Origin: Actinomycetes bacterium
Lineage (GTDB): Bacteria; Actinomycetota; Actinomycetes; Streptosporangiales; Streptosporangiaceae
Reading direction: 5' to 3'
DNA: 64,000 bases
NCBI GenBank assembly: GCA_021793235.1
Contig: JAJYTD010000007.1
Location: 62,001-126,000 of the forward strand
Both the position numbers and the translations under genes were made by a program. A model generated the notes under the pieces. The model made no database searches. It was not told the DNA's origin and was given only the letters and a program-made list of their open reading frames with translations. How positions within the stretch are numbered: position 1 is the first letter of the stretch; each line of letters begins with the position of its first letter. Positions 1 to 64,000 of this stretch are shown piece after piece.

Positions 1-80
1 CAGCATGCCCAGCAAGCGGCCGCCATCCCATCGGGAACGCCCCTGGCGGTCCCCTGAACCGACCCTGACGTACCCTCACC

Positions 81-119
81 GCCCCGGCGCGGGAAGGGAG
101 TGGGAGGGCGCGCCGGGGC
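81..119 (-). terminator. Hairpin downstream of the acetyl-CoA synthetase gene
   Basis: Bases 81-91 (GCCCCGGCGCG) and 109-119 (CGCGCCGGGGC) form a perfect 11-bp inverted repeat around a 17-base loop. It lies about 80 bases past the stop of the minus-strand acetyl-CoA synthetase gene. There is no T-run, which is common for actinobacterial terminators. The role is inferred from position only. I see no gene in bases 1-200. Confidence 0.4.
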
Positions 120-200
120 GGGAAGGCGGATCCGGGGAACCATGGCTGCTGAGCCCCGGTCAGGCCCTGTTCAGCGGGCATGCTCGCCGGACAGGACTAC

Positions 201-2177
<1,977 letters not shown>

Positions 2178-2381
2178 GTCAACTCCTGACCCGCGTGATG
2201 TTCGATACCCGGTCACCGTAGAGCTCAGGGGCCAAAGGGGCACGACCAGCACGACCGGCAGTACCCTGCACGCGACGGAAGGCGCCGTTCGCGAGACGAA
2301 CGGTCGTCGACCGACAGCAGCCTGGACGTTTTACTATTTATGTAACCTTTATCGCTTTACTACCGACCCCGCTCCTTTCCG
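2178..2381. promoter_or_regulatory. Divergent control region acs / LytS-type kinase
   Basis: This 204-base gap separates the divergent acetyl-CoA synthetase and sensor-kinase genes. Bases 2329-2362 are strikingly AT-rich for this genome and contain the direct repeat TTTACTA at 2330-2336 and 2356-2362. The AT-rich patch begins only about 20-50 bases before the kinase start, which has no ribosome site. It could therefore hold the promoter of a leaderless kinase mRNA and/or binding sites for the LytTR response regulator. This is inference from composition and position. Confidence 0.45.
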
Positions 2382-3473
2382 ATGCTGGAACCGCAGATGC
2401 AGCCGCCCTCCGGCCGAGTCCGCCAGCGACCGTCCCCGCGCTGGCGGTCTCAGCCGCGCCCGGATCCCGTGGCGGTGCTGCGCACGGCGCGCGCCATCGT
2501 GGACGATCTCGCGGACGGGCTCACCGGAAACGGCGCCCGCACTGCTGCGCGCCGCCTCCGGGGTCTGCTGGATGTGCAGGGACTGGCGCTGGCGGACCTG
2601 TCCGGATCCCTGCTGTGGTCGGGCCGCCCCGGCGACGACGCGGCCACCGAGACGCTGGTCGAGAAGGTGCTGCACACCGAGACGCCCGTTGGGAGATCCC
2701 CGCTGCTGGCCGTCCCCCTGCACGTCAACGATGAACTCGCCGGTGCGCTGGTGATCTCCGGAACGGTGCGCAGGGCCGCGGTGCGAGAAGCGGCGACCTG
2801 GGTCGTCAACGCGTTGGAACATGCCCGCCTGGAAGCTTCGGCCGATCGGGCGGAACAGGCCGAGCTGCGGGCGCTGCAGGCGGAGATCTCGCCGCACTTC
2901 GTCTACAACGCGCTTACCGTGATCGCGTCCCTGGTGCGCTCGGAGCCCGACCGGGCGCGGGAGCTGATGCTCGACTTCGCCGACTACACCCGCTACAGCC
3001 TTGCACGACGCGGCGCCTACACAACGGTCTCCGACGAGTTCCACGCGATCGAGACCTACCTCGCCCTGCAGCGAGCCGTCCTCGGTGACCGGCTCCGGGT
3101 CCAGATCAGGGTCGCCCCCGAGGTACTCGGTGTGGCGGTGCCCTACCTGATCCTGCAGCCGCTGGTAGAGAATGCCATTCGGCACGGTATCGAGCCGCAC
3201 TCGGGCTCCGGCCTCGTACAGGTCTCCGGTGAGGCCGAAGGCAGTGACTGCGTGATCAGCGTGGAGGACGATGGACTAGGCATGGACCCCGCCAAAGCCA
3301 AGACCGTCCTCGCAGGCAAGGAGCGCACCGACAGCGTCGGCCTGGCCAATGTGGACCGTAGGCTGCGCCACGTCTACGGCCCCTGGTACGGCCTTGTCGT
3401 GGAGACCGCTGTACAGGCCGGCACTCGGGTCGTCGTGCGGGTTCCGAGATTCCAGCCGGGAGTGATTCCGTGA
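2382..3473 (+). CDS. LytS/YehU-type sensor histidine kinase (soluble)
   Basis: Sensor kinase of 363 aa. A GAF-like region spans roughly residues 35-150. The His_kinase domain has QAEISPHFVYNALTVIASLV with the phospho-accepting His near residue 172, and an HATPase domain carries ILQPLVENAIRHG and EDDGLGM. I see no membrane segments, so it should sense a cytoplasmic signal. Its stop overlaps the GTG of the next gene, a LytTR response regulator, so the two form a pair. Placement between acetyl-CoA synthetase and acetate-type symporters suggests that it senses acetate, pyruvate or a related metabolite. The family precedent is the LytS-type pyruvate sensing systems of E. coli. The start is uncertain because the ATG at 2382 lacks a Shine-Dalgarno; the ATG at 2397 is an alternative. 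Confidence 0.88.
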   Translation: MLEPQMQPPSGRVRQRPSPRWRSQPRPDPVAVLRTARAIVDDLADGLTGNGARTAARRLRGLLDVQGLALADLSGSLLWSGRPGDDAATETLVEKVLHTETPVGRSPLLAVPLHVNDELAGALVISGTVRRAAVREAATWVVNALEHARLEASADRAEQAELRALQAEISPHFVYNALTVIASLVRSEPDRARELMLDFADYTRYSLARRGAYTTVSDEFHAIETYLALQRAVLGDRLRVQIRVAPEVLGVAVPYLILQPLVENAIRHGIEPHSGSGLVQVSGEAEGSDCVISVEDDGLGMDPAKAKTVLAGKERTDSVGLANVDRRLRHVYGPWYGLVVETAVQAGTRVVVRVPRFQPGVIP

Positions 3474-4276
3474 TGACACCGCCCCCTTCAGGACTGCGCG
3501 TACTGGTGGTCGACGACGTTCCGCTGGCGCTGGAAGAGCTGTGCAGGCTGCTGCGCGACGCACCGGAGATCGGTGAGGTCGTCGCGGCCGACGATCCGAT
3601 CAGTGCGCTCAAGAGCATTCAGGGCGACCGCTTCGACGCGGTGTTCCTGGATATCTCGATGCCCGGCCTCGACGGGATCGAGCTCGCCTCGCTGCTGGCC
3701 AAACTCAGCGAACCGCCGGTGATCGTGTTCGTCACCGCTCACGATCGCTACGCCGTCACGGCCTACGGCATCGGAGCCATCGACTACCTGCTCAAACCGG
3801 TGCGGGCCGAACGGCTGTCGACGGCACTGGCCAAGGTGGTCCGCATGGCCGCTTCCGGCGGAGCGCCCCCAGCAACGGAAACCGCAGAGGCACAGCAGCC
3901 GCCCGACACCATGGCCGCACTACCCGTGGAAACCGCAGGACGCACGCGCTACGTGCGGCGCAGCGACGTCCGGTTCGTCGAGGCCAACGGCGACTATGTG
4001 CGGCTGCACACCCCCAGCGGGGTCCATGTCGTGCGGATGCCGATCTCCCGGTTGGAGGAATACTGGGCCGATACCGGTTTCACCCGGGTGCACCGGAGCT
4101 TTCTGGTGTCGCTGGGCGCGGTGCTGGAGCTGCGCAGCGACTCGCTGGGCGGGCTGCTGGCCCACACCGACCTCGGGGACGTTCCGGTGAGCCGCAGGCA
4201 CGCGCGCGAACTGCGCGAACAGTTGCTGCTGGCCGCCCAGCGCGGCGAACTCGACCGATCCGACCGGCGATCCTGA
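3470..4276 (+). CDS. LytR/AlgR-type response regulator (REC + LytTR)
   Basis: Response regulator of 268 aa. The receiver domain (residues 1-125) has the phospho-acceptor Asp near residue 61 in FLDISMPGLDG and the Lys of YLLKPV. A linker rich in Ala, Pro and Gln follows, then a LytTR DNA-binding domain (about 160-262) with VEANGDYVRLHT and TRVHRSFLVSL. The GTG at 3470 follows GGGAG by 7 bases and overlaps the kinase stop by 4 bases. The downstream small membrane protein begins inside its stop codon, so kinase, regulator and first symporter appear to be one transcript. Probable target: the acs/symporter promoters. Confidence 0.92.
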   Translation: MMTPPPSGLRVLVVDDVPLALEELCRLLRDAPEIGEVVAADDPISALKSIQGDRFDAVFLDISMPGLDGIELASLLAKLSEPPVIVFVTAHDRYAVTAYGIGAIDYLLKPVRAERLSTALAKVVRMAASGGAPPATETAEAQQPPDTMAALPVETAGRTRYVRRSDVRFVEANGDYVRLHTPSGVHVVRMPISRLEEYWADTGFTRVHRSFLVSLGAVLELRSDSLGGLLAHTDLGDVPVSRRHARELREQLLLAAQRGELDRSDRRS

Positions 4277-4626
4277 TGCCGCATCGAAGCAAGCGGGTGG
4301 CGGTGACGAGCCCGCAGACCAGGCTGGCGCACTCGCGGGGCCGGGCGCGCGGGCGCTGGCGGGTGCCGCGCCTGGACCAGGGCGATGCCGAGCGCGCGGC
4401 CGTGCTGTATCGGCGCCAGCGCGTACAAGGGCTACTCGCCCTGGCACTGATCACGGCATTGCTGCTCGGCCTGCCCCTGCTGTTCGCCGCGTGGCCGGAG
4501 CTGGACGAACTCCGGCTGCTGGGCATCCCGCTGTCCTGGCTGGTGCTGGCGGTACTGCCCTACCCTGCCATGGTGCTGCTGGCCGGGTGGCAGCTGTACC
4601 GGGCCGAACGCACTGAGGAGCGCTAA
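4276..4626 (+). CDS. Small two-helix membrane protein, partner of the next symporter
   Basis: A 116-aa protein with a strongly basic N-terminus (about 45 residues, many Arg) and two hydrophobic segments near residues 54-75 and 85-105. Its ATG overlaps the regulator stop and its own stop overlaps the ATG of the following symporter. Actinobacterial acetate symporters commonly have a DUF485-type small two-helix protein at this position. This one is not clearly DUF485 by eye but has the same topology and gene position. It is inferred to be an accessory subunit. Confidence 0.7.
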   Translation: MPHRSKRVAVTSPQTRLAHSRGRARGRWRVPRLDQGDAERAAVLYRRQRVQGLLALALITALLLGLPLLFAAWPELDELRLLGIPLSWLVLAVLPYPAMVLLAGWQLYRAERTEER

Positions 4627-6329
4627 TGGTCGCGCTGCTCGCCCTCGCCCCCGTCATGCTGGTGACCCTGCTGATCGGGCTGCGCGGGGTGGCGGCGATG
4701 CGCACTACCTCGGACTTCCTCGTGGCGTCGCGGCGGGTGTCGCCGCTGCTGAACTCAGCCGCGGTGTCCGGGGAGTATCTGTCGGCCGCGTCGTTCCTCG
4801 GCGTGGCCGGGCTGGTCGTCAAGGACGGGATCGGGTCGCTGTGGTACCCGGTGGGTTTCACCGCCGGCTACATTACGATGCTCATCCTGGTGGCCGCGCC
4901 GATGCGTCGGTCGGGCGCGCTCACCGTGCCCGACTTCGCCGAGGCCCGGCTCGCCTCGCCGGCGCTGCGGCGGCTGAGCGCGCTGGTCGTGCTCGTGATC
5001 GGCGTACTGTACCTGGTTCCCCAGTTCCGCACCGCAGGCCTGGTGCTCAGCGCGGTCAGCGCCACCCCGTACTGGGTGGGCGTGGTGATCGCGGGCGCCG
5101 TCGTCAGCGCGACGATCGCGCTGGGCGGGATGCGTGCGGCAACCTACGTCCAGGCGTTCCAGTTCTTTCTGAAGCTGTTGCTGTTCATCATCCCGGCCGT
5201 CTGGCTCGTGGTGCAGGTCGGACCCGATGTCCGTCACGATGCCGTGCACCCGGTCGAGTTCACCGTCTTCGAGCACGACACGACCGTTTCGTTTCGGGTC
5301 GATGCCATATTGGAGACCGAGGAGCCCACTCCGGTGGTCGCCCCCGACGGTTCGACCACCACGCTGGGGCCGGGTCAACACACCATAGAGGCCGGGCGCA
5401 CCCTGGTTTTCGCCGAGGGCGCACCTGTGCCGGGTATCCGTGGTGACGCACCGCTGGGCGGCCCCGATTGGCAGCGTCCCCTGCTCAACCTGGAGGACGC
5501 CGGCCACCCGCTGCTGAGCACGATAGCCGTGATCGTCGCGATCGTGCTCGGGACAATGGGGCTGCCGCACATCCTGATGCGTTTCCACACCAGTCCCGAC
5601 GGCCGCTCCGCACGCAGGACCGCGGCGATCACCGTCGCACTACTGAGTGTCTTCTACCTGTTCCCCGGGGTCTACGGCGCGCTGGGCCGGGTCCTGCTCC
5701 CGCAGCTCTACCTCTCAGGCGCGACCGACACCGTGATCGTCGCGCTACCGTCCCAGGTCGATACGGGCTGGGCGGGCACACTGATGACCGCCATGCTGAC
5801 CGTGGGCGCGTTCGCGGCGTTTTTGGCCACGTCGCTGGGGCTGCTGCTGGTGATCTCCGGGGCCATCGCGCACGACCTCGTCCCCGCGGGGCTGCGCAAG
5901 CTCAGGTTCTCCGCGGTTCCGGCCGCCGCCGCCATTGTCCTGCTCGCGCTGCCCTCCGCTCACCTCGACGCCGGCCTACTGGTGACTTGGGGCTTCACTG
6001 TCGCCTCCTCCACTTTCTGTCCCCTGCTCGTGTTGGGCATCTGGTGGTCCAGACTGACGGCCCAGGGTGCGCTCAGCGGCGTGATCGCCGGGTTGCTGGC
6101 GTCTTCGGGGTCCATCCTCGTCGCGCTGTTCGGCCCGCCCTTGGACGGCTGGCCGGCGATCCTGATCGTCCAGCCCGCGCCGTGGTCGGTGCCCCTGGCG
6201 TTCGCGACCATGGTGGCGGTCTCGCTGCACGGCAGTCCGGCGCCCTGGTCCAGGACCGCGATGCTGCGGCTGCACCTCGACGAGGAGCACGTACGCGGTT
6301 CCGCGCGGCGCCCACCGGATGCCACCTGA
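4626..6329 (+). CDS. Solute:sodium symporter, cation/acetate type (with extracellular insertion)
   Basis: A 567-aa polytopic transporter of the SSF family, ActP/MctC-like. The family signature is seen in SGEYLSAASFLGVAG near the N-terminus and GLPHILMRFHTSP near residue 310. Compared with the second symporter of this locus it carries about 60-90 extra residues (roughly 197-296) of hydrophilic, strand-like, Thr/Val/Glu-rich sequence between two membrane segments, so the loop should face outside. It is translationally coupled to the small membrane protein before it. Substrate is probably acetate or another short monocarboxylate, from context. Confidence 0.88.
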   Translation: MVALLALAPVMLVTLLIGLRGVAAMRTTSDFLVASRRVSPLLNSAAVSGEYLSAASFLGVAGLVVKDGIGSLWYPVGFTAGYITMLILVAAPMRRSGALTVPDFAEARLASPALRRLSALVVLVIGVLYLVPQFRTAGLVLSAVSATPYWVGVVIAGAVVSATIALGGMRAATYVQAFQFFLKLLLFIIPAVWLVVQVGPDVRHDAVHPVEFTVFEHDTTVSFRVDAILETEEPTPVVAPDGSTTTLGPGQHTIEAGRTLVFAEGAPVPGIRGDAPLGGPDWQRPLLNLEDAGHPLLSTIAVIVAIVLGTMGLPHILMRFHTSPDGRSARRTAAITVALLSVFYLFPGVYGALGRVLLPQLYLSGATDTVIVALPSQVDTGWAGTLMTAMLTVGAFAAFLATSLGLLLVISGAIAHDLVPAGLRKLRFSAVPAAAAIVLLALPSAHLDAGLLVTWGFTVASSTFCPLLVLGIWWSRLTAQGALSGVIAGLLASSGSILVALFGPPLDGWPAILIVQPAPWSVPLAFATMVAVSLHGSPAPWSRTAMLRLHLDEEHVRGSARRPPDAT

Positions 6330-6482
6330 TCAGACCGTTCGGCGTGGCTGCGGCGCCGCTCGTCGACCGCTCGTCGGCCGTTCGCCGCGTCGCTCGTCAT
6401 TCGATCCCGCGAAGGTATCGACGCAGACCCCTTCTCCTTAATGTGTCGCAGAACACATCCCCGACAATCGCGGAGGTCTGTG

Positions 6483-6833
6483 GTGACAGACGTCGAACAC
6501 CACCGCACCGGCGGGCATCCGCCCGACGACGAGTGGGAGAAGGTCCAGGCCAGCCCCGACTTCGTGAACCTGCGCAGGCGGCTGCGTGTCTTCGTGTTCC
6601 CGATGACGGTGTTCTTCATCGCCTGGTACCTGCTCTATGTCCTGCTGGCCGCCTACGCGAGCGATTTCATGGCGATCAAGCTGGCCAGCAACATCAACAT
6701 CGGCCTGGTCTTCGGTCTGCTGCAGTTCGTGTCGACCTTCGTGATCACCGGCCTGTACGTCAACTACGCCAACCAGCGCCTGGACCCGGTGGCCGAGAAG
6801 ATCCGTGCGGAGATCGAGGGGGCTGCGAAGTGA
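6483..6833 (+). CDS. DUF485 family small membrane protein
   Basis: A 116-aa protein with a hydrophilic N-terminus and two transmembrane segments (PMTVFFIAWYLLYVLLAAY and a second ending in LYVNYAN), typical of DUF485. Members of this family are encoded just ahead of cation/acetate symporters and probably stabilise them. The GTG at 6483 follows GGAGG by 6 bases and was chosen over an ATG at 6441 that has no ribosome site. Its stop overlaps the GTG of the next symporter. Bases 6330-6482 upstream hold no gene and probably a separate promoter. Confidence 0.88.
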   Translation: MTDVEHHRTGGHPPDDEWEKVQASPDFVNLRRRLRVFVFPMTVFFIAWYLLYVLLAAYASDFMAIKLASNINIGLVFGLLQFVSTFVITGLYVNYANQRLDPVAEKIRAEIEGAAK

Positions 6834-8461
6834 ACGGAACCTCCATTCTCCTTGCGCAGGAATCGCAAGTGATCGAAGGCATCAACCCGCTACTGAACTT
6901 CGGCATCTTCGGCGCCTTCGTTCTGGTCACCTTGATCATCGTGTTCCGGGCAAGTCGCAACACCAAGACCGCTTCCGACTACTACGCCGCAGGCCGGGCG
7001 TTCAGCGGCCCGCAGAACGGCATTGCGATCGCCGGTGACTACCTGTCGGCCGCGTCGTTCCTCGGCATCTGCGGCGCCATCGCGCTCAACGGCTACGACG
7101 GCTTCCTCTACTCGATCGGCTTCCTGGTGGCCTGGCTGGTCTCCCTGCTGCTGGTCGCCGAACTGCTGCGCAACACCGGCAAGTTCACCATGGGCGACGT
7201 GCTGGCCTTCCGGATGCGCCAGCGACCGGTCCGCGCCGCCGCGGCGATCTCCACCCTCGCGGTGTCCTTCTTCTACCTGCTGGCCCAGATGGCCGGCGGC
7301 GGTGCCCTGGTCAACCTGCTGCTGGGCATCCAGAGTGGGGCCGGGCAGAACGCGGTGATCGCCGCCGTCGGTGTCGTGATGATCATCTATGTGCTGTTCG
7401 GCGGCATGAAGGGCACCACCTGGGTGCAGATCATCAAGGCCGTGCTGCTGATCGCGGGTGCCTTGGCGATGACCGTGTGGGTGCTCGTCTTGCACGGCTT
7501 CAACTTCTCGGGCCTGCTCGCCGAAGCCGTCGCCGTGGAAGGCGGCAAGGGCGAGGCGCTGCTCGCACCGGGCGCGCAGTACGGCCTGAGCGCGCTCACC
7601 AAGCTCGACTTCCTGTCTCTGGCCATCGCCCTGGTGCTCGGTACAGCGGGCCTGCCGCACGTCCTGATGCGCTTCTACACCGTGCCGACGGCCAAGGAGG
7701 CGCGGCGCTCGGTGGTGTGGGCGATCGCGCTGATCGGCATTTTCTACCTGTTCACCCTGGTCCTGGGCTACGGTGCGGCCGCACTGGTCGGACCGGAGCA
7801 GATCAGCTCGGCTCCGGGCGGGGCCAACTCCGCGGCGCCGCTGCTGGCCCTGGCCCTGGGCGGACCGCTCCTGCTCGGGTTCATCGCAGCGGTCGCCTTC
7901 GCCACGATCCTGGCGGTGGTCGCCGGGCTGACGATCACTGCGTCGGCCTCGTTCGCACACGACGTCTACTTCAACGTGATCAAGAAGGGCAAGACCGACG
8001 ACAAGGGCAGCGAGGTCAGGGTCGCCCGGATCACCGCGCTGGTGATCGGTGCGACCGCGATCCTCGGCGGCATCCTGGCCAAGGAGCAGAACGTGGCCTT
8101 CCTGGTCGCGCTCGCGTTCGCGGTCGCGGCGTCGGCGAACCTGCCCACGATCCTGTACTCGCTGTTCTGGAAGCGGTTCAATACCTCGGGCGCGCTGTGG
8201 AGCATCTACGGCGGACTCGCGGTGACGATCACGCTGATCGTGTTCTCGCCCGCGGTCTCCGGCAGTGAGACGGCCATGATCCCGAGCGTGGACTTCCACT
8301 GGTTCCCCCTGGCCAACCCGGGTCTGGTGTCGATCCCCCTGTCCTTCTTCCTGGGCTGGCTCGGCACGGTGCTGTCGCAGGAGCGCAACGCCAAGAAGCA
8401 GGCCGAAATGGAGGTCCGTTCCCTGACCGGTGCGGGCGCCGAGAAGGCCACCGCGCACTAG
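6830..8461 (+). CDS. Cation/acetate symporter, SSF family
   Basis: A 543-aa transporter, ActP/MctC type, normal length. The N-terminal GDYLSAASFLGICGAIAL, the AGLPHVLMRFYTVPTAKEAR motif and the hydrophobic pattern place it in the acetate/pyruvate branch of the sodium:solute symporters. The GTG start overlaps the DUF485 stop and is preceded by GAGGGGG. It lacks the large insertion of the upstream symporter, so the locus carries two different acetate-type carriers under one putative regulator. A perfect hairpin follows. Confidence 0.93.
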   Translation: MNGTSILLAQESQVIEGINPLLNFGIFGAFVLVTLIIVFRASRNTKTASDYYAAGRAFSGPQNGIAIAGDYLSAASFLGICGAIALNGYDGFLYSIGFLVAWLVSLLLVAELLRNTGKFTMGDVLAFRMRQRPVRAAAAISTLAVSFFYLLAQMAGGGALVNLLLGIQSGAGQNAVIAAVGVVMIIYVLFGGMKGTTWVQIIKAVLLIAGALAMTVWVLVLHGFNFSGLLAEAVAVEGGKGEALLAPGAQYGLSALTKLDFLSLAIALVLGTAGLPHVLMRFYTVPTAKEARRSVVWAIALIGIFYLFTLVLGYGAAALVGPEQISSAPGGANSAAPLLALALGGPLLLGFIAAVAFATILAVVAGLTITASASFAHDVYFNVIKKGKTDDKGSEVRVARITALVIGATAILGGILAKEQNVAFLVALAFAVAASANLPTILYSLFWKRFNTSGALWSIYGGLAVTITLIVFSPAVSGSETAMIPSVDFHWFPLANPGLVSIPLSFFLGWLGTVLSQERNAKKQAEMEVRSLTGAGAEKATAH

Positions 8462-8499
8462 GATCTTCCTCGACGGGTCCCTGATGGGTCCCCTCCCCA

Positions 8500-8535
8500 G
8501 AGCGGTCCCGGGCGTCGCAACGCCCGGGACCGCTC
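8500..8535 (+). terminator. Strong hairpin terminator after the symporter operon
   Basis: A perfect 16-bp stem (GAGCGGTCCCGGGCGT at 8500-8515 with its complement at 8520-8535) closes on a four-base loop, CGCA. It lies 38 bases past the symporter stop and ends the acetate module. No T-run follows. Confidence 0.85.
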
Positions 8536-8681
8536 GCCGCTTCACGGTGGCCCCCGGGAAAGGACGAAAGGGGTAGCCCTGATCAGCCGATCCCGGTCGG
8601 CTGGAACGTGCCCACGTGTGCCGTAACGGGGCGAGAATCCGTTAGGCTTAGCATGTACGGCACGATGTGCATTACATGCGC

Positions 8682-8754
8682 GGGCCCTTAGCTCAATTGG
8701 CAGAGCAACGGACTTTTAATCCGTGGGTTCTGGGTTCGATCCCCAGGGGGCCCA
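8682..8754 (+). tRNA. tRNA-Lys (anticodon UUU)
   Basis: A full cloverleaf can be drawn. The acceptor stem 8682-8688 pairs with 8747-8753 (one T-G pair). The anticodon stem 8708-8712/8720-8724 has loop CTTTTAA, giving anticodon TTT at 8715-8717. The T stem 8730-8734/8742-8746 has loop TTCGATC. The discriminator is A at 8754 and the CCA end is not encoded. An integrase remnant lies directly downstream, a common situation at tRNA attachment sites. Confidence 0.97.
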
Positions 8755-8767
8755 CTCGTAGACAGCC

Positions 8768-9083
8768 GTTTCACCTGGGCGTTCTTCCGGCCGGAAGGGC
8801 GCCCGTTCTCGTTCCCGCCCGCTTGGGAGCCCGTAGGGAGCCCGCGAGTTCCCGGCCCGGTCCCCGATGCCGCCCGCGGCACCACCGACGCCGACGCCGC
8901 AGCGGATTCATGGGCCACCTCAGGCAGAACGCGCGCATAGATGTCCATCGTGACGTTGATGGCGCTGTGGCCAAGGATCTCCATGATGGTGCGCGCATCG
9001 ACGCCTTGCGCCAGGAGCAGCGTCGCACAGGTGCGCCGTAGGAAGCCGCTCCGGTTCGGCCGGGTGGTACCGGGACGAACCAC
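8768..9083 (-). pseudogene. Remnant of a tyrosine integrase (C-terminal catalytic part)
   Basis: The minus strand encodes LRRTCATLLLAQGVDARTI, then MEILGHSAINVTMDIYARVL. This is the end of the catalytic domain of phage-type tyrosine recombinases: the Arg-box, the GHS motif and the nucleophilic Tyr in IYARV. The His of the usual HxLRRT motif and everything before it are missing in this frame, and weak traces continue in other frames to about 9130, so the gene is truncated and frameshifted. The open frame runs on through the antisense of tRNA-Lys, which is not real protein. It is inferred to be the relic of an element that integrated at the tRNA 3' end. Confidence 0.75.
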
Positions 9084-9175
9084 GCGGAACCACTAGACCG
9101 CGGCCAGGCCATGCGGAACCAGTTCGCACAAAGGTCCGCTTCTCGCTGTCTCCGGCGGCCGACGACGCAGTTATG

Positions 9176-9201
9176 ATAAACCGATCAATCGATCTATTAA
9201 T
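9176..9201. promoter_or_regulatory. Imperfect inverted repeat before the amidohydrolase gene, possible TetR operator
   Basis: An AT-rich 26-base dyad lies 20 bases ahead of the amidohydrolase ATG: left arm ATAAACCGATC, spacer AATC, right arm GATCTATTAAT. Eight of eleven arm positions pair. Size and placement suit a TetR-family operator, and a TetR gene is the second gene of the operon it would control. Autoregulation is inferred. Confidence 0.5.
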
Positions 9202-9221
9202 GACAACGGCCGGGAGGGCAC

Positions 9222-10595
9222 ATGGACGAGGACCACCCCATCGCCACGGAGCGCGGCTCCGCAGGCAAACCCGCCAGGCCCACCCGGCGCCGGTTCCTGC
9301 GCGGGTTGCTGGCGGTGGGCGGCCTCGGACTCATCAGCGCCGCCGGGGGCATCACCCACTACCTCGCCACGCTCTACGGCGCTGGGGAGCCACAGCGTGG
9401 GCACCTGGTCCTGACCGGGGCCAGGGTGCTCGCCGGGGAGGGCCTGGAGCCGCGCGGCGGCACGGCAGTACTGGTGTCCGATGGCATGATCGCCGAGGTC
9501 GCCGACGAGGACGACCTCGTCATCCCGGAAGGTGCCGAGGTCGTGGACCTGAGCGGCCACACCCTGCTGCCCGGGTTGATCGATCTCCACGTGCACATGG
9601 GTTTCCCGCAACTGGAGCGGGGCGAGGAGATGGGCCCGGCGCAAATGCCGGGATACGTCTACGACATAGCGCGCTACGCCCCCTCTGCCCGCCGCGCTTT
9701 CCTCGACCACGGCGTCACCACGGTGCGCAGCCTCGGCGACGAGTACGCATGGGTCATGGAGATGCGGCGGATGCTCCAGGAGGGCGAGTTGGAGGGGCCG
9801 CGCCTGTTCGCCGCGGGCCCCACATTCACCACGCCTGGTGGGCACCCGATCGTCACCTTCGGAGTCGAGAAGGATTCGGACACCGTCCGAATCCCTGCCA
9901 CGCCCGAGGAGGCCCGCCGCATTGTGCGTGCCCTGGCCACCGGCGACGATCCGGTGGACCTCATCAAGGTGGTGCAGGAGCGGGGAGATCCGGCGCGCCT
10001 CCAGATGGACCCCATCCCCACCGAGGTCTTGGCGGCAATTGTGACCGAGGCGCATGAGCACGGCCGCACCGTCACCGCACACTGGGGCACCCAGGAGGAC
10101 CTGGCCGAGGTGCTCGCCGCGGGGGTGGACGGGGTAGAGCACCTAGAGGCGCGGGGCGTGCTGGAGGGCTGGCCCGATGACCTCCTGGCTTTGCTGGTGG
10201 AGCGCGGCGTCGCGGTCGCGCCCACGCTGGCGGTCACGGAGGCGGCGATCTCGCCAGAAAAGCACGAGCGGCTCAGGGAGCGGCTCGGGGAGGTGCACGC
10301 CGCCGGGGGCCGCATCGTGGCCAGCAGTGACGCGGCCATACCGGGGGTGCCCTTCGGTGGTGGCCTGCACCGGGAGGTGGAGTTGCTGGCCGACAGCGGG
10401 CTGGGGCCGCGCGCGGCGCTGGTGGCGGCCACCAGCGAGGCGGCTAAGGTGCTGGGCACCGACGAGATCGGTGCCATCGCACCTGGGCGGGCGGCGGACC
10501 TGGTGGCAGTGCGGGGCGACCCGCTGGAGAACATCGAACGGATCCGCGACGTGTCCACGGTCTTCCGGGACGGGCGGCTGGTGGTAGAACGGTGA
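9222..10595 (+). CDS. Tat-exported amidohydrolase (imidazolonepropionase/prolidase-like)
   Basis: A 457-aa metal-dependent hydrolase. The N-terminus has a twin-arginine signal (TRRRFLRGLLAVGG, residues 21-34), so it should be exported folded. The metal-binding LHVHM motif lies near residues 122-126, the likely carboxylated Lys in DLIKVVQE near 248, and His residues in TAHWGT and GVEHLEARG. A catalytic-type Asp is in ASSDAAIPGVPFGGGLH near 368. The set matches the subgroup that hydrolyses dipeptides or related amides; the exact substrate cannot be read. GGGAGG precedes the ATG. Three bases separate it from the TetR gene. Confidence 0.85.
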   Translation: MDEDHPIATERGSAGKPARPTRRRFLRGLLAVGGLGLISAAGGITHYLATLYGAGEPQRGHLVLTGARVLAGEGLEPRGGTAVLVSDGMIAEVADEDDLVIPEGAEVVDLSGHTLLPGLIDLHVHMGFPQLERGEEMGPAQMPGYVYDIARYAPSARRAFLDHGVTTVRSLGDEYAWVMEMRRMLQEGELEGPRLFAAGPTFTTPGGHPIVTFGVEKDSDTVRIPATPEEARRIVRALATGDDPVDLIKVVQERGDPARLQMDPIPTEVLAAIVTEAHEHGRTVTAHWGTQEDLAEVLAAGVDGVEHLEARGVLEGWPDDLLALLVERGVAVAPTLAVTEAAISPEKHERLRERLGEVHAAGGRIVASSDAAIPGVPFGGGLHREVELLADSGLGPRAALVAATSEAAKVLGTDEIGAIAPGRAADLVAVRGDPLENIERIRDVSTVFRDGRLVVER

Positions 10596-10598
10596 CCC

Positions 10599-11201
10599 AT
10601 GCGCAAGGTTGATCCGGCTCTGCACCGGGCCAAGCGCCGCCAGATCATGGACGCCGCGGCCCCACTGTTCGCCGCTCAGGGCTTCGACGGCACCTCCGTC
10701 GCCGAGATCCGTAAGGCGGCCGGCATCAGTTCGGGTGCGCTGTTCCACTACTTCCCCAGCAAGCGCGCGATCTTCGCCGCCATCCTCACTGACGAGGAGG
10801 GCGACAACTCCGAGAAGATCGCTGCGGCACGGGCCGGCGACGACCCGTGGGGCGCCCTGCTGGAACTGGTGGAGCACCTCGCCGCGCCGGCCGCCAACCC
10901 GGTCGCGCCCAACCTGGTGCTGGAAGGGCTCCTCCAGTCCCATCGCGATCCCGAGCTGGCCGCGCTACTGGAGCGCGACAGCCAGACCGAGCACGACACC
11001 ATGGTCTTGCTCCTGGCCCGAGCCGCTGAGGCGGGCCAGGTGGAGCTCCCCCTGGACACGGAGGAGACCGCCTCCTGGATCCAGACGCTGATCGGCTCCC
11101 TCTTCCTGCGCGCGGCCACCGAGACGGGGTTCGACGCCGCCGAACAGGTCCGGAACCTGCGTCTCCTCATCACCCGGTTCGTGCGCGGCGCAGAGGACTA
11201 G
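10599..11201 (+). CDS. TetR/AcrR family regulator
   Basis: A 200-aa repressor-type protein. The N-terminal helix-turn-helix (residues 15-60) reads AAPLFAAQGFDGTSVAEIRK, then AGISSGALFHYFPSKRAIF. The all-helical C-terminal part would bind an unknown ligand. It is co-transcribed with the amidohydrolase and probably binds the dyad at 9176-9201. A substrate or product of the amidohydrolase is the natural candidate inducer. Confidence 0.9.
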   Translation: MRKVDPALHRAKRRQIMDAAAPLFAAQGFDGTSVAEIRKAAGISSGALFHYFPSKRAIFAAILTDEEGDNSEKIAAARAGDDPWGALLELVEHLAAPAANPVAPNLVLEGLLQSHRDPELAALLERDSQTEHDTMVLLLARAAEAGQVELPLDTEETASWIQTLIGSLFLRAATETGFDAAEQVRNLRLLITRFVRGAED

Positions 11202-11301
11202 AAGCCAAGGGGGTGGGACCAGGAGGCCATCGATCGTGAACTTTCTACCGGAATCCGCGCTCACAGCGGCAATAAGAGCACGGCGGATACATAGAACGCG
11301 G

Positions 11302-12123
11302 CTACCGCCGCCCCACCCCCGCATAGAACCAGTACCGTTCCGGCTGGGGAATCGGCAGCGGCGGACGCCACTGCGAGACCAGGGTCAGCCCGGGGTCGAG
11401 CAGCTCGTATCCCTCGAAGAACCGCAGCACCTGCTCGCGGGTCCGCGGGGTGCCCTTGCCCGCTGTGCGCTGGTAGGCCTCTGCCACCTTGCCCACGGTC
11501 TCGCCGACCGTGTCGGAGGTGGCGTGGCTGATCGCCAGGTAGGATCCCGGCACACTGACCTCACGCAGCGCGGCCATCGTCGCCCACGGATCGTCCTCAT
11601 CCGGCACGAAGTGCAGGGTGGCCACACTCAAGATCCCCACGGGCCGCGACCAGTCGATGAACGAGCCCACATGGGGGTTGTCGATGATGGCCGCCGGGTC
11701 ACGCAGGTCCGCGGTCACCACGGTGGTCAGGGGGTTGTCGGCGAGAATCGCCTGGCCGTGCACCAGCACAATGGGGTCGTTGTCGATATAGACGGTGCGG
11801 GCATCGGGGTTGACCCCCTGAGCCACCTGGTGCACGTTCTCCGCGGTCGGCATTCCCGACCCCACATCCAGGAACTGGTCGATGCCGGCTTCTGCCATCA
11901 GCCGTGTCGCCCGGACCACGAACGCCCGGTTCTCCCGCACAAGGCTGAGCACGTCCGGATCGGCCACCATGACCTGGGCCACCGCCTCGCGGTCAACGGC
12001 GTAGTTGTCCTTGCCGCCGAGCATGTAGTCGTACATGCGTGCGACACTCGCCCGGTTCATGTCGAGTCCGTGCGCCTCATAAGCCGCGGCCAAACCCGGC
12101 CGCATCAACTGCGAATCACTCAT
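11302..12123 (-). CDS. SAM-dependent methyltransferase, SAV2177/DUF574 family
   Basis: A 273-aa protein with the actinomycete-specific DUF574 pattern: RMYDYMLGGKDNYAVDREAV near residues 29-48, then the SAM-binding FLDVGSGMPTAENVHQV near 86-102, TVYIDNDPIVL, and WATMAALREVSVPGSYLAIS. The C-terminal RYWFYAGVGRR is also typical. These enzymes are numerous in streptomycetes and relatives; substrates are mostly unknown. The ATG at 12123 gives the usual family length but has no Shine-Dalgarno, so it may be leaderless. The TetR gene converges on it. Confidence 0.9.
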   Translation of the reverse strand: MSDSQLMRPGLAAAYEAHGLDMNRASVARMYDYMLGGKDNYAVDREAVAQVMVADPDVLSLVRENRAFVVRATRLMAEAGIDQFLDVGSGMPTAENVHQVAQGVNPDARTVYIDNDPIVLVHGQAILADNPLTTVVTADLRDPAAIIDNPHVGSFIDWSRPVGILSVATLHFVPDEDDPWATMAALREVSVPGSYLAISHATSDTVGETVGKVAEAYQRTAGKGTPRTREQVLRFFEGYELLDPGLTLVSQWRPPLPIPQPERYWFYAGVGRR

Positions 12124-12604
12124 GCAGTGAACTTTACGAGCGGAATACCCCCAATCAGTACGTTCGAGGAACCCGAATGGACCGATTTCCATCGCTGCGG
12201 GACCCACCGAATCAGCGGTGCCACCGTTCTCCCTGGTCAACGGTGTACGAACAGCGTGTCGGCGCCGCTGGAAAATACCGACACAAAAAGAGCCGATCCA
12301 CTAATCGACAAAAAGCGAAGTATGTCGCTTTCGTCGTTGTGTGGGCGGCCTCGTAATGGCCATGGACATCGGCCGTGGCGACGTTGGACATGGCAGAGCA
12401 CCCGCCGCTGTACGTGCCGGGCACGGCGAAACTCCGAGACCGGAAACCGCCGGGTCTTGCCCGCGAAACCGCGGGCTCGCGGCCGTCCGTACCGTCCGTT
12501 ACGCCCGGCGCAGAACAGGCCGCCGTACATGGCGGGGGTGATCGCGCCCGGTAGCGGATGGGCCGAGCGCCGGTGCGCCGGTGAGGACCGCGCGCAGCTC
12601 TCCT
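12124..12604. other. Gene-free stretch between methyltransferase and OmpA lipoprotein
   Basis: I find no convincing coding sequence here. Bases 12270-12345 are AT-richer than their surroundings and include a 7-bp inverted repeat, AAAGCGA (12312-12318) and TCGCTTT (12325-12331), with a 6-base loop. The methyltransferase promoter should lie in the first 200 bases. The hairpin could end the minus-strand lipoprotein transcript, although it is some 275 bases past that stop. Confidence 0.35.
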
Positions 12605-14209
12605 CTAGTGGGCGATCGCCACATTCTCCATGGTCCCGACCTCGCCGATGGTGACGTCGGTGACGGTACTTCCAGGGATTATCGGCAGCAGCGCATAGTA
12701 CTCTCTAGTCTCCTCCGGCCCCAACTGGGTAGATCCCATGTTGATCCCCGATGTAGAGCTGCACAGACAGTACGGCTTGTCTGCGGCCCGCCCATCCGTG
12801 TCCAGACTCTCCACCCGCAAGGGGTGAGCGCTGCGCCCGCCGTCCGGATCATCGAGCGTGACAGCGTGCGTGGCGTGGTAGCGGAACTCCATCCAGCGTT
12901 CCGAGACCATGTCGAGTCCGATCCGAGTCTTCTTGTCGTTGGGGTTGGTGGCCTTGTAGGACAGCAGTACGGTGCTGGGTGTCAGGGTACGCAGGTCGGT
13001 GAGGGCCACCTCGACCTCGGCTTCGGAGTCGAAGGCGTCGCCGGAAGGCCCGGTCAGGCTGGCCTCGGTGGCGGGTGTCCCCTCGCCCTGGGCCGGCTCC
13101 GCGTCCTCTCCATTCTCGGTGTCCCCGGTTTCCTCGGTGTCCGTGGACTCGGTAGGGGTACCGCGCGGCACACTGATCGTGACTCGACGGTTACGCGCAC
13201 GCCCGTCCTCGTCGCTGTTGCTGGCGATCGGCTCGTCGGAACCGTATCCCTTGGTTTCGAAATCGATGTCGGAGTCGATCAGCTCCTCCAGCGCGTCCCG
13301 CACCGACTCCGCCCGAGCCTCTGACAGCGGGTCGTTGATCTCGTCGTCGCCGGAACTGTCGGCGTGTCCCTCGACCATGACCTCGGTCGCGCCCATGTCC
13401 TCGATCTGCTGGGCGGCATCAGCGATCAGCTCATCCGCCTCATCGGTGAGCTCTGACTCCTCCAGTTCGAACAGCACGTCCGTGGAGAGGTTGATGTCGG
13501 TGGTCTCCTTGTCCTCGATCACCGTCTCCTGGTCGGACTCGATCACCGATTCCAGCTCCGCCTGCTCCGGCTCGGCCTCGGGCTCATCCTGGGGCGTGGT
13601 GTAGTCCACCCCTTCGGGCGGGCCGCCCTGGATCGGGACGTCCACGAACGGCAACGCGATGTGACTGATGAGGGTCAGCTCTTCGACATGCTCCGGTGGT
13701 GCCGCTAGGACGGCGTAGCCCTCCCAGGTGTCCCCTTCGGAAGAGAGGTAGGCATCACTACCTGTCGAGCTGCACAGGCAGCTCCGGTCCTTGAGGTGGT
13801 AGGGCTTGTGCAGAATGCGCCCCTCAGGGTCGAGCCAGGCGATGCCGGAGAAGTAGTTCCAGGGGTAGTCGTTGTCGGTGTTGCCCGACTCACCGAACCC
13901 GTCTGCGAGGTGCGAGCTCAGGTGGAGGTCGTTTCCCGCCTCGTTGGTCACAACTAGATAGGCGACCATGTGGTCGTCGACCCGATGCAGGCTCACCTCC
14001 GCCTTGCCACCGGGCAGCTCCCAGGAGTTGGTCGGCCTGGTATCGATCGAGTCCGGTGGCGTATCGCTCTCCTGTGCCTTTTCTTCTCCGGCACCTTCAC
14101 TTGGGTTCTCATCCCCTTTTCCGGGGAGGAGGCCGCATCCGGCGACGAGAGTCAGTGACACGGTCGCAAGGGCAAGGGTAGGCAGCGGTGTCCACCGCGG
14201 TCGTGGCAT
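12605..14209 (-). CDS. Lipoprotein with central OmpA/peptidoglycan-binding domain and flanking repeats
   Basis: A 534-aa surface lipoprotein. The signal peptide ends in the lipobox LVAGC (Cys near residue 25). An acidic linker follows, then a beta-type domain (about 45-200), an acidic stretch, and the OmpA domain (about 243-350) with VEGHADSSGD and GRARNRRVTISV, which bind peptidoglycan in the family. A second beta-type domain fills about 385-534. The two flanking domains share KP...CLCSST (near 141 and 478), so they look like an internal duplication. It is probably anchored to the membrane and wall. A paralog with the same architecture lies at 42748-44331. Confidence 0.85.
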   Translation of the reverse strand: MPRPRWTPLPTLALATVSLTLVAGCGLLPGKGDENPSEGAGEEKAQESDTPPDSIDTRPTNSWELPGGKAEVSLHRVDDHMVAYLVVTNEAGNDLHLSSHLADGFGESGNTDNDYPWNYFSGIAWLDPEGRILHKPYHLKDRSCLCSSTGSDAYLSSEGDTWEGYAVLAAPPEHVEELTLISHIALPFVDVPIQGGPPEGVDYTTPQDEPEAEPEQAELESVIESDQETVIEDKETTDINLSTDVLFELEESELTDEADELIADAAQQIEDMGATEVMVEGHADSSGDDEINDPLSEARAESVRDALEELIDSDIDFETKGYGSDEPIASNSDEDGRARNRRVTISVPRGTPTESTDTEETGDTENGEDAEPAQGEGTPATEASLTGPSGDAFDSEAEVEVALTDLRTLTPSTVLLSYKATNPNDKKTRIGLDMVSERWMEFRYHATHAVTLDDPDGGRSAHPLRVESLDTDGRAADKPYCLCSSTSGINMGSTQLGPEETREYYALLPIIPGSTVTDVTIGEVGTMENVAIAH

Positions 14210-14494
14210 CAGAGTTCACTTTCCGGATGGATTTTCGAGAGGATTCAATTATCGGACCGGAGCATACATCCGAACCGCTCTCCTGCTGTATGGGATTCCT
14301 GCTCCTTGGTTTCTGTTCCGATGTACTGCGGCCTGGTGCCCGGATCCCAGCGGCCGACGGTGAGAGCGGTGCTGCTTCCCGCACTTCCCAAACAGGCACG
14401 ATCGGCCTGCCGTGCGTGTCAAAACCTGGCTTAGGGATGGACAGCAGCAAAAATGGGCACAGGTCACCCTCGTATCCGAGGTAGGAGCACCACG
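14210..14494. promoter_or_regulatory. Divergent promoter region, OmpA lipoprotein / C39-like peptidase
   Basis: These 285 bases separate two divergent secreted-protein genes and must hold both promoters. AT-richer patches lie around 14220-14255. I cannot assign -10/-35 elements with confidence. No gene is seen in it. Confidence 0.4.
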
Positions 14495-15865
14495 ATGTCC
14501 GCAGACGTCACTCGCCGGAGCGTTGCCACACTCATGGGTGCCACACTCACCGGCATCGCCCTCGGGCCGGCCGCCCCGGCCATTGCCGAAGGCCCAAAGC
14601 CGCGTGGCCGCCGCCAGGCCGATGACCCACGCGTGCAGTACCGTTCCTGGGTGTCGGCCGCCGATTGGGAATCCGGTGCGGCCGACGGCGTCCGGGTGCG
14701 GACCGGTGCCGTGCCCGCGATCGAGATCCGTGAGCCGTCCGGGACCCGCGAGTACACCGACCCGCACACCGGCCGAACCCGCGCCTGGGAGACCTCGACC
14801 TGGACCTCGCCGGCCCACTCCCTGGACTTCGGCGCCGATGAACTGATCGCATCGTGGAACGCGAAGACCCCGCCCGGTACCTGGATCGAGGTGGCGCTAC
14901 GCGCGCACTACAGCGAGGGCGGAGACACCCCCTGGTATGTGCTCGGCCGCTGGGCTTCCGGCGACGCCGACATCAAGCGGATGTCGGTGAGCGGGCAGCG
15001 GGACGGCCAAAGCGAGATCGCCACGGACACGTTGCTGATCTCGGACAAGGACGGCAGAGCCCGGTTCACCGGCTACCGGATCCGAGTGACCCTGCTACGG
15101 GCGCAGGACTCCTCGGCGACGCCTTCGGTCGTACGGGTCGGCGCGATGGCCTCGGCGGTCCCTGACCGCTTCACCGTCCCGGCTTCGCAACCGGGAGTGG
15201 GGCGCGGTATCGAACTGCGCGTTCCGCGCTACTCCCAGAACACCCACGCCGGTGACTACCCGGAATACGACAACGGGGGTGAGGCGTGGTGCAGCCCCAC
15301 TTCCAGCCAGATGGTCCTGGAGTATTACGGGCGCACGCCCACCGAGGAGGACCTGGACTGGGTGGAGCCGCCGGACCACCCCGATCCGAGTGTCGACCAC
15401 GCCGCCCGGTTCACCTACGACTACACCTACGAAGGATGCGGCAACTGGCCGTTCAACGCGGCCTACGCGGCGACATACCAGGACATGGGTGCGGTGGTGA
15501 CCCGGCTCGGTTCGCTGACCGACGCGGAGAAACTGATAGCGGCCGGTATACCCGTTATCACCTCCCAGTCTTTTGCGGAGCGCGAACTGGACGGTGCGGG
15601 CTACGGGACCGAGGGGCACCTGATGGTGCTCATCGGCTTCACCGAGGACGGCGACGTCATCGCCAACGACCCCGCCTCCCCCTCCAATGAAGCGGTCCGG
15701 CGGGTCTACCCGCGTCGGCAGTTCGAGAACATCTGGCTGCGCACCGAACGGAGACCGGCCGACGGTTCGACCGCTTCGGGCAGCGGAGGTGTCTGCTACC
15801 TCTACTTCCCCGATGAACCGGGATCAGACCGGAGCCGGGCGCTGCGGGAACTCGGGATCCGCTGA
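14495..15865 (+). CDS. Secreted C39-like cysteine peptidase
   Basis: A 456-aa exported protein. The N-terminus is signal-like with a twin Arg (TRRSVATLMG) and ends near APAIAEG, so Tat export is possible. Residues about 45-245 form a beta-rich N-terminal domain of unknown role. The papain-like peptidase_C39_2 domain follows with catalytic Cys about 266 in EAWCSPTS, His about 375 in GTEGHLMVLIGF and Asp about 392 in IANDPAS. The ATG at 14495 follows GTAGGAG by 7 bases. It is monocistronic and convergent with the flavodoxin gene. Target peptide unknown. Confidence 0.87.
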   Translation: MSADVTRRSVATLMGATLTGIALGPAAPAIAEGPKPRGRRQADDPRVQYRSWVSAADWESGAADGVRVRTGAVPAIEIREPSGTREYTDPHTGRTRAWETSTWTSPAHSLDFGADELIASWNAKTPPGTWIEVALRAHYSEGGDTPWYVLGRWASGDADIKRMSVSGQRDGQSEIATDTLLISDKDGRARFTGYRIRVTLLRAQDSSATPSVVRVGAMASAVPDRFTVPASQPGVGRGIELRVPRYSQNTHAGDYPEYDNGGEAWCSPTSSQMVLEYYGRTPTEEDLDWVEPPDHPDPSVDHAARFTYDYTYEGCGNWPFNAAYAATYQDMGAVVTRLGSLTDAEKLIAAGIPVITSQSFAERELDGAGYGTEGHLMVLIGFTEDGDVIANDPASPSNEAVRRVYPRRQFENIWLRTERRPADGSTASGSGGVCYLYFPDEPGSDRSRALRELGIR

Positions 15866-15921
15866 GCGGCCCCGGAACCGCCCCGTCGCCCGTCAACGGA
15901 TCACTGCGCTCGACCAGAACG

Positions 15922-16431
15922 TCAGCGCAGCGGGGAACCGAGATCGGTGGCGATGCTGTCGGCCCAGGCGTCGATCTCCGTCCAGTTGCGGAAGTCGCCG
16001 TAGCGGCCCCGCATCAGGCGGAAGACCAGCCTCCCGAAGAACGGGAGGTGGTCCCGTTCGACGGCGCCGGCCAGGAGGCGGTGCCCGCGAGGACGGAGGG
16101 CCGCCCGGAAGGCGGCGATGGTCGTGGGCTCCCGCGCCCGATCGGCGATCCAGGCGTTCATGGCATGCGCCAGCCCAATGCTGAACAGCCACACCGGCCG
16201 TTCGGCCAGAGCCCCGGTGTTGCGCTCCACGTAGTCGACGGCCGTCGGAAGCCAGGCGGAGTTGTGCACGGCGCTGCCGAGCACGGCCGCGTCGTAGGCG
16301 CCGACGTCCCCGGCCCGGTCCAGGCTGAGCGCTTCCGCCTCGTGGCCGTGCTCGCGAAGCCGCTCCGCCACCCGCACCGCGATCTCCCGGGTGGACCCGT
16401 GCTCGCTCGCATACCCCACCAGAATCCGCAT
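15922..16431 (-). CDS. Flavodoxin domain protein (HemG-like)
   Basis: A 169-aa flavodoxin-fold protein that should bind FMN. The N-terminal ILVGYASEHGSTREIA is the phosphate-binding loop, followed by AAVLGSAVHNSAWLPT and WLFSIGL. Length and the RGRYGDFRNWTEIDAWAD ending resemble the protoporphyrinogen-oxidase-like (HemG) group of flavodoxins often found singly in actinomycetes. The ATG at 16431 follows GGAGG. The physiological partner is unknown. Confidence 0.88.
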   Translation of the reverse strand: MRILVGYASEHGSTREIAVRVAERLREHGHEAEALSLDRAGDVGAYDAAVLGSAVHNSAWLPTAVDYVERNTGALAERPVWLFSIGLAHAMNAWIADRAREPTTIAAFRAALRPRGHRLLAGAVERDHLPFFGRLVFRLMRGRYGDFRNWTEIDAWADSIATDLGSPLR

Positions 16432-16619
16432 GCGGCCTCCTTCTCCTCCTCTCGCCGTTCTCTCGCCGACCGAAGCCGGGGAGCTCACGCAGGCGTCCAA
16501 GGCCACGGCAGATGACCGTCTCCACGGCCGGTCGCTCTACTCCCCGGGCGGACCGGGACCAGACCGGAGATCGCCGCCTGGCTGGTGACCGCCACCGCCC
16601 GCGTGCAGCGGCAGCAGGC

Positions 16620-17057
16620 TCAACCGCGCCCGTAGCGTTCGGCCAAGGCGTCGAGCCCCACGGCGAACACGCCGTCGCCCATTGCGGTCTCGAGCTGCTC
16701 GGCCACATCGTCGGTGGCGTCGAACGCCGCCGTCCAGGTCACCGTGCAGCTCTTCGCGCCCTGCTCGGTGACCTCCAGGGTCGCCTGGTGCCCGGCGATG
16801 GGAAACGGCGGGTCGGGCATCGTGTAGATGAGTCTGCGGGCTGGCTCGTCCCGCTCGACAAGCCGCTCGACGAGCTCGTGGTCCGTCTCCGCTTCGAAGA
16901 CGCGTTCCGTTCCCGGTGCGTTGTAGGGGTCCACGCCGCGCATGGCCGGCGTGGACGTTCCAGGGTGCCATTCGCTGATCGCTGAGAAATCGCCGACGAG
17001 GTCCCAGACCTCTGCCGCTGACGCGTCCAGGTCGACGCTGCGCCGCACTGTTGCCAT
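16620..17057 (-). CDS. SRPBCC (START-like) ligand-binding protein
   Basis: A 145-aa protein of the polyketide cyclase/dehydrase type. It starts ATVRRSVDLDASAAEVWDLV, has the GDFSAISEWHP motif and the strand pattern of a helix-grip fold with a hydrophobic cavity. It probably binds or transforms a small hydrophobic molecule. It shares direction with the flavodoxin gene but is separated from it by about 190 bases, so co-transcription is uncertain. Confidence 0.85.
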   Translation of the reverse strand: MATVRRSVDLDASAAEVWDLVGDFSAISEWHPGTSTPAMRGVDPYNAPGTERVFEAETDHELVERLVERDEPARRLIYTMPDPPFPIAGHQATLEVTEQGAKSCTVTWTAAFDATDDVAEQLETAMGDGVFAVGLDALAERYGRG

Positions 17058-17324
17058 GACTCAGAGTAACCGGTTGGGTAGTAGAACGTCCGCGCACCGG
17101 TTCCGCGTTTCTTCTGCGCTGTTTCCGCCGACGCAGCTGGAACCGCGGGTTTGCGCAGGTCACCAAGGGGCAGTGGCTGCTCAGACAGGCTGGTGCCGTA
17201 GAGCGGTAAGTGAGGCCGGCGACGGGGCCGGACGGTGGCCGCGGCGGCCCCGTCTTGACAAGCGGCTAAAGCCTGCCAAGGCGGTCAGCAGAGGGTCCAA
17301 TCATCCGGGTTGAGGTGTGTCGAA

Positions 17325-18506
17325 GTGGTCAAGAACGCTCCATTGGAATCTGTCGCCGAAGCTCAGAGGCGGGCGAAGAAGCGCCTCCCGATGGAGGTGT
17401 ACGTATCTTTAATCGCCGGGACCGAAAAGGGCGTCACCCTGGACGACAACATCCGGGCCTACGATGAGGTCGGTCTCCGTCCGCGCATCGCCGCGGAGCT
17501 TCCCCCACTGCGCGAGCTGAACACGACCGTCCTGGGGCAGGAGGTCTCTTTCCCGGTGGTCGTCTCACCCGCCGGCGCCCAAGCCGTGGACCCGGGCGGC
17601 GAGGTCGCCGTGGCCAAAGCCGCGGCAGCGGCGGATACGGCCATGGGGCTGAGTTCCTTCGCCAGCATGCCGTTCGAAGATGTCGTCGCGGCCAACCCGA
17701 AGTCGTTCTTCCAGCTGTACTGGGTGGGCAGCCGCGACGCTATCGCGGCGCGTGCCGAGCGTGCCCGAAAGGCCGGGGCCAAAGCGCTGATTCTGACCCT
17801 GGACTGGTCTTTTGCCAGCCGTCGCGACTGGGGCAGCCCGTCGATACCCGAAAAGGTGAACCTTGCCACGCTGGCGAAATTCGCCCCCATGGGGATTTCG
17901 CGCCCGGGCTGGGCGCTCCGGTTCGTGCTCGGCGGAATTCCGGATCTGAAGGTGCCCAACCTGGCGACCGGCGGGCAAGAGCCGCCGACCTTCCAGCAGG
18001 CATACGTCGAATGGGCCCACACTCCGCTGCCCACCTGGGAGGACGTGCGGTGGTTGCGCGATCTCTGGGACGGCCCGTTCCTTGTCAAGGGGATCTATCA
18101 CCCAGACGACGCCAGGCGGGCCGTCGACAGCGGAGCGACGGCCATTTCGGTCTCCAACCACGGCGGAAACAACCTTGACGGCATTCCGGCGACGCTGCGC
18201 GCGCTGCCTGCCGTGGCCGAGGCTGTAGGCGACCAGGTCGAGGTCTTCGTCGACGGCGGGATCCGCCGCGGCAGCGACGTGGTCAAGGCCCTGGCCCTCG
18301 GCGCGCGAGCGGTGTTCGTGGGACGTGCCTGGCTGTGGGGCCTGGCCGCAGGCGGCCAGGACGGAGTCTGGCAGATCCTGGAGGTCCTGCGCAGCGGCAT
18401 CGACGAGACCCTCATCGGGCTCGGCCACAAGTCGATCCACGACTTGAGCCCTGAGGACCTGATCATCCCCGAAGGCTTCACGCTCGGGCGAGAGCTGGTG
18501 GCTTGA
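17325..18506 (+). CDS. FMN-dependent alpha-hydroxy-acid oxidase family, MftD-like
   Basis: A 393-aa TIM-barrel flavoprotein. Motifs are LESVAEAQRRAKKRLPMEVY, SLIAGTEKGVTLDDNI, VVSPAGAQAVDPGGEVAVA, ISVSNHGGNNLDGIPATLR and VFVDGGIRRGSDVVKALALG. The NHGGNNLDG active-site segment and the N-terminus match what I recall of MftD, the flavoenzyme that finishes pre-mycofactocin, more closely than lactate oxidases. No mftA, B, C, E or F lies in the window. I prefer the GTG at 17325 (GAGG 9 bases upstream) over a TTG at 17310. It could instead be a related lactate/hydroxyacid oxidase. Confidence 0.8.
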   Translation: MVKNAPLESVAEAQRRAKKRLPMEVYVSLIAGTEKGVTLDDNIRAYDEVGLRPRIAAELPPLRELNTTVLGQEVSFPVVVSPAGAQAVDPGGEVAVAKAAAAADTAMGLSSFASMPFEDVVAANPKSFFQLYWVGSRDAIAARAERARKAGAKALILTLDWSFASRRDWGSPSIPEKVNLATLAKFAPMGISRPGWALRFVLGGIPDLKVPNLATGGQEPPTFQQAYVEWAHTPLPTWEDVRWLRDLWDGPFLVKGIYHPDDARRAVDSGATAISVSNHGGNNLDGIPATLRALPAVAEAVGDQVEVFVDGGIRRGSDVVKALALGARAVFVGRAWLWGLAAGGQDGVWQILEVLRSGIDETLIGLGHKSIHDLSPEDLIIPEGFTLGRELVA

Positions 18507-18545
18507 CCTCCCCCTCTCCCTGGAGGGAGGGGATTCCTGGCTCAC
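18507..18545 (+). terminator. Hairpin after the MftD-like gene, resembling an IS200/IS605-type end
   Basis: CCCCTCTCCC and GGGAGGGG around TGGA form a GC-rich hairpin (18511-18532) straight after the stop, followed by GATTCCTGGCTC. It can serve as a terminator for the plus-strand gene. The hairpin plus GGATTCCTGGCTC ending is also reminiscent of IS200/IS605-type element ends, but no transposase or TnpB is nearby. Confidence 0.45.
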
Positions 18546-18586
18546 GGCGCTCGGCCGCTCAGCGAACAACCGGGGCTTAGCGCTGG

Positions 18587-18961
18587 TCAGGAGGTCGGTG
18601 ACGCGGACGTGTCGGGATCGCCGACGACCTCAAGACGGCCGCGACGGATCCGGTCACGGCCCCATTCGCCAAGCGGCTGTAGCGCTTCATTGAGTGCCGC
18701 GCCTGTCTCCGTCAGCGTGTACTCCACCTTCGGCGGTACTTCCGCGTAGACCTTGCGGTGGATCAGGTCGTCCTCTTCCATCTGACGCAAGTGCTGGGTG
18801 AGCATCTTCTCGCTGACGCCGGGCAGGGCACGGCGGAGCTCGGCGAAGCGGCGGGTGCCGTGGGCGTGCAGCTCCCAGAGGACGAGGCCCTTCCATTTGC
18901 CGCTGACGACGTCGAGCGCGGCGTCGATTCCGCAGATGTAGGGGCCCTTGCGGGGTGGCAT
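18587..18961 (-). CDS. HxlR-type winged-helix regulator
   Basis: A 124-aa MarR-like regulator of the HxlR family. It shows CGIDAALDVVSGKWKGLVLW, FAELRRALPGVSEKMLTQ, then HLRQMEEDDLI and the wing VEYTLTETG. The ATG at 18961 has GAGGA 7 bases upstream. It is divergent from an imine-reductase-like gene, with a 23-base inverted repeat between them that is the likely operator. Confidence 0.93.
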   Translation of the reverse strand: MPPRKGPYICGIDAALDVVSGKWKGLVLWELHAHGTRRFAELRRALPGVSEKMLTQHLRQMEEDDLIHRKVYAEVPPKVEYTLTETGAALNEALQPLGEWGRDRIRRGRLEVVGDPDTSASPTS

Positions 18962-19009
18962 TGACAGTCCTCGCTCTGCGTCGATCGCGGAGTACTGACC
19001 AAATGGCCG

Positions 19010-19032
19010 GTACCCCACTATTTAGTGGGTAC
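19010..19032. promoter_or_regulatory. Inverted repeat between HxlR and imine-reductase genes, probable HxlR operator
   Basis: GTACCCCACTA (19010-19020) and TAGTGGGTAC (19023-19032) form a near-perfect dyad, with one extra C in the left arm and a two-base centre. GTAC outer ends with ACT/AGT inner ends are characteristic of HxlR-family sites. It lies 49 bases before the regulator start and 69 bases before the reductase start. Confidence 0.7.
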
Positions 19033-19100
19033 TTCCCTGTGATGGTGGCAGCGGCCAGGGTGGTCGGCAAGCGACCCCGAGCCCTTGAGGAGATCCCCGC

Positions 19101-19997
19101 ATGCCCACACCTACATCTGTCACCGTGCTCGGTCAGGGCCCCATGGGCCAGGCGATGGCCCATACGTTGGTCGACGCCGGACACCCGGTCACGGTGTGGA
19201 ATCGCACGCCGCGCCGTGCTGACGGTGTCGTTGCCGCAGGGGCACGGCTCGCGGCCACCCCATCCGACGCGGTGGCAGCCGGCGACCTGGTCATCCTCAG
19301 CCTGACCGACTACCAGGCCATGTGGGACGTACTCGGTGATGCGGCGGCATCACTCGCCGGACGCACGTTGGCCAATCTCAGCTCGGACACCCCTGACAAG
19401 ACCCGCGAGGCGGCGGCATGGGCGGCCTCGCACGGAGCATCGTTTTTGACCGGCGGGGTGATGGTGCCCGCACCCATGGTCGGCACCGATCTGTCGTACG
19501 CGTACTACAGCGGCGACGCGGAGGCATTCGACGCTCATCGCGCGACGCTCGCCCGCATCGGCGAGCCGCGGTTCCTGGGCGACGATCCAGGGCGTGCCCA
19601 GCTGATGTACCAGGCCCATCTCGACGTCTTCCTGACCACGTTGTCCGGGTTCGCCCACGCGACCGCTCTCGTCGGCTCAGCCGGCATCACCGCGGAAACC
19701 TTCCTGCCCGAGGTCATGCAGCTGTTCCAAGCGATCCCCGACATGATCGCCGAAGACGGCATCGACAAGCTCGGAGCGCAAATCGACGCCGGTGAGCACC
19801 CCGGTGAAGGAAGCAGCAACATCATGATGGGTGCCACCGCCGACCACATCCACGCGGCCAGCAAGGCCGTCGGTATCGACGCCTCCCTCCCGCGTGCCGT
19901 GCAAGCGCACTACCGCCGAGCCATTGACGACGGCCACGGCACCGAGGGCTGGACCCGAATCATCGACGGTATCCGTACTCCGCGAGCGAGCGCATGA
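19101..19997 (+). CDS. NAD(P)-dependent reductase, beta-hydroxyacid dehydrogenase / imine reductase type
   Basis: A 298-aa two-domain oxidoreductase. The Rossmann domain starts TSVTVLGQGPMGQAMAHTLV with the cofactor loop and VWNRTPRR, which suggests NADP(H). The C-terminal helical domain (about 170-298) includes HLDVFLTTLSGFAHATAL and IDKLGAQIDAGEHPGEGSSN, typical of imine-reductase-like members. The usual catalytic Lys of 3-hydroxyisobutyrate dehydrogenases is not present in the expected place, also as in imine reductases. It is divergent from HxlR, which probably represses it. Confidence 0.87.
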   Translation: MPTPTSVTVLGQGPMGQAMAHTLVDAGHPVTVWNRTPRRADGVVAAGARLAATPSDAVAAGDLVILSLTDYQAMWDVLGDAAASLAGRTLANLSSDTPDKTREAAAWAASHGASFLTGGVMVPAPMVGTDLSYAYYSGDAEAFDAHRATLARIGEPRFLGDDPGRAQLMYQAHLDVFLTTLSGFAHATALVGSAGITAETFLPEVMQLFQAIPDMIAEDGIDKLGAQIDAGEHPGEGSSNIMMGATADHIHAASKAVGIDASLPRAVQAHYRRAIDDGHGTEGWTRIIDGIRTPRASA

Positions 19998-20036
19998 GCG
20001 CCGTTCGGCGCAATGCTCTGGTCCAGCGGGTCCCGG

Positions 20037-20981
20037 TCAGGTAAACGGCCGGGACGCCTCGTCTAGGACTGCGACCTCGTCCGCGTTCAGGCGCAGCTCA
20101 GGGGCTGCAAGCAGATCGGACAGCTGGGCGATCGTGGTCGCACTCGCCAGTGGTGCCGTCACGGTCGGTTTGGCCAACAGCCAGGCCAGTGCCGTTGTCG
20201 CGATCGAAGCGCCGCGGGCGGAGGCGACGGATTCCAGCGTGCTGACGACCTTCAATCCGGCCTCGTTCATATACGGTTTCACCGCGGCGCCGCGGGCGGC
20301 GCCCTCCAAATCGTCCGCGGTCCGATATTTTCCGGTGAGGAACCCGCTGGCGAGTGAGAAGTAGGGGAAGACACCCAGCCGGTGCCTTTCAGCCAGGTCG
20401 GCGAGATCGCGCTCGTAGTCCCGGCGGTTCACCAGGCTGTAATTGGGCTGCAGCGCCACCGGGGGTGCGAAACCGTTCTCCTGGGCGACGCTGATCCACT
20501 CGGCGACGCGCTCGGCGCTGTAGTTGGACACGCCGACGTAGCGGACCTTGCCGGCCCTGACCAGACTGTCGAAGGCCGCCAGGCTCTCCACCAGCGGTGT
20601 GCTCTCGTCGTCGTAGTGCGCGTAGTACAGGTCGATGTGGTCCGTCTGGAGGCGCTTGAGGGAGGCGTTCGCAGCGTTGGCGATATTGTCCGGCGCAAGG
20701 CCCTTGAACTCGGGGTGGCCGCTGACCTTGGTGGCGACGACCACCTCGTCGCGGTTGCCGCGGCTGCGCATCCACTGGCCGATGATCGTCTCCGACTCCC
20801 CACCGGTGTTGCCCGGGACCCAGAACGAGTAGGAGTCCGCGGTATCGACGAAGTCACCGCCCCCTGCGACGAAGGCGTCCAGGACCTCCTCGGAGGTCTC
20901 CGCGTCCGTGGTCATACCGAAGGTGTTCCCGCCCAGGCCCAGCGGGTGGACATCAAGATCTGACGTGCCGATACGGGGCAT
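20037..20981 (-). CDS. Aldo/keto reductase
   Basis: A 314-aa NADPH-dependent TIM-barrel reductase of the YajO/AKR general-stress type. Catalytic tetrad residues can be seen: Asp and Tyr in DTADSYSFW, Lys in VATKVSG and His in DLYYAHYDD. The cofactor-binding PYFSLASGFLTGKYR and C-terminal TTALAWLLAKPTVTAPLASA are also present. The ATG at 20981 follows GAAAGGA; a long upstream open frame opposite the neighbouring gene is not coding. Substrate unknown. Confidence 0.92.
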   Translation of the reverse strand: MPRIGTSDLDVHPLGLGGNTFGMTTDAETSEEVLDAFVAGGGDFVDTADSYSFWVPGNTGGESETIIGQWMRSRGNRDEVVVATKVSGHPEFKGLAPDNIANAANASLKRLQTDHIDLYYAHYDDESTPLVESLAAFDSLVRAGKVRYVGVSNYSAERVAEWISVAQENGFAPPVALQPNYSLVNRRDYERDLADLAERHRLGVFPYFSLASGFLTGKYRTADDLEGAARGAAVKPYMNEAGLKVVSTLESVASARGASIATTALAWLLAKPTVTAPLASATTIAQLSDLLAAPELRLNADEVAVLDEASRPFT

Positions 20982-21122
20982 TGCCGTCCTTTCACTCCCC
21001 GGTCTCCTGTGAACTACGGCAACAAGATCAAATCCCCGGTGTTTCCGCGTCGCGACGCGCGGACACGTCGCGATCCGGATAGCGTGGACGAGCATGGCGA
21101 CCACCGGACCGGAGAACACCGC

Positions 21123-21842
21123 ATGCGCTCTTTCCTCCCCGAACCCGATCCCATAGCGGAGGCGGGCCTCACGCCGTTGGCGGAGAACATCACGGCCGGG
21201 CGGAATCGGGCGGAACTGGAGTCCCGCGTCGCCCCGCTGATCGAAACGCTGGGCGAACGACTGATGACCGAGCACTTCGGTCCTGCCCGGCGGCACGCGC
21301 TGCGCGCCAACGAACTCCTGCCCGCCTCTCTGTACCGGGCGGGTCTGGTGTTCCTGCGCGAAAGCGACTTCGCCCGGGCTGAGGAGCTCCTGGCCGACGC
21401 GGCCGAATGCCAGGAGCTGTCGGCCCGGCGGTTGCGCACGTGGGCCGCGACGGTGCCCTCCCTCAAGGCCGACGCGGAGGCGGGGACCCGCCGTGTGTGG
21501 ACCATGTGGTGGGAGACCGGCAAGGCCCTGCGCGGACAGGGCGAATGGCGCCGGGCGCACGAACTGCTCACCGCGGTCCTGGACCAAGTCAGGCTGGACG
21601 GCCGCTGCGGACTCGTGCGCGAGGACCTGGACTTCGTGGCGGCCAGAATCCGCCAGGAGGAGCTCCGTCAGCAGGGGCGCACCGTGATGGCCGCGATGCG
21701 CGGACTGCGCCCGGCATCCCGGAGGGCCGCTCGGTTCGGCCTCACTCCGGAAGGGGTCAGGGAGGCCGCCGGCGAGGCGCTCCCCAGTGCCAGGACCGCG
21801 CTCACGAGGCGGACTCCCCTGCCGCCCGAAGAAACCGGCTGA
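21123..21842 (+). CDS. Protein of unknown function, helical, Arg-rich
   Basis: A 239-aa protein that I do not recognise. It is predicted mostly alpha-helical, with Ala/Arg/Leu-rich segments such as YRAGLVFLRESDFARAEELL and GEWRRAHELLTAVLDQVRL that look like tetratricopeptide-style helix pairs. There is no signal peptide or membrane segment. ATG 21123 has GGAG upstream. Codon use is like its neighbours, so it looks like a real gene. It is divergent from the aldo/keto reductase. Confidence 0.65.
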   Translation: MRSFLPEPDPIAEAGLTPLAENITAGRNRAELESRVAPLIETLGERLMTEHFGPARRHALRANELLPASLYRAGLVFLRESDFARAEELLADAAECQELSARRLRTWAATVPSLKADAEAGTRRVWTMWWETGKALRGQGEWRRAHELLTAVLDQVRLDGRCGLVREDLDFVAARIRQEELRQQGRTVMAAMRGLRPASRRAARFGLTPEGVREAAGEALPSARTALTRRTPLPPEETG

Positions 21843-22028
21843 AGGGCCGCCCGCACCACGGCGAGCGCGAAGCGCTCTGCCGTTTCCGCCCTGCCACGCA
21901 GGAGTCCGATTCCTCCCCGGGCCCACGCCCGGGGCGTCCTCGGAGATGCATGGTGACGTGTCGTCCTGGCGCTTCGGCGACGCCGTCTTCTCCTGGGACT
22001 ACGACGTATCCGCCGACGGCACGAAGAA

Positions 22029-22058
22029 GGACGGCCCCCTCGGTCACGAGGGCCGTCC
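22029..22058 (-). terminator. Hairpin terminator of the thiolase operon
   Basis: GGACGGCCCCCTCG and CGAGGGCCGTCC pair, with two bulged C, around a GTCA loop. It lies 20 bases past the minus-strand thiolase stop and so probably ends the transporter/thiolase operon. No T-run is seen. Confidence 0.7.
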
Positions 22059-22078
22059 CCGAGGTCGGCGCTTGCCTG

Positions 22079-23257
22079 CTACAGGCGTTCCACGATCATG
22101 GCGTTGGCCAGGCCGCCGGCCTCGCACATGGTCTGCAGGCCGAACCGGCCGCCGGATGTCTCCAGGGCCGTGAGCATGGTGGCCAGCAGGCGCGTCCCGG
22201 ACGCGCCGAGCGGGTGGCCGAGCGCGATCGCACCGCCGTGGATGTTGAGCCGCTCGGGGTCGGCGCCGAGTTCGCGTGCCCAGGCCAGCGGCACCGAAGC
22301 GAACGCCTCGTTCACCTCGTAGACGTCGATGTCCTCGATCGACAGCCCCGCGTTGTGCAGCAGTTTGCGGGTGGCGGGCAGGACGCCCATGAGCATGAGG
22401 ATGGGGTCGTCCCCGGCGATCGCGAAGGAGTGGAACCGGGCGCGCGGTGTCAGCCCGAGGGCTGCGGCTTTCTCCTCGCTCATGATCAGCGCTGCTGAGG
22501 CGCCGTCGGTGAGGGGGGAGGAGTTGCCCGCCGTGATCCGCCAATCGATCTCGGGGAAGCGTTCCTTGGCTCGGTCGTTGGTGAAGGCCGGGGTGAGGCC
22601 GGCGAGTTTCTCCGGGGTCGTGCCGGGGCGAACGGTCTCATCGGTTCGGCCGCCGTCGATGGGCAGGATCTCCCGGTCGAAGACGCCCGCGGCCGCGGCT
22701 TCCGCGGCACGCTGGTGCGAGCGTGCGGCGAACCGGTCGAGTTCGTCGCGGTCGATCTTCCAGCGTGCGGCGATCACCTCGGCTGCGATCCCTTGGGCCA
22801 CCAGCCCGTCCGGGTAGCGCTTGCGCAGCAGGGCGCCGTAGGCGTCCTGGCCCTGCTTGTCGCTGCCCATGGGGACCCGGCTCATCGACTCCACGCCCCC
22901 GGCGATCGCGATGTCGTAGGCGCCGGAGGCGATGCCCTGAGCGGCGAAGTGCACGGCCTGCTGGCTGGAACCGCACTGGCGGTCCACCGTCGTCGCGGGG
23001 ACGGATTCGGGCAGCCCGGCCGCCAACACAGCGTGGCGGCCGATGTTGACGGCCTGGTTACCGGTCTGGGTGACGCATCCGGTGATGACGTCGTCGATGT
23101 CGGCGGGGTCGACGTCGTTGCGGTCGAGCAGCCCACGCAGCGTAGTGGCGAGCAGGTCCACCGGGTGGACCTCCGACAGTGCGCCGCCGGCCTTGCCCCG
23201 CCCGGAGGGGGTGCGGACGACGTCGACAACGACGGCGCTGTTCAAGCTGGGTGCCAT
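22079..23257 (-). CDS. Acetyl-CoA acetyltransferase / 3-ketoacyl-CoA thiolase (FadA6-like)
   Basis: A 392-aa thiolase. It has nucleophilic Cys in TTVDRQCGSSQQAVHFAAQG (near residue 90), the NEAF motif with YEVNEAFASVPLAWA, GGAIALGHPLGASGTR and the C-terminal LQTMCEAGGLANAMIVERL with the second Cys. In the steroid C/D-ring pathway FadA6 releases acetyl-CoA after ring opening; context and sequence style fit that role, but a general thiolase cannot be excluded. ATG 23257 follows AAGGAG. It is last in a minus-strand cluster behind an SDR and the Liv-type transporter. Confidence 0.9.
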   Translation of the reverse strand: MAPSLNSAVVVDVVRTPSGRGKAGGALSEVHPVDLLATTLRGLLDRNDVDPADIDDVITGCVTQTGNQAVNIGRHAVLAAGLPESVPATTVDRQCGSSQQAVHFAAQGIASGAYDIAIAGGVESMSRVPMGSDKQGQDAYGALLRKRYPDGLVAQGIAAEVIAARWKIDRDELDRFAARSHQRAAEAAAAGVFDREILPIDGGRTDETVRPGTTPEKLAGLTPAFTNDRAKERFPEIDWRITAGNSSPLTDGASAALIMSEEKAAALGLTPRARFHSFAIAGDDPILMLMGVLPATRKLLHNAGLSIEDIDVYEVNEAFASVPLAWARELGADPERLNIHGGAIALGHPLGASGTRLLATMLTALETSGGRFGLQTMCEAGGLANAMIVERL

Positions 23258-23376
23258 GGGGAACTCCTTGGGATGGTCGGGTGCGCGCGAACCGGTCACA
23301 GTCGGCCACACGGCGTGGCGGGTGGATCGGTGTCGTTCGGCGGGGATCGTCGGGGCCGGGCCGCTGCCCAGCCGGG

Positions 23377-24129
23377 TCAGGGATGCTGGCTGCTGACGGA
23401 GATCACTTCGCCGGTCATGTAGGAGGAGAGGTCGCTGGCAAGGAACACCACCACGTTGGCGACCTCGTCGGGGGTGGCTCCGCGGCCGAAGGCCTCCTTG
23501 GCGGCCAGGCCGTCCAGCAGTTCACGACTGACCGTCTTCTCCAGGAACGGATGCATCGCCAGGCTGGGGGCGACCGCGTTGACGCGGACACCCGCGGAGG
23601 CCGCGTCCATGGCCGCGCACCGGGTGAACGCCATGACCCCCGCTTTGGCGGCGGCGTAGTGCGCCTGCTTCTCCTGGGCCCGCCAGCCGGAGACCGACGC
23701 CAGGTTCACGATGGTTCCCGAGCGCCGGGGCAGCATGTGGCGGAAGGCCGCCCGCGTGGCTCTGAAGACGCTCGTCAGACTGATGTCGATGACGCGGTCC
23801 CACTCGGCGTCGGTCATGTCGACCACGGCCCGGTCGCCGCCCAGCCCGGCGTTGTTGACCAGGACATCCACGGCGCCGGCCTCGGACACCGCGCGGTCGA
23901 TCAGCGCGTCCACCTGCCGGGTGTCGGAGACGTCGCAGGGGATGGCGATCGGCGGTTCGGCGCTGATGCCGGTGAGGCGTTCGGCGGCTTCGGCCAGTCT
24001 CTGCTCGTGAATGTCGCTGATGACCGGCCGTGCCCCCTCCTCGGCGCACCGCTTGGCTATCGCGTATCCCAGGCCGGCGCCCGCGGCGGCGGTGACCAGG
24101 ACGGTTTTTCCCGCAAGCGAGCCGCTCAT
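23377..24129 (-). CDS. SDR-family dehydrogenase, steroid C/D-ring cluster type (Rv3548c/Rv3549c-like)
   Basis: A 250-aa short-chain dehydrogenase. It has a cofactor loop VTAAAGAGLGYAIAKR, VLVNNAGLGGDRAV, a Ser in NLASVSGWRAQ and the YAAAKAG catalytic Tyr/Lys. The unusual TAAAGAGLG loop, MTDAEWDRVIDISLTSVFRA and the C-terminal end SVSSQHP match the SDRs that I recall from the mycobacterial HIP gene cluster. Its ATG overlaps the stop of the upstream LivF gene by four bases, so it is translated with the transporter. Exact step unknown; oxidation of a ring hydroxyl is likely. Confidence 0.88.
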   Translation of the reverse strand: MSGSLAGKTVLVTAAAGAGLGYAIAKRCAEEGARPVISDIHEQRLAEAAERLTGISAEPPIAIPCDVSDTRQVDALIDRAVSEAGAVDVLVNNAGLGGDRAVVDMTDAEWDRVIDISLTSVFRATRAAFRHMLPRRSGTIVNLASVSGWRAQEKQAHYAAAKAGVMAFTRCAAMDAASAGVRVNAVAPSLAMHPFLEKTVSRELLDGLAAKEAFGRGATPDEVANVVVFLASDLSSYMTGEVISVSSQHP

Positions 24130-24830
24130 ACGCTCACTCCCATTTCTCTCTGGTAGGCCGCGTCGAGCGCGTGGCCACCGCCCTCCTCGATCGCTGTGAC
24201 CTGCCCCCGGACGAGGACATAGCCCCGGTCGATCCGGTCGCGCACCATGGCGATCGAGGGCTCGGCGATCACGATGATCGTTCCCGCGCGGGCGAGTTCG
24301 GCCACACGCTCCAGCAGGTCCTGGACGATGACCGGGGCCAGTCCGGTATTCATCTCGTCCAGGAGCAGCACCTTCGGGTCGCCCATCAGAGCACGGGTGA
24401 CCACGAGCATCTGCTGCTCCCCTCCGGAGAGGACTCCCGCGAGGTTGCGCTCGCGTTCGCGCAGCCGCGGGAACCGGTCGATCGCCACGTCGACAGCGCC
24501 GTGCGGCAGCCGCAATGCCTCGGCCATGACCTGCAGGTTCTCTCGGACCGTGAGGCGGGGAAAGAGCTGGCGCCCCTGGGGGACGATAGCCACTCCCGAC
24601 TTGGCGCGCCGTGCCGGTGGCAGACCGGCCACGTCGTGGCCGTTCACCAGCACACTGCCTGACGCAGCCACCGAGCCGTACAGGCCGAGCAGCAGACTGG
24701 ACTTGCCCGCGCCGTTGGCGCCGACGACAGCCGTGATCTTTCCCGGCGGCGCGTACAGGTCGACTCCTTTGAGTGCCTGGGCCTTGCCGTAACGGACGGA
24801 CAGGTTGCGAACTTCGAGGCCGTTGCTCAT
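24126..24830 (-). CDS. livF: Branched-chain-type ABC transporter ATPase (LivF-like)
   Basis: A 234-aa ATP-binding subunit. It has Walker A GANGAGKSS, the signature LSGGEQQMLVVTRAL, Walker B VLLLDE and the family motif NTGLAPVIVQ. With LivG it powers uptake through LivH and LivM. The start overlaps the LivG stop (ATGA). The position inside a cluster of CoA-linked ring-degradation genes suggests the cargo is a carboxylic acid rather than leucine. Confidence 0.93.
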   Translation of the reverse strand: MSNGLEVRNLSVRYGKAQALKGVDLYAPPGKITAVVGANGAGKSSLLLGLYGSVAASGSVLVNGHDVAGLPPARRAKSGVAIVPQGRQLFPRLTVRENLQVMAEALRLPHGAVDVAIDRFPRLRERERNLAGVLSGGEQQMLVVTRALMGDPKVLLLDEMNTGLAPVIVQDLLERVAELARAGTIIVIAEPSIAMVRDRIDRGYVLVRGQVTAIEEGGGHALDAAYQREMGVSV

Positions 24831-25687
24831 CTGTCCCCCTCTTCCTGGACGCGGTCGGTGGCGGATGCCTCGGGGCGGGCCGAGTCCGCCGCATCCTGCT
24901 GCTGTGCCTGCGCGGTCGCGGTGCCGAAGTAGACCTGCCGCATCTCCGGGCTGCGGAGGCACTCATCAGGTGGACCCTCGAACGCCACCGCTCCCTGGTC
25001 CATCAGAACGACGCGTTCGACCAGGGAGGCCACGATGTCGACGTTGTGGTCGACGAGGACGACACCGTGCCCGCGACCGGAAACGGTCGCGACCGCTCTG
25101 CGGATACCGGCCTCACCTTCGGCGTCGCTTCCCGCGAATGGTTCGTCCAGCAGCAGGACATCGGGTTCCTGGGCCAGTGCACGCGCCACCTCGATGAGGC
25201 GCTGCTCTCCCAGGGTGAGGTCGGACCACAACCGTTGCGGCTCGCTGATGTGCAGCGCGGCGCAGATGCGGTCGACTTCGTCGGCGTCATCGCGGTGCAC
25301 GGGGCGCAGGAGGCTCCGCACTGCTGTGCGCATGATGCCCCACGCACTGCCCATCCGCCGGTGCAGGCGGCCGAGCAGGATGTTCTCCCACACGGTGAGG
25401 TCGGGTGCAAGCTGCGGATACTGGAAGGTCCGGGCGAGGCCAGCCCGGGCGCGCCGGGATGGCGCACCCGATATAACCCGCCCGCGCAGTGTGATCCGCC
25501 CGGAGTCGGCCGACTGGGTTCCCGAGAGCAGGTCGACGAGGGTGGTTTTACCGGCCCCGTTGGGGCCGATGAGTCCGACGACTTCGCCGGGCCCCACGTC
25601 CAGCGAAACCTCTCGGACCGCGCGGACCCCGCCGTAGCTCTTGTTCAGGTCGGCGGCGCTCAGCAGCGCGGTGCTCTCATGCGCCAT
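24827..25687 (-). CDS. livG: Branched-chain-type ABC transporter ATPase (LivG-like)
   Basis: A 286-aa ATP-binding subunit. It has Walker A GPNGAGKTT, Walker B VLLLDEPFAGSD, the H-loop in VLVDHNVDIV and the LivG-type LARTFQYPQLAPDLTVWENI. The signature is LTLGEQRLIEVARAL instead of the usual LSxGxQR, a mild departure. A roughly 30-residue Ala/Gln/Glu-rich tail follows the ATPase domain. The start overlaps the LivM stop by 11 bases. Confidence 0.92.
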   Translation of the reverse strand: MAHESTALLSAADLNKSYGGVRAVREVSLDVGPGEVVGLIGPNGAGKTTLVDLLSGTQSADSGRITLRGRVISGAPSRRARAGLARTFQYPQLAPDLTVWENILLGRLHRRMGSAWGIMRTAVRSLLRPVHRDDADEVDRICAALHISEPQRLWSDLTLGEQRLIEVARALAQEPDVLLLDEPFAGSDAEGEAGIRRAVATVSGRGHGVVLVDHNVDIVASLVERVVLMDQGAVAFEGPPDECLRSPEMRQVYFGTATAQAQQQDAADSARPEASATDRVQEEGDR

Positions 25688-26657
25688 GGGTCCGCTCCTT
25701 TTCCGATTCCAAGGGCACCAGGCGCCGCCACAGGATCCCGAGGTAGCCGAGGATCCCCCGGGGCGCGATCAGCAGGACGACCAGCACCGCGATGGTGAAC
25801 AGCAGGGTTCCGGAGTCGCCGACGCTGCCGAGGTTGAAGGTGAACTGCACGACGATGAGCGCACCCAGGATGGCGCCCCATGCTGTGGACTGCCCGCCCA
25901 GCAATGGCATGAACAGGGCCAAAAAGACCACGTGCAGGATGAATGTCTCGGGGTTGATGGCCTGGTTGAACGTGACGAACACCGATCCGCCCAGGGACGC
26001 CACCGCGGCCCCGGTTCCCAGGGCGACCAGGCGCAGTGTGGGCACGGCGACCCCGGAGGCCTCCACGGCGACCGGAACGTCGCGGGATGCCCGCAGGACC
26101 ATACCGAAGACGCCCTTGCGCAACCGGTCGACCAGGACCCCGATTCCCCAGACCAGAACGAGCAGGACGGGGATGAACAGTTCACGGGTCATCTCCACAC
26201 CGAACAGCTCCATCCGCGGGACGCCGCCGATGCCTGCCGCTCCGCCGCTGAACTCCGGTGTGGAGGTCAGCCATCCCTCGAAGGCGATAGCGAACAGCAG
26301 GGTGACAGCGACCAGGAAGAAGCTGGACAGGCGGCGGGTGGCGAAGCCCAGGACCACCGCTAGCACGGCTGATGCGGCCGCGCCGATGAAGTAGCCGGCG
26401 ACCATGGGCCAGTCGGTCCGGGTGGCCACCAGCGCCACCGCGTACCCGCCGAAGGCCAGGTAAGCGGTGTAGGCCATGGACAGCGACCCCGCGAGGACGA
26501 AGGGGATGTACATTCCCAGTGCCAGCAACGAGTAGGTCGCGGCCAGTGCGAACAGGTCCTGGTTGAAGGGGTTGTCGCCGACCCAGGCGAGGAGGGCGAG
26601 TCCCGCCGCCAGGGTCAGCACCGGTGACAGGTCGTAGCGGTTCAGCAGCTTCCTCAT
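25677..26657 (-). CDS. livM: Branched-chain-type ABC transporter permease (LivM-like)
   Basis: A 326-aa permease with about nine hydrophobic segments. Family features are NPFNQDLFALAATYSLLALG at the N-terminus, LAGSLSMAYTAYLAFGGYAV and the cytoplasmic GVFGMVLRASRDVPVAVEASG loop that contacts the ATPases. ATG 26657 overlaps the LivH stop (ATGA). Confidence 0.93.
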   Translation of the reverse strand: MRKLLNRYDLSPVLTLAAGLALLAWVGDNPFNQDLFALAATYSLLALGMYIPFVLAGSLSMAYTAYLAFGGYAVALVATRTDWPMVAGYFIGAAASAVLAVVLGFATRRLSSFFLVAVTLLFAIAFEGWLTSTPEFSGGAAGIGGVPRMELFGVEMTRELFIPVLLVLVWGIGVLVDRLRKGVFGMVLRASRDVPVAVEASGVAVPTLRLVALGTGAAVASLGGSVFVTFNQAINPETFILHVVFLALFMPLLGGQSTAWGAILGALIVVQFTFNLGSVGDSGTLLFTIAVLVVLLIAPRGILGYLGILWRRLVPLESEKERTHGA

Positions 26658-27526
26658 GTCCGCACCTTCCGCGTGATGAGACCGCTCGGCCGCAGTGCGA
26701 AGAAGAGCAGAGCGACCAGGAGAATGGCGTAGTCCGCGGCAGCGCTGCCGAAGTAGTACGGCGACAGGATCTGGACGGCGGCCAGCAGCATGCCGCCGAT
26801 CAGGGGCGCCCATACCGAACCCGTGCCGCCGATCACGAGTGCGAGGAAGCCCCACAGCGTCCATTGCAGCCCCGAGGTGAAGCTCACCCCGGACTTGTGT
26901 GCGAACAGCAGCCCGGCGAGCCCCGCGATCAGCCCGGACAGGATGAACGCGATCCCTCGGATGCGTGACACCGGCAGACCGAGAAGCTGAGCGGCGTGCT
27001 TGTTGTCGCCCACGGCGCGCAGCATCCGGCCGGTACGGCTGGCTCGCAGCCACCACGCCACGAGGGCGAAGACTGCCACCGTCGCCACCAGCAGCGTCAC
27101 CTGTGGTGCGCTCATCGCGGCGGAGCCCAGCGCGATGGGCTCGAAGCCGAGCAGGGGTTGGCCGGGAAAGTCTCCCCGGCCGAAGATGGTGCCTGCTGCC
27201 TGTTCGATGAGGAACAGGGTGGCGGCCACCGCGACGAGAGCCGGAAGCTCCGCACCACCGAGGCGTGCCTCAATGGGCCGGATGACCGCGACATCGGTGA
27301 CCGCCGCGAGGACGACGGCGATGGCCAGCCCCGCTAGGGCGGCGGCCAGTACCGGGTAGCCGAGCCTGGTCACCAGCCAACTGGTGGCCAGGCCGGCGGC
27401 CATCGCGTACGGGCCAATGGCGAAGTTGAATACTGCCGCCCCGTCGAGGACCAGCAGGAAGCTGAGCGCAAGCAGGCTGAAGAAGCAGCCTACTTCGATG
27501 ATGCTCAGGAAAAGCTGGGGGGACAT
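26654..27526 (-). CDS. livH: Branched-chain-type ABC transporter permease (LivH-like)
   Basis: A 290-aa permease with eight or so membrane helices. The ATPase-contact loop SRTGRMLRAVGDNKHAAQLL and the later GTGSVWAPLIGGMLLAAVQ are characteristic. GAGGAGGACGGGC precedes the ATG. It is separated by about 30 bases from the upstream binding-protein gene, so the five transport genes are one operon. Confidence 0.93.
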   Translation of the reverse strand: MSPQLFLSIIEVGCFFSLLALSFLLVLDGAAVFNFAIGPYAMAAGLATSWLVTRLGYPVLAAALAGLAIAVVLAAVTDVAVIRPIEARLGGAELPALVAVAATLFLIEQAAGTIFGRGDFPGQPLLGFEPIALGSAAMSAPQVTLLVATVAVFALVAWWLRASRTGRMLRAVGDNKHAAQLLGLPVSRIRGIAFILSGLIAGLAGLLFAHKSGVSFTSGLQWTLWGFLALVIGGTGSVWAPLIGGMLLAAVQILSPYYFGSAAADYAILLVALLFFALRPSGLITRKVRT

Positions 27527-27559
27527 GCCCGTCCTCCTCGTCTACCTGTAGGGAGCCGG

Positions 27560-28747
27560 TCAGCAGCTCGGCTGGTACTCATCCCAGGCACCGCTCGGTT
27601 CGCTGCCGTCGAAGACGGTGAACACGACACCGCAGGCTCCGTCGGCCCCGTCGTGATCGTCCTCGGTGTAGGAGACGGTGAAGTCGGGCAGCCCGTAGTA
27701 GGCCTCGAACCCACTGGTGGAGTTCAGTGCCTTGTGGACGTCTGCCGGCTCTGCCGAACCCGTCTCCTCGATGGCGTTGGCGACCATCTTGACGGCGCTG
27801 TAGGCCTGGGCGTCGTAGTCGGTCATCACGTAGTCGTCGTCGTTGGCGGCCTCCATGACCTCGCGGGCCTCCTTGGTCCGCGGGTTCTCATCGGTGATCG
27901 CTCCGACATAGACCAGCCCGTCCAGGGCGCCAGAGTCGGCCTGGCCCCACAGCTGCGGCTGGTTGCCGATCGAGGACAGCGAGAACATCTGGACGTCCTC
28001 GGGCAGGACCTTGTTGGCGGTGTTCTGGTACAGCACCTCGATTTGGCCGCCGACCGTGCTGACCAGGACCGCGTCGGGCTCGGCCTGTTCCACTCGGCTG
28101 AGCTGGGCGGTCACATCCGCGGCATCGGTCGCGGCCTCCTCCTCGGCGACGATCTCGATGCCCGCCTCATCGATCGCGTCCTTCAGCACCTCGTTGTAGG
28201 CGGCCATAGTGGGTGTGTCGTCACTGAGGATGGCGATCTTTTCGGCGTCGATGGCCTCGAAGGCGCCCACGAAGGCTTCGCCCTGCTTGGCGGTGGTGAC
28301 CGCCTGAAGGTACATGTAGTCGGCGTCGGGGTCCTCGATCACCTGTGTCGCGGCACTGGTGACCGGTAGCCCCGGCACCTCGGCCTCCTGCATCACGGAC
28401 TTGTTCGCGATGACCGCGCCGCTGCCCGTCGTGAACATCACCACCGAGGCGCCCTCGCCGATGATGCGGCGGGTGACTGTCGGGCTGCGGCTGGGGTCAC
28501 TGCTGTCGTCGTCGGAGACGACTTCGAGCTGACGACCGAGCACGCCGCCTTCCTCGTTGACCTTGTCCACCGCCGCGCGGACGGCGGCCGAGGTGATCTG
28601 GGAGTAGGCCGCTCCCGGACCGGAGGTGTCCTCGACCAGGCCGATGACGATCGTGTCATCGCCGCCACCACCACCGCCACAGCCGGCGAGAGCCAGCGTG
28701 CAGCCTGCCGCCGCGGCCCCCACCTTCAACCCCAGTTTCCGCTTCAT
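27560..28747 (-). CDS. Periplasmic-type substrate-binding lipoprotein of the Liv transporter
   Basis: A 395-aa lipoprotein with signal MKRKLGLKVGAAAAGCTLA, the lipobox LALAGC and a poly-Gly linker. The mature protein is a two-lobed peripla_BP_6 receptor: TIVIGLVEDTSGPGAAYSQI, VNEEGGVLGRQLEVVSDDDS, TSAATQVIEDPDADYMY. It is anchored outside the membrane and delivers ligand to LivHM. First gene of the operon, so its upstream AT-rich region holds the operon promoter. Ligand is unknown; context points to a ring-containing acid. A Cys pair near the C-terminus (DGACG and QPSC) may form a disulfide. Confidence 0.93.
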   Translation of the reverse strand: MKRKLGLKVGAAAAGCTLALAGCGGGGGGDDTIVIGLVEDTSGPGAAYSQITSAAVRAAVDKVNEEGGVLGRQLEVVSDDDSSDPSRSPTVTRRIIGEGASVVMFTTGSGAVIANKSVMQEAEVPGLPVTSAATQVIEDPDADYMYLQAVTTAKQGEAFVGAFEAIDAEKIAILSDDTPTMAAYNEVLKDAIDEAGIEIVAEEEAATDAADVTAQLSRVEQAEPDAVLVSTVGGQIEVLYQNTANKVLPEDVQMFSLSSIGNQPQLWGQADSGALDGLVYVGAITDENPRTKEAREVMEAANDDDYVMTDYDAQAYSAVKMVANAIEETGSAEPADVHKALNSTSGFEAYYGLPDFTVSYTEDDHDGADGACGVVFTVFDGSEPSGAWDEYQPSC

Positions 28748-28860
28748 GGAAGGACTCCCTAGCTATGGAAAAACATCAATCTTTTAGTATTTAAACTACA
28801 TTGGCCTTCGTGCTGATCACCGGATCGAGGATGAATCCCGCAGAGAAGGAGGGCCCGGCA
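28748..28860. promoter_or_regulatory. Divergent promoter with weak GntR-like box, transporter operon / thioesterase
   Basis: An AT-rich patch lies at 28768-28800, unlike the surrounding DNA. TTTAGTATTTAAA at 28783-28795 has the form TTTA-N5-TAAA and matches 8 of 13 positions of the box GTTAGAAGATAAC found at 31104 and 33104. It is a plausible weaker site of the same regulator. Confidence 0.45.
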
Positions 28861-29316
28861 GTGTCCCAGCCCCAATCCCGCCCCGAATCAGAGCCGGAGG
28901 CGGAGTCGGCCGCTGTGTATTCGGTCGACCACCGGCTCTCCTACGCCGACTGCGATCCTGCGGGAATCGTGTACTACGCCACTTGGTTTCCGCTGATGGA
29001 GCGGACCCACACGGAATGGTGGCTGAGCATGGGATACCGCTTCGACACGTTCGGCGGCACCTACGGCGCCGTTCCGGTGACCCGCCATACCGAGTGCTCC
29101 TATCTGTCTGTCACCCGCCTCTTCGACCTGGTCCGCTGCTCGATGCGGATCGAGGCCGTCGGTCGGACCTCCTACCGGCTCGGATTCGAATTCACCCGCT
29201 CTCCGGAGGGGGAGCGGGTCGCCTACGGGCGGTTGACGCTCGTCAGCATCGACGGTGCTGGAAAGCCCGTCCCGGTACCGCCACCGCTGCGTGAGCTGCT
29301 TGTCCGGCATCGCTGA
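28861..29316 (+). CDS. Acyl-CoA thioesterase, 4HBT hotdog family
   Basis: A 151-aa hotdog-fold protein. The active-site motif SYADCDPAGIVYYATWFPLM (Asp of the 4-hydroxybenzoyl-CoA thioesterase type) lies near residues 27-46, followed by TECSYLSVTRLFDLVRCSMR. It would hydrolyse an aryl or cyclic acyl-CoA, either as a pathway step or to rescue trapped CoA. The GTG at 28861 has AAGGAGGG 7 bases upstream and was preferred over the TTG at 28801 and ATG at 28831. It is divergent from the transporter operon and convergent with the ligase gene. Confidence 0.88.
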   Translation: MSQPQSRPESEPEAESAAVYSVDHRLSYADCDPAGIVYYATWFPLMERTHTEWWLSMGYRFDTFGGTYGAVPVTRHTECSYLSVTRLFDLVRCSMRIEAVGRTSYRLGFEFTRSPEGERVAYGRLTLVSIDGAGKPVPVPPPLRELLVRHR

Positions 29317-29339
29317 TCAAGAGGCGTTTCGGGGGCGCT

Positions 29340-30995
29340 TCACCGCGTCCCCGAGCCCATCTCGTCCTTGAGCCGTTCGGCCACCAGGCGACGCACCTCC
29401 GCCTTCGCGATCTTGCCTCCGGAGGAGCGCGGCAGCTCGGGCACGACCAGCAGCCGCTCCGGCAGCAGTTCCTTGGAGACGCCGCGCGCCAAGAGGTGCT
29501 CCGTCAGCTCCTCAAGCTCCAATTGCGCTCCCGGATGTGTTGTGACGACCGCGCACACCCGCTCCCCGTACAGCTCGTCGGCTACGGGGACGACCGAGAC
29601 CAGCTCCACGGCCGGGTGGGTCTCCACCTCGGCTTCGACCTCAGCCGCACTGATGTTCTTGCCGCCCCGGATGATCAGATCGGACTTCCTCCCCACCAGG
29701 CGGAGGTAGCCGTCCTCGCCGATGGTGACCAAGTCGCCCATCAGCATGTAGCCGTCAGGGGTGTAGAGCTGGGCGTTGGCCCCGGGGTCGTTGTCGTATC
29801 CGGCGCAGGTCAGCGGCCCCTTTCCACCGGGCTGGCCGGGGCCTCCCGAGGCGGTGATGTCGTTGAAGTCGTCGTCGAACAACCGGACGTCCATCTCCGG
29901 GATCAGCGAGCCGCCCGTACAGAACCGCTGTTCGGCCGAGTCATGGATGGTGGTGTAGCTGAAGGCGCCGGTCTCGTTGGAGCCGAAGAAGTTGAGCACC
30001 ACCGCTCCGGTGCGCCGTTCGAATTCCACCGCCCGTTCATAGGGGATGGCCTCACCGCCGGTGAACATGACGCGCAGCGAGGACAGCCGCGAGCTCTCTG
30101 CCGACGGGGAGTTGAGCAGCATGCGGAACTGCGTGCTGACACAGCACAGGACAGTGACCTGCTCCTGCTCGATCATGTCGATCATGGACTCGGTGGTGAA
30201 GCGGGGCAGCACGACCGTGGAGGCCCCGAGCACGGCCGGCGCGAAGTGGGCCGTCCACAGCCCGAACCCGAACGGCCCCGGAACACCGCCGAAAAGGATG
30301 TCGCTCTCGGAGAGCTCACCGGCCCGACGTGCGAGCTCGACGAAGTACAGCCACCTGTTCTGAAACTGGGTGACGCTCTTGGGCATCCCCGTGGTGCCCG
30401 AGGTGGAGTTGAGCGCCCACAGGTCGTTGGGACCCAGTGCGCGCTCCGCGTACGCGCTGGGGGCGGGCCGCTCGAACTGGGCCGCATCGGCGGTCCGGCC
30501 GTCGGCGTCGACGCGGTGGACCCGCGGTTCGTCCTCGCCCAGGACCATGTGCCAGTCGATCCCGGCACCGCGCTGCGCCAGGACCGCGGGAAACTCCGCC
30601 GCATCGCGGCCGCGGTGTTCGGCCAGGGTGATGAGGGCACGCGCGTTCGTCCGCTGCACCAGGTGGGCGATTTCAGCGTCACCGGCGCGTGCGCCAATGC
30701 CCACGGCCACGACCCCGGCCCGTTCCGTGCCCAGCAGCGCGATGTGGAAGTGGACGGAATCGGGCAGCAGCACCGCCACCCGGTCTCCGGGGCTGAGTCC
30801 GGCGCCGACGAGGGCGCCGGCCACGCGATCGGCCTCAGAGTCGTAGCGGGCCCAGGTTGTACGGCGGTCCGGTTCGATGTAGGCGGCCGTGTCGGGCTTG
30901 GTGCGAGCGTGCTCGCGCACCAGGTCGCTGATGGTGTGGGTGCCCCACCATCCAGCCTCGGTGTAGCGCGTGACGTCTGCTGGATCGACGATCAT
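29340..30995 (-). CDS. AMP-forming acyl-CoA synthetase (ligase)
   Basis: A 551-aa adenylate-forming ligase. Motifs are STSGTTGMPKSV (P-loop, near residue 195), NFFGSNETGAFSYT, MLMGDLVTIGEDGYLRLVGR (hinge) and the C-terminal catalytic Lys in LPRSSGGKIAKAEV. It would activate the imported acid with CoA, the role FadD3 has for HIP in mycobacteria, though it is not a close FadD3 match by eye and looks nearer to cyclic/aromatic acid ligases. ATG 30995 follows AGAGGA. The divergent region upstream contains the strong box at 31104-31116. Confidence 0.9.
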   Translation of the reverse strand: MIVDPADVTRYTEAGWWGTHTISDLVREHARTKPDTAAYIEPDRRTTWARYDSEADRVAGALVGAGLSPGDRVAVLLPDSVHFHIALLGTERAGVVAVGIGARAGDAEIAHLVQRTNARALITLAEHRGRDAAEFPAVLAQRGAGIDWHMVLGEDEPRVHRVDADGRTADAAQFERPAPSAYAERALGPNDLWALNSTSGTTGMPKSVTQFQNRWLYFVELARRAGELSESDILFGGVPGPFGFGLWTAHFAPAVLGASTVVLPRFTTESMIDMIEQEQVTVLCCVSTQFRMLLNSPSAESSRLSSLRVMFTGGEAIPYERAVEFERRTGAVVLNFFGSNETGAFSYTTIHDSAEQRFCTGGSLIPEMDVRLFDDDFNDITASGGPGQPGGKGPLTCAGYDNDPGANAQLYTPDGYMLMGDLVTIGEDGYLRLVGRKSDLIIRGGKNISAAEVEAEVETHPAVELVSVVPVADELYGERVCAVVTTHPGAQLELEELTEHLLARGVSKELLPERLLVVPELPRSSGGKIAKAEVRRLVAERLKDEMGSGTR

Positions 30996-31089
30996 CCGGA
31001 TTCCTCTGTCGGATCAGGGTCAGAACATGACCGGACGCGAATGCGGTGGACCGCGCCGGCTGCCCGGTTCCCACCAGCGCGTGACCCGC

Positions 31090-31116
31090 CTAACAGCTTA
31101 TGTGTTAGAAGATAAC
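31090..31116. promoter_or_regulatory. Probable GntR operator, ligase / dehydrogenase intergenic region
   Basis: GTTAGAAGATAAC at 31104-31116 has dyad ends GTTA and TAAC around five bases. It overlaps a second dyad, CTAACA (31090-31095) and TGTTAG (31103-31108). The 14 bases from 31103 recur, inverted, at 33104-33117. The site lies about 110 bases from the starts of both divergent genes, inside an AT-rich island. Confidence 0.68.
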
Positions 31117-31225
31117 TATGTTTCATACGAGATAGCAAGAGGTTTCCCGGCAAACTCGCCCGTGGAGCGAGAGCACGCACGGAGGCCCGCACGGAGCCGA
31201 CCGTGCCGCGCTGGAAGGAGCGGCA

Positions 31226-32053
31226 GTGACCCTGGAAACACACGACGTCCTGGTGGTGGGGCTCGGCGGCATGGGAGCCGCGCTGGCACGGCGTATCCGA
31301 TCGTGCGGACACGGCATAGTGGCGGTGGATGTGGCGCCCGGCGCCCGAAGGGAGTGGGAACACGCCACAGGCGAGACCGCGCTGGCAGACCTCTCCGCGG
31401 TGCTGTGGCGGCGGATCGGCCGTGTCCTCGTCGCCGTCCGCTCACCGGACCAGGCAACGTCCGTACTGGACCATCTCGCGGCGCCTCTGGCAGGAACCGA
31501 CACGGCCTGCTATGTGATCACCACGCTGGACGAAGAGACCGCGCGCGGACTCGCGCGGCGCCGCGGCGGCCCCGAACGCGTCATCGAACTACCGATCTCC
31601 GGCGGAGAGGCGGCGGCCGACTCGGGAGCGCTCACGGCTATAGCGGCGGGGCCGGTGCGCGACGCGGACATCGCCTTCCTCACCGCCACGATCGCCGAAC
31701 ACACGGTGGTCTTCGACCACTACGGCGAACCGACCTTGGCCAAGCTGGTCAACAATGTCACCGGTGCCTACAACGCGCTGGTCGCGGCGCAGATGTTGGA
31801 ACTCGGCGAGCGACTCGGACTGCGGCCGCAACGGCTGTACGAGGTGCTGCTCGCCTCCTCAGGCGCGAGCTGGATGGCCGCGGCACTCCCCGATCTCCGA
31901 GGCGACCTGCTGGCCAAGGACGTCGAACTGCTGGCGCGGACGCGCGAGCTCCCCGAGCCGTCCCTGAGCGAACCCCGCCGGCTGGCCGAACGCCTGGCCG
32001 AGGCCGCTCGGCGAGTCGGCGGTTCCGCGCAGGCTCAAGATCAGCGCCCGTAG
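31226..32053 (+). CDS. 3-hydroxyisobutyrate dehydrogenase-like NAD(P) enzyme
   Basis: A 275-aa beta-hydroxyacid dehydrogenase. The N-terminal DVLVVGLGGMGAALARRIRS binds the cofactor, VDVAPGARREWEHA follows beta-2, LPISGGEAAADSGALTAIA is the substrate-side motif, and the catalytic Lys is in LAKLVNNVTGAYN. It would oxidise a 3-hydroxy acid or similar. The GTG start follows AAGGAG by 5 bases. Its 3' end overlaps the convergent GntR gene by 13 bases. It may be co-regulated with the ligase by the box at 31104. Confidence 0.87.
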   Translation: MTLETHDVLVVGLGGMGAALARRIRSCGHGIVAVDVAPGARREWEHATGETALADLSAVLWRRIGRVLVAVRSPDQATSVLDHLAAPLAGTDTACYVITTLDEETARGLARRRGGPERVIELPISGGEAAADSGALTAIAAGPVRDADIAFLTATIAEHTVVFDHYGEPTLAKLVNNVTGAYNALVAAQMLELGERLGLRPQRLYEVLLASSGASWMAAALPDLRGDLLAKDVELLARTRELPEPSLSEPRRLAERLAEAARRVGGSAQAQDQRP

Positions 32054-32826
32054 CCGTGTTTGCCGTTGCCCCGGAGCGCCTGCGGTTCGACGACCGCCAC
32101 CGGCCCCGGGGACATCGCGTAGTGCAGCGTGTTCTCCAGGTGCACCCGCGCGAAGGCCTCCAGCCGTTCGGAGTCGCCGTCCTCGATGAGCCGCATGATG
32201 CGCTCGTGCGCCCGGTTGCCGGTCTCGCGGTGCTCGACAGTGGGGAACTCCCCCGTGGTGCTGGCCTGGGAGGCCCACGCCTGCTCCTGCGACGACCACA
32301 GCGTTTCCAGGGTGCCGACCATCAGGATCATCGTCTCGTTGCCGCACTCGCGCACGAGGGTCTGGTGGAACTCCCTGGTCACCCGGGTGAACTCCACATC
32401 GTCGTCGACCGCGGCCATGGCGTGCTCGTGCACCTGGCGAAGCGCCGGAAGAACGGTCTGGGCCCGGTCCTCGCGGGCGGCGCACAGCGCGGCGCACACG
32501 GGCTCGATCTGCTTGAGCGCCGCTCCGACGTCGGAATAGGGTACACCGCGGAACTGCAGGACCAGTCCCATCATGTAGGCGGCGTTGGCGGCCTTCGGCA
32601 CATGCACGATCGCGCCGCCGCGGTTGCCGCGCTGCACGGTGATCAGGCCCTCGGCCTCCAGGATCCCCAGGGCTTCGCGCAGGGACGGGCGGCTGACCTC
32701 GAACTCCCGAAGCAGTTCCTCTTGGGCGGGCAGGGCGGATCCATCCGCCAGCTCGCCCCGGAGGATGCGGTCCCGGAGCAGGGACGCGACCATCTCCGCA
32801 AGCCGAGGTTGGTGCAGTCGCACCAT
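32041..32826 (-). CDS. GntR regulator, FadR/VanR (FCD) type
   Basis: A 261-aa regulator. The winged helix (residues 5-75) contains ALPAQEELLREFEVSRPSLR, EALGILEAEGLITVQRGNRG. The C-terminal all-helical FCD domain has FTRVTREFHQTLVRECGNET and a metal-binding His pattern ending HERIMRLIEDGD. Such proteins usually respond to a carboxylic acid or acyl-CoA. Its place between the ligase side and the echA20-ipd operon, with identical boxes on both sides, makes it the likely master regulator of the island. Confidence 0.93.
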   Translation of the reverse strand: MVRLHQPRLAEMVASLLRDRILRGELADGSALPAQEELLREFEVSRPSLREALGILEAEGLITVQRGNRGGAIVHVPKAANAAYMMGLVLQFRGVPYSDVGAALKQIEPVCAALCAAREDRAQTVLPALRQVHEHAMAAVDDDVEFTRVTREFHQTLVRECGNETMILMVGTLETLWSSQEQAWASQASTTGEFPTVEHRETGNRAHERIMRLIEDGDSERLEAFARVHLENTLHYAMSPGPVAVVEPQALRGNGKHGYGR

Positions 32827-33237
32827 GTCACAGCCTCGCTTTCCTAGCTTTCCTACCGGTGGACCGGCGCCTCGTCTCGGCCTTGGCGCAGCCTTGATGT
32901 CTTTAAGTCTTCAGGGATTGTAAGCGCGAGGCGGCTTCCACGCGGACGCCGCAGTCCGGCTGTCTGCTCCCATACCCGCACAGGAGGCCTGTCACCTCGG
33001 GAGTTCTGTTCTGTCCCCAGTGCGTTAGCCGGGCTTCGACGCGGATCCGTCTAATCGCATTGCGCCACTCATCTTCTTTACAGAGTAGCTTATAACTATC
33101 TATGTTATCTTCTAACAGAAAGACTCGGCGTTCGGCGCTCTCGGATCGAAATCGGAGAGCACCGGCCGTCACCGCGCCGCGTCCCGCCAATGCCGGTCCA
33201 CTCGCGGCGGGCGCGCGACCCGAAGAAGGGGGACACC
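32827..33237. promoter_or_regulatory. Divergent control region GntR / echA20-ipd operon
   Basis: These 411 bases contain no gene. Bases 33070-33122 are AT-rich and hold the box at 33104-33117 and a dyad ATAAC (33092-33096) / GTTAT (33104-33108). This is about 120 bases before echA20. A second, smaller AT-rich patch at 32893-32918 contains GTCTTTAAGTC and may be the gntR promoter. Confidence 0.55.
33104..33117 (-). promoter_or_regulatory. Probable GntR operator before the echA20-ipd operon
   Basis: GTTATCTTCTAAC (33104-33116) is the exact reverse complement of GTTAGAAGATAAC at 31104-31116; identity extends to 14 bases with the next A/T pair. A repeat of this length in two AT-rich promoter regions flanking a GntR gene is strong evidence of a shared operator. 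Confidence 0.7.
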
Positions 33238-34023
33238 GTGACCGAAGGGTCTGCCGACGGAATCACGTGGCGGTTCGGCACCGATGGTCCAGACACTGGG
33301 ATCGGTGAAGTCGTCATGGACGCGCCGCCGGTCAACGCGCTCACCGTGAACGGCTGGTACGCGCTCGCCGAGGCCGTGCGCACCGTCGCCGCTGCGCCCG
33401 AGGTGCGCGCTCTGGTACTGCGCGCCAAAGGACGCGGCTTCAATGCCGGGGTCGACATCAAAGAGATCCAGGCGGATTCGACCTACCAGAGCCTGATCGG
33501 CGCCAACCGCGGCTGCTTCGCGGCGTTCAAGGCGGTCTATGAGTGCGCGGTCCCGGTGATCGCCGCGGTGCACGGATTCTGCCTTGGCGGCGGGATCGGA
33601 CTCGTCGGCAACGCCGACATCATCGTGGCAACTGAGGACGCCACCTTCGGTCTGCCCGAGGTCGAACGCGGCGCGCTCGGCGCCGCGACCCATCTGAGCA
33701 GGCTGGTCCCTCAGCACAAAATGCGCCAGATGGTCTACACCGCCAAACCCGCGACAGCGAGCGAACTCCACTCATGGGGCTCGGTGGCCGCCGTCGTTCC
33801 CGCGGACCAGCTCATGCCCACCGCGCTCGAACTCGCCGGTGAGATCGCGGCCAAGGACCCCGTTGTCATTCGGGCGGCCAAGGAGTCACTCAACGGGATC
33901 GACCTCTGGGATGTCAACCGCAGCTATCGCTATGAACAGGGCTACACATTCGAACTGAACCTGTCCGGAGCCGCCGACGCGGCCCGCCAGGCGTTCGTCA
34001 CAGGAACGGAGCAGCAGCGATGA
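33238..34023 (+). CDS. echA20: Enoyl-CoA hydratase-family ring-opening enzyme, EchA20-like
   Basis: A 261-aa crotonase-fold enzyme. The segments LRAKGRGFNAGVDIKEIQAD, IGANRGCFAAFKAVYECAVP and FGLPEVERGALGAATHLSRL are nearly word for word what I recall of mycobacterial EchA20. That enzyme opens the last steroid ring D of HIC-CoA intermediates by C-C hydrolysis to give COCHEA-CoA. The oxyanion-hole Gly residues (FNAGVD and LGGGIG) are present. The GTG at 33238 follows AAGGGGG; it opens an operon in which the next start overlaps its stop. Confidence 0.93.
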   Translation: MTEGSADGITWRFGTDGPDTGIGEVVMDAPPVNALTVNGWYALAEAVRTVAAAPEVRALVLRAKGRGFNAGVDIKEIQADSTYQSLIGANRGCFAAFKAVYECAVPVIAAVHGFCLGGGIGLVGNADIIVATEDATFGLPEVERGALGAATHLSRLVPQHKMRQMVYTAKPATASELHSWGSVAAVVPADQLMPTALELAGEIAAKDPVVIRAAKESLNGIDLWDVNRSYRYEQGYTFELNLSGAADAARQAFVTGTEQQR

Positions 34024-34937
34024 CGACATCCGCGCGAACAGCAGCGGTCAATGGCAAGATCCGCACCGAGGACGAGGTCGTCGCCCAACTGAGCGACGGC
34101 ATGACCCTGGGAATCGGCGGCTGGGGCAGCAGGGCCAAACCCATGTCCTTGGTGCGCGCGATCCTGCGCTCTGACCTGCGGGATCTGACCGTGGTCTCCT
34201 TCGGCGGCCCCGACGTGGGCATGCTCTGCGCCGCGAAGAAGGTGAAGCGGGTGGTCTTTCCCTTCGTCTCCCTCGACTCCATCGCACTGGAGCCGCACTT
34301 CCGCAAGGCCCGCGAGTCAGGTGAAGTGGCCGCGACCGAAATGGACGAGGGGATGCTGCTCCTCGGCCTGCAGGCCGCTGCCTGGCGCGTGCCGTTTCTG
34401 CCGACCCGTGTCGGGCTCGGCTCCGACCTGCCTCAGGTGTGGCCCGAGCTGCGGACTGTGCGGTCGCCCTACCCCGGCCCTTCCGGCGACGAGGGGGAAG
34501 AGCTCATCGCGGTACCGGCGATCCATCTGGATGCGGCGATCGTGCACGTCAACCGCTGCGACGCCGACGGAAACGGTCAGATCCTGCGGGCCGACCCCTA
34601 CTTCGACGACCTCTTCCTCGAAGCCGCAAAGAACCGGTTCGTCTCCTGCGAGCAGGTCGTACCCACCAGTGAGCTGACCAACGGTCACCCCGTGCAGTCC
34701 CTCCGGATCCACCGGCTGATGGTCGACGGTGTCGTCGAGGCCCCCGGCGGCGCCCACCCCACCTCGTGCGAACCCGACTATCCGCGCGACGAGGAGTTCC
34801 AGCGCCGCTACGCCGCGGCGGCCCGCGAGGAGGACGGCTGGCCGCGGATCCGCCAGGAGTGGCTCCGAGACTGCGCCGATCACGACAACCGGACGACGGA
34901 CAACGCGAACACCCAGGAAAGGAAGGTCCTGTCATGA
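34020..34937 (+). CDS. ipdA: CoA-transferase-like ring hydrolase, alpha subunit (IpdA-like)
   Basis: A 305-aa class I CoA-transferase-fold protein. GMTLGIGGWGSRAKPMSLVR, VSFGGPDVGMLCAAKKVKRV, EMDEGMLLLGLQAAAWRVPF and MVDGVVEAPGGAHPTSCEPD are the IpdA signature segments. In Mycobacterium and Rhodococcus, IpdAB is not a transferase but hydrolyses the remaining ring (C) of COCHEA-CoA. Overlaps echA20 (ATGA) and is followed directly by ipdB, the partner subunit. The last 25 residues are longer and more charged than usual. Confidence 0.95.
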   Translation: MTTSARTAAVNGKIRTEDEVVAQLSDGMTLGIGGWGSRAKPMSLVRAILRSDLRDLTVVSFGGPDVGMLCAAKKVKRVVFPFVSLDSIALEPHFRKARESGEVAATEMDEGMLLLGLQAAAWRVPFLPTRVGLGSDLPQVWPELRTVRSPYPGPSGDEGEELIAVPAIHLDAAIVHVNRCDADGNGQILRADPYFDDLFLEAAKNRFVSCEQVVPTSELTNGHPVQSLRIHRLMVDGVVEAPGGAHPTSCEPDYPRDEEFQRRYAAAAREEDGWPRIRQEWLRDCADHDNRTTDNANTQERKVLS

Positions 34938-35725
34938 CCTCGGCAGCCGAATCGGTGTCGGAAAGGACCACTCCGGCCGACGTCCGTCGCGCCGACATCT
35001 GCTGTGTGGCGATTACCGACGGTTTCCGCGACGACGGTGAGATCCTCGCCAACCCCATCGGAACGATCCCGACCATCGGCGTCCGTCTGGCGCGCAGACT
35101 CTACGAGCCGCGCCTGGCGATCACCGACGGCGAGGCGATGCTGCTCAACGACACTCCGCCGATCGGCCAGCCCGGTGTCGTCGAGGGGTGGAACCCCTTC
35201 CGGCGGATGTTCGACGTGGTTTGGGGCGGACGGCGCCACGTGGTGATGGGGGCCAGCCAGATCGACCGCTACGGCAACCAGAACCTCGCCGCGATCGGGG
35301 ACCCCGCCCAGCCCAGTGTGCAGCTCATCGGGTTCCGCGGCGCACCCGGGAACACCATCAACAACACCACCAGCTACTGGGTCCCCGGGCACTCGAAGCG
35401 CGTCTTCGTTCCGCGTGTCGACGTGGTCTGCGGCATCGGTTACGACCGCGCCGCCGAACTCGGCCCGGAAACGGCCAAGTCCCACGAGATCCGCCAGGTC
35501 GTCACCGACCTCGCGGTACTCGACTTCGCCACCGACGACCGGCGGATGCGCCTGCGTTCGGTCCACCCCGGAGTCAGCGTGGCAGACGTGGTCTCCGCCA
35601 CCGGGTTCGACCTGGCCGTGCCGGACGATGTCCCGACCACCCGCATGCCCACCGCACAGGAGCTCGCAGAGCTGCGGCGCCTCGACCCCGACGGCCTCCG
35701 GTACCGGGAGGTGAGCGCGGCATGA
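34934..35725 (+). CDS. ipdB: CoA-transferase-like ring hydrolase, beta subunit (IpdB-like)
   Basis: A 263-aa partner of IpdA. Recognisable segments are PTIGVRLARRLYEPRLAITD, WNPFRRMFDVVWGGRRHVVM, GASQIDRYGNQNLAAIGDPA, FRGAPGNTINNTTSYWVPGH and KRVFVPRVDVVCGIGYDRA. Together they match IpdB. The ATG overlaps the ipdA stop and its stop overlaps the next ATG. Forms the heteromeric cytoplasmic ring-opening hydrolase. Confidence 0.95.
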   Translation: MTSAAESVSERTTPADVRRADICCVAITDGFRDDGEILANPIGTIPTIGVRLARRLYEPRLAITDGEAMLLNDTPPIGQPGVVEGWNPFRRMFDVVWGGRRHVVMGASQIDRYGNQNLAAIGDPAQPSVQLIGFRGAPGNTINNTTSYWVPGHSKRVFVPRVDVVCGIGYDRAAELGPETAKSHEIRQVVTDLAVLDFATDDRRMRLRSVHPGVSVADVVSATGFDLAVPDDVPTTRMPTAQELAELRRLDPDGLRYREVSAA

Positions 35726-36825
35726 GCCGACGACCGTGGCACACCCGGGCCACGGAGCTCTTCGGCGTCCGCTACCCCATTGTCCAGACCGGAATGGGAT
35801 GGGTATCGGGAGCGGGCCTGACGGCCGCCACCGCCAACGCCGGCGGGCTGGGCATCCTCGCCGGGGTGACCCTGTCCGCTGAGGAGCTGCGCAGCACAGT
35901 GCGCCGGGTGCGGGAACGCACCGACGCCCCGTTCGGGGTGAACCTCCGTGCCGACCTTCCCGACCTCGGCGACCGGCTCGCGCTCCTTTCCGAAGAGGGA
36001 GTGCGGATCATCTCCTTCGCCGGCGCACCGACACCGCGGACGGTGGAACTGGTGCACGAGGCCGGTGCGGTCTGCGTGGGCACGGTCGGGATGCGGCGCC
36101 ACGCGGAGAAGATCGTGGCGGCCGGGGCGGACGCGGTGATCGCCCAGGGAGGCGAGGGCGGCGGACACACGGGCCCGGTCCCCACCACTCTCCTGCTGCC
36201 CGCGGTCCTCGACGCCGTTGGCGACCGCGTCCCCGTTCTCGCGGCCGGCGGCTTCTTCGACGGCCGCGGGATGGCGGCCGCGCTGTCCTTCGGCGCGGAC
36301 GGCATCGCCATGGGCACGCGCTTCCTGCTCACCCAGGAGAGCCGCGTCCCCGACCACATCAAGCGGCGCTACCTCGACACCGGGCCGACCGGGACGGTCG
36401 TCACCACCGCGGTCGACGGGATGTCCCAGCGCCTCATCCGCACACCCGTGGTGGACAGGTTGGCGGACGGCGGCCCACTGCGCCGGATACTGCGCGCCGC
36501 CACGACGATCCCCCGCCTGCGCGAGGTGACCGGGCAGCCCCTGTCCGCGTCCCTGCGCGAGGGCTGGTCCATGCGGCGCCACCAGGGACGCAGCCTCGCC
36601 CAGGTGGCCGCCGCGGCCAACGCCCCACTGCTCATCAAGGCGAGCTTGGTCGACGGGGACGACAGCGCCGGCATCCTGCCGACCGGCCAGGTCACCGGCA
36701 ATATCGATGACCTCCCCACCGTCGCCGAGCTCATCGACGGCATCGTCGGCGACGCGGCCCGGGCACTGGACCGTGCGCGCCGGATCACAGACGATCCGGA
36801 ATCCGGGGGTGGCCATGAACGGTGA
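35722..36825 (+). CDS. ipdC: Nitronate-monooxygenase-family flavoenzyme, IpdC-like
   Basis: A 367-aa FMN-dependent TIM-barrel enzyme. YPIVQTGMGWVSGAGLTAAT, NAGGLGILAGVTLSAEEL, VIAQGGEGGGHTGPVPTTLL and VLAAGGFFDGRGMAAALSFG match IpdC, the enoyl reductase/desaturase that prepares the bicyclic HIP-CoA intermediate for ring cleavage in steroid degraders. A true nitronate monooxygenase is less likely given the gene order. The start overlaps the ipdB stop and the next gene begins 11 bases inside this one. Confidence 0.93.
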   Translation: MSRRPWHTRATELFGVRYPIVQTGMGWVSGAGLTAATANAGGLGILAGVTLSAEELRSTVRRVRERTDAPFGVNLRADLPDLGDRLALLSEEGVRIISFAGAPTPRTVELVHEAGAVCVGTVGMRRHAEKIVAAGADAVIAQGGEGGGHTGPVPTTLLLPAVLDAVGDRVPVLAAGGFFDGRGMAAALSFGADGIAMGTRFLLTQESRVPDHIKRRYLDTGPTGTVVTTAVDGMSQRLIRTPVVDRLADGGPLRRILRAATTIPRLREVTGQPLSASLREGWSMRRHQGRSLAQVAAAANAPLLIKASLVDGDDSAGILPTGQVTGNIDDLPTVAELIDGIVGDAARALDRARRITDDPESGGGHER

Positions 36826-37597
36826 CTCCGCTGCCGCCGCGACCCCGAGCCGCAGCGGCAGGACCGCGCTCGTCACAGGGGCCGGCTCGGGGATCGGTCG
36901 GGCCACCGCCCATCGGTTGGCGGCCGGCGGCGCCGCTGTCGCCTGCCTCGACATCGACGCGGCGGCCGCCGCGGCCACCGCCGCGGCCATCCGGGACCGG
37001 GGCGGTGCGGCCCTGGCGCTGACGGCCGACATCGCCGACACCGACGCGGTCACAGAAGCGGTCGCCGAGGTCGTCGCATGGGGATCAGGGCTGGACGTAC
37101 TCGCCTGTGTCGCGGGCACCGTCGCGACCGACCACACCGAGCATGTGACCCCCGAGCAATGGGACCGGATCATCCGCATCAACCTGACCGGCACGTTCCG
37201 CACCATCCAGGCCGCCCTGCCCGCGCTGCGCCGCAGCCGTGGGGCCGTGGTGACAGTGGGCTCCATCGCCGGCGTGGCCGGCCGCCCCTATCTGGCCGCC
37301 TACTCGGCGGCCAAAGGCGGGATCGTCGCGCTCACCCGGGCTCTCGCGGTGGAGTACGCCCACAGCGGTGTGCGGCTGACCTGCGTGTGCCCCGGATCGG
37401 TGGGCACCTCGATGCCGTCCGCGGCGACCCCACCCGAGGACGCCCCGCCGGAACTGGCCGAGCGGGGACGTTCACTGCTGCCCCGGCGCCGCGCTGAACC
37501 CGAGGAGATCGCGGCCATGATCGCCCACCTCACCGGCCCAGAAGCCGCTTTCACCACCGGCAGCGTCCACGTCATCGACGGCGGTGCCATCGCGTGA
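36815..37597 (+). CDS. SDR-family dehydrogenase (possible IpdF role)
   Basis: A 260-aa short-chain dehydrogenase. It has cofactor loop VTGAGSGIGRATAHRLAAGG, the acidic CLDID after beta-2 (NAD preference), a Ser in VGSIAGVAG and the YSAAKGG Tyr/Lys. In the HIP pathway IpdF oxidises the 5-hydroxyl before ring cleavage; this gene sits in the right operon for that, but SDR sequence alone does not prove it. ATG 36815 is inside the ipdC 3' end, with GGGGG before it. Confidence 0.87.
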   Translation: MNGDSAAAATPSRSGRTALVTGAGSGIGRATAHRLAAGGAAVACLDIDAAAAAATAAAIRDRGGAALALTADIADTDAVTEAVAEVVAWGSGLDVLACVAGTVATDHTEHVTPEQWDRIIRINLTGTFRTIQAALPALRRSRGAVVTVGSIAGVAGRPYLAAYSAAKGGIVALTRALAVEYAHSGVRLTCVCPGSVGTSMPSAATPPEDAPPELAERGRSLLPRRRAEPEEIAAMIAHLTGPEAAFTTGSVHVIDGGAIA

Positions 37598-37675
37598 GCG
37601 GCCAGAGCGCCTACCGCACATCCCGAAGAACGTGACCGGCCACGCGGCCGCCCACGGATACAAGGAGGGTTCGCA

Positions 37676-38521
37676 ATGACCGAAGACGTCGTCCGCTACC
37701 GCCGGCAGGGACGGGTCGCGATCGTGACGATGAACCGGCCCGAGTTCCGCAACGCGCAGAACTCGGCGATGACCTACGCCCTGGACGCGGCGTTTCGCCG
37801 GGCTGCCGATGATGACGAGGTGCGGGCGGTGGTCCTGGCCGGAGCCGGGCCACACTTCTCCGCCGGCCACGACATCGGAACACCGGGACGCGACATTGAC
37901 CAGAGTTTCCCCCGTGTGGCGTCCCTGTGGTGGGACCACGTGGGCAAGGAAGGCGCGGACAGCCGCTTCGCCCGCGAATCCGAGGTCTATGTCGGGATGT
38001 GCCGCAGGTGGCGGGAGCTGCCCAAGCCCACGATCGCCATGGTGCAGGGGGCCTGCGTCGCCGGAGGTCTGATGCTGGCCTGGGTGTGCGACCTGATCGT
38101 GGCCTCCGAGGACGCGTTCTTCGCCGACCCGGTCCTGGACATGGGCATCCCCGGCGTGGAGTACTTCGCCCACCCGTGGGCAATGGGAACACGGCAGGCC
38201 AAGGAGTTCCTCTTCCTCGGAGAACGCATCGGGGCCGCCCGCGCCTTGGAGTGGGGCATGGTCAACCGGGTCGTCGCGCGGGAGGAACTGGAGACGGAGA
38301 CGCTCGGCATGGCCGAGCGGATCGCGGCCAAGCCGCGGTTGGGGCTGGCACTGACCAAGAAGGCCATCAACCAGGCTGAGGACCTCATGGGGTTGCGCAG
38401 CGGAATCGACGCCGCGTTCGGTCTGCACCACGTCGCCCACGCCCACAACGCCGAAACCAGCACGGATTCCCTGGCCGGACAGACCGCGCGCAGCATGCGC
38501 GACCGTTATGGAGAACGCTGA
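37676..38521 (+). CDS. Enoyl-CoA hydratase/isomerase family protein
   Basis: A 281-aa crotonase-fold enzyme. The oxyanion-hole loops are HFSAGHDIGTPGRDIDQ and VQGACVAGGLMLAWVCDLIV. An additional loop, WWDHVGKEGADSRFARESEV, and the HPWAMGTRQAKEFLFLGERI segment define a subgroup common in steroid/terpenoid degraders. It likely hydrates an unsaturated CoA ester after ring opening. AAGGAGG precedes the ATG; a 78-base gap from the SDR may carry an extra promoter. Stop overlaps the next ATG. Confidence 0.88.
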   Translation: MTEDVVRYRRQGRVAIVTMNRPEFRNAQNSAMTYALDAAFRRAADDDEVRAVVLAGAGPHFSAGHDIGTPGRDIDQSFPRVASLWWDHVGKEGADSRFARESEVYVGMCRRWRELPKPTIAMVQGACVAGGLMLAWVCDLIVASEDAFFADPVLDMGIPGVEYFAHPWAMGTRQAKEFLFLGERIGAARALEWGMVNRVVAREELETETLGMAERIAAKPRLGLALTKKAINQAEDLMGLRSGIDAAFGLHHVAHAHNAETSTDSLAGQTARSMRDRYGER

Positions 38522-39684
38522 TGGATCTGTCGTTCACACCGAGCGAGCGCGAGTTCCGCGCCGAAGTCCGCGCGTGGCTGGCCGCCAACGTACCGCCGGA
38601 GCCGCTGCCGTCGTTCGACACTGCCGAAGGATTCCGCCGCCACCAGGACTGGGAGGCGCTGCTAGCCGACGCGGGCTGGTCGGTGATCACCTGGCCGACC
38701 GAGTACGGCGGACGCGACGCCAGCCTCATGGAATGGCTGGTCTTTGAGGAGGAGTACTACCGGGCAGGGGCGCCGGCCCGGGTGAGCCAGAACGGGATCT
38801 TCCTGCTGGCCCCATCGCTGCTGGAGTTCGGTACCGAAGAGCAGAAGCGGCGCTTCCTTCCCCCGATGGGCCGCGGCGAGGAGATCTGGGCGCAGGGCTG
38901 GTCCGAGCCCGAGGCGGGCAGCGACCTCGCCAACATCCGCAGCCGCGCTGAGCGGGTCACCGGAGGGTGGCGGCTGACCGGGCAGAAGATCTGGTCGTCC
39001 CGGGCCGCGTTCGGGCACTGGCTGTTCGGGATCTTCCGTACGGACCCGGACAGTCGGCGGCACCGCGGCCTCACCTACTTCCTGGTGCCCCTGGACGCGC
39101 CCGGGGTGACCGTCCGCGGCATCCCCCAGCTCGACGGGCTCCCCGGCTTCGCCGAGGTCTTCTTCGACGACGTGTTCGTCCCTGACGATCAGGTGCTGGG
39201 CGAGGTCGGCCGCGGCTGGTACGTGGCCATGTCCACCACCGGATCCGAACGCGGACTCACCCTCCGCAGCCCCGGACGGTTCCTAGCCACGGCCGACCGA
39301 CTGGCCGCACTCGTCAGCGACCTTGGCGACGGAGCAGCGCCCACCCTGCGCGACCGGGCCGCCCAGGCCTGGATCGACGCCGACGCCTACCGGCTCTACA
39401 CCTTCCACACCGAGAGCCGGATGCGCGCTGGCGCGCAGATCGGCGCGGAATCCAGCGCCAACAAGATCTTCTGGTCCGAACTCGACAGGGCCCTGCACCG
39501 GATCGCCCTGGACCTGCTCGGTACCAGGGGCACCCTCACCGCCCAGGCCCCGGACGCGGCCGAGTACGGCCGCTGGCTCGACGGGTTCCTCTTCGCGCTC
39601 GCCGGTCCTATTTACGGTGGCACCAACGAGATCCAGCGCAACATCATCGCCGAACGCGTTCTCGGCCTGCCCAAGGAGGCCTGA
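38521..39684 (+). CDS. Acyl-CoA dehydrogenase, large subunit-type (IpdE1/FadE-like)
   Basis: A 387-aa flavin acyl-CoA dehydrogenase. N-terminal helical domain, then WAQGWSEPEAGSDLANIRSR and GWRLTGQKIWSSRAAFGHW around the flavin, and the C-terminal IYGGTNEIQRNIIAERVLGL that binds FAD. It is coupled by overlap to a second, shorter dehydrogenase gene. Steroid-degrading actinobacteria encode such pairs as alpha2-beta2 enzymes, in which only one subunit keeps a full active site. Specific substrate unknown. Confidence 0.9.
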   Translation: MDLSFTPSEREFRAEVRAWLAANVPPEPLPSFDTAEGFRRHQDWEALLADAGWSVITWPTEYGGRDASLMEWLVFEEEYYRAGAPARVSQNGIFLLAPSLLEFGTEEQKRRFLPPMGRGEEIWAQGWSEPEAGSDLANIRSRAERVTGGWRLTGQKIWSSRAAFGHWLFGIFRTDPDSRRHRGLTYFLVPLDAPGVTVRGIPQLDGLPGFAEVFFDDVFVPDDQVLGEVGRGWYVAMSTTGSERGLTLRSPGRFLATADRLAALVSDLGDGAAPTLRDRAAQAWIDADAYRLYTFHTESRMRAGAQIGAESSANKIFWSELDRALHRIALDLLGTRGTLTAQAPDAAEYGRWLDGFLFALAGPIYGGTNEIQRNIIAERVLGLPKEA

Positions 39685-40733
39685 TGGACTTCTCCTTCAC
39701 CGTGGAGCAGCACGACTTCGCCGCGGCGGTCGCCGAGCTGCTGCGCACCCACTGCACCCCCGAGCACGTCCGCGCCACCAAGAGCGGGTTCGACCGCGAC
39801 CGCTGGAAGCGTCTCGCCGACATCGGCATGGCGAGCGTCTGCGTCCCCGAACCCCATGGGGGACTCGGCGGCGACGACCTCGACCTCCTCCTCGCCGTGG
39901 AAGAGTGCGGGTCGGCGGCACTGCCCGAACCGGTCGTGGAGTCCACCACCGCGGCCACGGCCCTGGGCGCGGCGATGGAGTCCGGTGCGCGGGACGGCGG
40001 CCACGCCGACCACGCCGTGCTCCTCGCACGGGCGGCCGAAGGTGATGCGCTGCTCACGGTCAGCGCGCCGACCGACCCCTACGTGGCGGCCGCCGACCAC
40101 GCCGCGGCCTTGTTGCTGGAGCGGGAGGGTGCCTGGTACGTCGTCGACCGCGACCGTGCCGCGCTCACGCCGCAACCCTCGGTCGACGCGCCGCGGACCC
40201 TGTTCACGGTGGAGTGGGACTCAGACGGCGGCACCCTGATCGCCCGGGGGGAGGCGGCCCGGGCGATGTCCGCCGCCGTCCTCAACCGCGGCGCGCTGCT
40301 GTCCGGCGCCTATCTACTGGGTGCCGCCCGGCGCCTGATCGAGATGAGCGTCTCCTATGCCAAGGACCGGATCCAGTTCGGTCGGCCGATCGGTTCCTTC
40401 CAGGCGGTCAAGCACCACCTGGCCGACGCCTTCGTGGCGGTGGAGTTCGCCCGGCCCCAAGTATGGCGCGCGGGCTACTCCCTGACCAGCGGTGCCGCGA
40501 CCGCGGACCGCGACGTATCAGCGGCCAAGGCCTCCGCCTCGGCGGCGGCCGAGCGCGCCGCCGCCGTCGCCCTGCAGGTCCACGGAGCAATCGGCTACAC
40601 CCACGAATCTGATCTGCACCTCTGGCTCACCAAGGTGTGGGCGCTGAGCCGGGCGTGGGGGAACGCGGAGTGGCACCGGGGCCGTGTCGCGTCGTCACTG
40701 ATCGACCAGAGGCTCACCGCCCGCCTCCCATGA
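39684..40733 (+). CDS. Acyl-CoA dehydrogenase, second subunit-type (IpdE2/FadE-like)
   Basis: A 349-aa, shortened acyl-CoA dehydrogenase-family protein. It has MDFSFTVEQHDFAAAVAELL at the N-terminus, GGLGGDDLDLLLAVEECG, and a C-terminal helical domain SYAKDRIQFGRPIGSFQAVK with QVHGAIGYTHESDLHLWLTK. The middle beta domain is shorter and diverged relative to the preceding protein. This fits the partner subunit of a heteromeric steroid-type dehydrogenase. The ATG overlaps the stop of subunit one. Confidence 0.9.
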   Translation: MDFSFTVEQHDFAAAVAELLRTHCTPEHVRATKSGFDRDRWKRLADIGMASVCVPEPHGGLGGDDLDLLLAVEECGSAALPEPVVESTTAATALGAAMESGARDGGHADHAVLLARAAEGDALLTVSAPTDPYVAAADHAAALLLEREGAWYVVDRDRAALTPQPSVDAPRTLFTVEWDSDGGTLIARGEAARAMSAAVLNRGALLSGAYLLGAARRLIEMSVSYAKDRIQFGRPIGSFQAVKHHLADAFVAVEFARPQVWRAGYSLTSGAATADRDVSAAKASASAAAERAAAVALQVHGAIGYTHESDLHLWLTKVWALSRAWGNAEWHRGRVASSLIDQRLTARLP

Positions 40734-40785
40734 GCACCTCCCGCCCCGGTCCGTCCGTGCTGTTCCATCACCCCAGGAGAACGAT

Positions 40786-41460
40786 GTGGCCTGTTACGAG
40801 GTCCACGGCATCACCCCGGTCGTACACCCCGGTGCCTTCGTGCACCCCTCGGCCGTTCTCATCGGCGATGTCGTGATCGAAGCCGATACCTACATCGGCC
40901 CGAACGCGAGCCTGCGCGGGGATTTCGGGAGCGTCGTCGTCCGGCGCGGCGCCAACGTCCAGGACTGCTGCGTCCTGCACGCCTTCCCCGGCCGCGAGGT
41001 GGTCGTGGAGCAGGACGGCCACATCGGCCATGGCGCGGTCCTGCACGGCTGCCTCATCGGTGAAGGCGCCCTGGTGGGCATGAACGCCGTGGTCATGGAC
41101 GGGGTCCGGGTAGGTGCCCGCGCCTTCGTCGGCGCGCAGAGTTTCGTACGCGCGAACTTCACCGTTCCCGAGGCGTCGGTGGCCATGGGCAACCCCGCTG
41201 AGGTCGTCCGGCGGCTCAGCGAGGCCGAGATCGAATGGAAGGCAAAGGGCACGCACACCTACCAGCGCCTGGCCGAATGGTCAGCGCGGACGATGCGCGA
41301 GACCGAGCCGATGCCCTCCGTCGAGGACCGCCGCGGCGGCGGGCTGCCCGAAGAGCTCGCCTCGAACGTGCCGATCGACGAGTTCCGCCGCACAGCCGCC
41401 CGGCCGGGTTCCGCCCCGGGCGGCCCGTACTCAGCGGAAGAACGGCGGTACGGCCCCTGA
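40786..41460 (+). CDS. Gamma-carbonic-anhydrase-fold protein, PaaY/CaiE-like
   Basis: A 224-aa left-handed beta-helix protein. It shows hexapeptide repeats over about residues 10-165, including AVLIGDVVIEADTYIGPNAS, GRRGANVQD-type strand turns (RRGANVQDCCVLHAFPGREV) and HIGHGAVLHGCLIGEGALVG with the metal-type His residues. PaaY-like members in phenylacetate clusters act as thioesterases that clear dead-end CoA esters; a similar salvage role here is plausible. The GTG start follows AGGAGA. The C-terminal 55 residues are an unusual charged, Pro/Arg-rich extension. Confidence 0.85.
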   Translation: MACYEVHGITPVVHPGAFVHPSAVLIGDVVIEADTYIGPNASLRGDFGSVVVRRGANVQDCCVLHAFPGREVVVEQDGHIGHGAVLHGCLIGEGALVGMNAVVMDGVRVGARAFVGAQSFVRANFTVPEASVAMGNPAEVVRRLSEAEIEWKAKGTHTYQRLAEWSARTMRETEPMPSVEDRRGGGLPEELASNVPIDEFRRTAARPGSAPGGPYSAEERRYGP

Positions 41461-41498
41461 TCCGGTGGCGCCCTCGGCCGCGCCCGAGGAGACCGCGC

Positions 41499-42560
41499 TC
41501 ACCCGGATGTGTCGCCTACCCGCTTCCGCGGGACGGGTTCGAGGATGGCGCGCCCGCCGGGAAGCCGCCCCTGGTCGAGATCGTGGAGCGCATCGAGCGC
41601 GGCGTCCAACGGGTAGATCGTGGAGCGCAATCGCACATCGCCCCGTGCCGCCAGCACCATCAGCTCGTCGAGGTCGTTGTAGGTGCCGACCAGGTTGCCG
41701 ACGACGTTGATCTCGCGGGAGACGATGTCGATCGTGGGGATGTCCACACGGCCGCCGTAGCCGATGACGAAGTAGCTCCCGGCGTCGCGGGTCATCGCCA
41801 CCCCCTGGGTTTCGGTGCCGTTCTCGCCGACGAAGTCGAGCACCACGTGCGCCCCCTGGCCCGAGGTGATCTCCAAGACCCTGTCGACCTGCGAGCCGTC
41901 GGCAGGGACGGTGTGGTGGGCGCCCAGTTCCGCGGCGACTCTGCGCGCCTCCTCGGCAGGGTCGATGACGGTGATCTCGGCCGTGGTGAGCGCGGCCAGC
42001 GCCTGCAGCCCGATGTGCCCGAGCCCGCCGGCTCCGATCACCACCACGTGCGTTCCCGGATACAGCAGCGGAAGGGCCTTGCGGACCGCATGGTAGGCCG
42101 TCAGCCCGGCATCGGCGAGAGCAGCCACATCGGTCGGGGCGAGGCCGGGCGCCAGCTTCACGCAGGCGCGCACGTTGGTACGCATCCGCTCGGCCATGCC
42201 GCCGTCGGAGTCCATACCGGGAAACATCGAGTTCTCGCAGTGCACATCATCACCCGCGCGGCAGGCCCGGCACAGCCCGCAGGTGGCCAGCGGGTGCAGG
42301 ATCACCGTGTCGCCCGGGGCGAGGTTGGACACCGCGGACCCGGTCTCCAGCACCGTCCCGGCGTTCTCGTGGCCGATGGTGTAGGGCAGTTGCACGTCGT
42401 TCTTCTCGGCCCACTGCCCCTCGATGATGTGCAGGTCGGTACGGCACACTCCGGCAGCGTTCACCTCGACCAGGACGTCCAGGGCCCCCTGGAGTTCCGG
42501 TTCGGCGACGTCGTCGATAGACGGCGGCCGACCGTAGTCGTGTACCCGTACAGCACGCAT
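41499..42560 (-). CDS. Zinc-dependent alcohol dehydrogenase
   Basis: A 353-aa medium-chain dehydrogenase. Catalytic zinc ligands lie in GVCRTDLH and IGHENAG, the structural zinc site in CGLCRACRAGDDVHC and the NAD loop in VIGAGGLGHIGLQALAAL. It converges on the carbonic-anhydrase-like gene with 38 bases between stops, so it belongs to a separate transcript. ATG 42560 follows AGGAGG. Substrate not assignable; it resembles broad secondary-alcohol dehydrogenases. Confidence 0.92.
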   Translation of the reverse strand: MRAVRVHDYGRPPSIDDVAEPELQGALDVLVEVNAAGVCRTDLHIIEGQWAEKNDVQLPYTIGHENAGTVLETGSAVSNLAPGDTVILHPLATCGLCRACRAGDDVHCENSMFPGMDSDGGMAERMRTNVRACVKLAPGLAPTDVAALADAGLTAYHAVRKALPLLYPGTHVVVIGAGGLGHIGLQALAALTTAEITVIDPAEEARRVAAELGAHHTVPADGSQVDRVLEITSGQGAHVVLDFVGENGTETQGVAMTRDAGSYFVIGYGGRVDIPTIDIVSREINVVGNLVGTYNDLDELMVLAARGDVRLRSTIYPLDAALDALHDLDQGRLPGGRAILEPVPRKRVGDTSG

Positions 42561-42747
42561 GCGGCCTCCTGGGACGCGCGGGTAGGAGCTGACCCGCCCA
42601 TCTGAACATGCTCGACCCCGATGTCCAAGGATCCGCGCCCAGCCCAACCGATACATGCGGGAGACCGAAACCCGGCCGTTTCGCTTTCCCCGGCCCGTGT
42701 GCCCCAAGATGTCATCGGCGTATCCCCCAATGATCGGAGTTTTCCGC

Positions 42748-44331
42748 ATGGCGCGCACGGCACCCGTTCTTGTGACCGCGCTGCTGGTATCGGGCAGCCT
42801 GCTCCTCAGCGGTTGCAGCACCATCGAGGACTGGTGGGGGGACGGCCCGCCGACGGTCGAGGAGGAGTTCCCCTACACCAAGGAAGGGCGCATCTTCCAG
42901 GACACCGGGCAGGACGCGACGATGCGCTTCTCGATCACCGGGCTGGAGCGCACCCCCGACTACACGGTCATGTACTACGAGGTGACCTACCTCGACGAGT
43001 TCACGGGCAGCAACCGCAACCTGAGCATGGCGCACACGCTCATCGACCCGATCACCGGCCGGGTGTTCCGCCAGTACTTCGACAAGAAGGGCCTGAAGTA
43101 CGGCTCGGTCAGCCCCGATGACAACGGGCTGTACCCGGTGCACGACGGCGTCACCAACGAGTACCGCCGCTACTTCCCGCCTATCCCCGAGGACGTGCAG
43201 CAGGTGACGTTCGTCGGCAGCGGGCTGGGGGCCATGACCGGCATCCCCATCCAGGACGTCGACGAGGAGCAGCCGGACCCGCAGGACCCCAACGGCGGGG
43301 ACCACCTCTCCCTCTCCGACCCGCCGCCCGCGGGTGAGAACCTCACCTTCGAGAACCGTCCGCCTGATGACGATGCGGTCGCCGACCAGGGCGAGGTGGA
43401 GAGCTTCGTCGACTCCGGGATCGCCTCGACCACGCGCGATGGCGACACCGAGACGATCTCGCTGCACTCCGACGTGATGTTCGAGTTCGACGAGTCGGAT
43501 CTCACCGAAGAGGCCGAGGCGGTCGTGCGACAGGCGGCGGCGTCGCTGACCAGCAACGTCGATCCGGACAACCCCGAGATCACCGTCATCGGCCACACCG
43601 ACGGCAAGGGCACCGACGAGTACAACGCCGGGCTGTCCATGCGGCGCGCGGAGACCGTCCGGGACCTGCTGCTGGAGGAGATCGACGCCGACGACTACAC
43701 ACTCGTCGTGGAGGGGCGCGGCAGCACCGAGCCGGTGGCCCGGGAGGGCGGCCCCGACGACGAGGCGGCGCGGGCCCGCAACCGGCGGGTGGAGTTCTCC
43801 TACACGGTCGACCGCTCCTCCGGAGTGGAGGAGGAGAGCGACGACGACGGGCTCGACACCGCGGAGCGCAGCGTCGCCTGGCCGGCACCGTTCACCGACG
43901 ACAACGGCAGCGTCGCGGCCACCGTGGACAAGGACGGCGTCCAGTTGGACGTCTACCCGCTGCGCAGGGACGGCGCCTATGTGATCGGAACAGTGACGCT
44001 GACCAACACCACCGACGAGCCGCTCACTCCGGACATGGGCGGCGCGGAGGCGCTGCAGGCGGGCGGACCGGAGAAGTTCAGCAAGGGGACACTGGGCGGA
44101 TTCCAGCTCGTGGATCCGGAGACCGAGACCGTGCGCTATGTCGCGCAGATGAACTTCGGCGACGGCAAGTACGACAGCTTCGCCGAAGAAGTACACGAAC
44201 TACAGCCGGGCAAACCCTACGAGCTCGTCGCCGTGTTCCCCGCCCCGCCCGAGGACGTGGCGGAGCTGACGCTGCGGGCGGGCCCCTTCGGCGAGGTGCC
44301 CGAAATCCCCGTCGGCGAGCCCGGGGAATGA
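42748..44331 (+). CDS. Lipoprotein with central OmpA/peptidoglycan-binding domain (paralog)
   Basis: A 527-aa surface lipoprotein. The signal peptide ends in the lipobox LLLSGC. An N-terminal beta-type domain covers about 35-180, a Pro/Asp/Glu linker follows, then an OmpA domain (about 237-355) with VIGHTDGKGTDEYNAGLSMR and ARARNRRVEFSY. A second beta-type domain spans about 390-520. The arrangement is the same as in the lipoprotein at 12605-14209, but the CLC motifs are absent. It is probably wall-associated. The start is chosen at ATG 42748, with CGGAG 8 bases upstream; ATG 42730 is an alternative. Confidence 0.85.
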   Translation: MARTAPVLVTALLVSGSLLLSGCSTIEDWWGDGPPTVEEEFPYTKEGRIFQDTGQDATMRFSITGLERTPDYTVMYYEVTYLDEFTGSNRNLSMAHTLIDPITGRVFRQYFDKKGLKYGSVSPDDNGLYPVHDGVTNEYRRYFPPIPEDVQQVTFVGSGLGAMTGIPIQDVDEEQPDPQDPNGGDHLSLSDPPPAGENLTFENRPPDDDAVADQGEVESFVDSGIASTTRDGDTETISLHSDVMFEFDESDLTEEAEAVVRQAAASLTSNVDPDNPEITVIGHTDGKGTDEYNAGLSMRRAETVRDLLLEEIDADDYTLVVEGRGSTEPVAREGGPDDEAARARNRRVEFSYTVDRSSGVEEESDDDGLDTAERSVAWPAPFTDDNGSVAATVDKDGVQLDVYPLRRDGAYVIGTVTLTNTTDEPLTPDMGGAEALQAGGPEKFSKGTLGGFQLVDPETETVRYVAQMNFGDGKYDSFAEEVHELQPGKPYELVAVFPAPPEDVAELTLRAGPFGEVPEIPVGEPGE

Positions 44332-44389
44332 CCGGTCGGGCGGCGGGGCGCCGCCTGCGCCCCGCTGTCCGACCAGGCCGCTCATCTGT

Positions 44390-45055
44390 TCACTGCTGGA
44401 CCTGCTGCGCGGCCGCGAGGACCACCTTCTCCAGGTCCTCCTTGGCGGCGTCAGAGGACATGGCGGTGGCCGATACGTGGAACTCCCCGGGCAGCGACAG
44501 GTAGAGGTGTTTACTGGACCCCTCGACGGTGGAGACGTACTTCAGTTCCCCGCCGAGCTCGTCGGCCGCGTCGGTGTGGTAACTGTCGACATCGACGTCG
44601 ACGTCCACCTCCCAGTTCATTTCCTCCTGCTCACCGGGTACTCGCACGACCTCGGCGTTGTCGCTGGGATCGGTGTTCACCGTGAAGACGAGGGCGAAGG
44701 ACTCGCCGCCGGGCTCCTGGGCGGTGCTGTCGTACCAGAAGCAGGACACCTGCTCGGCGTCGGGGACGTCCTCGACCTCTCCGGCTTCCTCGTCGAGCAC
44801 GGCGCCTTCCGGCGCCAGGTCGCCGACGACCTCGGCGGCGCCGATGTCCGCACAGGACTCGGGAAGAGCGAACGCGGCCGCGTCAGCGGAGGGATCCGGC
44901 GACGCCGAAGCCCCCTCGGTAGGCAGCCCGTCGATGTCGAGGTCGTCGGTGTCGAAGGGGAGTTCACTACAGCCGGCGAGTAGCACACCGGCCGCGAAGG
45001 CGGCACCGGCGGCTGCCGCGCCCCGGAGCGCGGGCGAGGAGGAGACGAATCGCAT
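44390..45055 (-). CDS. Small secreted lipoprotein, DUF3558-like
   Basis: A 221-aa lipoprotein. The signal is AAGVLLAGCSELPF with lipobox Cys near residue 29. An acidic, Ala-rich stretch precedes a domain with two Cys (PESCADIGAAEVV and AEQVSCFWYD). The first-Cys-plus-CFW pattern is reminiscent of the DUF3558 lipoproteins of actinobacteria. A run of alternating Val-Asp near WEVDVDVDVDSYH is unusual. The start follows only a weak AAAG. Function unknown. Confidence 0.75.
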   Translation of the reverse strand: MRFVSSSPALRGAAAAGAAFAAGVLLAGCSELPFDTDDLDIDGLPTEGASASPDPSADAAAFALPESCADIGAAEVVGDLAPEGAVLDEEAGEVEDVPDAEQVSCFWYDSTAQEPGGESFALVFTVNTDPSDNAEVVRVPGEQEEMNWEVDVDVDVDSYHTDAADELGGELKYVSTVEGSSKHLYLSLPGEFHVSATAMSSDAAKEDLEKVVLAAAQQVQQ

Positions 45056-45209
45056 GGGGGACTTTCGGGGGTCGAGGACAGGACCGGGCGCCGCGGCGAG
45101 CGAGCATCGGCGCGGGCGGCAACTGACCCTAGCAAGAAGCCCGAATCCTCCGGCTCCGCGCGGGCAAGCCGCCGCCCATCGGCCGATCCGTACCGCTCGC
45201 CCAGCGGCC

Positions 45210-46394
45210 CTACGGCTGGAAGAGCACCTTGGCCGCTCCGTCCTCCTTCTTCTGGAACATGGCGTAGGCCTGCGGCGCCTCATCCAGGGGAAGCCGGTGG
45301 GTGGCGAACTCGTCGACGCCGAGGGGGTCTTCCTCCCCGAGCAGCGGAAGGACGTCATCTACCCACCGCCGGATGTTGGCCTGCCCCATGCGCAGCTGGA
45401 TCTGCTTGTCGAAAAGGGTGAGCATCGGCAGAGGGTCGACGCTTCCGCCGTACACCCCGCTCAGTGAGATCGTCCCGCCCCGGCGCACCAGCTCGATCGC
45501 CGTGTAGAACGCGCTCAGCCGGTCCACCCCGGCCTCGCTCAGGAGCTTGGCCCCCACCGATTCGGGCAGCAGCGTGGTCATCCGCTGCACCAGCCGCACC
45601 GCCCCCGAGCCGTGTGCCTCCATACCTACCGCGTCGATGACGGAGTCGGGGCCGCGGCCCTCGGTCCGGTCGCGGATCTCGTCGATGATGGAGTCTCCGT
45701 CGTCTTTGGTGAGGCGGAAGGTCTCCACACCGAAGCGCCGCACCCGCTCCAGCCGCTCGGGGATGAGGTCCACCCCGAATACCTGTGCACCGCGGTGCGC
45801 GGCGACCCGGCAGGCCATGTCGCCGATGGGGCCCAGGCCGAGAACGGCGACGCTGCCGCCTTCGGGAATGCCGGCGTACTCCACGGCCTGCCAGGCCGTG
45901 GGCAAGACGTCGGACAGGTAGACGAAGCGGTCATCCGGCGGACCGTGGGGAACCTTGATGGGGCCGTACTGCGCCTGCGGGACCCGCAGGTACTCTGCCT
46001 GGCCCCCGGGGACCGCCCCGTAGAGCTGTGTGTAGCCGAAGAGCTGGGCGCCCATCTGCTGGTCGTGGACCTGGGTGGTCTCGCACTGGGTCTGCAGCCC
46101 TTCCTCGCACATGTAGCAGTGCCCGCAGGCGATCTGGAAGGGCACTGTCACACGATCGCCCACGGCCAGGTCAGTGACCTCCGGGCCCACTTCTTCGACG
46201 ATTCCCATGGGCTCGTGGCCGAGGATGTCGCCCTCGTTCATGAAAGGCGTCAAGACCTCGTAGAGGTGGAGGTCGGAGCCGCACAGGCCACTGGAGGTGA
46301 CCCGGATGACGGCGTCCGTCGGCTCCTGGATTTCGGGGTCGGGCACGTTCTCCACCCGCACGTCGCGTGGCCCGTTCCATACCGCCGCTCTCAT
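45210..46394 (-). CDS. Zinc-dependent dehydrogenase, formaldehyde dehydrogenase (dismutating)-like
   Basis: A 394-aa medium-chain dehydrogenase. Catalytic zinc ligands lie in SGLCGSDLHLYE and GHEPMGIVEEVG, structural zinc Cys residues in CGHCYMCEEGLQTQC and the NAD loop in VLGLGPIGDMACRVAA. The about 25-residue insertion after the structural zinc (TTQVHDQQMGAQLFGYTQLY) and length near 390 fit the glutathione-independent formaldehyde dehydrogenase group. ATG 46394 follows GGAAGG. Formaldehyde oxidation would feed formate to the formate dehydrogenase near 57-62 kb; this link is speculative. Confidence 0.9.
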   Translation of the reverse strand: MRAAVWNGPRDVRVENVPDPEIQEPTDAVIRVTSSGLCGSDLHLYEVLTPFMNEGDILGHEPMGIVEEVGPEVTDLAVGDRVTVPFQIACGHCYMCEEGLQTQCETTQVHDQQMGAQLFGYTQLYGAVPGGQAEYLRVPQAQYGPIKVPHGPPDDRFVYLSDVLPTAWQAVEYAGIPEGGSVAVLGLGPIGDMACRVAAHRGAQVFGVDLIPERLERVRRFGVETFRLTKDDGDSIIDEIRDRTEGRGPDSVIDAVGMEAHGSGAVRLVQRMTTLLPESVGAKLLSEAGVDRLSAFYTAIELVRRGGTISLSGVYGGSVDPLPMLTLFDKQIQLRMGQANIRRWVDDVLPLLGEEDPLGVDEFATHRLPLDEAPQAYAMFQKKEDGAAKVLFQP

Positions 46395-46703
46395 CGTCGT
46401 GCCTTCCTGCCGGCGCTCTGGTGTCCCGTGAGCCGCTACCCGGAGCCGCCCGGGCGAACCGGCGGCCACGCTGTTCGCGGGTCGGGGTGTGCGGCGTGGT
46501 CGGGATCGACCGTGCTGGTTTTTCCGTGGAAAGCGGGTGCCGGCGGCGATACGGGCACGGCCGGTGCGGGTGGGCGGTGTGGTGACCGGTGTATCCGGCG
46601 GCAAGCCGGCATCCCTCGCTACGCTCGGAATGCCCCATTGCCGCAACCCCACGCCTCCCTCACCGACCTAGAAGCGTCGGCACAGGGAGGCGCGGACCGT
46701 TCC
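46395..46703. other. Gene-free stretch with dispersed-repeat copy A
   Basis: This 309-base gap between two minus-strand genes holds no gene. It contains the promoter of the zinc dehydrogenase near 46400-46450 and, at 46587-46650, one copy of a repeat also present at 54720-54782. Confidence 0.5.
46587..46650 (+). repeat. Dispersed short repeat, copy A
   Basis: ACCGG-N7-GGCGGCAAGCCG, a 24-base spacer with CGCTacGC, then CCCCATTGCCGCAACC. The same order of blocks with the same 23-24-base spacing is found at 54720-54782. Conserved blocks with variable spacer suggest a REP-like or RNA-structural element rather than coding sequence. Confidence 0.6.
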
Positions 46704-47960
46704 CTACCGCGACGGGTCGAAGGGGCGCAGGGCGGCGGGCTGCTTGCCGGTGGTGATCTGCTCGGCGAGGAGCTTTCCGGTGATCGGGCCGAGGGTAAGG
46801 CCCCACATGCCGTGGCCGCCCGCGACATAGACCCCGGGGGCGCGGGTCGCACCGATCAGCGGCAGGCCGTCGGTGCTGACGGGGCGCGATCCGACCCACT
46901 CGTCGGTGCGTTCCTCCCAGGAGACCCCGCTGAGCAGGGGCTTGGCCGAGCGCACGATCGCGTCGATGCGCTTGCGGTCCAGCGGCGCGTCGGCCTTGCG
47001 GAACTCCATGGTCCCGGCGACGCGCAGCTTGCCCTGGTAGGGGGTGCAGGCGACGCGTTCGGCCGGCAGGTATACGGGGGTGTTCACCGGAGCGTCCGTG
47101 GGCACCGTGAAGGAGTAGCCGCGCCCGGCGCGGACGGGGCGGCGGATGCCGACCTTGCGCCCCAGCTCGTTCAGCCAGGCTCCAGAGGCCAGGACCAGGG
47201 TGTCGGCGCGGACGCTGCGGCCGTCGATCGTCTCCACCAACGCCTGTCCCTGGTCGGGACGCATGCGCACCACGTCGAAGTCCTCTTCGATGGTCGCGCC
47301 GCGCTTGCGGACCGAATCGGCCAGGGACCGCACGAACTCGCCCGGGTCGACGTGGCGCTGCCCCTCCAGGCTGATCACGGTTTCCACGTTGGGGGCGATC
47401 TGGGCGGAGCGCTTGCGCGCGTCGTCGGCTGAGAGTTCGTGGAACTCGACGTGCTGCCCGGAGGAGTTGATCAGGTCGAGTTCGTGGCGCAGGTCGCGGG
47501 ACTGCTCGCGCTTGCGGAACGCGGCCATGATCGGTGCCTCGTGCGTAGGCGACTCGACCCCGTTCTCGGTGAGGATGTCGTAGGCGTCGAGGCAGTCGGT
47601 GTTGACCGGGATGTATCCCCGCATCCCGCGCTGCCATGAGCGCATGTTGCAGTAGGTCGCGAAGCGCGCGAGGAAGCTCCACAGTCCGATGTCAGGGGTG
47701 AATGGGACGTACAACGGCGCGTTGGGGCTGAGGAGAGATCGGATTCCGTACCGGAGGACGCTGGGTTCGGGGAGCGGGATCGACAGTCCCGGCGACAGCC
47801 AGCCGGCGTTGCCCCACGACGCGCCGGCAGCCACCCCATTGCGCTCCACCACGGTTACCTCGACACCGCGCTCCTGCAGGAACCACGCGGTGGACAGGCC
47901 CACCACACCCGCACCGACCACGATCGCACTGGATGGTGCGTTCCCGCGTCCCTTGGCCAT
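46704..47960 (-). CDS. FAD-dependent D-amino-acid dehydrogenase (DadA-like)
   Basis: A 418-aa flavoprotein of the DAO/DadA family. The FAD loop is SSAIVVGAGVVGLSTAWFLQ, followed by VVERNGVAAGASWGNAGWLS, the substrate-side RPVRAGRGYSF and the C-terminal GLPLIGATRAPGVYVAGGHG. It should deaminate D-amino acids or a related amine at the membrane or in the cytoplasm. ATG 47960 follows AAGGAG by 7 bases. It shares strand with the luciferase-like gene and the PucR regulator but is about 250 bases away. Confidence 0.9.
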   Translation of the reverse strand: MAKGRGNAPSSAIVVGAGVVGLSTAWFLQERGVEVTVVERNGVAAGASWGNAGWLSPGLSIPLPEPSVLRYGIRSLLSPNAPLYVPFTPDIGLWSFLARFATYCNMRSWQRGMRGYIPVNTDCLDAYDILTENGVESPTHEAPIMAAFRKREQSRDLRHELDLINSSGQHVEFHELSADDARKRSAQIAPNVETVISLEGQRHVDPGEFVRSLADSVRKRGATIEEDFDVVRMRPDQGQALVETIDGRSVRADTLVLASGAWLNELGRKVGIRRPVRAGRGYSFTVPTDAPVNTPVYLPAERVACTPYQGKLRVAGTMEFRKADAPLDRKRIDAIVRSAKPLLSGVSWEERTDEWVGSRPVSTDGLPLIGATRAPGVYVAGGHGMWGLTLGPITGKLLAEQITTGKQPAALRPFDPSR

Positions 47961-48216
47961 GGCATACTCCTTCCCAACGCTCACCGGAACCGTCACTGTG
48001 ATGATGAGCCGATCGGGGCCTCGGGGAACTGGCCAGCGCGCACAATTTGCACCGCCTGGATTGTCCGCCTCGCACAAGGGAACGTGGCGCCGCCGAATGT
48101 TCCTGTGCGGCGCCGGGCGCGCCGAGTGCTGTCGCGCGGCGACGTCCGGTGCGGGGATCGGCTCCTAGCCGACAGCCCTGCCGTCGCCTGTCAGTCGCCC
48201 GCCAGGAAGTCGCCCG

Positions 48217-49191
48217 TCAGGCGGCCGCGGCCAGCAGCTCCAGCGACCGCATCCAGGCCTTCCGGCCAGGGGCAGCGGAGACGACGATCAGTTCATCGGC
48301 CTGGGCCTGCTCCGCGAAACCGTGGAGGTAGTCCTTGGCTTTGGCCGGGGTCCCGACAGCGGAGTAGGTGACCATCTGCAGAACCTGCCGTCCGGCCGGC
48401 GACCGGAGGATTTCGTCGGCCTCCTCGGGTGTGAACGTCCGTCCCCGGCCGAGCATCTGGGTCACTCTCTTGCGCTTGGCGTCCAGGAAGTGCTCCTGTG
48501 CCTCCTCCTCGGTGTCCGCCACGATGACGTTGACTCCGGCGATGACATAAGGCCGGTCCAGATACGGAGACGGCGTGAACTCGCGCCGGTAGAGGGCCAC
48601 GGCGTCCTCCAGCGCGTTCGGTGCGAAATGGGAGGCGAACGCGTACGGGAGGCCGAGCGCGGCGGCGAGTTTGGCCCCGAACAGCGACGAGCCGAGGATG
48701 TACAGCGGCACGTTGGTGCCCTTCCCCGGCACCGCGTCGACGCCGGGGATCCGGGATTCTCCGGTCAGATACCCCTGCAGTTCCACGACGTCCTGCGGGA
48801 AAGTATCCGCTGACGTCGGGTCGCGGCGCAGGGCCCGCATGGTCTGCTGGTCACTGCCCGGTGCCCGCCCGAGCCCCAGGTCGATACGGCCGGGATGCAG
48901 CGTTTCGAGGGTTCCGAACTGCTCGGCGATGGTCAGTGGAGCGTGGTTGGGCAGCATGATGCCGCCGGCGCCGAGGCGGATCGTCTGCGTGTGCGCGGCG
49001 ACGTGTGCGATGAGCACGCTGGTCGCCGAAGACGCGATGGTGGACATGTTGTGGTGCTCGGCGTACCAGATCCGCCGGTAGCCCCATTTCTCTGCGTTCT
49101 GGGCCATGGCCACACTGGCCTGGAAACTGTCGCCCGCGGTTTCTCCCTCGCCGATATGCGCCAGGTCGAGAATAGAGAGAGGGAGGTCCAT
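48217..49191 (-). CDS. Luciferase-like (LLM class) flavin oxidoreductase
   Basis: A 324-aa TIM-barrel monooxygenase-type protein. It begins [20 protein letters not shown], with [40 protein letters not shown] and [17 protein letters not shown], which define the MsnO8/YhbW-like LLM group using FMN or F420. Start at 49191 is chosen for alignment with the family; a GTG at 49236 is possible. It lies downstream of the PucR regulator in the same direction. Confidence 0.9.
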
Positions 49192-49318
49192 GGAGTCAAC
49201 CTTTCGTTCGCGGATGCGAGTGAGCGTCGCGGCCACTGTCCTTCGTACAGTCGCGGAGGCGGCACGGTTATTCCCGCGCGGCCTGGTCAGCGCACGTCAG
49301 CCCCCGGCGGCGTTTTCC

Positions 49319-50860
49319 TCAGCCGTCTCCGTGCCCCTGTGCGGCCAGGGCGACGACCAGTGCCAGGCGCCGGTCGGGGTCGTCCAGCCGCAGGTCGGCG
49401 ATCTCGCTCAACTGCCGGAGCCGGTAGCGGATGGTGTTTCGGTGCACCCCCAGCCGCGCGGCCGCGGCGTTGAGATCTCCGTGCGCCGCCAGCCAGGCGT
49501 GCAGCGTCGCGACGTAGCGCGTCCCGTACTCGTCATCGTGCTTGCGGAGTGCGTGCACCGGGCCCCGAGTGGGGGTGCGGCCCGCTGCGGCGGCCGTGCG
49601 CAAGCGGTGCAGCAGTACCTGGTCCCAGGACTCGTCGTAGGCGATGGCAGGCGTGTCAGAATCGTGCAGGGCGTGCACGGCGAGGCACTCGTCGGCTTCG
49701 CTACGGCTGGCGGGCATCTCGGCGGGGTCGGCCGCACCGCCGATACCGCAGTGGACCACCACATCCGGTAGATCCGCGCTGACCGAGCGCGCCCAGTCGC
49801 GGATCCGCGCGACATCGGTGCCTTCGGGCAGAAGGGTGTAGACGGTGGATCCGGCCAGGGCGCTGCGACCGGGCCGAGTCCACCCGAACCCGAGGGTCGC
49901 TCGCTCAAAGACCAGCAGCGCGGGGGCGTGCTGAGCGCCCGCGTTGTGGGCCTGCATCGCGACCACCCGGAACCGCGCCTGCGGCAGTCCGAGGCGGCTG
50001 AGCAGTCCGGGAGTGTCCGGGCCACCTTCCAGGAGCCGGATCACGCTGTCGGATTCGATCCGGCGTTCGAGGTCGGCCGTCGCGCGCGCCCGCAGCAGGT
50101 GCTGGGCGGCCGAGGCCGCTCCCCTGCGCAGCGCCACCAGTTGGCGTTCGGAGGGGGCGCTCTGCGACTCCACCCAGATCGAACCGATCAGTTCCCGTCC
50201 CGCTCGCGCCGCGACCACGATCCGGCCGTAGAGCCCGAGGTCGGCGGAGGGTGGAACGAACAGCGGCTCATCGGAGACCAGGAGGTGTTTGAACACCCCC
50301 TGCTCGGCGATCGCCGCTCGGATCTCCGCCGGGACCTGGCGGCCCATGATCGTCTCCAGGCGGGCGCGGTCGGCGCCGAGTTGGCGGCTGGAGTAGGCCA
50401 GGACACGCGAGAGGCGGTCTTCGATGGTCACCGGGCCGCCCACCTCCTCGGCCAGAGAGTCGGCAAGCGCGAACAGGTCGGTGGGTCCGCGGCCGGCGTC
50501 GGTCTCCCTGCTGTCGAACACCAGGCCGTAGACGACTGTGGAGAGCTGGCTCCAGGAAACGGAGGGCTCCACGGCGATCAGCGCGATCCCGGCGCCGCGC
50601 GCCGCTTCCAGGGCGGCGGCTTCGACCGGCCGCGCCTCCCGGACCACCACGACCATCGCCGAAGCACGCACGGCCGCCTCAACGGCGTCGGCCGCCGATG
50701 CCGTGCCGACCGCGAGGAAGACCTCCCCGGCACAAGCCTCGGGGGCGGCGGAGTCGTGGACGGCGACGCTGCGCAGCACGGTGGAGCGCGGAATCGGGCA
50801 GCACAGCAGCCGACCGCCGTAGGAGCCGAGGACATTCACCAACCGGTCAAGAGTGAGCAT
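49319..50860 (-). CDS. PucR/CdaR-type transcriptional regulator
   Basis: A 513-aa regulator. The N-terminal PucR-type domain (1-130) starts MLTLDRLVNVLGSYGGRLLC. A GAF-like middle part includes ADSLAEEVGGPVTIEDRLSR. The C-terminal HTH_30 has HAWLAAHGDLNAAAARLGVH, RNTIRYRLRQLSEIADLRLD. Family members activate purine, amino-acid or amine catabolism genes. The adjacent LLM oxidoreductase and DadA-like genes are natural targets. Confidence 0.92.
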   Translation of the reverse strand: MLTLDRLVNVLGSYGGRLLCCPIPRSTVLRSVAVHDSAAPEACAGEVFLAVGTASAADAVEAAVRASAMVVVVREARPVEAAALEAARGAGIALIAVEPSVSWSQLSTVVYGLVFDSRETDAGRGPTDLFALADSLAEEVGGPVTIEDRLSRVLAYSSRQLGADRARLETIMGRQVPAEIRAAIAEQGVFKHLLVSDEPLFVPPSADLGLYGRIVVAARAGRELIGSIWVESQSAPSERQLVALRRGAASAAQHLLRARATADLERRIESDSVIRLLEGGPDTPGLLSRLGLPQARFRVVAMQAHNAGAQHAPALLVFERATLGFGWTRPGRSALAGSTVYTLLPEGTDVARIRDWARSVSADLPDVVVHCGIGGAADPAEMPASRSEADECLAVHALHDSDTPAIAYDESWDQVLLHRLRTAAAAGRTPTRGPVHALRKHDDEYGTRYVATLHAWLAAHGDLNAAAARLGVHRNTIRYRLRQLSEIADLRLDDPDRRLALVVALAAQGHGDG

Positions 50861-51153
50861 GGTCCCTCCCCCTGACCGAGATGCCCTGAACGCTGATGCG
50901 TTCGCCCATGCCGCGCACCTTACTCACCGCCGCCCCTGTTCTGGCCACCGGGACCGGCCGTGTCGCCTGCTCGCAGGGCGCGGCCGGGGAGACGCCAGCC
51001 GACTGCGACCGGGGTCGGAGGGGACTCCTCTGCGGGGCTGAACCAGCGGTCGACGCGCGGGCGATGTGGTGCGGGCACCCTGCTCCCTACCGTTCTGTCC
51101 ATCGCACCGATGTGCGAGACAGCCGGCGAACCATCCAGGAAAAGGAGCAGACC

Positions 51154-52020
51154 ATGTTCGCGATCGCGGGAGGCACCGGCAATGTCGGATCCGCCGCCGC
51201 CACGGAACTGCTGACCAGAGGGGAGAAGGTCAGGGCCGTGGTGCGCAGCGCGACGAAGGGGCAGGGGTGGGAACAGCGGGGGGCCGACGCCGCCGTCGCC
51301 GACCTCGGCGACCGGTCCGGGCTGGCCGAGGCCCTTCGCGGGTGTACCGGGTTCTTCGCCATGCTGCCGTCGGATTTCACCGTGGCCGACTACGACGCCC
51401 ACCACCGCCGGATGGCGGATGAGATCGCCGGTGCCGTCGAGGACAGCGGTGTTCCCCACGTCGCCATGCTGTCGTCGATGGGCGCCGAACTGCCGGAGGG
51501 CACCGGGCCGATACGGGTGCTGCACTACCTGGAGAACCGGCTGCGTGAGACGGGCGCGGTGCTTTCGGCGGTGCGTCCCGGCCACTTTCAGGAGAAGGTC
51601 GTCGACCTCCTCGGTGGCGCCCGGGAGGCCGGGGTCTACGTCAACTTCGGCGATTCGGCCGACGTGCCCGTCCCGATGGTGGCCACACGCGATATCGGGG
51701 CGGTGGTCGCCCAGGCGCTCCTCTCGCCGCCCGCGGCCCACGAGGTCATCGACGTGGAAGGCCCGGCCTACACGGAGCGTCAGGTCGCCGAGAAACTGGG
51801 GACCGCCCTCGGCACACCCCTGCGGGTGGTGGACATCCCGCAGCCGGGTTGGATCGACGCACTCACCCAAGCGGGCCTCACCCGGCACGGCGCCGAAGTG
51901 CTCGCGGAACTCTACGACGCCTCCCAGCGCGGCCTGTTCCAGCCCAAGGGGGACCGCCGGGTGCAGGGGTGGACCGGCATCGACGACACCCTGCGCGCCC
52001 TGGTCCGGACGCACTCCTAA
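51154..52020 (+). CDS. NmrA/NAD(P)-binding atypical SDR
   Basis: A 288-aa protein. The N-terminus MFAIAGGTGNVGSAAATELL is the NADP loop of atypical SDRs (QOR2/NmrA type), followed by GADAAVADLGDRSGLAEALR. No catalytic YxxxK is evident, so it may be a redox sensor or quinone reductase. AAAGGAG precedes the ATG. Bases 50861-51153 before it hold no gene and should carry both this promoter and that of the divergent PucR gene. A DUF1772 gene follows 40 bases later. Confidence 0.9.
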   Translation: MFAIAGGTGNVGSAAATELLTRGEKVRAVVRSATKGQGWEQRGADAAVADLGDRSGLAEALRGCTGFFAMLPSDFTVADYDAHHRRMADEIAGAVEDSGVPHVAMLSSMGAELPEGTGPIRVLHYLENRLRETGAVLSAVRPGHFQEKVVDLLGGAREAGVYVNFGDSADVPVPMVATRDIGAVVAQALLSPPAAHEVIDVEGPAYTERQVAEKLGTALGTPLRVVDIPQPGWIDALTQAGLTRHGAEVLAELYDASQRGLFQPKGDRRVQGWTGIDDTLRALVRTHS

Positions 52021-52060
52021 AGCACGACCGACCGGCGGACACGACAGAACGGAACCGGCC

Positions 52061-52564
52061 ATGATGTCTGCTCTGGCGACCTGCTCCGCCACCGCGGCCC
52101 TGGTACTGACCGGGGCTGTGTCGGGGGTCTTCTTCGCCTTCTCGGTGTCGGTGATGCGGGGACTCGACGCGATGGATCCGGGGCAGGCGATCACCGCGAT
52201 GCAGCGGATCAACCAGAAGATCCTGAACCCGGTGTTCCTCACGGCGTTCATGGGCGCACCGGTCACAGCGGCCGCGGCCGGAGCGCTCCTGCTGGCGCTG
52301 GGCCGGACATCGGCGGCCCTACTGCTGTTCCTGGCGGCGGCCATCTATGTCCTGGGCGCGTTTCTGCCGACCGCCGTTGTCAACGTGCCCATGAACGAGG
52401 CCCTCGACGCGGTGGAGCCGCCGTCCGGCCGGGAGGAGGCCGCACGGGTCTGGTCGGCTTACTCTGCCCGGTGGACCCGGTGGAATACGCTGCGCGCCGG
52501 GTTCTCCTTGCTCAGTCTGCTCCAGGTCGGTCTGGCCCTGCTCCTCTGGGGAGGCCCCACGTGA
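52061..52564 (+). CDS. DUF1772 (anthrone oxygenase-like) membrane protein
   Basis: A 167-aa protein with four hydrophobic segments. LTGAVSGVFFAFSVSVMRGL, QRINQKILNPVFLTAFMGAP and FLPTAVVNVPMNEALD are the DUF1772 signature. It often sits next to NmrA-like genes, as here. The family includes fungal anthrone oxygenases but bacterial members are uncharacterised. ATG at 52061 or 52064; no strong ribosome site. Confidence 0.88.
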   Translation: MMSALATCSATAALVLTGAVSGVFFAFSVSVMRGLDAMDPGQAITAMQRINQKILNPVFLTAFMGAPVTAAAAGALLLALGRTSAALLLFLAAAIYVLGAFLPTAVVNVPMNEALDAVEPPSGREEAARVWSAYSARWTRWNTLRAGFSLLSLLQVGLALLLWGGPT

Positions 52565-52656
52565 CCGCGGCTCGGCGCCGGGCGGCCGCTCGCCTCGCCG
52601 ACGGCACCGAATCCCCTCATATAGTGAGGGATCCGGACGCAGAGGCAAGGGGTGCT

Positions 52657-53937
52657 GTGGTCACCATGGGGACGCGTACGGGCACGGGACCCGAGGCGGC
52701 ACGGCCAACGGACAGCGGGCGCGCGGGAGCGCGGGAGCAGCGGCCGGCCGGCGCGGACGCCTCCCCGCCCAACGCGTTCCGGATCGGCGTGTCGGGGTTC
52801 GCGCTCGCCACGCTCGGCGCCGGAGCAGCGGCGGCCGTCCTGCCTGCCGGGGCCGCGGCGGAACCGGCGGGGCTGCTCCTCGTCGCCGCTGCGGGCCTAC
52901 CCTGGGCCCTGTGGGCGCTGGGTGACGACGGCAAGGGGCCGTCGTGGTGGTTCGCCGCGCTCGCGCTGGTGCCGATCGCGGCCGCGGGCCTCGGGCAGGG
53001 GTCGGTGTTCTCCTTGGGTTCGGGCGGCCTGGCCTACCCCCTGGTGACGTGCCCTCTCCTCCTGCTGGTGCTGCTCTATGCCGCTTTTGCCCCCACCCGC
53101 ATGGCGGCGGGGGTGGCCGCGGCCGCCTTCGGTGCCTTCACTGCGGCACTGCTGGTGGGCTGGTCGGGGGAACGACCTGCCGTTTCGGTGAGCGGGGCGG
53201 CCGTCTGGTCCGCCGGGTTCGGGTTCTGCCTGGCGGCCGGGTACGCGATCCGGTTCAGCCACGCCGCCAGCCGGAGGCTGGCGGAGGCCCGGGAGGCGCA
53301 GGCCTGGCGGGCAGCGGCCGAGCAGCGCCGCCGCGTCGCCCAGGACGTCCACGATGTCGTAGCCCACACCCTGGCCATCACCCTGCTGCACATCACCGCG
53401 GCCCGCATGGCCGTCGGCCGGTCCTCGCCGGAGGAAGCCGAGGAAGCCCTCGAAGAGGCCGAACGCCACGGTCGGGCCAGCCTCGCCGACATTCGGCGCA
53501 TGGTGCGGCTGCTCCGCTCCGAGGACGCGGGCGCCGCGCCGGCCGTGGACACCGCGCACCCCGGCCTGGCCGACATCGAGTCCCTGGTCGAGAGCTACCG
53601 GGCCGCCGGTGTCGACGTGCGGCTCTCGCTCCCCGGTGACACCCCGCATGCTTCCCCGGCTGGCGAACTGGCCGTCTACCGGGTTCTGCAGGAGGCGCTG
53701 GCCAACGCCATCCGCCACGGCGGCGATCCGGTGGTGGTCCGCCTACAGGCCGACGGCGCGGCGTTGTCGTTGGCCGTGGACAACCCCGTCCGTCCCGGCG
53801 CGGAACGGTCCGCCTCCGGCAGTGGGCTGCTCGGGATGCGGGAACGCGTCCGCGCCGCCGGAGGCACCATCGAGGCCGGTCTCCATGGCGACCGCTGGAT
53901 GGTCCATGTCCGTATCCCCGGGGAGGAGCACCCGTGA
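52657..53937 (+). CDS. NarL-family sensor histidine kinase
   Basis: A 426-aa membrane kinase. After a charged N-terminus, about five or six hydrophobic segments lie in residues 45-205. The HisKA_3 domain has RRRVAQDVHDVVAHTLAITL with the phospho-His near 232, and the HATPase has YRVLQEALANAIRHGG and GSGLLGMRERVRAAGG. Ligand unknown. The GTG at 52657 follows AAGGGG by 4 bases; ATG 52666 is an alternative. It overlaps the response regulator by 4 bases. Confidence 0.9.
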   Translation: MVTMGTRTGTGPEAARPTDSGRAGAREQRPAGADASPPNAFRIGVSGFALATLGAGAAAAVLPAGAAAEPAGLLLVAAAGLPWALWALGDDGKGPSWWFAALALVPIAAAGLGQGSVFSLGSGGLAYPLVTCPLLLLVLLYAAFAPTRMAAGVAAAAFGAFTAALLVGWSGERPAVSVSGAAVWSAGFGFCLAAGYAIRFSHAASRRLAEAREAQAWRAAAEQRRRVAQDVHDVVAHTLAITLLHITAARMAVGRSSPEEAEEALEEAERHGRASLADIRRMVRLLRSEDAGAAPAVDTAHPGLADIESLVESYRAAGVDVRLSLPGDTPHASPAGELAVYRVLQEALANAIRHGGDPVVVRLQADGAALSLAVDNPVRPGAERSASGSGLLGMRERVRAAGGTIEAGLHGDRWMVHVRIPGEEHP

Positions 53938-54581
53938 TCACGGTCCTGTTGGTCGATGACCAGCCCTTGGCACGCGCCGGACTGCGCCGCATCCTGGAGC
54001 CCCAGGACGGCATCACGGTGGTCGGCGAGTGCGAGGACGGCGACCAGGTGATCGGCGCGGTCGAACGCCGCCGCCCCGACGTGGTGGTCATGGACGTTCG
54101 CATGCGGCGGGTGGACGGCGCCGAGGCTACGCGCCGCCTGGGTGAGCGGGCCGACCCGCCGCCCGTTCTGGTGCTCACCACGTTCGACGATGACGACACC
54201 GTCGCGGCCGCGCTGGGAGCGGGGGCGGCCGGCTTCATCCTCAAGGACGCCCCGGGTGAGGACATCGTCCGGGCCACCACGGCCGTCGCCCAGGGCGGCT
54301 CATGGCTGGACCCCCAGGTGGTCGGCCCGGTGCTCGACGCCTACCGCCGCGTCGCCCATCGCCACGAACGCGACCGGGCAGCGGGCGAACGGCTCACCCC
54401 ACGTGAGCGCGACGTACTGCGGCACGTGGGCCGCGGGGCCACCAACGCCGAGGTGGCGGCCGCCCTGCACGTCAGCGAGGCGACGGTGAAGAGCCATCTC
54501 GGCAACATCCTCACCAAGCTCGACTTGCGCGACCGGGCCGCCGCCATCGTCTTCGCCCACGACCACGGCCTCACGCCCTGA
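53934..54581 (+). CDS. NarL/FixJ-type response regulator
   Basis: A 215-aa regulator. The receiver domain has LLVDDQPLARAGLRRIL, the phospho-Asp near 54 in VVVMDVRM and the switch Lys in GFILKDAP. The LuxR-type helix-turn-helix is LTPRERDVLRHVGRGATNAE, with SEATVKSHLGNILTKLDLRD. The GTG start overlaps the kinase stop (GTGA). Pair of the preceding kinase; targets unknown. Confidence 0.93.
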   Translation: MITVLLVDDQPLARAGLRRILEPQDGITVVGECEDGDQVIGAVERRRPDVVVMDVRMRRVDGAEATRRLGERADPPPVLVLTTFDDDDTVAAALGAGAAGFILKDAPGEDIVRATTAVAQGGSWLDPQVVGPVLDAYRRVAHRHERDRAAGERLTPRERDVLRHVGRGATNAEVAAALHVSEATVKSHLGNILTKLDLRDRAAAIVFAHDHGLTP

Positions 54582-54885
54582 GGCGCATACCCGGATCGCC
54601 CCCATGGCAGCCGCAGCAATGGGCCCTGCGAGTGCGACCGAACACACCGGAGGTCTCCCCCACCAGACGGCCACCGCAGTCCCGCCCCGAAACCGTGGTG
54701 ACCGCCGACTCTTCCGATAACCGGCTTGTCCAGCGGCAAGCCGACTTGTTCGCTGCGCGGACCGCGCCCCATTGCCGCAACTTGCCGCAACCTGGGAGCG
54801 AGGTGCGAACCGACGAGTGGCACCCCATTGCCACAGCCTGAGCCTGGGCCGCACCCCATTGCCGCAGCCTGGAGAACCGCGCGGT
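54582..54885. other. Gene-free stretch with repeated CCCATTGC motifs
   Basis: This 304-base region between convergent genes has no coding sequence. It contains CCCATTGC on the plus strand near 54768, 54823 and 54847 and once inverted near 54616 (GCAATGGG). The first of these belongs to dispersed-repeat copy B. Downstream CAGCCTG or CAACCTG follows most copies. Confidence 0.55.
54720..54782 (+). repeat. Dispersed short repeat, copy B
   Basis: ACCGG-N7-AGCGGCAAGCCG, a 23-base spacer with CGCTgCGC, then CCCCATTGCCGCAACT. The block order and spacing match copy A at 46587-46650. Two further shortened copies of the CCCCATTGCC part follow at once. Confidence 0.6.
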
Positions 54886-55974
54886 TCAGCGCCGGGCGCG
54901 CCGGGCCAGGCCCGCGGCAACGGCACCGCCGACGGCCCCGCCGACGGCCCCGGCCGCGCCAACGGCCCCGAGCAGCCCTCGATGGTGGGAGATCCACATC
55001 TGCGGACTCCTGCGTGCCGAACGGTCGTCAAAGGCCCCGTGCGCGCCGAAGTCCTTGCCCGGGACGTCGTCCGCGGGCCGCCACAGGTTGGCGGGCCGGT
55101 CCCGATCGCGCGGCTGCTCCGTCTGCTGGGACGCGTATCCGGTGCGGGCGAGGTAGCGGTCGAGCAGCCCGGCGGCGAACTTGTTCCCCAGTATGGTCGA
55201 CACGGTGGAGCGGCCCACCTGGTATTCGCGCCGCCGGGGATGGTCGGCCGCGTGCACGACACCCAGCGCCGCCACCTCCGGCTGGAAGATCGGCGGAACC
55301 GGCTGGGTCCGCCGCGGTAGACGCGAGAGCACCCAGTCGAACTGGGGCGTGTTGACGGCCGGAAGCTGCACCATCGTCACGGCCACGCGGGATCGGTCGT
55401 GCAGCAGTTCGCAGCGCAGCGACTCGTGGAACCCCTTGATGGCGTGCTTGGCCGCGCAGTAGGCCGCCTGCAGCGGGATCCCGCGGTGGGCGAGCGCCGA
55501 GCCCACGTGGACGATCACGCCCCGGTCGCGGGGCAGCATGCGGTCCAGGGCCGCTTTGGTCCCGTAGACGTAGCCGAGATAGGTGACCTCGGTGACGCGG
55601 CGGAACTCCTCGGGACCGATCTCGGTGACGGGCGCGAACGCGGAGGTGAACGCGTTGTTGACCCACACGTCGATGGGGCCGAGTTCGGTCTCCACCCGGC
55701 TTGCCGCCCGGTCCACGGCCTCGTGGTCGGCCATGTCGACCGGCACTTGCAGCGCCGTGCCGCCGGCGGTCTCGACCTCGCGGGCCGCCGCGTCCAGGCC
55801 CGTGCGGCCGCGCGCGAGGAGGGCGATCCGGTACCCGCGTCGGGCGAATCGCCGCGCGACCGCTCTTCCGATTCCGCCGCTGGCTCCGGTGACCACCACG
55901 GTCTTCTTCTCGTCCGCTTTCTCTACCGCCTCGGCGGGTCTCCCGGCCCTTCCCCGATGAGCGGCCCGGCTCAT
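54886..55974 (-). CDS. Short-chain dehydrogenase with C-terminal extension
   Basis: A 362-aa SDR. It has cofactor loop [40 protein letters not shown], the catalytic Tyr/Lys in [20 protein letters not shown] and about 110 extra C-terminal residues. These end in a Gly/Ala-rich hydrophobic segment followed by ARRARR, which could insert in the membrane. The ATG overlaps the stop of the upstream unknown gene. Such long SDRs commonly sit by this partner gene in actinomycetes; the substrate is unknown. Confidence 0.87.
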
Positions 55975-56534
55975 CCCCCCTGGCCGCCCTCCTCGGCGGC
56001 CTGCTCCAGGTCCTGGTCCGACAGCACGCGGCTGTCGGGGTCGGCGGCCTGCTCGTCCCCCGGCTCAAAGCGCAGCTTGTCCATGTAGGGCGTGGGTCGG
56101 CTGCGGCGGTAGTCCAGGAACTCCTTGGCGTAGTAGGCGCGCGCCTCATCGACGCTCTTCGCACCCGTCACGATGTCGTTGACCAGGTTGAGCGCGAGGA
56201 AGTTGGCCTCTTCGTCGTGGCATCGGGCCGATACTTCGCCGGTGGTCCGCTCCACGGAGACGCTGCCGTCGAACTCGGCCAGTGGACCGACCTGCTGGGG
56301 CGGCACCCGGTAGTCGATAACGGACTCGACCGAGTCGATGTGCGGAATCGGGAAGTTGTGCTCGTGGAAGGTCTCGGAGGCGACCATCCGCTTCCAGGGT
56401 CCGACATCGGTCCAGATGAGCTGCGACTCGGTGGTCTCGTTGGGCTCGCCGTACTTATCGATGACCAGTTGGGCCGCCTGGCGCGACTCATCAGGCCAGC
56501 TTCTGATGATCTCCGAGCCCAGCCCCTGCTCCAT
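55971..56534 (-). CDS. Conserved protein of unknown function
   Basis: A 187-aa soluble acidic protein. Segments such as [55 protein letters not shown] and [20 protein letters not shown] recur in unannotated actinobacterial proteins as I remember them. No known domain is apparent. ATG 56534 has GGGAGA upstream. It is co-transcribed with the SDR and divergent from the formate dehydrogenase operon. Confidence 0.82.
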
Positions 56535-56785
56535 TGTCCACTTCTCCCGTCCTCGGCGCTTCCGGGTATTCGCCGGTCGGCTACCGGAAAACCCCGCGGG
56601 TAAACACCCGCGCCCGATCAGCGGGGCGGTGCCGCAGACGTGCTTTCCGGGTGCGGGCCCACGCCCGGAAAGCACGTGTTTCGCGCCGGTGCGGCCGGGT
56701 AGCAGCCCGCCACCCCAACGTGATCATTTAATTACTCTCGGTGACAATAAAAAGCGCTCGCGAGCCGGAACGCGGAGGAGGGGCG
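56535..56785. promoter_or_regulatory. Divergent region before the formate dehydrogenase operon, with long hairpin
   Basis: A perfect 14-bp dyad, ACGTGCTTTCCGGG (56638-56651) and CCCGGAAAGCACGT (56664-56677) with a 12-base loop, lies in the middle. An AT-rich patch (56722-56753) nearer the formate dehydrogenase gene probably holds its promoter. A hairpin between divergent genes is not expected as a terminator, so it may be an operator or leader structure. Confidence 0.5.
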
Positions 56786-59700
56786 ATGGGCGTTCGCACC
56801 TGGATCGAGTCATGGCCGGTATACCGACAGGCCACAGGAGGCGACCGGTCGGGCCGCGGCGCCGCGGCCAAATCCGCGCGCAGCGAAGCGCTGCGGCCTC
56901 GGACGGCCACCTCCGACCGTGTCGTGAAGTCGGTGTGCCCGTACTGCGCCGTGGGGTGCTCCCAGAACGTCTTCGTCCGCGACGAGAAGGTCGTGCAGAT
57001 CGAGGGGAACCCGGACTCGCCGATCAGCCGGGGGCGGCTGTGCCCCAAAGGGGCGGCCAGCCTGCAGCTCACCACCGGGCCGTCGCGCCGCCACACGGTG
57101 CTCTACCGGCCGCCGCACGGGCGCGACTGGCAAGAGGTCGACCTGGACACCGCGATGGACATGGTGGCCGACCGGGTGATCCGCACCCGCCGCGAGTACT
57201 GGCAGGACGAGCACGAAGGCCTAAAGGTGTCGCGCACCATGGGCATCGCCAGCCTCGGCGGCGCCACCCTCGACAACGAAGAGAACTACCTGATCAAAAA
57301 GCTGCTGACCGCGCTGGGCGTGGTCCAGGTGGAGAACCAGGCGCGCGTCTGCCACAGCTCGACGGTCGCCGGGTTGGGCGCGTCCTTCGGGCGCGGCGGC
57401 GCGACCACGTTCATGCAGGACCTGCAGAACTCCGACTGCATCGTCATCGAGGGCTCCAACTACGCCGAGGCCCACCCGGTGGGGTTCCAGTGGGTCATGG
57501 AGGCCAAAGCGCGCGGGGCCGTGGTGATCCACGTCGACCCGCGGTTCAGCCGCACCAGCGCACTGGCCGACCTGCACGTCCCCATCCGCGCCGGCACCGA
57601 CATCGCCTTCCTCGGCGCGATCATCAACCACGTCCTGTCCAACGAGAAGTACTTCCTCGACTACCTGCTCGCGTTCACCAACGCCGCGACCATCGTGAAC
57701 GAGGAGTTCCAGGACACCGAGGACCTGGACGGCCTCTTCGCCGGGTTCTCCGCGGAGGAGCGCAACTACGACATCACCGCCTGGGAGTACGAGGGCACCC
57801 AGGTCGCCCCCGCATCGGGTGAGCGCGACCTGCACGAGCAACGGGTCGCGACCGACCGCGCCGTCACCGAATCCGGGCGGCCCGAGGAGCACGGGTCCGG
57901 TGGCGCCGCGATCAGTGGCGAGCCCCGCGAGGACCGCACGCTCACCGATCCCCGCTGCGTCTTCCAGATCCTCAAGCGCCATTACTCGCGCTACACGCCC
58001 GAGGTGGTCGAAGAGGTCTGCGGCGTCCCCCAGGACCTGTTCCAGCAGGTCTGCGACCACCTCACCGAGAACTCCGGGCGCGACCGCACCAGCGCGTTCT
58101 GCTACGCGGTCGGCTGGACCCAGCACACCGTCGGCGCGCAGTACATCCGCGCCGCCTCGATCCTGCAACTGCTCCTGGGCAACATCGGCCGCCCCGGCGG
58201 CGGCATCCAGGCGCTGCGCGGCCACGCCAGCATCCAGGGCTCCAGCGACGTGCCGACGCTGTTCAACCTGCTGCCCGGCTACATCCCGATGCCCCACGCC
58301 CACGAGGAGCAGGACCTCGACACCTTCATCCGGGCCAGCGCCGCCCGCAAGGGCTTCTGGTCGAACATGCGGGACTACACGGTCAGCCTGCTCAAGGCGT
58401 GGTGGGGCGAGGAGGCAACGGCCGACAACGACTTCTGCTTCGACTACCTGCCGCGCATCACCGGTTCGCACAGCACCTACGACACCGTCATGGCCCAGAT
58501 CAACGGGGAGTGCAAGGGCTACTTCCTCATGGGTGAGAACCCCGCCGTGGGATCGGCCAACACGCGCGCCCAACGCTTCGGGATGGCCGAACTCGACTGG
58601 CTCGTGGTCCGCGACTTCTCGCTCATCGAAAGCGCCACCTGGTGGCAGGACGGACCGGAGATCGAGTCGGGCGAGATGCGCACCGAGGACATCGGCACCG
58701 AGGTGTTCTTCTTCCCCGCCGCCTCGCACACCGAGAAGTCCGGCACCTTCACCAACACCAACCGCACACTGCAGTGGCACGACCGCGCCGTCCTGCCCGA
58801 GGGCGACGCCCGCAGCGACCTGTGGTTCATGTACCACCTCGGCCGGATCATCCGCGAGAAACTCGCCGACTCCACCGACCCCCGCGACCGCCCTATCCAG
58901 ACGTTGACCTGGGACTACCCGCTTGAGGAGGGCGAGGAGCCCAGTGCCGACGCGGTGCTCGCCGAGATCAACGGCTACGACGCCGAGGGGCGACCGCTCG
59001 ATTTCTACAGTCAGCTCCGCGACGACGGCAGCACGAGCTGCGGCTGCTGGATCTACTGCGGCGTCTACGCCGACGGCGTCAACCAGGCGGCCCGCCGCAA
59101 GCCCGCTGCCGAACAGGACTGGATCGCGTCCGAGTGGGCCTGGTCCTGGCCTGGCAACCGACGGATCCTGTACAACAGGGCCTCGGCCGACCCCGACGGC
59201 AACCCGTGGAGTGAGCGCAAGGCGCTGGTGTGGTGGGATGCCGAGCGGTCCCGCTGGTCCGGGCACGACAACCCCGACTTCGAAGGGGACAAAGCCCCCG
59301 ACTACCGCCCACCGGAGGGGGCCCAGGGCGTCGACGCGCTCAGCGGCACGGACGCCTTCATCATGCAGGCCGACGGCAGGGGATGGCTGTATGCACCGGC
59401 CGGGCTGAACGACGGCCCGATGCCCACCCACTACGAGCCGCAGGACACTCCTTTCTCCAACCCGCTGTACGGGCAGCAGCGCAACCCCACCCGGCTGCTC
59501 TATCCCCACGAGTACAACCGGTACCACCCCGACCCGGGTGCACCCGGCGCCGAGGTCTACCCCTACGTGGTGACCACCTATCGGCTGACCGAGCACTTCA
59601 CGGCCGGCGGGATGAGCCGCTGGACCCCGTACCTGGCGGAGCTGCAACCCGAGTTCTTCTGCGAGGTCGCTCCCGAACTCGCCGCCGAGCGGAGCCTGTC

Positions 59701-60034
59701 CCACGGGGATTGGGCCACCATCATCACCGCACGCAACGCCATCGAGGCCCGGGTGATGGTGACCGACCGGATGGCGCCGCTGCGGGTGCAGGGACGTACC
59801 GTCCACCAGATCGGCCTGCCCTTCCACTGGGGACCCAACGGGTACACGGCCGGGGACGCGGCCAACGAGCTGCCCCCCATGGCGCTCGACCCCAATGTGC
59901 ACATCCAGGAGGTCAAGGCGTACACGGCCGATATCCGGCCGGGGCGGCGCCCGCGAGGACCCGAACGCGTCGACCTGGTGCGGGAATACCAGCAGCGCGC
60001 CGGCATCACCGAATCGACCGGAACGGAGGTATGA
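56786..60034 (+). CDS. fdhA: Formate dehydrogenase, catalytic (alpha) subunit, Cys-type
   Basis: A 1082-aa molybdopterin oxidoreductase. N-terminal [4Fe-4S] ligands lie in SVCPYCAVGC (near 49-58) and GRLCPKGAAS. The metal-binding residue is Cys about 189 in NQARVCHSSTVAGLGASFGR, where many homologues have selenocysteine. Length and motifs match the respiratory FdnG/FdoG type. The usual Tat signal is missing from the N-terminus, so location is uncertain. Downstream genes supply the iron-sulfur and membrane subunits. ATG 56786 follows GGAGGAGGGG. Oxidises formate to CO2, giving electrons to the quinone pool. Confidence 0.93.
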   Translation: MGVRTWIESWPVYRQATGGDRSGRGAAAKSARSEALRPRTATSDRVVKSVCPYCAVGCSQNVFVRDEKVVQIEGNPDSPISRGRLCPKGAASLQLTTGPSRRHTVLYRPPHGRDWQEVDLDTAMDMVADRVIRTRREYWQDEHEGLKVSRTMGIASLGGATLDNEENYLIKKLLTALGVVQVENQARVCHSSTVAGLGASFGRGGATTFMQDLQNSDCIVIEGSNYAEAHPVGFQWVMEAKARGAVVIHVDPRFSRTSALADLHVPIRAGTDIAFLGAIINHVLSNEKYFLDYLLAFTNAATIVNEEFQDTEDLDGLFAGFSAEERNYDITAWEYEGTQVAPASGERDLHEQRVATDRAVTESGRPEEHGSGGAAISGEPREDRTLTDPRCVFQILKRHYSRYTPEVVEEVCGVPQDLFQQVCDHLTENSGRDRTSAFCYAVGWTQHTVGAQYIRAASILQLLLGNIGRPGGGIQALRGHASIQGSSDVPTLFNLLPGYIPMPHAHEEQDLDTFIRASAARKGFWSNMRDYTVSLLKAWWGEEATADNDFCFDYLPRITGSHSTYDTVMAQINGECKGYFLMGENPAVGSANTRAQRFGMAELDWLVVRDFSLIESATWWQDGPEIESGEMRTEDIGTEVFFFPAASHTEKSGTFTNTNRTLQWHDRAVLPEGDARSDLWFMYHLGRIIREKLADSTDPRDRPIQTLTWDYPLEEGEEPSADAVLAEINGYDAEGRPLDFYSQLRDDGSTSCGCWIYCGVYADGVNQAARRKPAAEQDWIASEWAWSWPGNRRILYNRASADPDGNPWSERKALVWWDAERSRWSGHDNPDFEGDKAPDYRPPEGAQGVDALSGTDAFIMQADGRGWLYAPAGLNDGPMPTHYEPQDTPFSNPLYGQQRNPTRLLYPHEYNRYHPDPGAPGAEVYPYVVTTYRLTEHFTAGGMSRWTPYLAELQPEFFCEVAPELAAERSLSHGDWATIITARNAIEARVMVTDRMAPLRVQGRTVHQIGLPFHWGPNGYTAGDAANELPPMALDPNVHIQEVKAYTADIRPGRRPRGPERVDLVREYQQRAGITESTGTEV

Positions 60035-60038
60035 GCGC

Positions 60039-60950
60039 ATGGCCCTCGACGAGCGGCTCGGCGGCGTGCCCGCGGCAGACACCGGCGACGGCGGTCCGCG
60101 CATGGGTTTCTTCACCGACACCAGTGTGTGCATCGGCTGCAAGGCATGCGAGGTCGCCTGCAAGGAATGGAACATGGTCCCCGAGGACGGGCTGGACTTC
60201 ACCGCCATGTCCTTCGACAACAGCGGAGGCCTGGGCGCCGACACCTGGCGCCACGTCGCCTTCATCGAGCAGCGGGCGCCCATAGGGCTGCAGGAGAGCG
60301 GGGTCGGCCGCCCCGACACGGTCGATCTGGGGATACCCTCGTTCGAACGCCCCGGCGATACCACCGGCGCCGACGAGCGGGGCGAGTTCCGCTGGCTGAT
60401 GTCCTCCGATGTGTGCAAGCACTGCACCCACGCCGCCTGTCTGGACGTCTGCCCCACTGGGGCGCTCTTTCGCACCGAGTTCGACACGGTCGTCGTGCAG
60501 GAGGACATCTGCAACGGCTGCGGCTACTGCGTCCCCGCCTGCCCCTACGGCGTAATTGACAAGCGCAAGGACGACGGGCGGGTCTGGAAGTGCACCCTGT
60601 GCTACGACCGGCTCGGCGACGGATTGGAACCGGCGTGCTCCAAGGCCTGCCCGACCGACTCCATCCAGTTCGGCGAACTCGACGAACTGCGGCAGCGGGC
60701 CGACAAGCGGCTGGAGCAACTGCACGAGGCCGGCATCTCCTCGGCGCGGCTGTACGGCGAGGACCCCGAGGACGGGGTCGGGGGTGACGGCGCCTTCTTT
60801 CTGCTGCTGGACGAGCCCGAAGTCTACGGTCTGCCGCCGGACCCGGTCGTGACCACCCGCGACCTGCCATCGATGTGGAAGCACGCCGGCGTCGCCGCCC
60901 TGACGCTCTTCGCCGGAGTGGCAGCGACGTTCTTCGGGAGGCAGCGGTGA
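60039..60950 (+). CDS. fdhB: Formate dehydrogenase iron-sulfur (beta) subunit
   Basis: A 303-aa ferredoxin-type subunit with four Cys clusters: CIGCKACEVACKEWN, CKHCTHAACLDVCP, CNGCGYCVPACPYG and CTLCYDRLGDGLEPACSKAC. They would hold four [4Fe-4S] centres that carry electrons from the catalytic subunit. The C-terminus has a single hydrophobic segment from about 275, as in FdnH, to dock with the membrane subunit. ATG 60039 has GGAGG 9 bases before it. Confidence 0.94.
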   Translation: MALDERLGGVPAADTGDGGPRMGFFTDTSVCIGCKACEVACKEWNMVPEDGLDFTAMSFDNSGGLGADTWRHVAFIEQRAPIGLQESGVGRPDTVDLGIPSFERPGDTTGADERGEFRWLMSSDVCKHCTHAACLDVCPTGALFRTEFDTVVVQEDICNGCGYCVPACPYGVIDKRKDDGRVWKCTLCYDRLGDGLEPACSKACPTDSIQFGELDELRQRADKRLEQLHEAGISSARLYGEDPEDGVGGDGAFFLLLDEPEVYGLPPDPVVTTRDLPSMWKHAGVAALTLFAGVAATFFGRQR

Positions 60951-62017
60951 GCACATCGGATGTGACCACAGAGGGGATCCGCGGTGCGCGGCCCGGGCGC
61001 GAGGCGCTGACCGGATCCGTCGCCACAGCGGGCGAGCAGCGCCGCAGGCGCGGGCGCAGGCGCGGTGAGCAGGCGATGGTCCCCGACGCCGAGTTCCGCT
61101 CCTACTACGGAAAACCGATCATCAACCAGATCCCGTGGGAGGCCCGGGACATCGCCGGATACCTGTTCCTGGGCGGGCTCGCCGGCGCCTCGTCGGTGCT
61201 GGCCGCCGGCGCCGAACTGACCGGCCGCCCCGATCTTGCCCGGCCGATGAAGTACACCGCCCTGGGCGCCATCTCCGGTTCGGTCGCGGCGCTCATCAAC
61301 GATCTGGGGCGGCCGGCCCGCTTCGTCAACATGCTGCGCGTGTTCAAACCCACCTCGCCGATGAGCATCGGATCGTGGCTGCTGGTCGGGTACGGCCCCC
61401 TCGCCGGGGTCGCGGCGGTGACCGGTGCGACCGGACTGTTCCCGAGGATCGGCCGGGCGGCCACGATCGGCGCCGGCGTGGTCGGCCCGGCGGTCGCCTC
61501 CTACACGGCACCGCTCGTCTGCGACACGGCGGTGCCTGCCTGGCACGAGGGCTACCGAGAGATGCCGTTCGTCTTCGTGGGTTCGGCGGCCGCGGCGGCC
61601 GGGGGGATGGGCATGCTCACCGCCCCGGCGGGCCAGGCGGCTCCGGCCCGCCGTGCGGCCGTGTTCGGCTCCCTGCTGGAGGCCGCGGCGACCACGTGCA
61701 TGGAGCGCCGCATGGGCATGATCGCCGAGCCCTACCGCGGCGGGGTGGGCGGCGCGCTGATGCGCGGAGCAAAGGCGCTCACGGTCAGCGGAGCCGCGGT
61801 GGGCGCGGTGTTGGGCCACCGCAGCCGGGCGGTCTCCGCAGTGTGCGGCGCCGCGCTGCTGGCCGGTTCGGCCTGCACGCGTTTTGGCGTGTTCCAAGCG
61901 GGGGTGCAGTCGGCGCGCGACCCGAAGTACACCGTCGTCCCGCAGCGTGAGCGGCTGCGGGAGCAGGCCGAAGAGAAAGCAGGGGATCCACGGTCAAACG
62001 GTGCGGCCACCCGGTAG
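60947..62017 (+). CDS. NrfD-type membrane subunit of the formate dehydrogenase
   Basis: A 356-aa polytopic protein with an Arg-rich N-terminal tail of about 45 residues, then about eight hydrophobic segments. [40 protein letters not shown] and [19 protein letters not shown] match the NrfD/PsrC-like quinone-reactive anchor subunits. It replaces the usual cytochrome b gamma subunit. The GTG start overlaps the fdhB stop. Conveys electrons to menaquinone. Confidence 0.9.
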
Positions 62018-62067
62018 CGGCACGCGGCGGCAGGTCCTGGCAGAGGCGGGAAGACAGTGGAAGCAGC

Positions 62068-63759
62068 ATGACACAGACCCGGCAGAGTGCCGCGCAGGCA
62101 TCGCCCACGGCCCCGGCCCACATGGGGAAAGGGGCCGTGATCGCCGGCTGGCTGACGACGACGGACCACAAGAAGATCGGCTACCTCTACATCGCCACCT
62201 CGTTCGGCTTCTTCCTGCTCGCGGGGATCATGGCGATGCTCATCCGGGCCGAGCTGCTGTGGCCGGGGATGCAGGTGCTCTCCCATGAGCAGTACAACCA
62301 GTTGTTCACCATCCACGGCACGCTCATGATGCTGCTGTTCGCCACCCCGCTGTTCGCCGGGTTCGCCAACGCGGTCATGCCCCTGCAGATCGGTGCGCCC
62401 GACGTGGCCTTCCCGCGGCTCAACATGTTCAGCTACTGGCTGTTCCTGTTCGGTGGCCTCATGGTGCTCGGCGGGTTCTTCACCGCCGGCGGGGCCGCCT
62501 CCTTCGGCTGGTTCGCCTACATCCCGCTCTCGGACGCGGTCCGCTCTCCTGGTCTGGGCGGCGACCTGTGGGTGCTCGGCCTCCTCGTCGCCGGGCTCGG
62601 TACCATCCTGGGCACCGTCAATTTCATCACCACGATCGCGATCATGCGCGCGCCGGGCATGACCCTGTTCCGGATGCCGATCTTCACCTGGAACATCCTC
62701 TTCACCGGCATCCTCGTGCTATTGGCGTTTCCGGTGCTCACCGCCGCCCTGGCCGCGCTCGCCGCCGACAGGATCGTCGGCACGCACATCTACAGCGCCG
62801 AGCACGGCGGCGCGATCCTGTGGCAGCACCTGTTCTGGTTCTTCGGCCACCCCGAGGTCTACATCATCGCGCTCCCGTTCTTCGGCATCATCACCGAGGT
62901 CGTCCCGGTCTTCTCCCGCAAGCCGCTGTTCGGCTACAAGGGCATGGTCGGCGCCACCATCGCCATCACCGGCCTGTCGATGCTGGTGTGGGCACACCAC
63001 ATGTTCGCCACGGGGGCGGTGCTGCTGCCGTTCTTCGCCCTGATGTCGTTCCTCATCGCGGTGCCCACCGGAATCAAGTTCTTCAATTGGATCGGCACGA
63101 TGTGGCGGGGCCAACTGGTCTTTCCCAACCCGATGCTGTTCGCCGTGGGGTTCCTGGTGACGTTCTTGTTCGGCGGGCTGACCGGGGTGGTGCTGGCGTC
63201 GCCGCCGCTGGACTTCCACACCACCGACTCCTACTTCGTGGTCGGCCATTTCCACTACGTCGTCTTCGGCACCGTGGTGTTCGCGATGTTCGCCGGGTTC
63301 TACTTCTGGTGGCCCAAGTTCACCGGGCGGATACTCAACGAGCCCCTCGGCAAGTGGCACTTCTGGACGCTGTTCCTCGGCTTCCACGCCACCTTCGGCG
63401 TGCACCACTGGCTCGGTGCCCAGGGCATGCCCCGGCGCTACGCCGACTACCTGCCCACAGACGGGTTCACCGCGCTGAACATCGTCTCCAGCATCGGCTC
63501 GTTCGTCCTCGGCGCGTCCACGCTGTTCTTCCTCTACAACGTCTATGCGACGGCCCGCCGCGGCACACCGGTCCAGACCGACGACCCCTGGAGGTACGGC
63601 CAGTCCCTGGAATGGGCGACCTCGTGTCCGCCGCCCCGCCACAACTTCGTCTCGCTGCCCCGCATCCGCAGCAACCGCCCAGCGTTCGACCTGCACTTCC
63701 CGAAAACAGCGGGCGGATCCCCATCGCCTGGCAGAGGGCAGGCCACCACATCCGGGTAG
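62068..63759 (+). CDS. ctaD: Cytochrome c oxidase subunit I
   Basis: A 563-aa heme-copper oxidase subunit with twelve hydrophobic segments. [16 protein letters not shown] starts the fold. Heme and CuB ligands are seen in [26 protein letters not shown] (His-Tyr pair), WAHHMFATG and [12 protein letters not shown]. Length and the C-terminal [18 protein letters not shown] are normal for actinobacterial aa3 oxidases. No subunit II, III or cytochrome c genes are present in the window, so this looks like a solitary or paralogous copy. It starts 50 bases after the formate dehydrogenase operon. Confidence 0.96.
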
Positions 63760-63917
63760 GGGAGCGGGCCGGCCATCTTCACCACTCCTGGCCTGCGGTT
63801 TCGCGCACACTGGTGATTTGACAGATGCGCAGTCACCAGACGAGCACGGATAGTTGCGTACAGCCAAGCCAAGGAGGTGAAAAAGAGCGCAGATCCGCAG
63901 CGCTACGGGACGTCCCG

Positions 63918-63998
63918 ATGATGTCCTCTGAACACACTCATTACGGGTCCTTTTCAGTGCCCGATAACCCGGTCAGCCCATTCTCACTGCAGAGCTGA
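63918..63998 (+). CDS. Possible 26-aa peptide, weakly supported
   Basis: A short frame MMSSEHTHYGSFSVPDNPVS ending PFSLQS lies after ctaD. The perfect anti-Shine-Dalgarno complement AAGGAGGTGA at 63871-63880 lies upstream but about 37 bases away, with no start codon at proper distance. A 14-codon GTG frame (63877-63921) ends overlapping this ATG and could couple translation. It may be chance. The rest of 63760-64000 shows nothing but a CTGGTGA/TCACCAG dyad at 63810-63839. Confidence 0.15.
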   Translation: MMSSEHTHYGSFSVPDNPVSPFSLQS

Positions 63999-64000
63999 CC

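Follow-up and report, generated by a model that had tools for sequence, protein, structure and literature searches.

Candidate operators of an FCD-type GntR regulator in two promoter regions of an actinomycete ipdAB-type ring-degradation cluster

Regulators of the FadR (FCD) subfamily of GntR proteins combine a GntR HTH domain with an FCD domain and use palindromic, AT-rich operators, many of them in divergent promoters that flank the gene of the regulator, and the locus described here resembles them in all of these respects. The subfamily consensus is TKGT/ACMA with 2 to 3 bases between GT and AC, the exceptions including NanR and BioR (Suvorova et al., PMC4494728). Boxes of this kind at a distance of 2 to 3 bases, a frequent though not invariable feature of the subfamily, are absent from the consensus obtained here from relatives, CTATCTTnTAnAAGATAG, an 18-bp palindrome centered on TA; it has TCTT as its half-site and lacks a GT/AC pair, and its center comprises 4 bases (nTAn), which is the spacing described for HutC regulators. 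NanR and BioR are likewise FCD-GntR proteins with operators outside the common consensus, but NanR uses direct repeats and BioR uses TTATMKATAA, neither of which equals CTATCTTnTAnAAGATAG (PMC4494728). Clusters comparable to the present one are controlled in mycobacteria and rhodococci by KstR2, whose regulon also has a local regulator, sites in several divergent intergenic regions, and echA20/ipdAB-type genes together with an acyl-CoA ligase gene (PMC3068626). In contrast to our locus, KstR2 is a TetR-family protein that reads the palindrome AnCAAGnnCTTGnT, and it is absent here. Literature searches for a GntR protein with ipdA/ipdB, or with KstR2 and HIP, returned no relevant paper, and no report of the operator CTATCTTnTAnAAGATAG was found. 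The locus offers a directly testable regulator-operator pair for actinobacterial ring-degradation clusters, hitherto described under the TetR regulator KstR2, and an atypical FCD-GntR motif that is useful for specificity codes.

The window, i.e., the whole 64-kb stretch of DNA that was analyzed, contains the 14-mer TGTTAGAAGATAAC at positions 31103 to 31116 (+) and its exact inverted copy at 33104 to 33117 (-), as the sequence-only reading of this DNA had described. Both copies are intergenic and the GntR gene is located between them (Table 1), and the AT-rich islands of that reading were recovered as dips to 44 to 56% GC (100-bp windows) against 69% overall. No further match was found in the window at up to 3 mismatches, while the whole genome (4.82 Mb) holds exactly two exact copies and one other place at 2 mismatches, so that the full 14-mer does not occur at random across the genome. 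Among 14-mers with at most 6 G/C, this is the only one repeated in the 64 kb, the remaining repeated pairs being GC-rich (144 inverted pairs in all and 129 direct ones). Considering that the genome has only two exact copies, the lack of any other low-GC 14-mer repeat, and the intergenic AT-rich positions, the repeat is real and chance does not explain it.

Table 1. Candidate regulatory sites and surrounding genes in the window
Feature	Coordinates	Strand	Basis and context
Candidate operator 1, TTATGTGTTAGAAGATAA	31098..31115	+	Exact repeat; matrix rank 2 of 64 kb; divergent promoter region of ligase (-) and dehydrogenase (+)
Weaker adjacent copy, CTATGTTTCATACGAGAT(AG)	31116..31133	+	Matrix rank 3, 18.8 bits, core 31117-31132
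Candidate operator 2, TTATCTTCTAACAGAAAG	33105..33122	+	Exact repeat; matrix rank 1 of 64 kb, 28.2 bits; intergenic between GntR (-) and echA20 (+)
Promoter-like TTTACA-18-TATGTT for echA20-ipd	33077..33106	+	Consensus scan, 1 vs 0.0 in shuffles
Possible third operator, CAATCTTTTAGTATTTAA	28777..28794	+	Matrix rank 4, 16.8 bits, core 28778-28793; weak; 4 mismatches vs consensus; divergent promoter of solute-binding protein (-) and thioesterase (+)
GntR-family regulator, 261 aa, GntR HTH + FCD	32041..32826	-	Pfam PF00392, PF07729
Acyl-CoA ligase, presumed regulon member	29340..30995	-	PF00501; adjoins operator 1
3-Hydroxyisobutyrate-dehydrogenase-like protein, presumed regulon member	31226..32053	+	PF03446, PF14833; downstream of operator 1
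Operon: EchA20-like hydratase, IpdA-/IpdB-like CoA-transferase subunits, IpdC-like flavoprotein	33238..36825	+	Downstream of operator 2
SDR and branched-chain-type ABC transporter genes, possible regulon members	23377..28747	-	Downstream of possible third operator
4HBT thioesterase-like protein, possible regulon member	28801..29316	+	PF13279

The GntR protein matches both the HTH family (E value of 1e-17; 64 bits with a cut-off of 27) and the FCD family (E value of 9.5e-17; 62 bits with a cut-off of 24.3), and its best match among solved structures is NanR. The EchA20-like hydratase scores 402 bits against PRK07938 (cut-off, 260); two CoA-transferase subunits are present, and the ipdA-like gene is single copy in the genome. 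We take these genes to be ipdA, ipdB, and ipdC on the basis of gene order, the sequence-only reading, and our reading of the family matches. The operon continues downstream with genes for an SDR, a hydratase, and acyl-CoA dehydrogenases, and the ABC transporter set comprises two ATPases, two permeases, and a solute-binding protein. The dehydrogenase (+) and GntR (-) frames converge, their 3' ends overlapping by 13 bp (32041-32053).

For comparison, GntR homologues were gathered from the family, from GTDB genomes, and from the class, and the surrounding DNA was extracted. The loci of the closest homologues (57 to 77% identity; Actinomadura sp. KC216, G140, G015, an actinomycete MAG, Virgisporangium, and G183) contain related palindromes, variably degenerate, in promoters by GntR, echA, or ipdC or upstream of a GntR-containing operon, the clearest sites being CTATCTTTTAGAAGATAG and CAATCTTGTAGAAGATTG. 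The conserved symmetry of these sites is centered at 31106|31107 and 33113|33114 in the window; the shared 14-mer spans the center and one half of the consensus as well as a flank, and each window site has one good half (TTAGAAGATA) and a degenerate second half. In the window and the related loci together, TATCTTNTANAAGATA was found 7 times at up to 2 mismatches (29 rearranged palindromes averaged 0.45) and 17 times at up to 3 mismatches (average, 2.0), counts that include a duplicate as some loci are present twice. A matrix trained on 18 sites, all outside the window, ranked 33106 (28.2 bits) and 31099 (19.3 bits) as the top two of the 64 kb, followed by 31117 and 28778, and only 0.2% of column-permuted matrices gave two equally strong matches. 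In addition, a site of 29 bits is present at the GntR locus of L133, a homologue outside the training set. The offset palindrome is conserved beside GntR orthologues from several genera.

A search of 299 family genomes for the pattern at up to 1 mismatch gave matches in 25 genomes, which is not above the control overall; 9 of these 25 near-exact matches lie less than 10 kb from a homologue of the window GntR, including all 3 exact ones, each at ∼1.7 kb. The chance expectation for such proximity is ∼0.01, as estimated from the share of the DNA that lies no more than 10 kb from such genes, and the nine matches are not fully independent, being from related genera. Total counts of the degenerate pattern show no excess over the control in the window's own genome or in the family, and only the locations are special. 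Of all genes in the 13 loci that were compared, only GntR has a homologue in every one, which is partly by design since the loci were picked by GntR. Motif scans of the own genome comprised patterns and selected stretches. At 3 mismatches the count there did not exceed the control, and these matches were rejected as extra regulon members, the few inspected (one upstream of an SDR gene on contig C38) being without support; a sequence-only covariance model of the motif returned no matches in the own genome, and because it missed the known sites as well, this result is uninformative. Operator 1 fits the relatives' consensus only moderately, and because other AT-rich stretches among those selected from the own genome reach 20 to 23 bits, the 31099 site is supported by where it lies and by being identical to operator 2. 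Within 1.5 kb of more distant homologues the motif is mostly absent and is therefore a property of only some family members.

The protein alignment bears on the same assignment. All 13 aligned homologues match both the HTH and the FCD domains, and the 13 GntR proteins with motif loci (that of the window and 12 others) share their DNA-reading residues, invariably carrying Asp or Glu at the position of Arg35 of Escherichia coli FadR and Arg or Lys at that of Arg45. Asp at the FadR Arg35 position accompanies a G/C pair, probably contacting the C (Suvorova et al., PMC4494728), and the operator base in that register is C here (TCTT instead of TKGT). This agreement fits the assignment of this GntR to this operator without proving it, and Asp/Glu is also frequent in homologues that lack the motif. 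Arg/Lys at the Arg45 position was rejected as a predictor of the motif: among 56 homologues the median motif scores did not differ (P = 0.25), and an association was confined to the upper end of the score distribution (P = 0.01), which is partly circular as some of these loci trained the matrix.

Taken together, both boxes are very probably operators of the FCD-type GntR encoded between them, which would repress the ring-degradation cluster. The earlier proposal that they are sites of the neighboring GntR and join the flanking transcripts in one regulon thus gains strong comparative support at the level of sequence, its half-sites excepted, and the regulon may also include the third promoter, in front of the ABC transporter and thioesterase genes. 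The GntR protein, presumably as a dimer, would read the 18-bp palindrome. At echA20 it would most likely repress, because the sole promoter-like match has its -10 hexamer in contact with operator 2. At the ligase/dehydrogenase promoters, operator 1 and the weaker adjacent copy, whose center is 18 bp away, may together mediate repression in both directions; paired sites were also seen in the SDR/thiolase promoter of locus L037. Autoregulation of GntR is uncertain, since operator 2 lies ∼280 bp from the GntR start. Release from the DNA would follow when a pathway intermediate, probably a CoA thioester of the ring substrate, occupies the FCD domain; a pathway CoA thioester is the likely effector by analogy with HIP-CoA, the effector of KstR2 (PMC9782250). 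Binding, dimerization, the effector, any autoregulation, and repression rather than activation are steps that we infer from this arrangement.

The same protein could instead bind here and activate the flanking operons, which we regard as unlikely. Some GntR proteins act as dual regulators, and the consensus scan found no promoter-like sequence at operator 1 by which to place this site; against this, the contact of operator 2 with the -10 element of the only promoter-like match is a position typical of repressors.

It is quite improbable that the sites are operators of another regulator encoded elsewhere, e.g., a TetR protein such as KstR2, with GntR as a bystander. The KstR2 control of comparable clusters cited above speaks for this alternative, and collecting loci by GntR biases the shared-gene comparison toward GntR; however, GntR loci were also reached when the motif, and not GntR, was the starting point of the search. 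Moreover, a KstR2 query verified against the solved KstR2 found no orthologue in the own genome (best match, 26% identity; E value of 1e-17), and of the 12 window matches to the differing motif AnCAAGnnCTTGnT at up to 3 mismatches, none is in the two promoters. KstR2 was therefore rejected as the regulator in this genome. Orthologues of KstR2 (64 to 82% identity) are present in all 12 GntR-bearing relatives tested.

The ipdAB/echA20-type cluster of the own genome (G000) is present, yet KstR2 is not its only missing companion: no KshA_C match was found in this 99.97% complete genome, nor a close KstD-like protein (best PRK12845 score, 80 bits, versus 550 to 570 in three relatives). Judging by gene content, steroid A/B-ring opening is probably missing from this genome. 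Considering the absence of KstR2, KshA, and a close KstD, an intact steroid is probably not what the cluster degrades, and its substrate may be a different ring acid; ipd-type pathways would thus be indicated in an organism seemingly unable to open steroid A/B rings. In G140, the sole ipdA is in the GntR cluster, far from the genes for KshA, a KstD-like protein, and KstR2; a regular expression detected no KstD in the KshA neighborhood of this genome, and a family search found the KstD-like gene. A similar layout has been described for Thermomonospora curvata, in which the cholate genes and the C/D-ring genes form separate clusters (PMC4810484). The best explanation is that GntR fills the role that KstR2 has elsewhere, as an acyl-CoA-responsive repressor of an ipd-type ring-degradation cluster. 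More tentatively, it is conceivable that an FCD-GntR clade with an operator outside the FadR rule (TCTT-nTAn-AAGA, with HutC-like spacing) controls ipdAB-type ring-opening clusters, and that here the cluster, under GntR and not KstR2, is detached from steroid A/B degradation and serves some other bicyclic or alicyclic carboxylic acid taken up through the adjacent ABC transporter.

The sequence-only reading had placed the operator core in the dyad GTTA-N5-TAAC, centered ∼3.5 bp from the conserved symmetry. That GntR recognizes this dyad is very improbable and we rejected it as the core: although both copies show it in perfect form, its genome-wide count is 5, compared with 4 for the reversed control, i.e., at the background expected of random occurrence, 2 of the 5 matches are at an unrelated TetR gene, and there is none in 300 kb around the relatives' GntR genes, whereas the offset palindrome CTATCTTnTAnAAGATAG is conserved there. 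A tandem GTTA-N5-TAAC pair (GTTAGCTGCTAAC and GTTAGCGAATAAC) was observed on own-genome contig C47 at 415257 to 415284 (locus L165, about 1958-1985), at the start of a TetR gene that is followed by an ABC transporter gene; these palindromes are probably that TetR's own operators, unrelated to GntR.

A chance repeat in AT-rich promoter DNA without regulatory role is hardly credible, for although AT-rich islands make AT-rich matches likelier, and 0.44 matches per window are expected when up to 3 mismatches are allowed, with 8 of 100 shuffles giving two, both matches are exact, form the sole low-GC 14-mer repeat of the window, and recur as a conserved motif in equivalent promoters of other genera.

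Some further features of the GntR proteins were noted. The metal-ligand Asp that FCD domains usually carry four residues ahead of the FH-motif His is replaced by Thr in the alignment (residue 150 of the window GntR), and His154, His207, and His229 are kept. A different palindrome (CAATCCTTATAAGGATTG and similar) occurs near GntR in loci L030 (around 1380-1400) and L015 (around 3135-3155), whose GntR proteins are distant homologues with His or Tyr at the FadR Arg45 equivalent, and it is perhaps a co-evolved operator. In genus g37 (loci L041 to L046), several genomes have two such GntR homologues ∼4 to 20 kb apart in one cluster.
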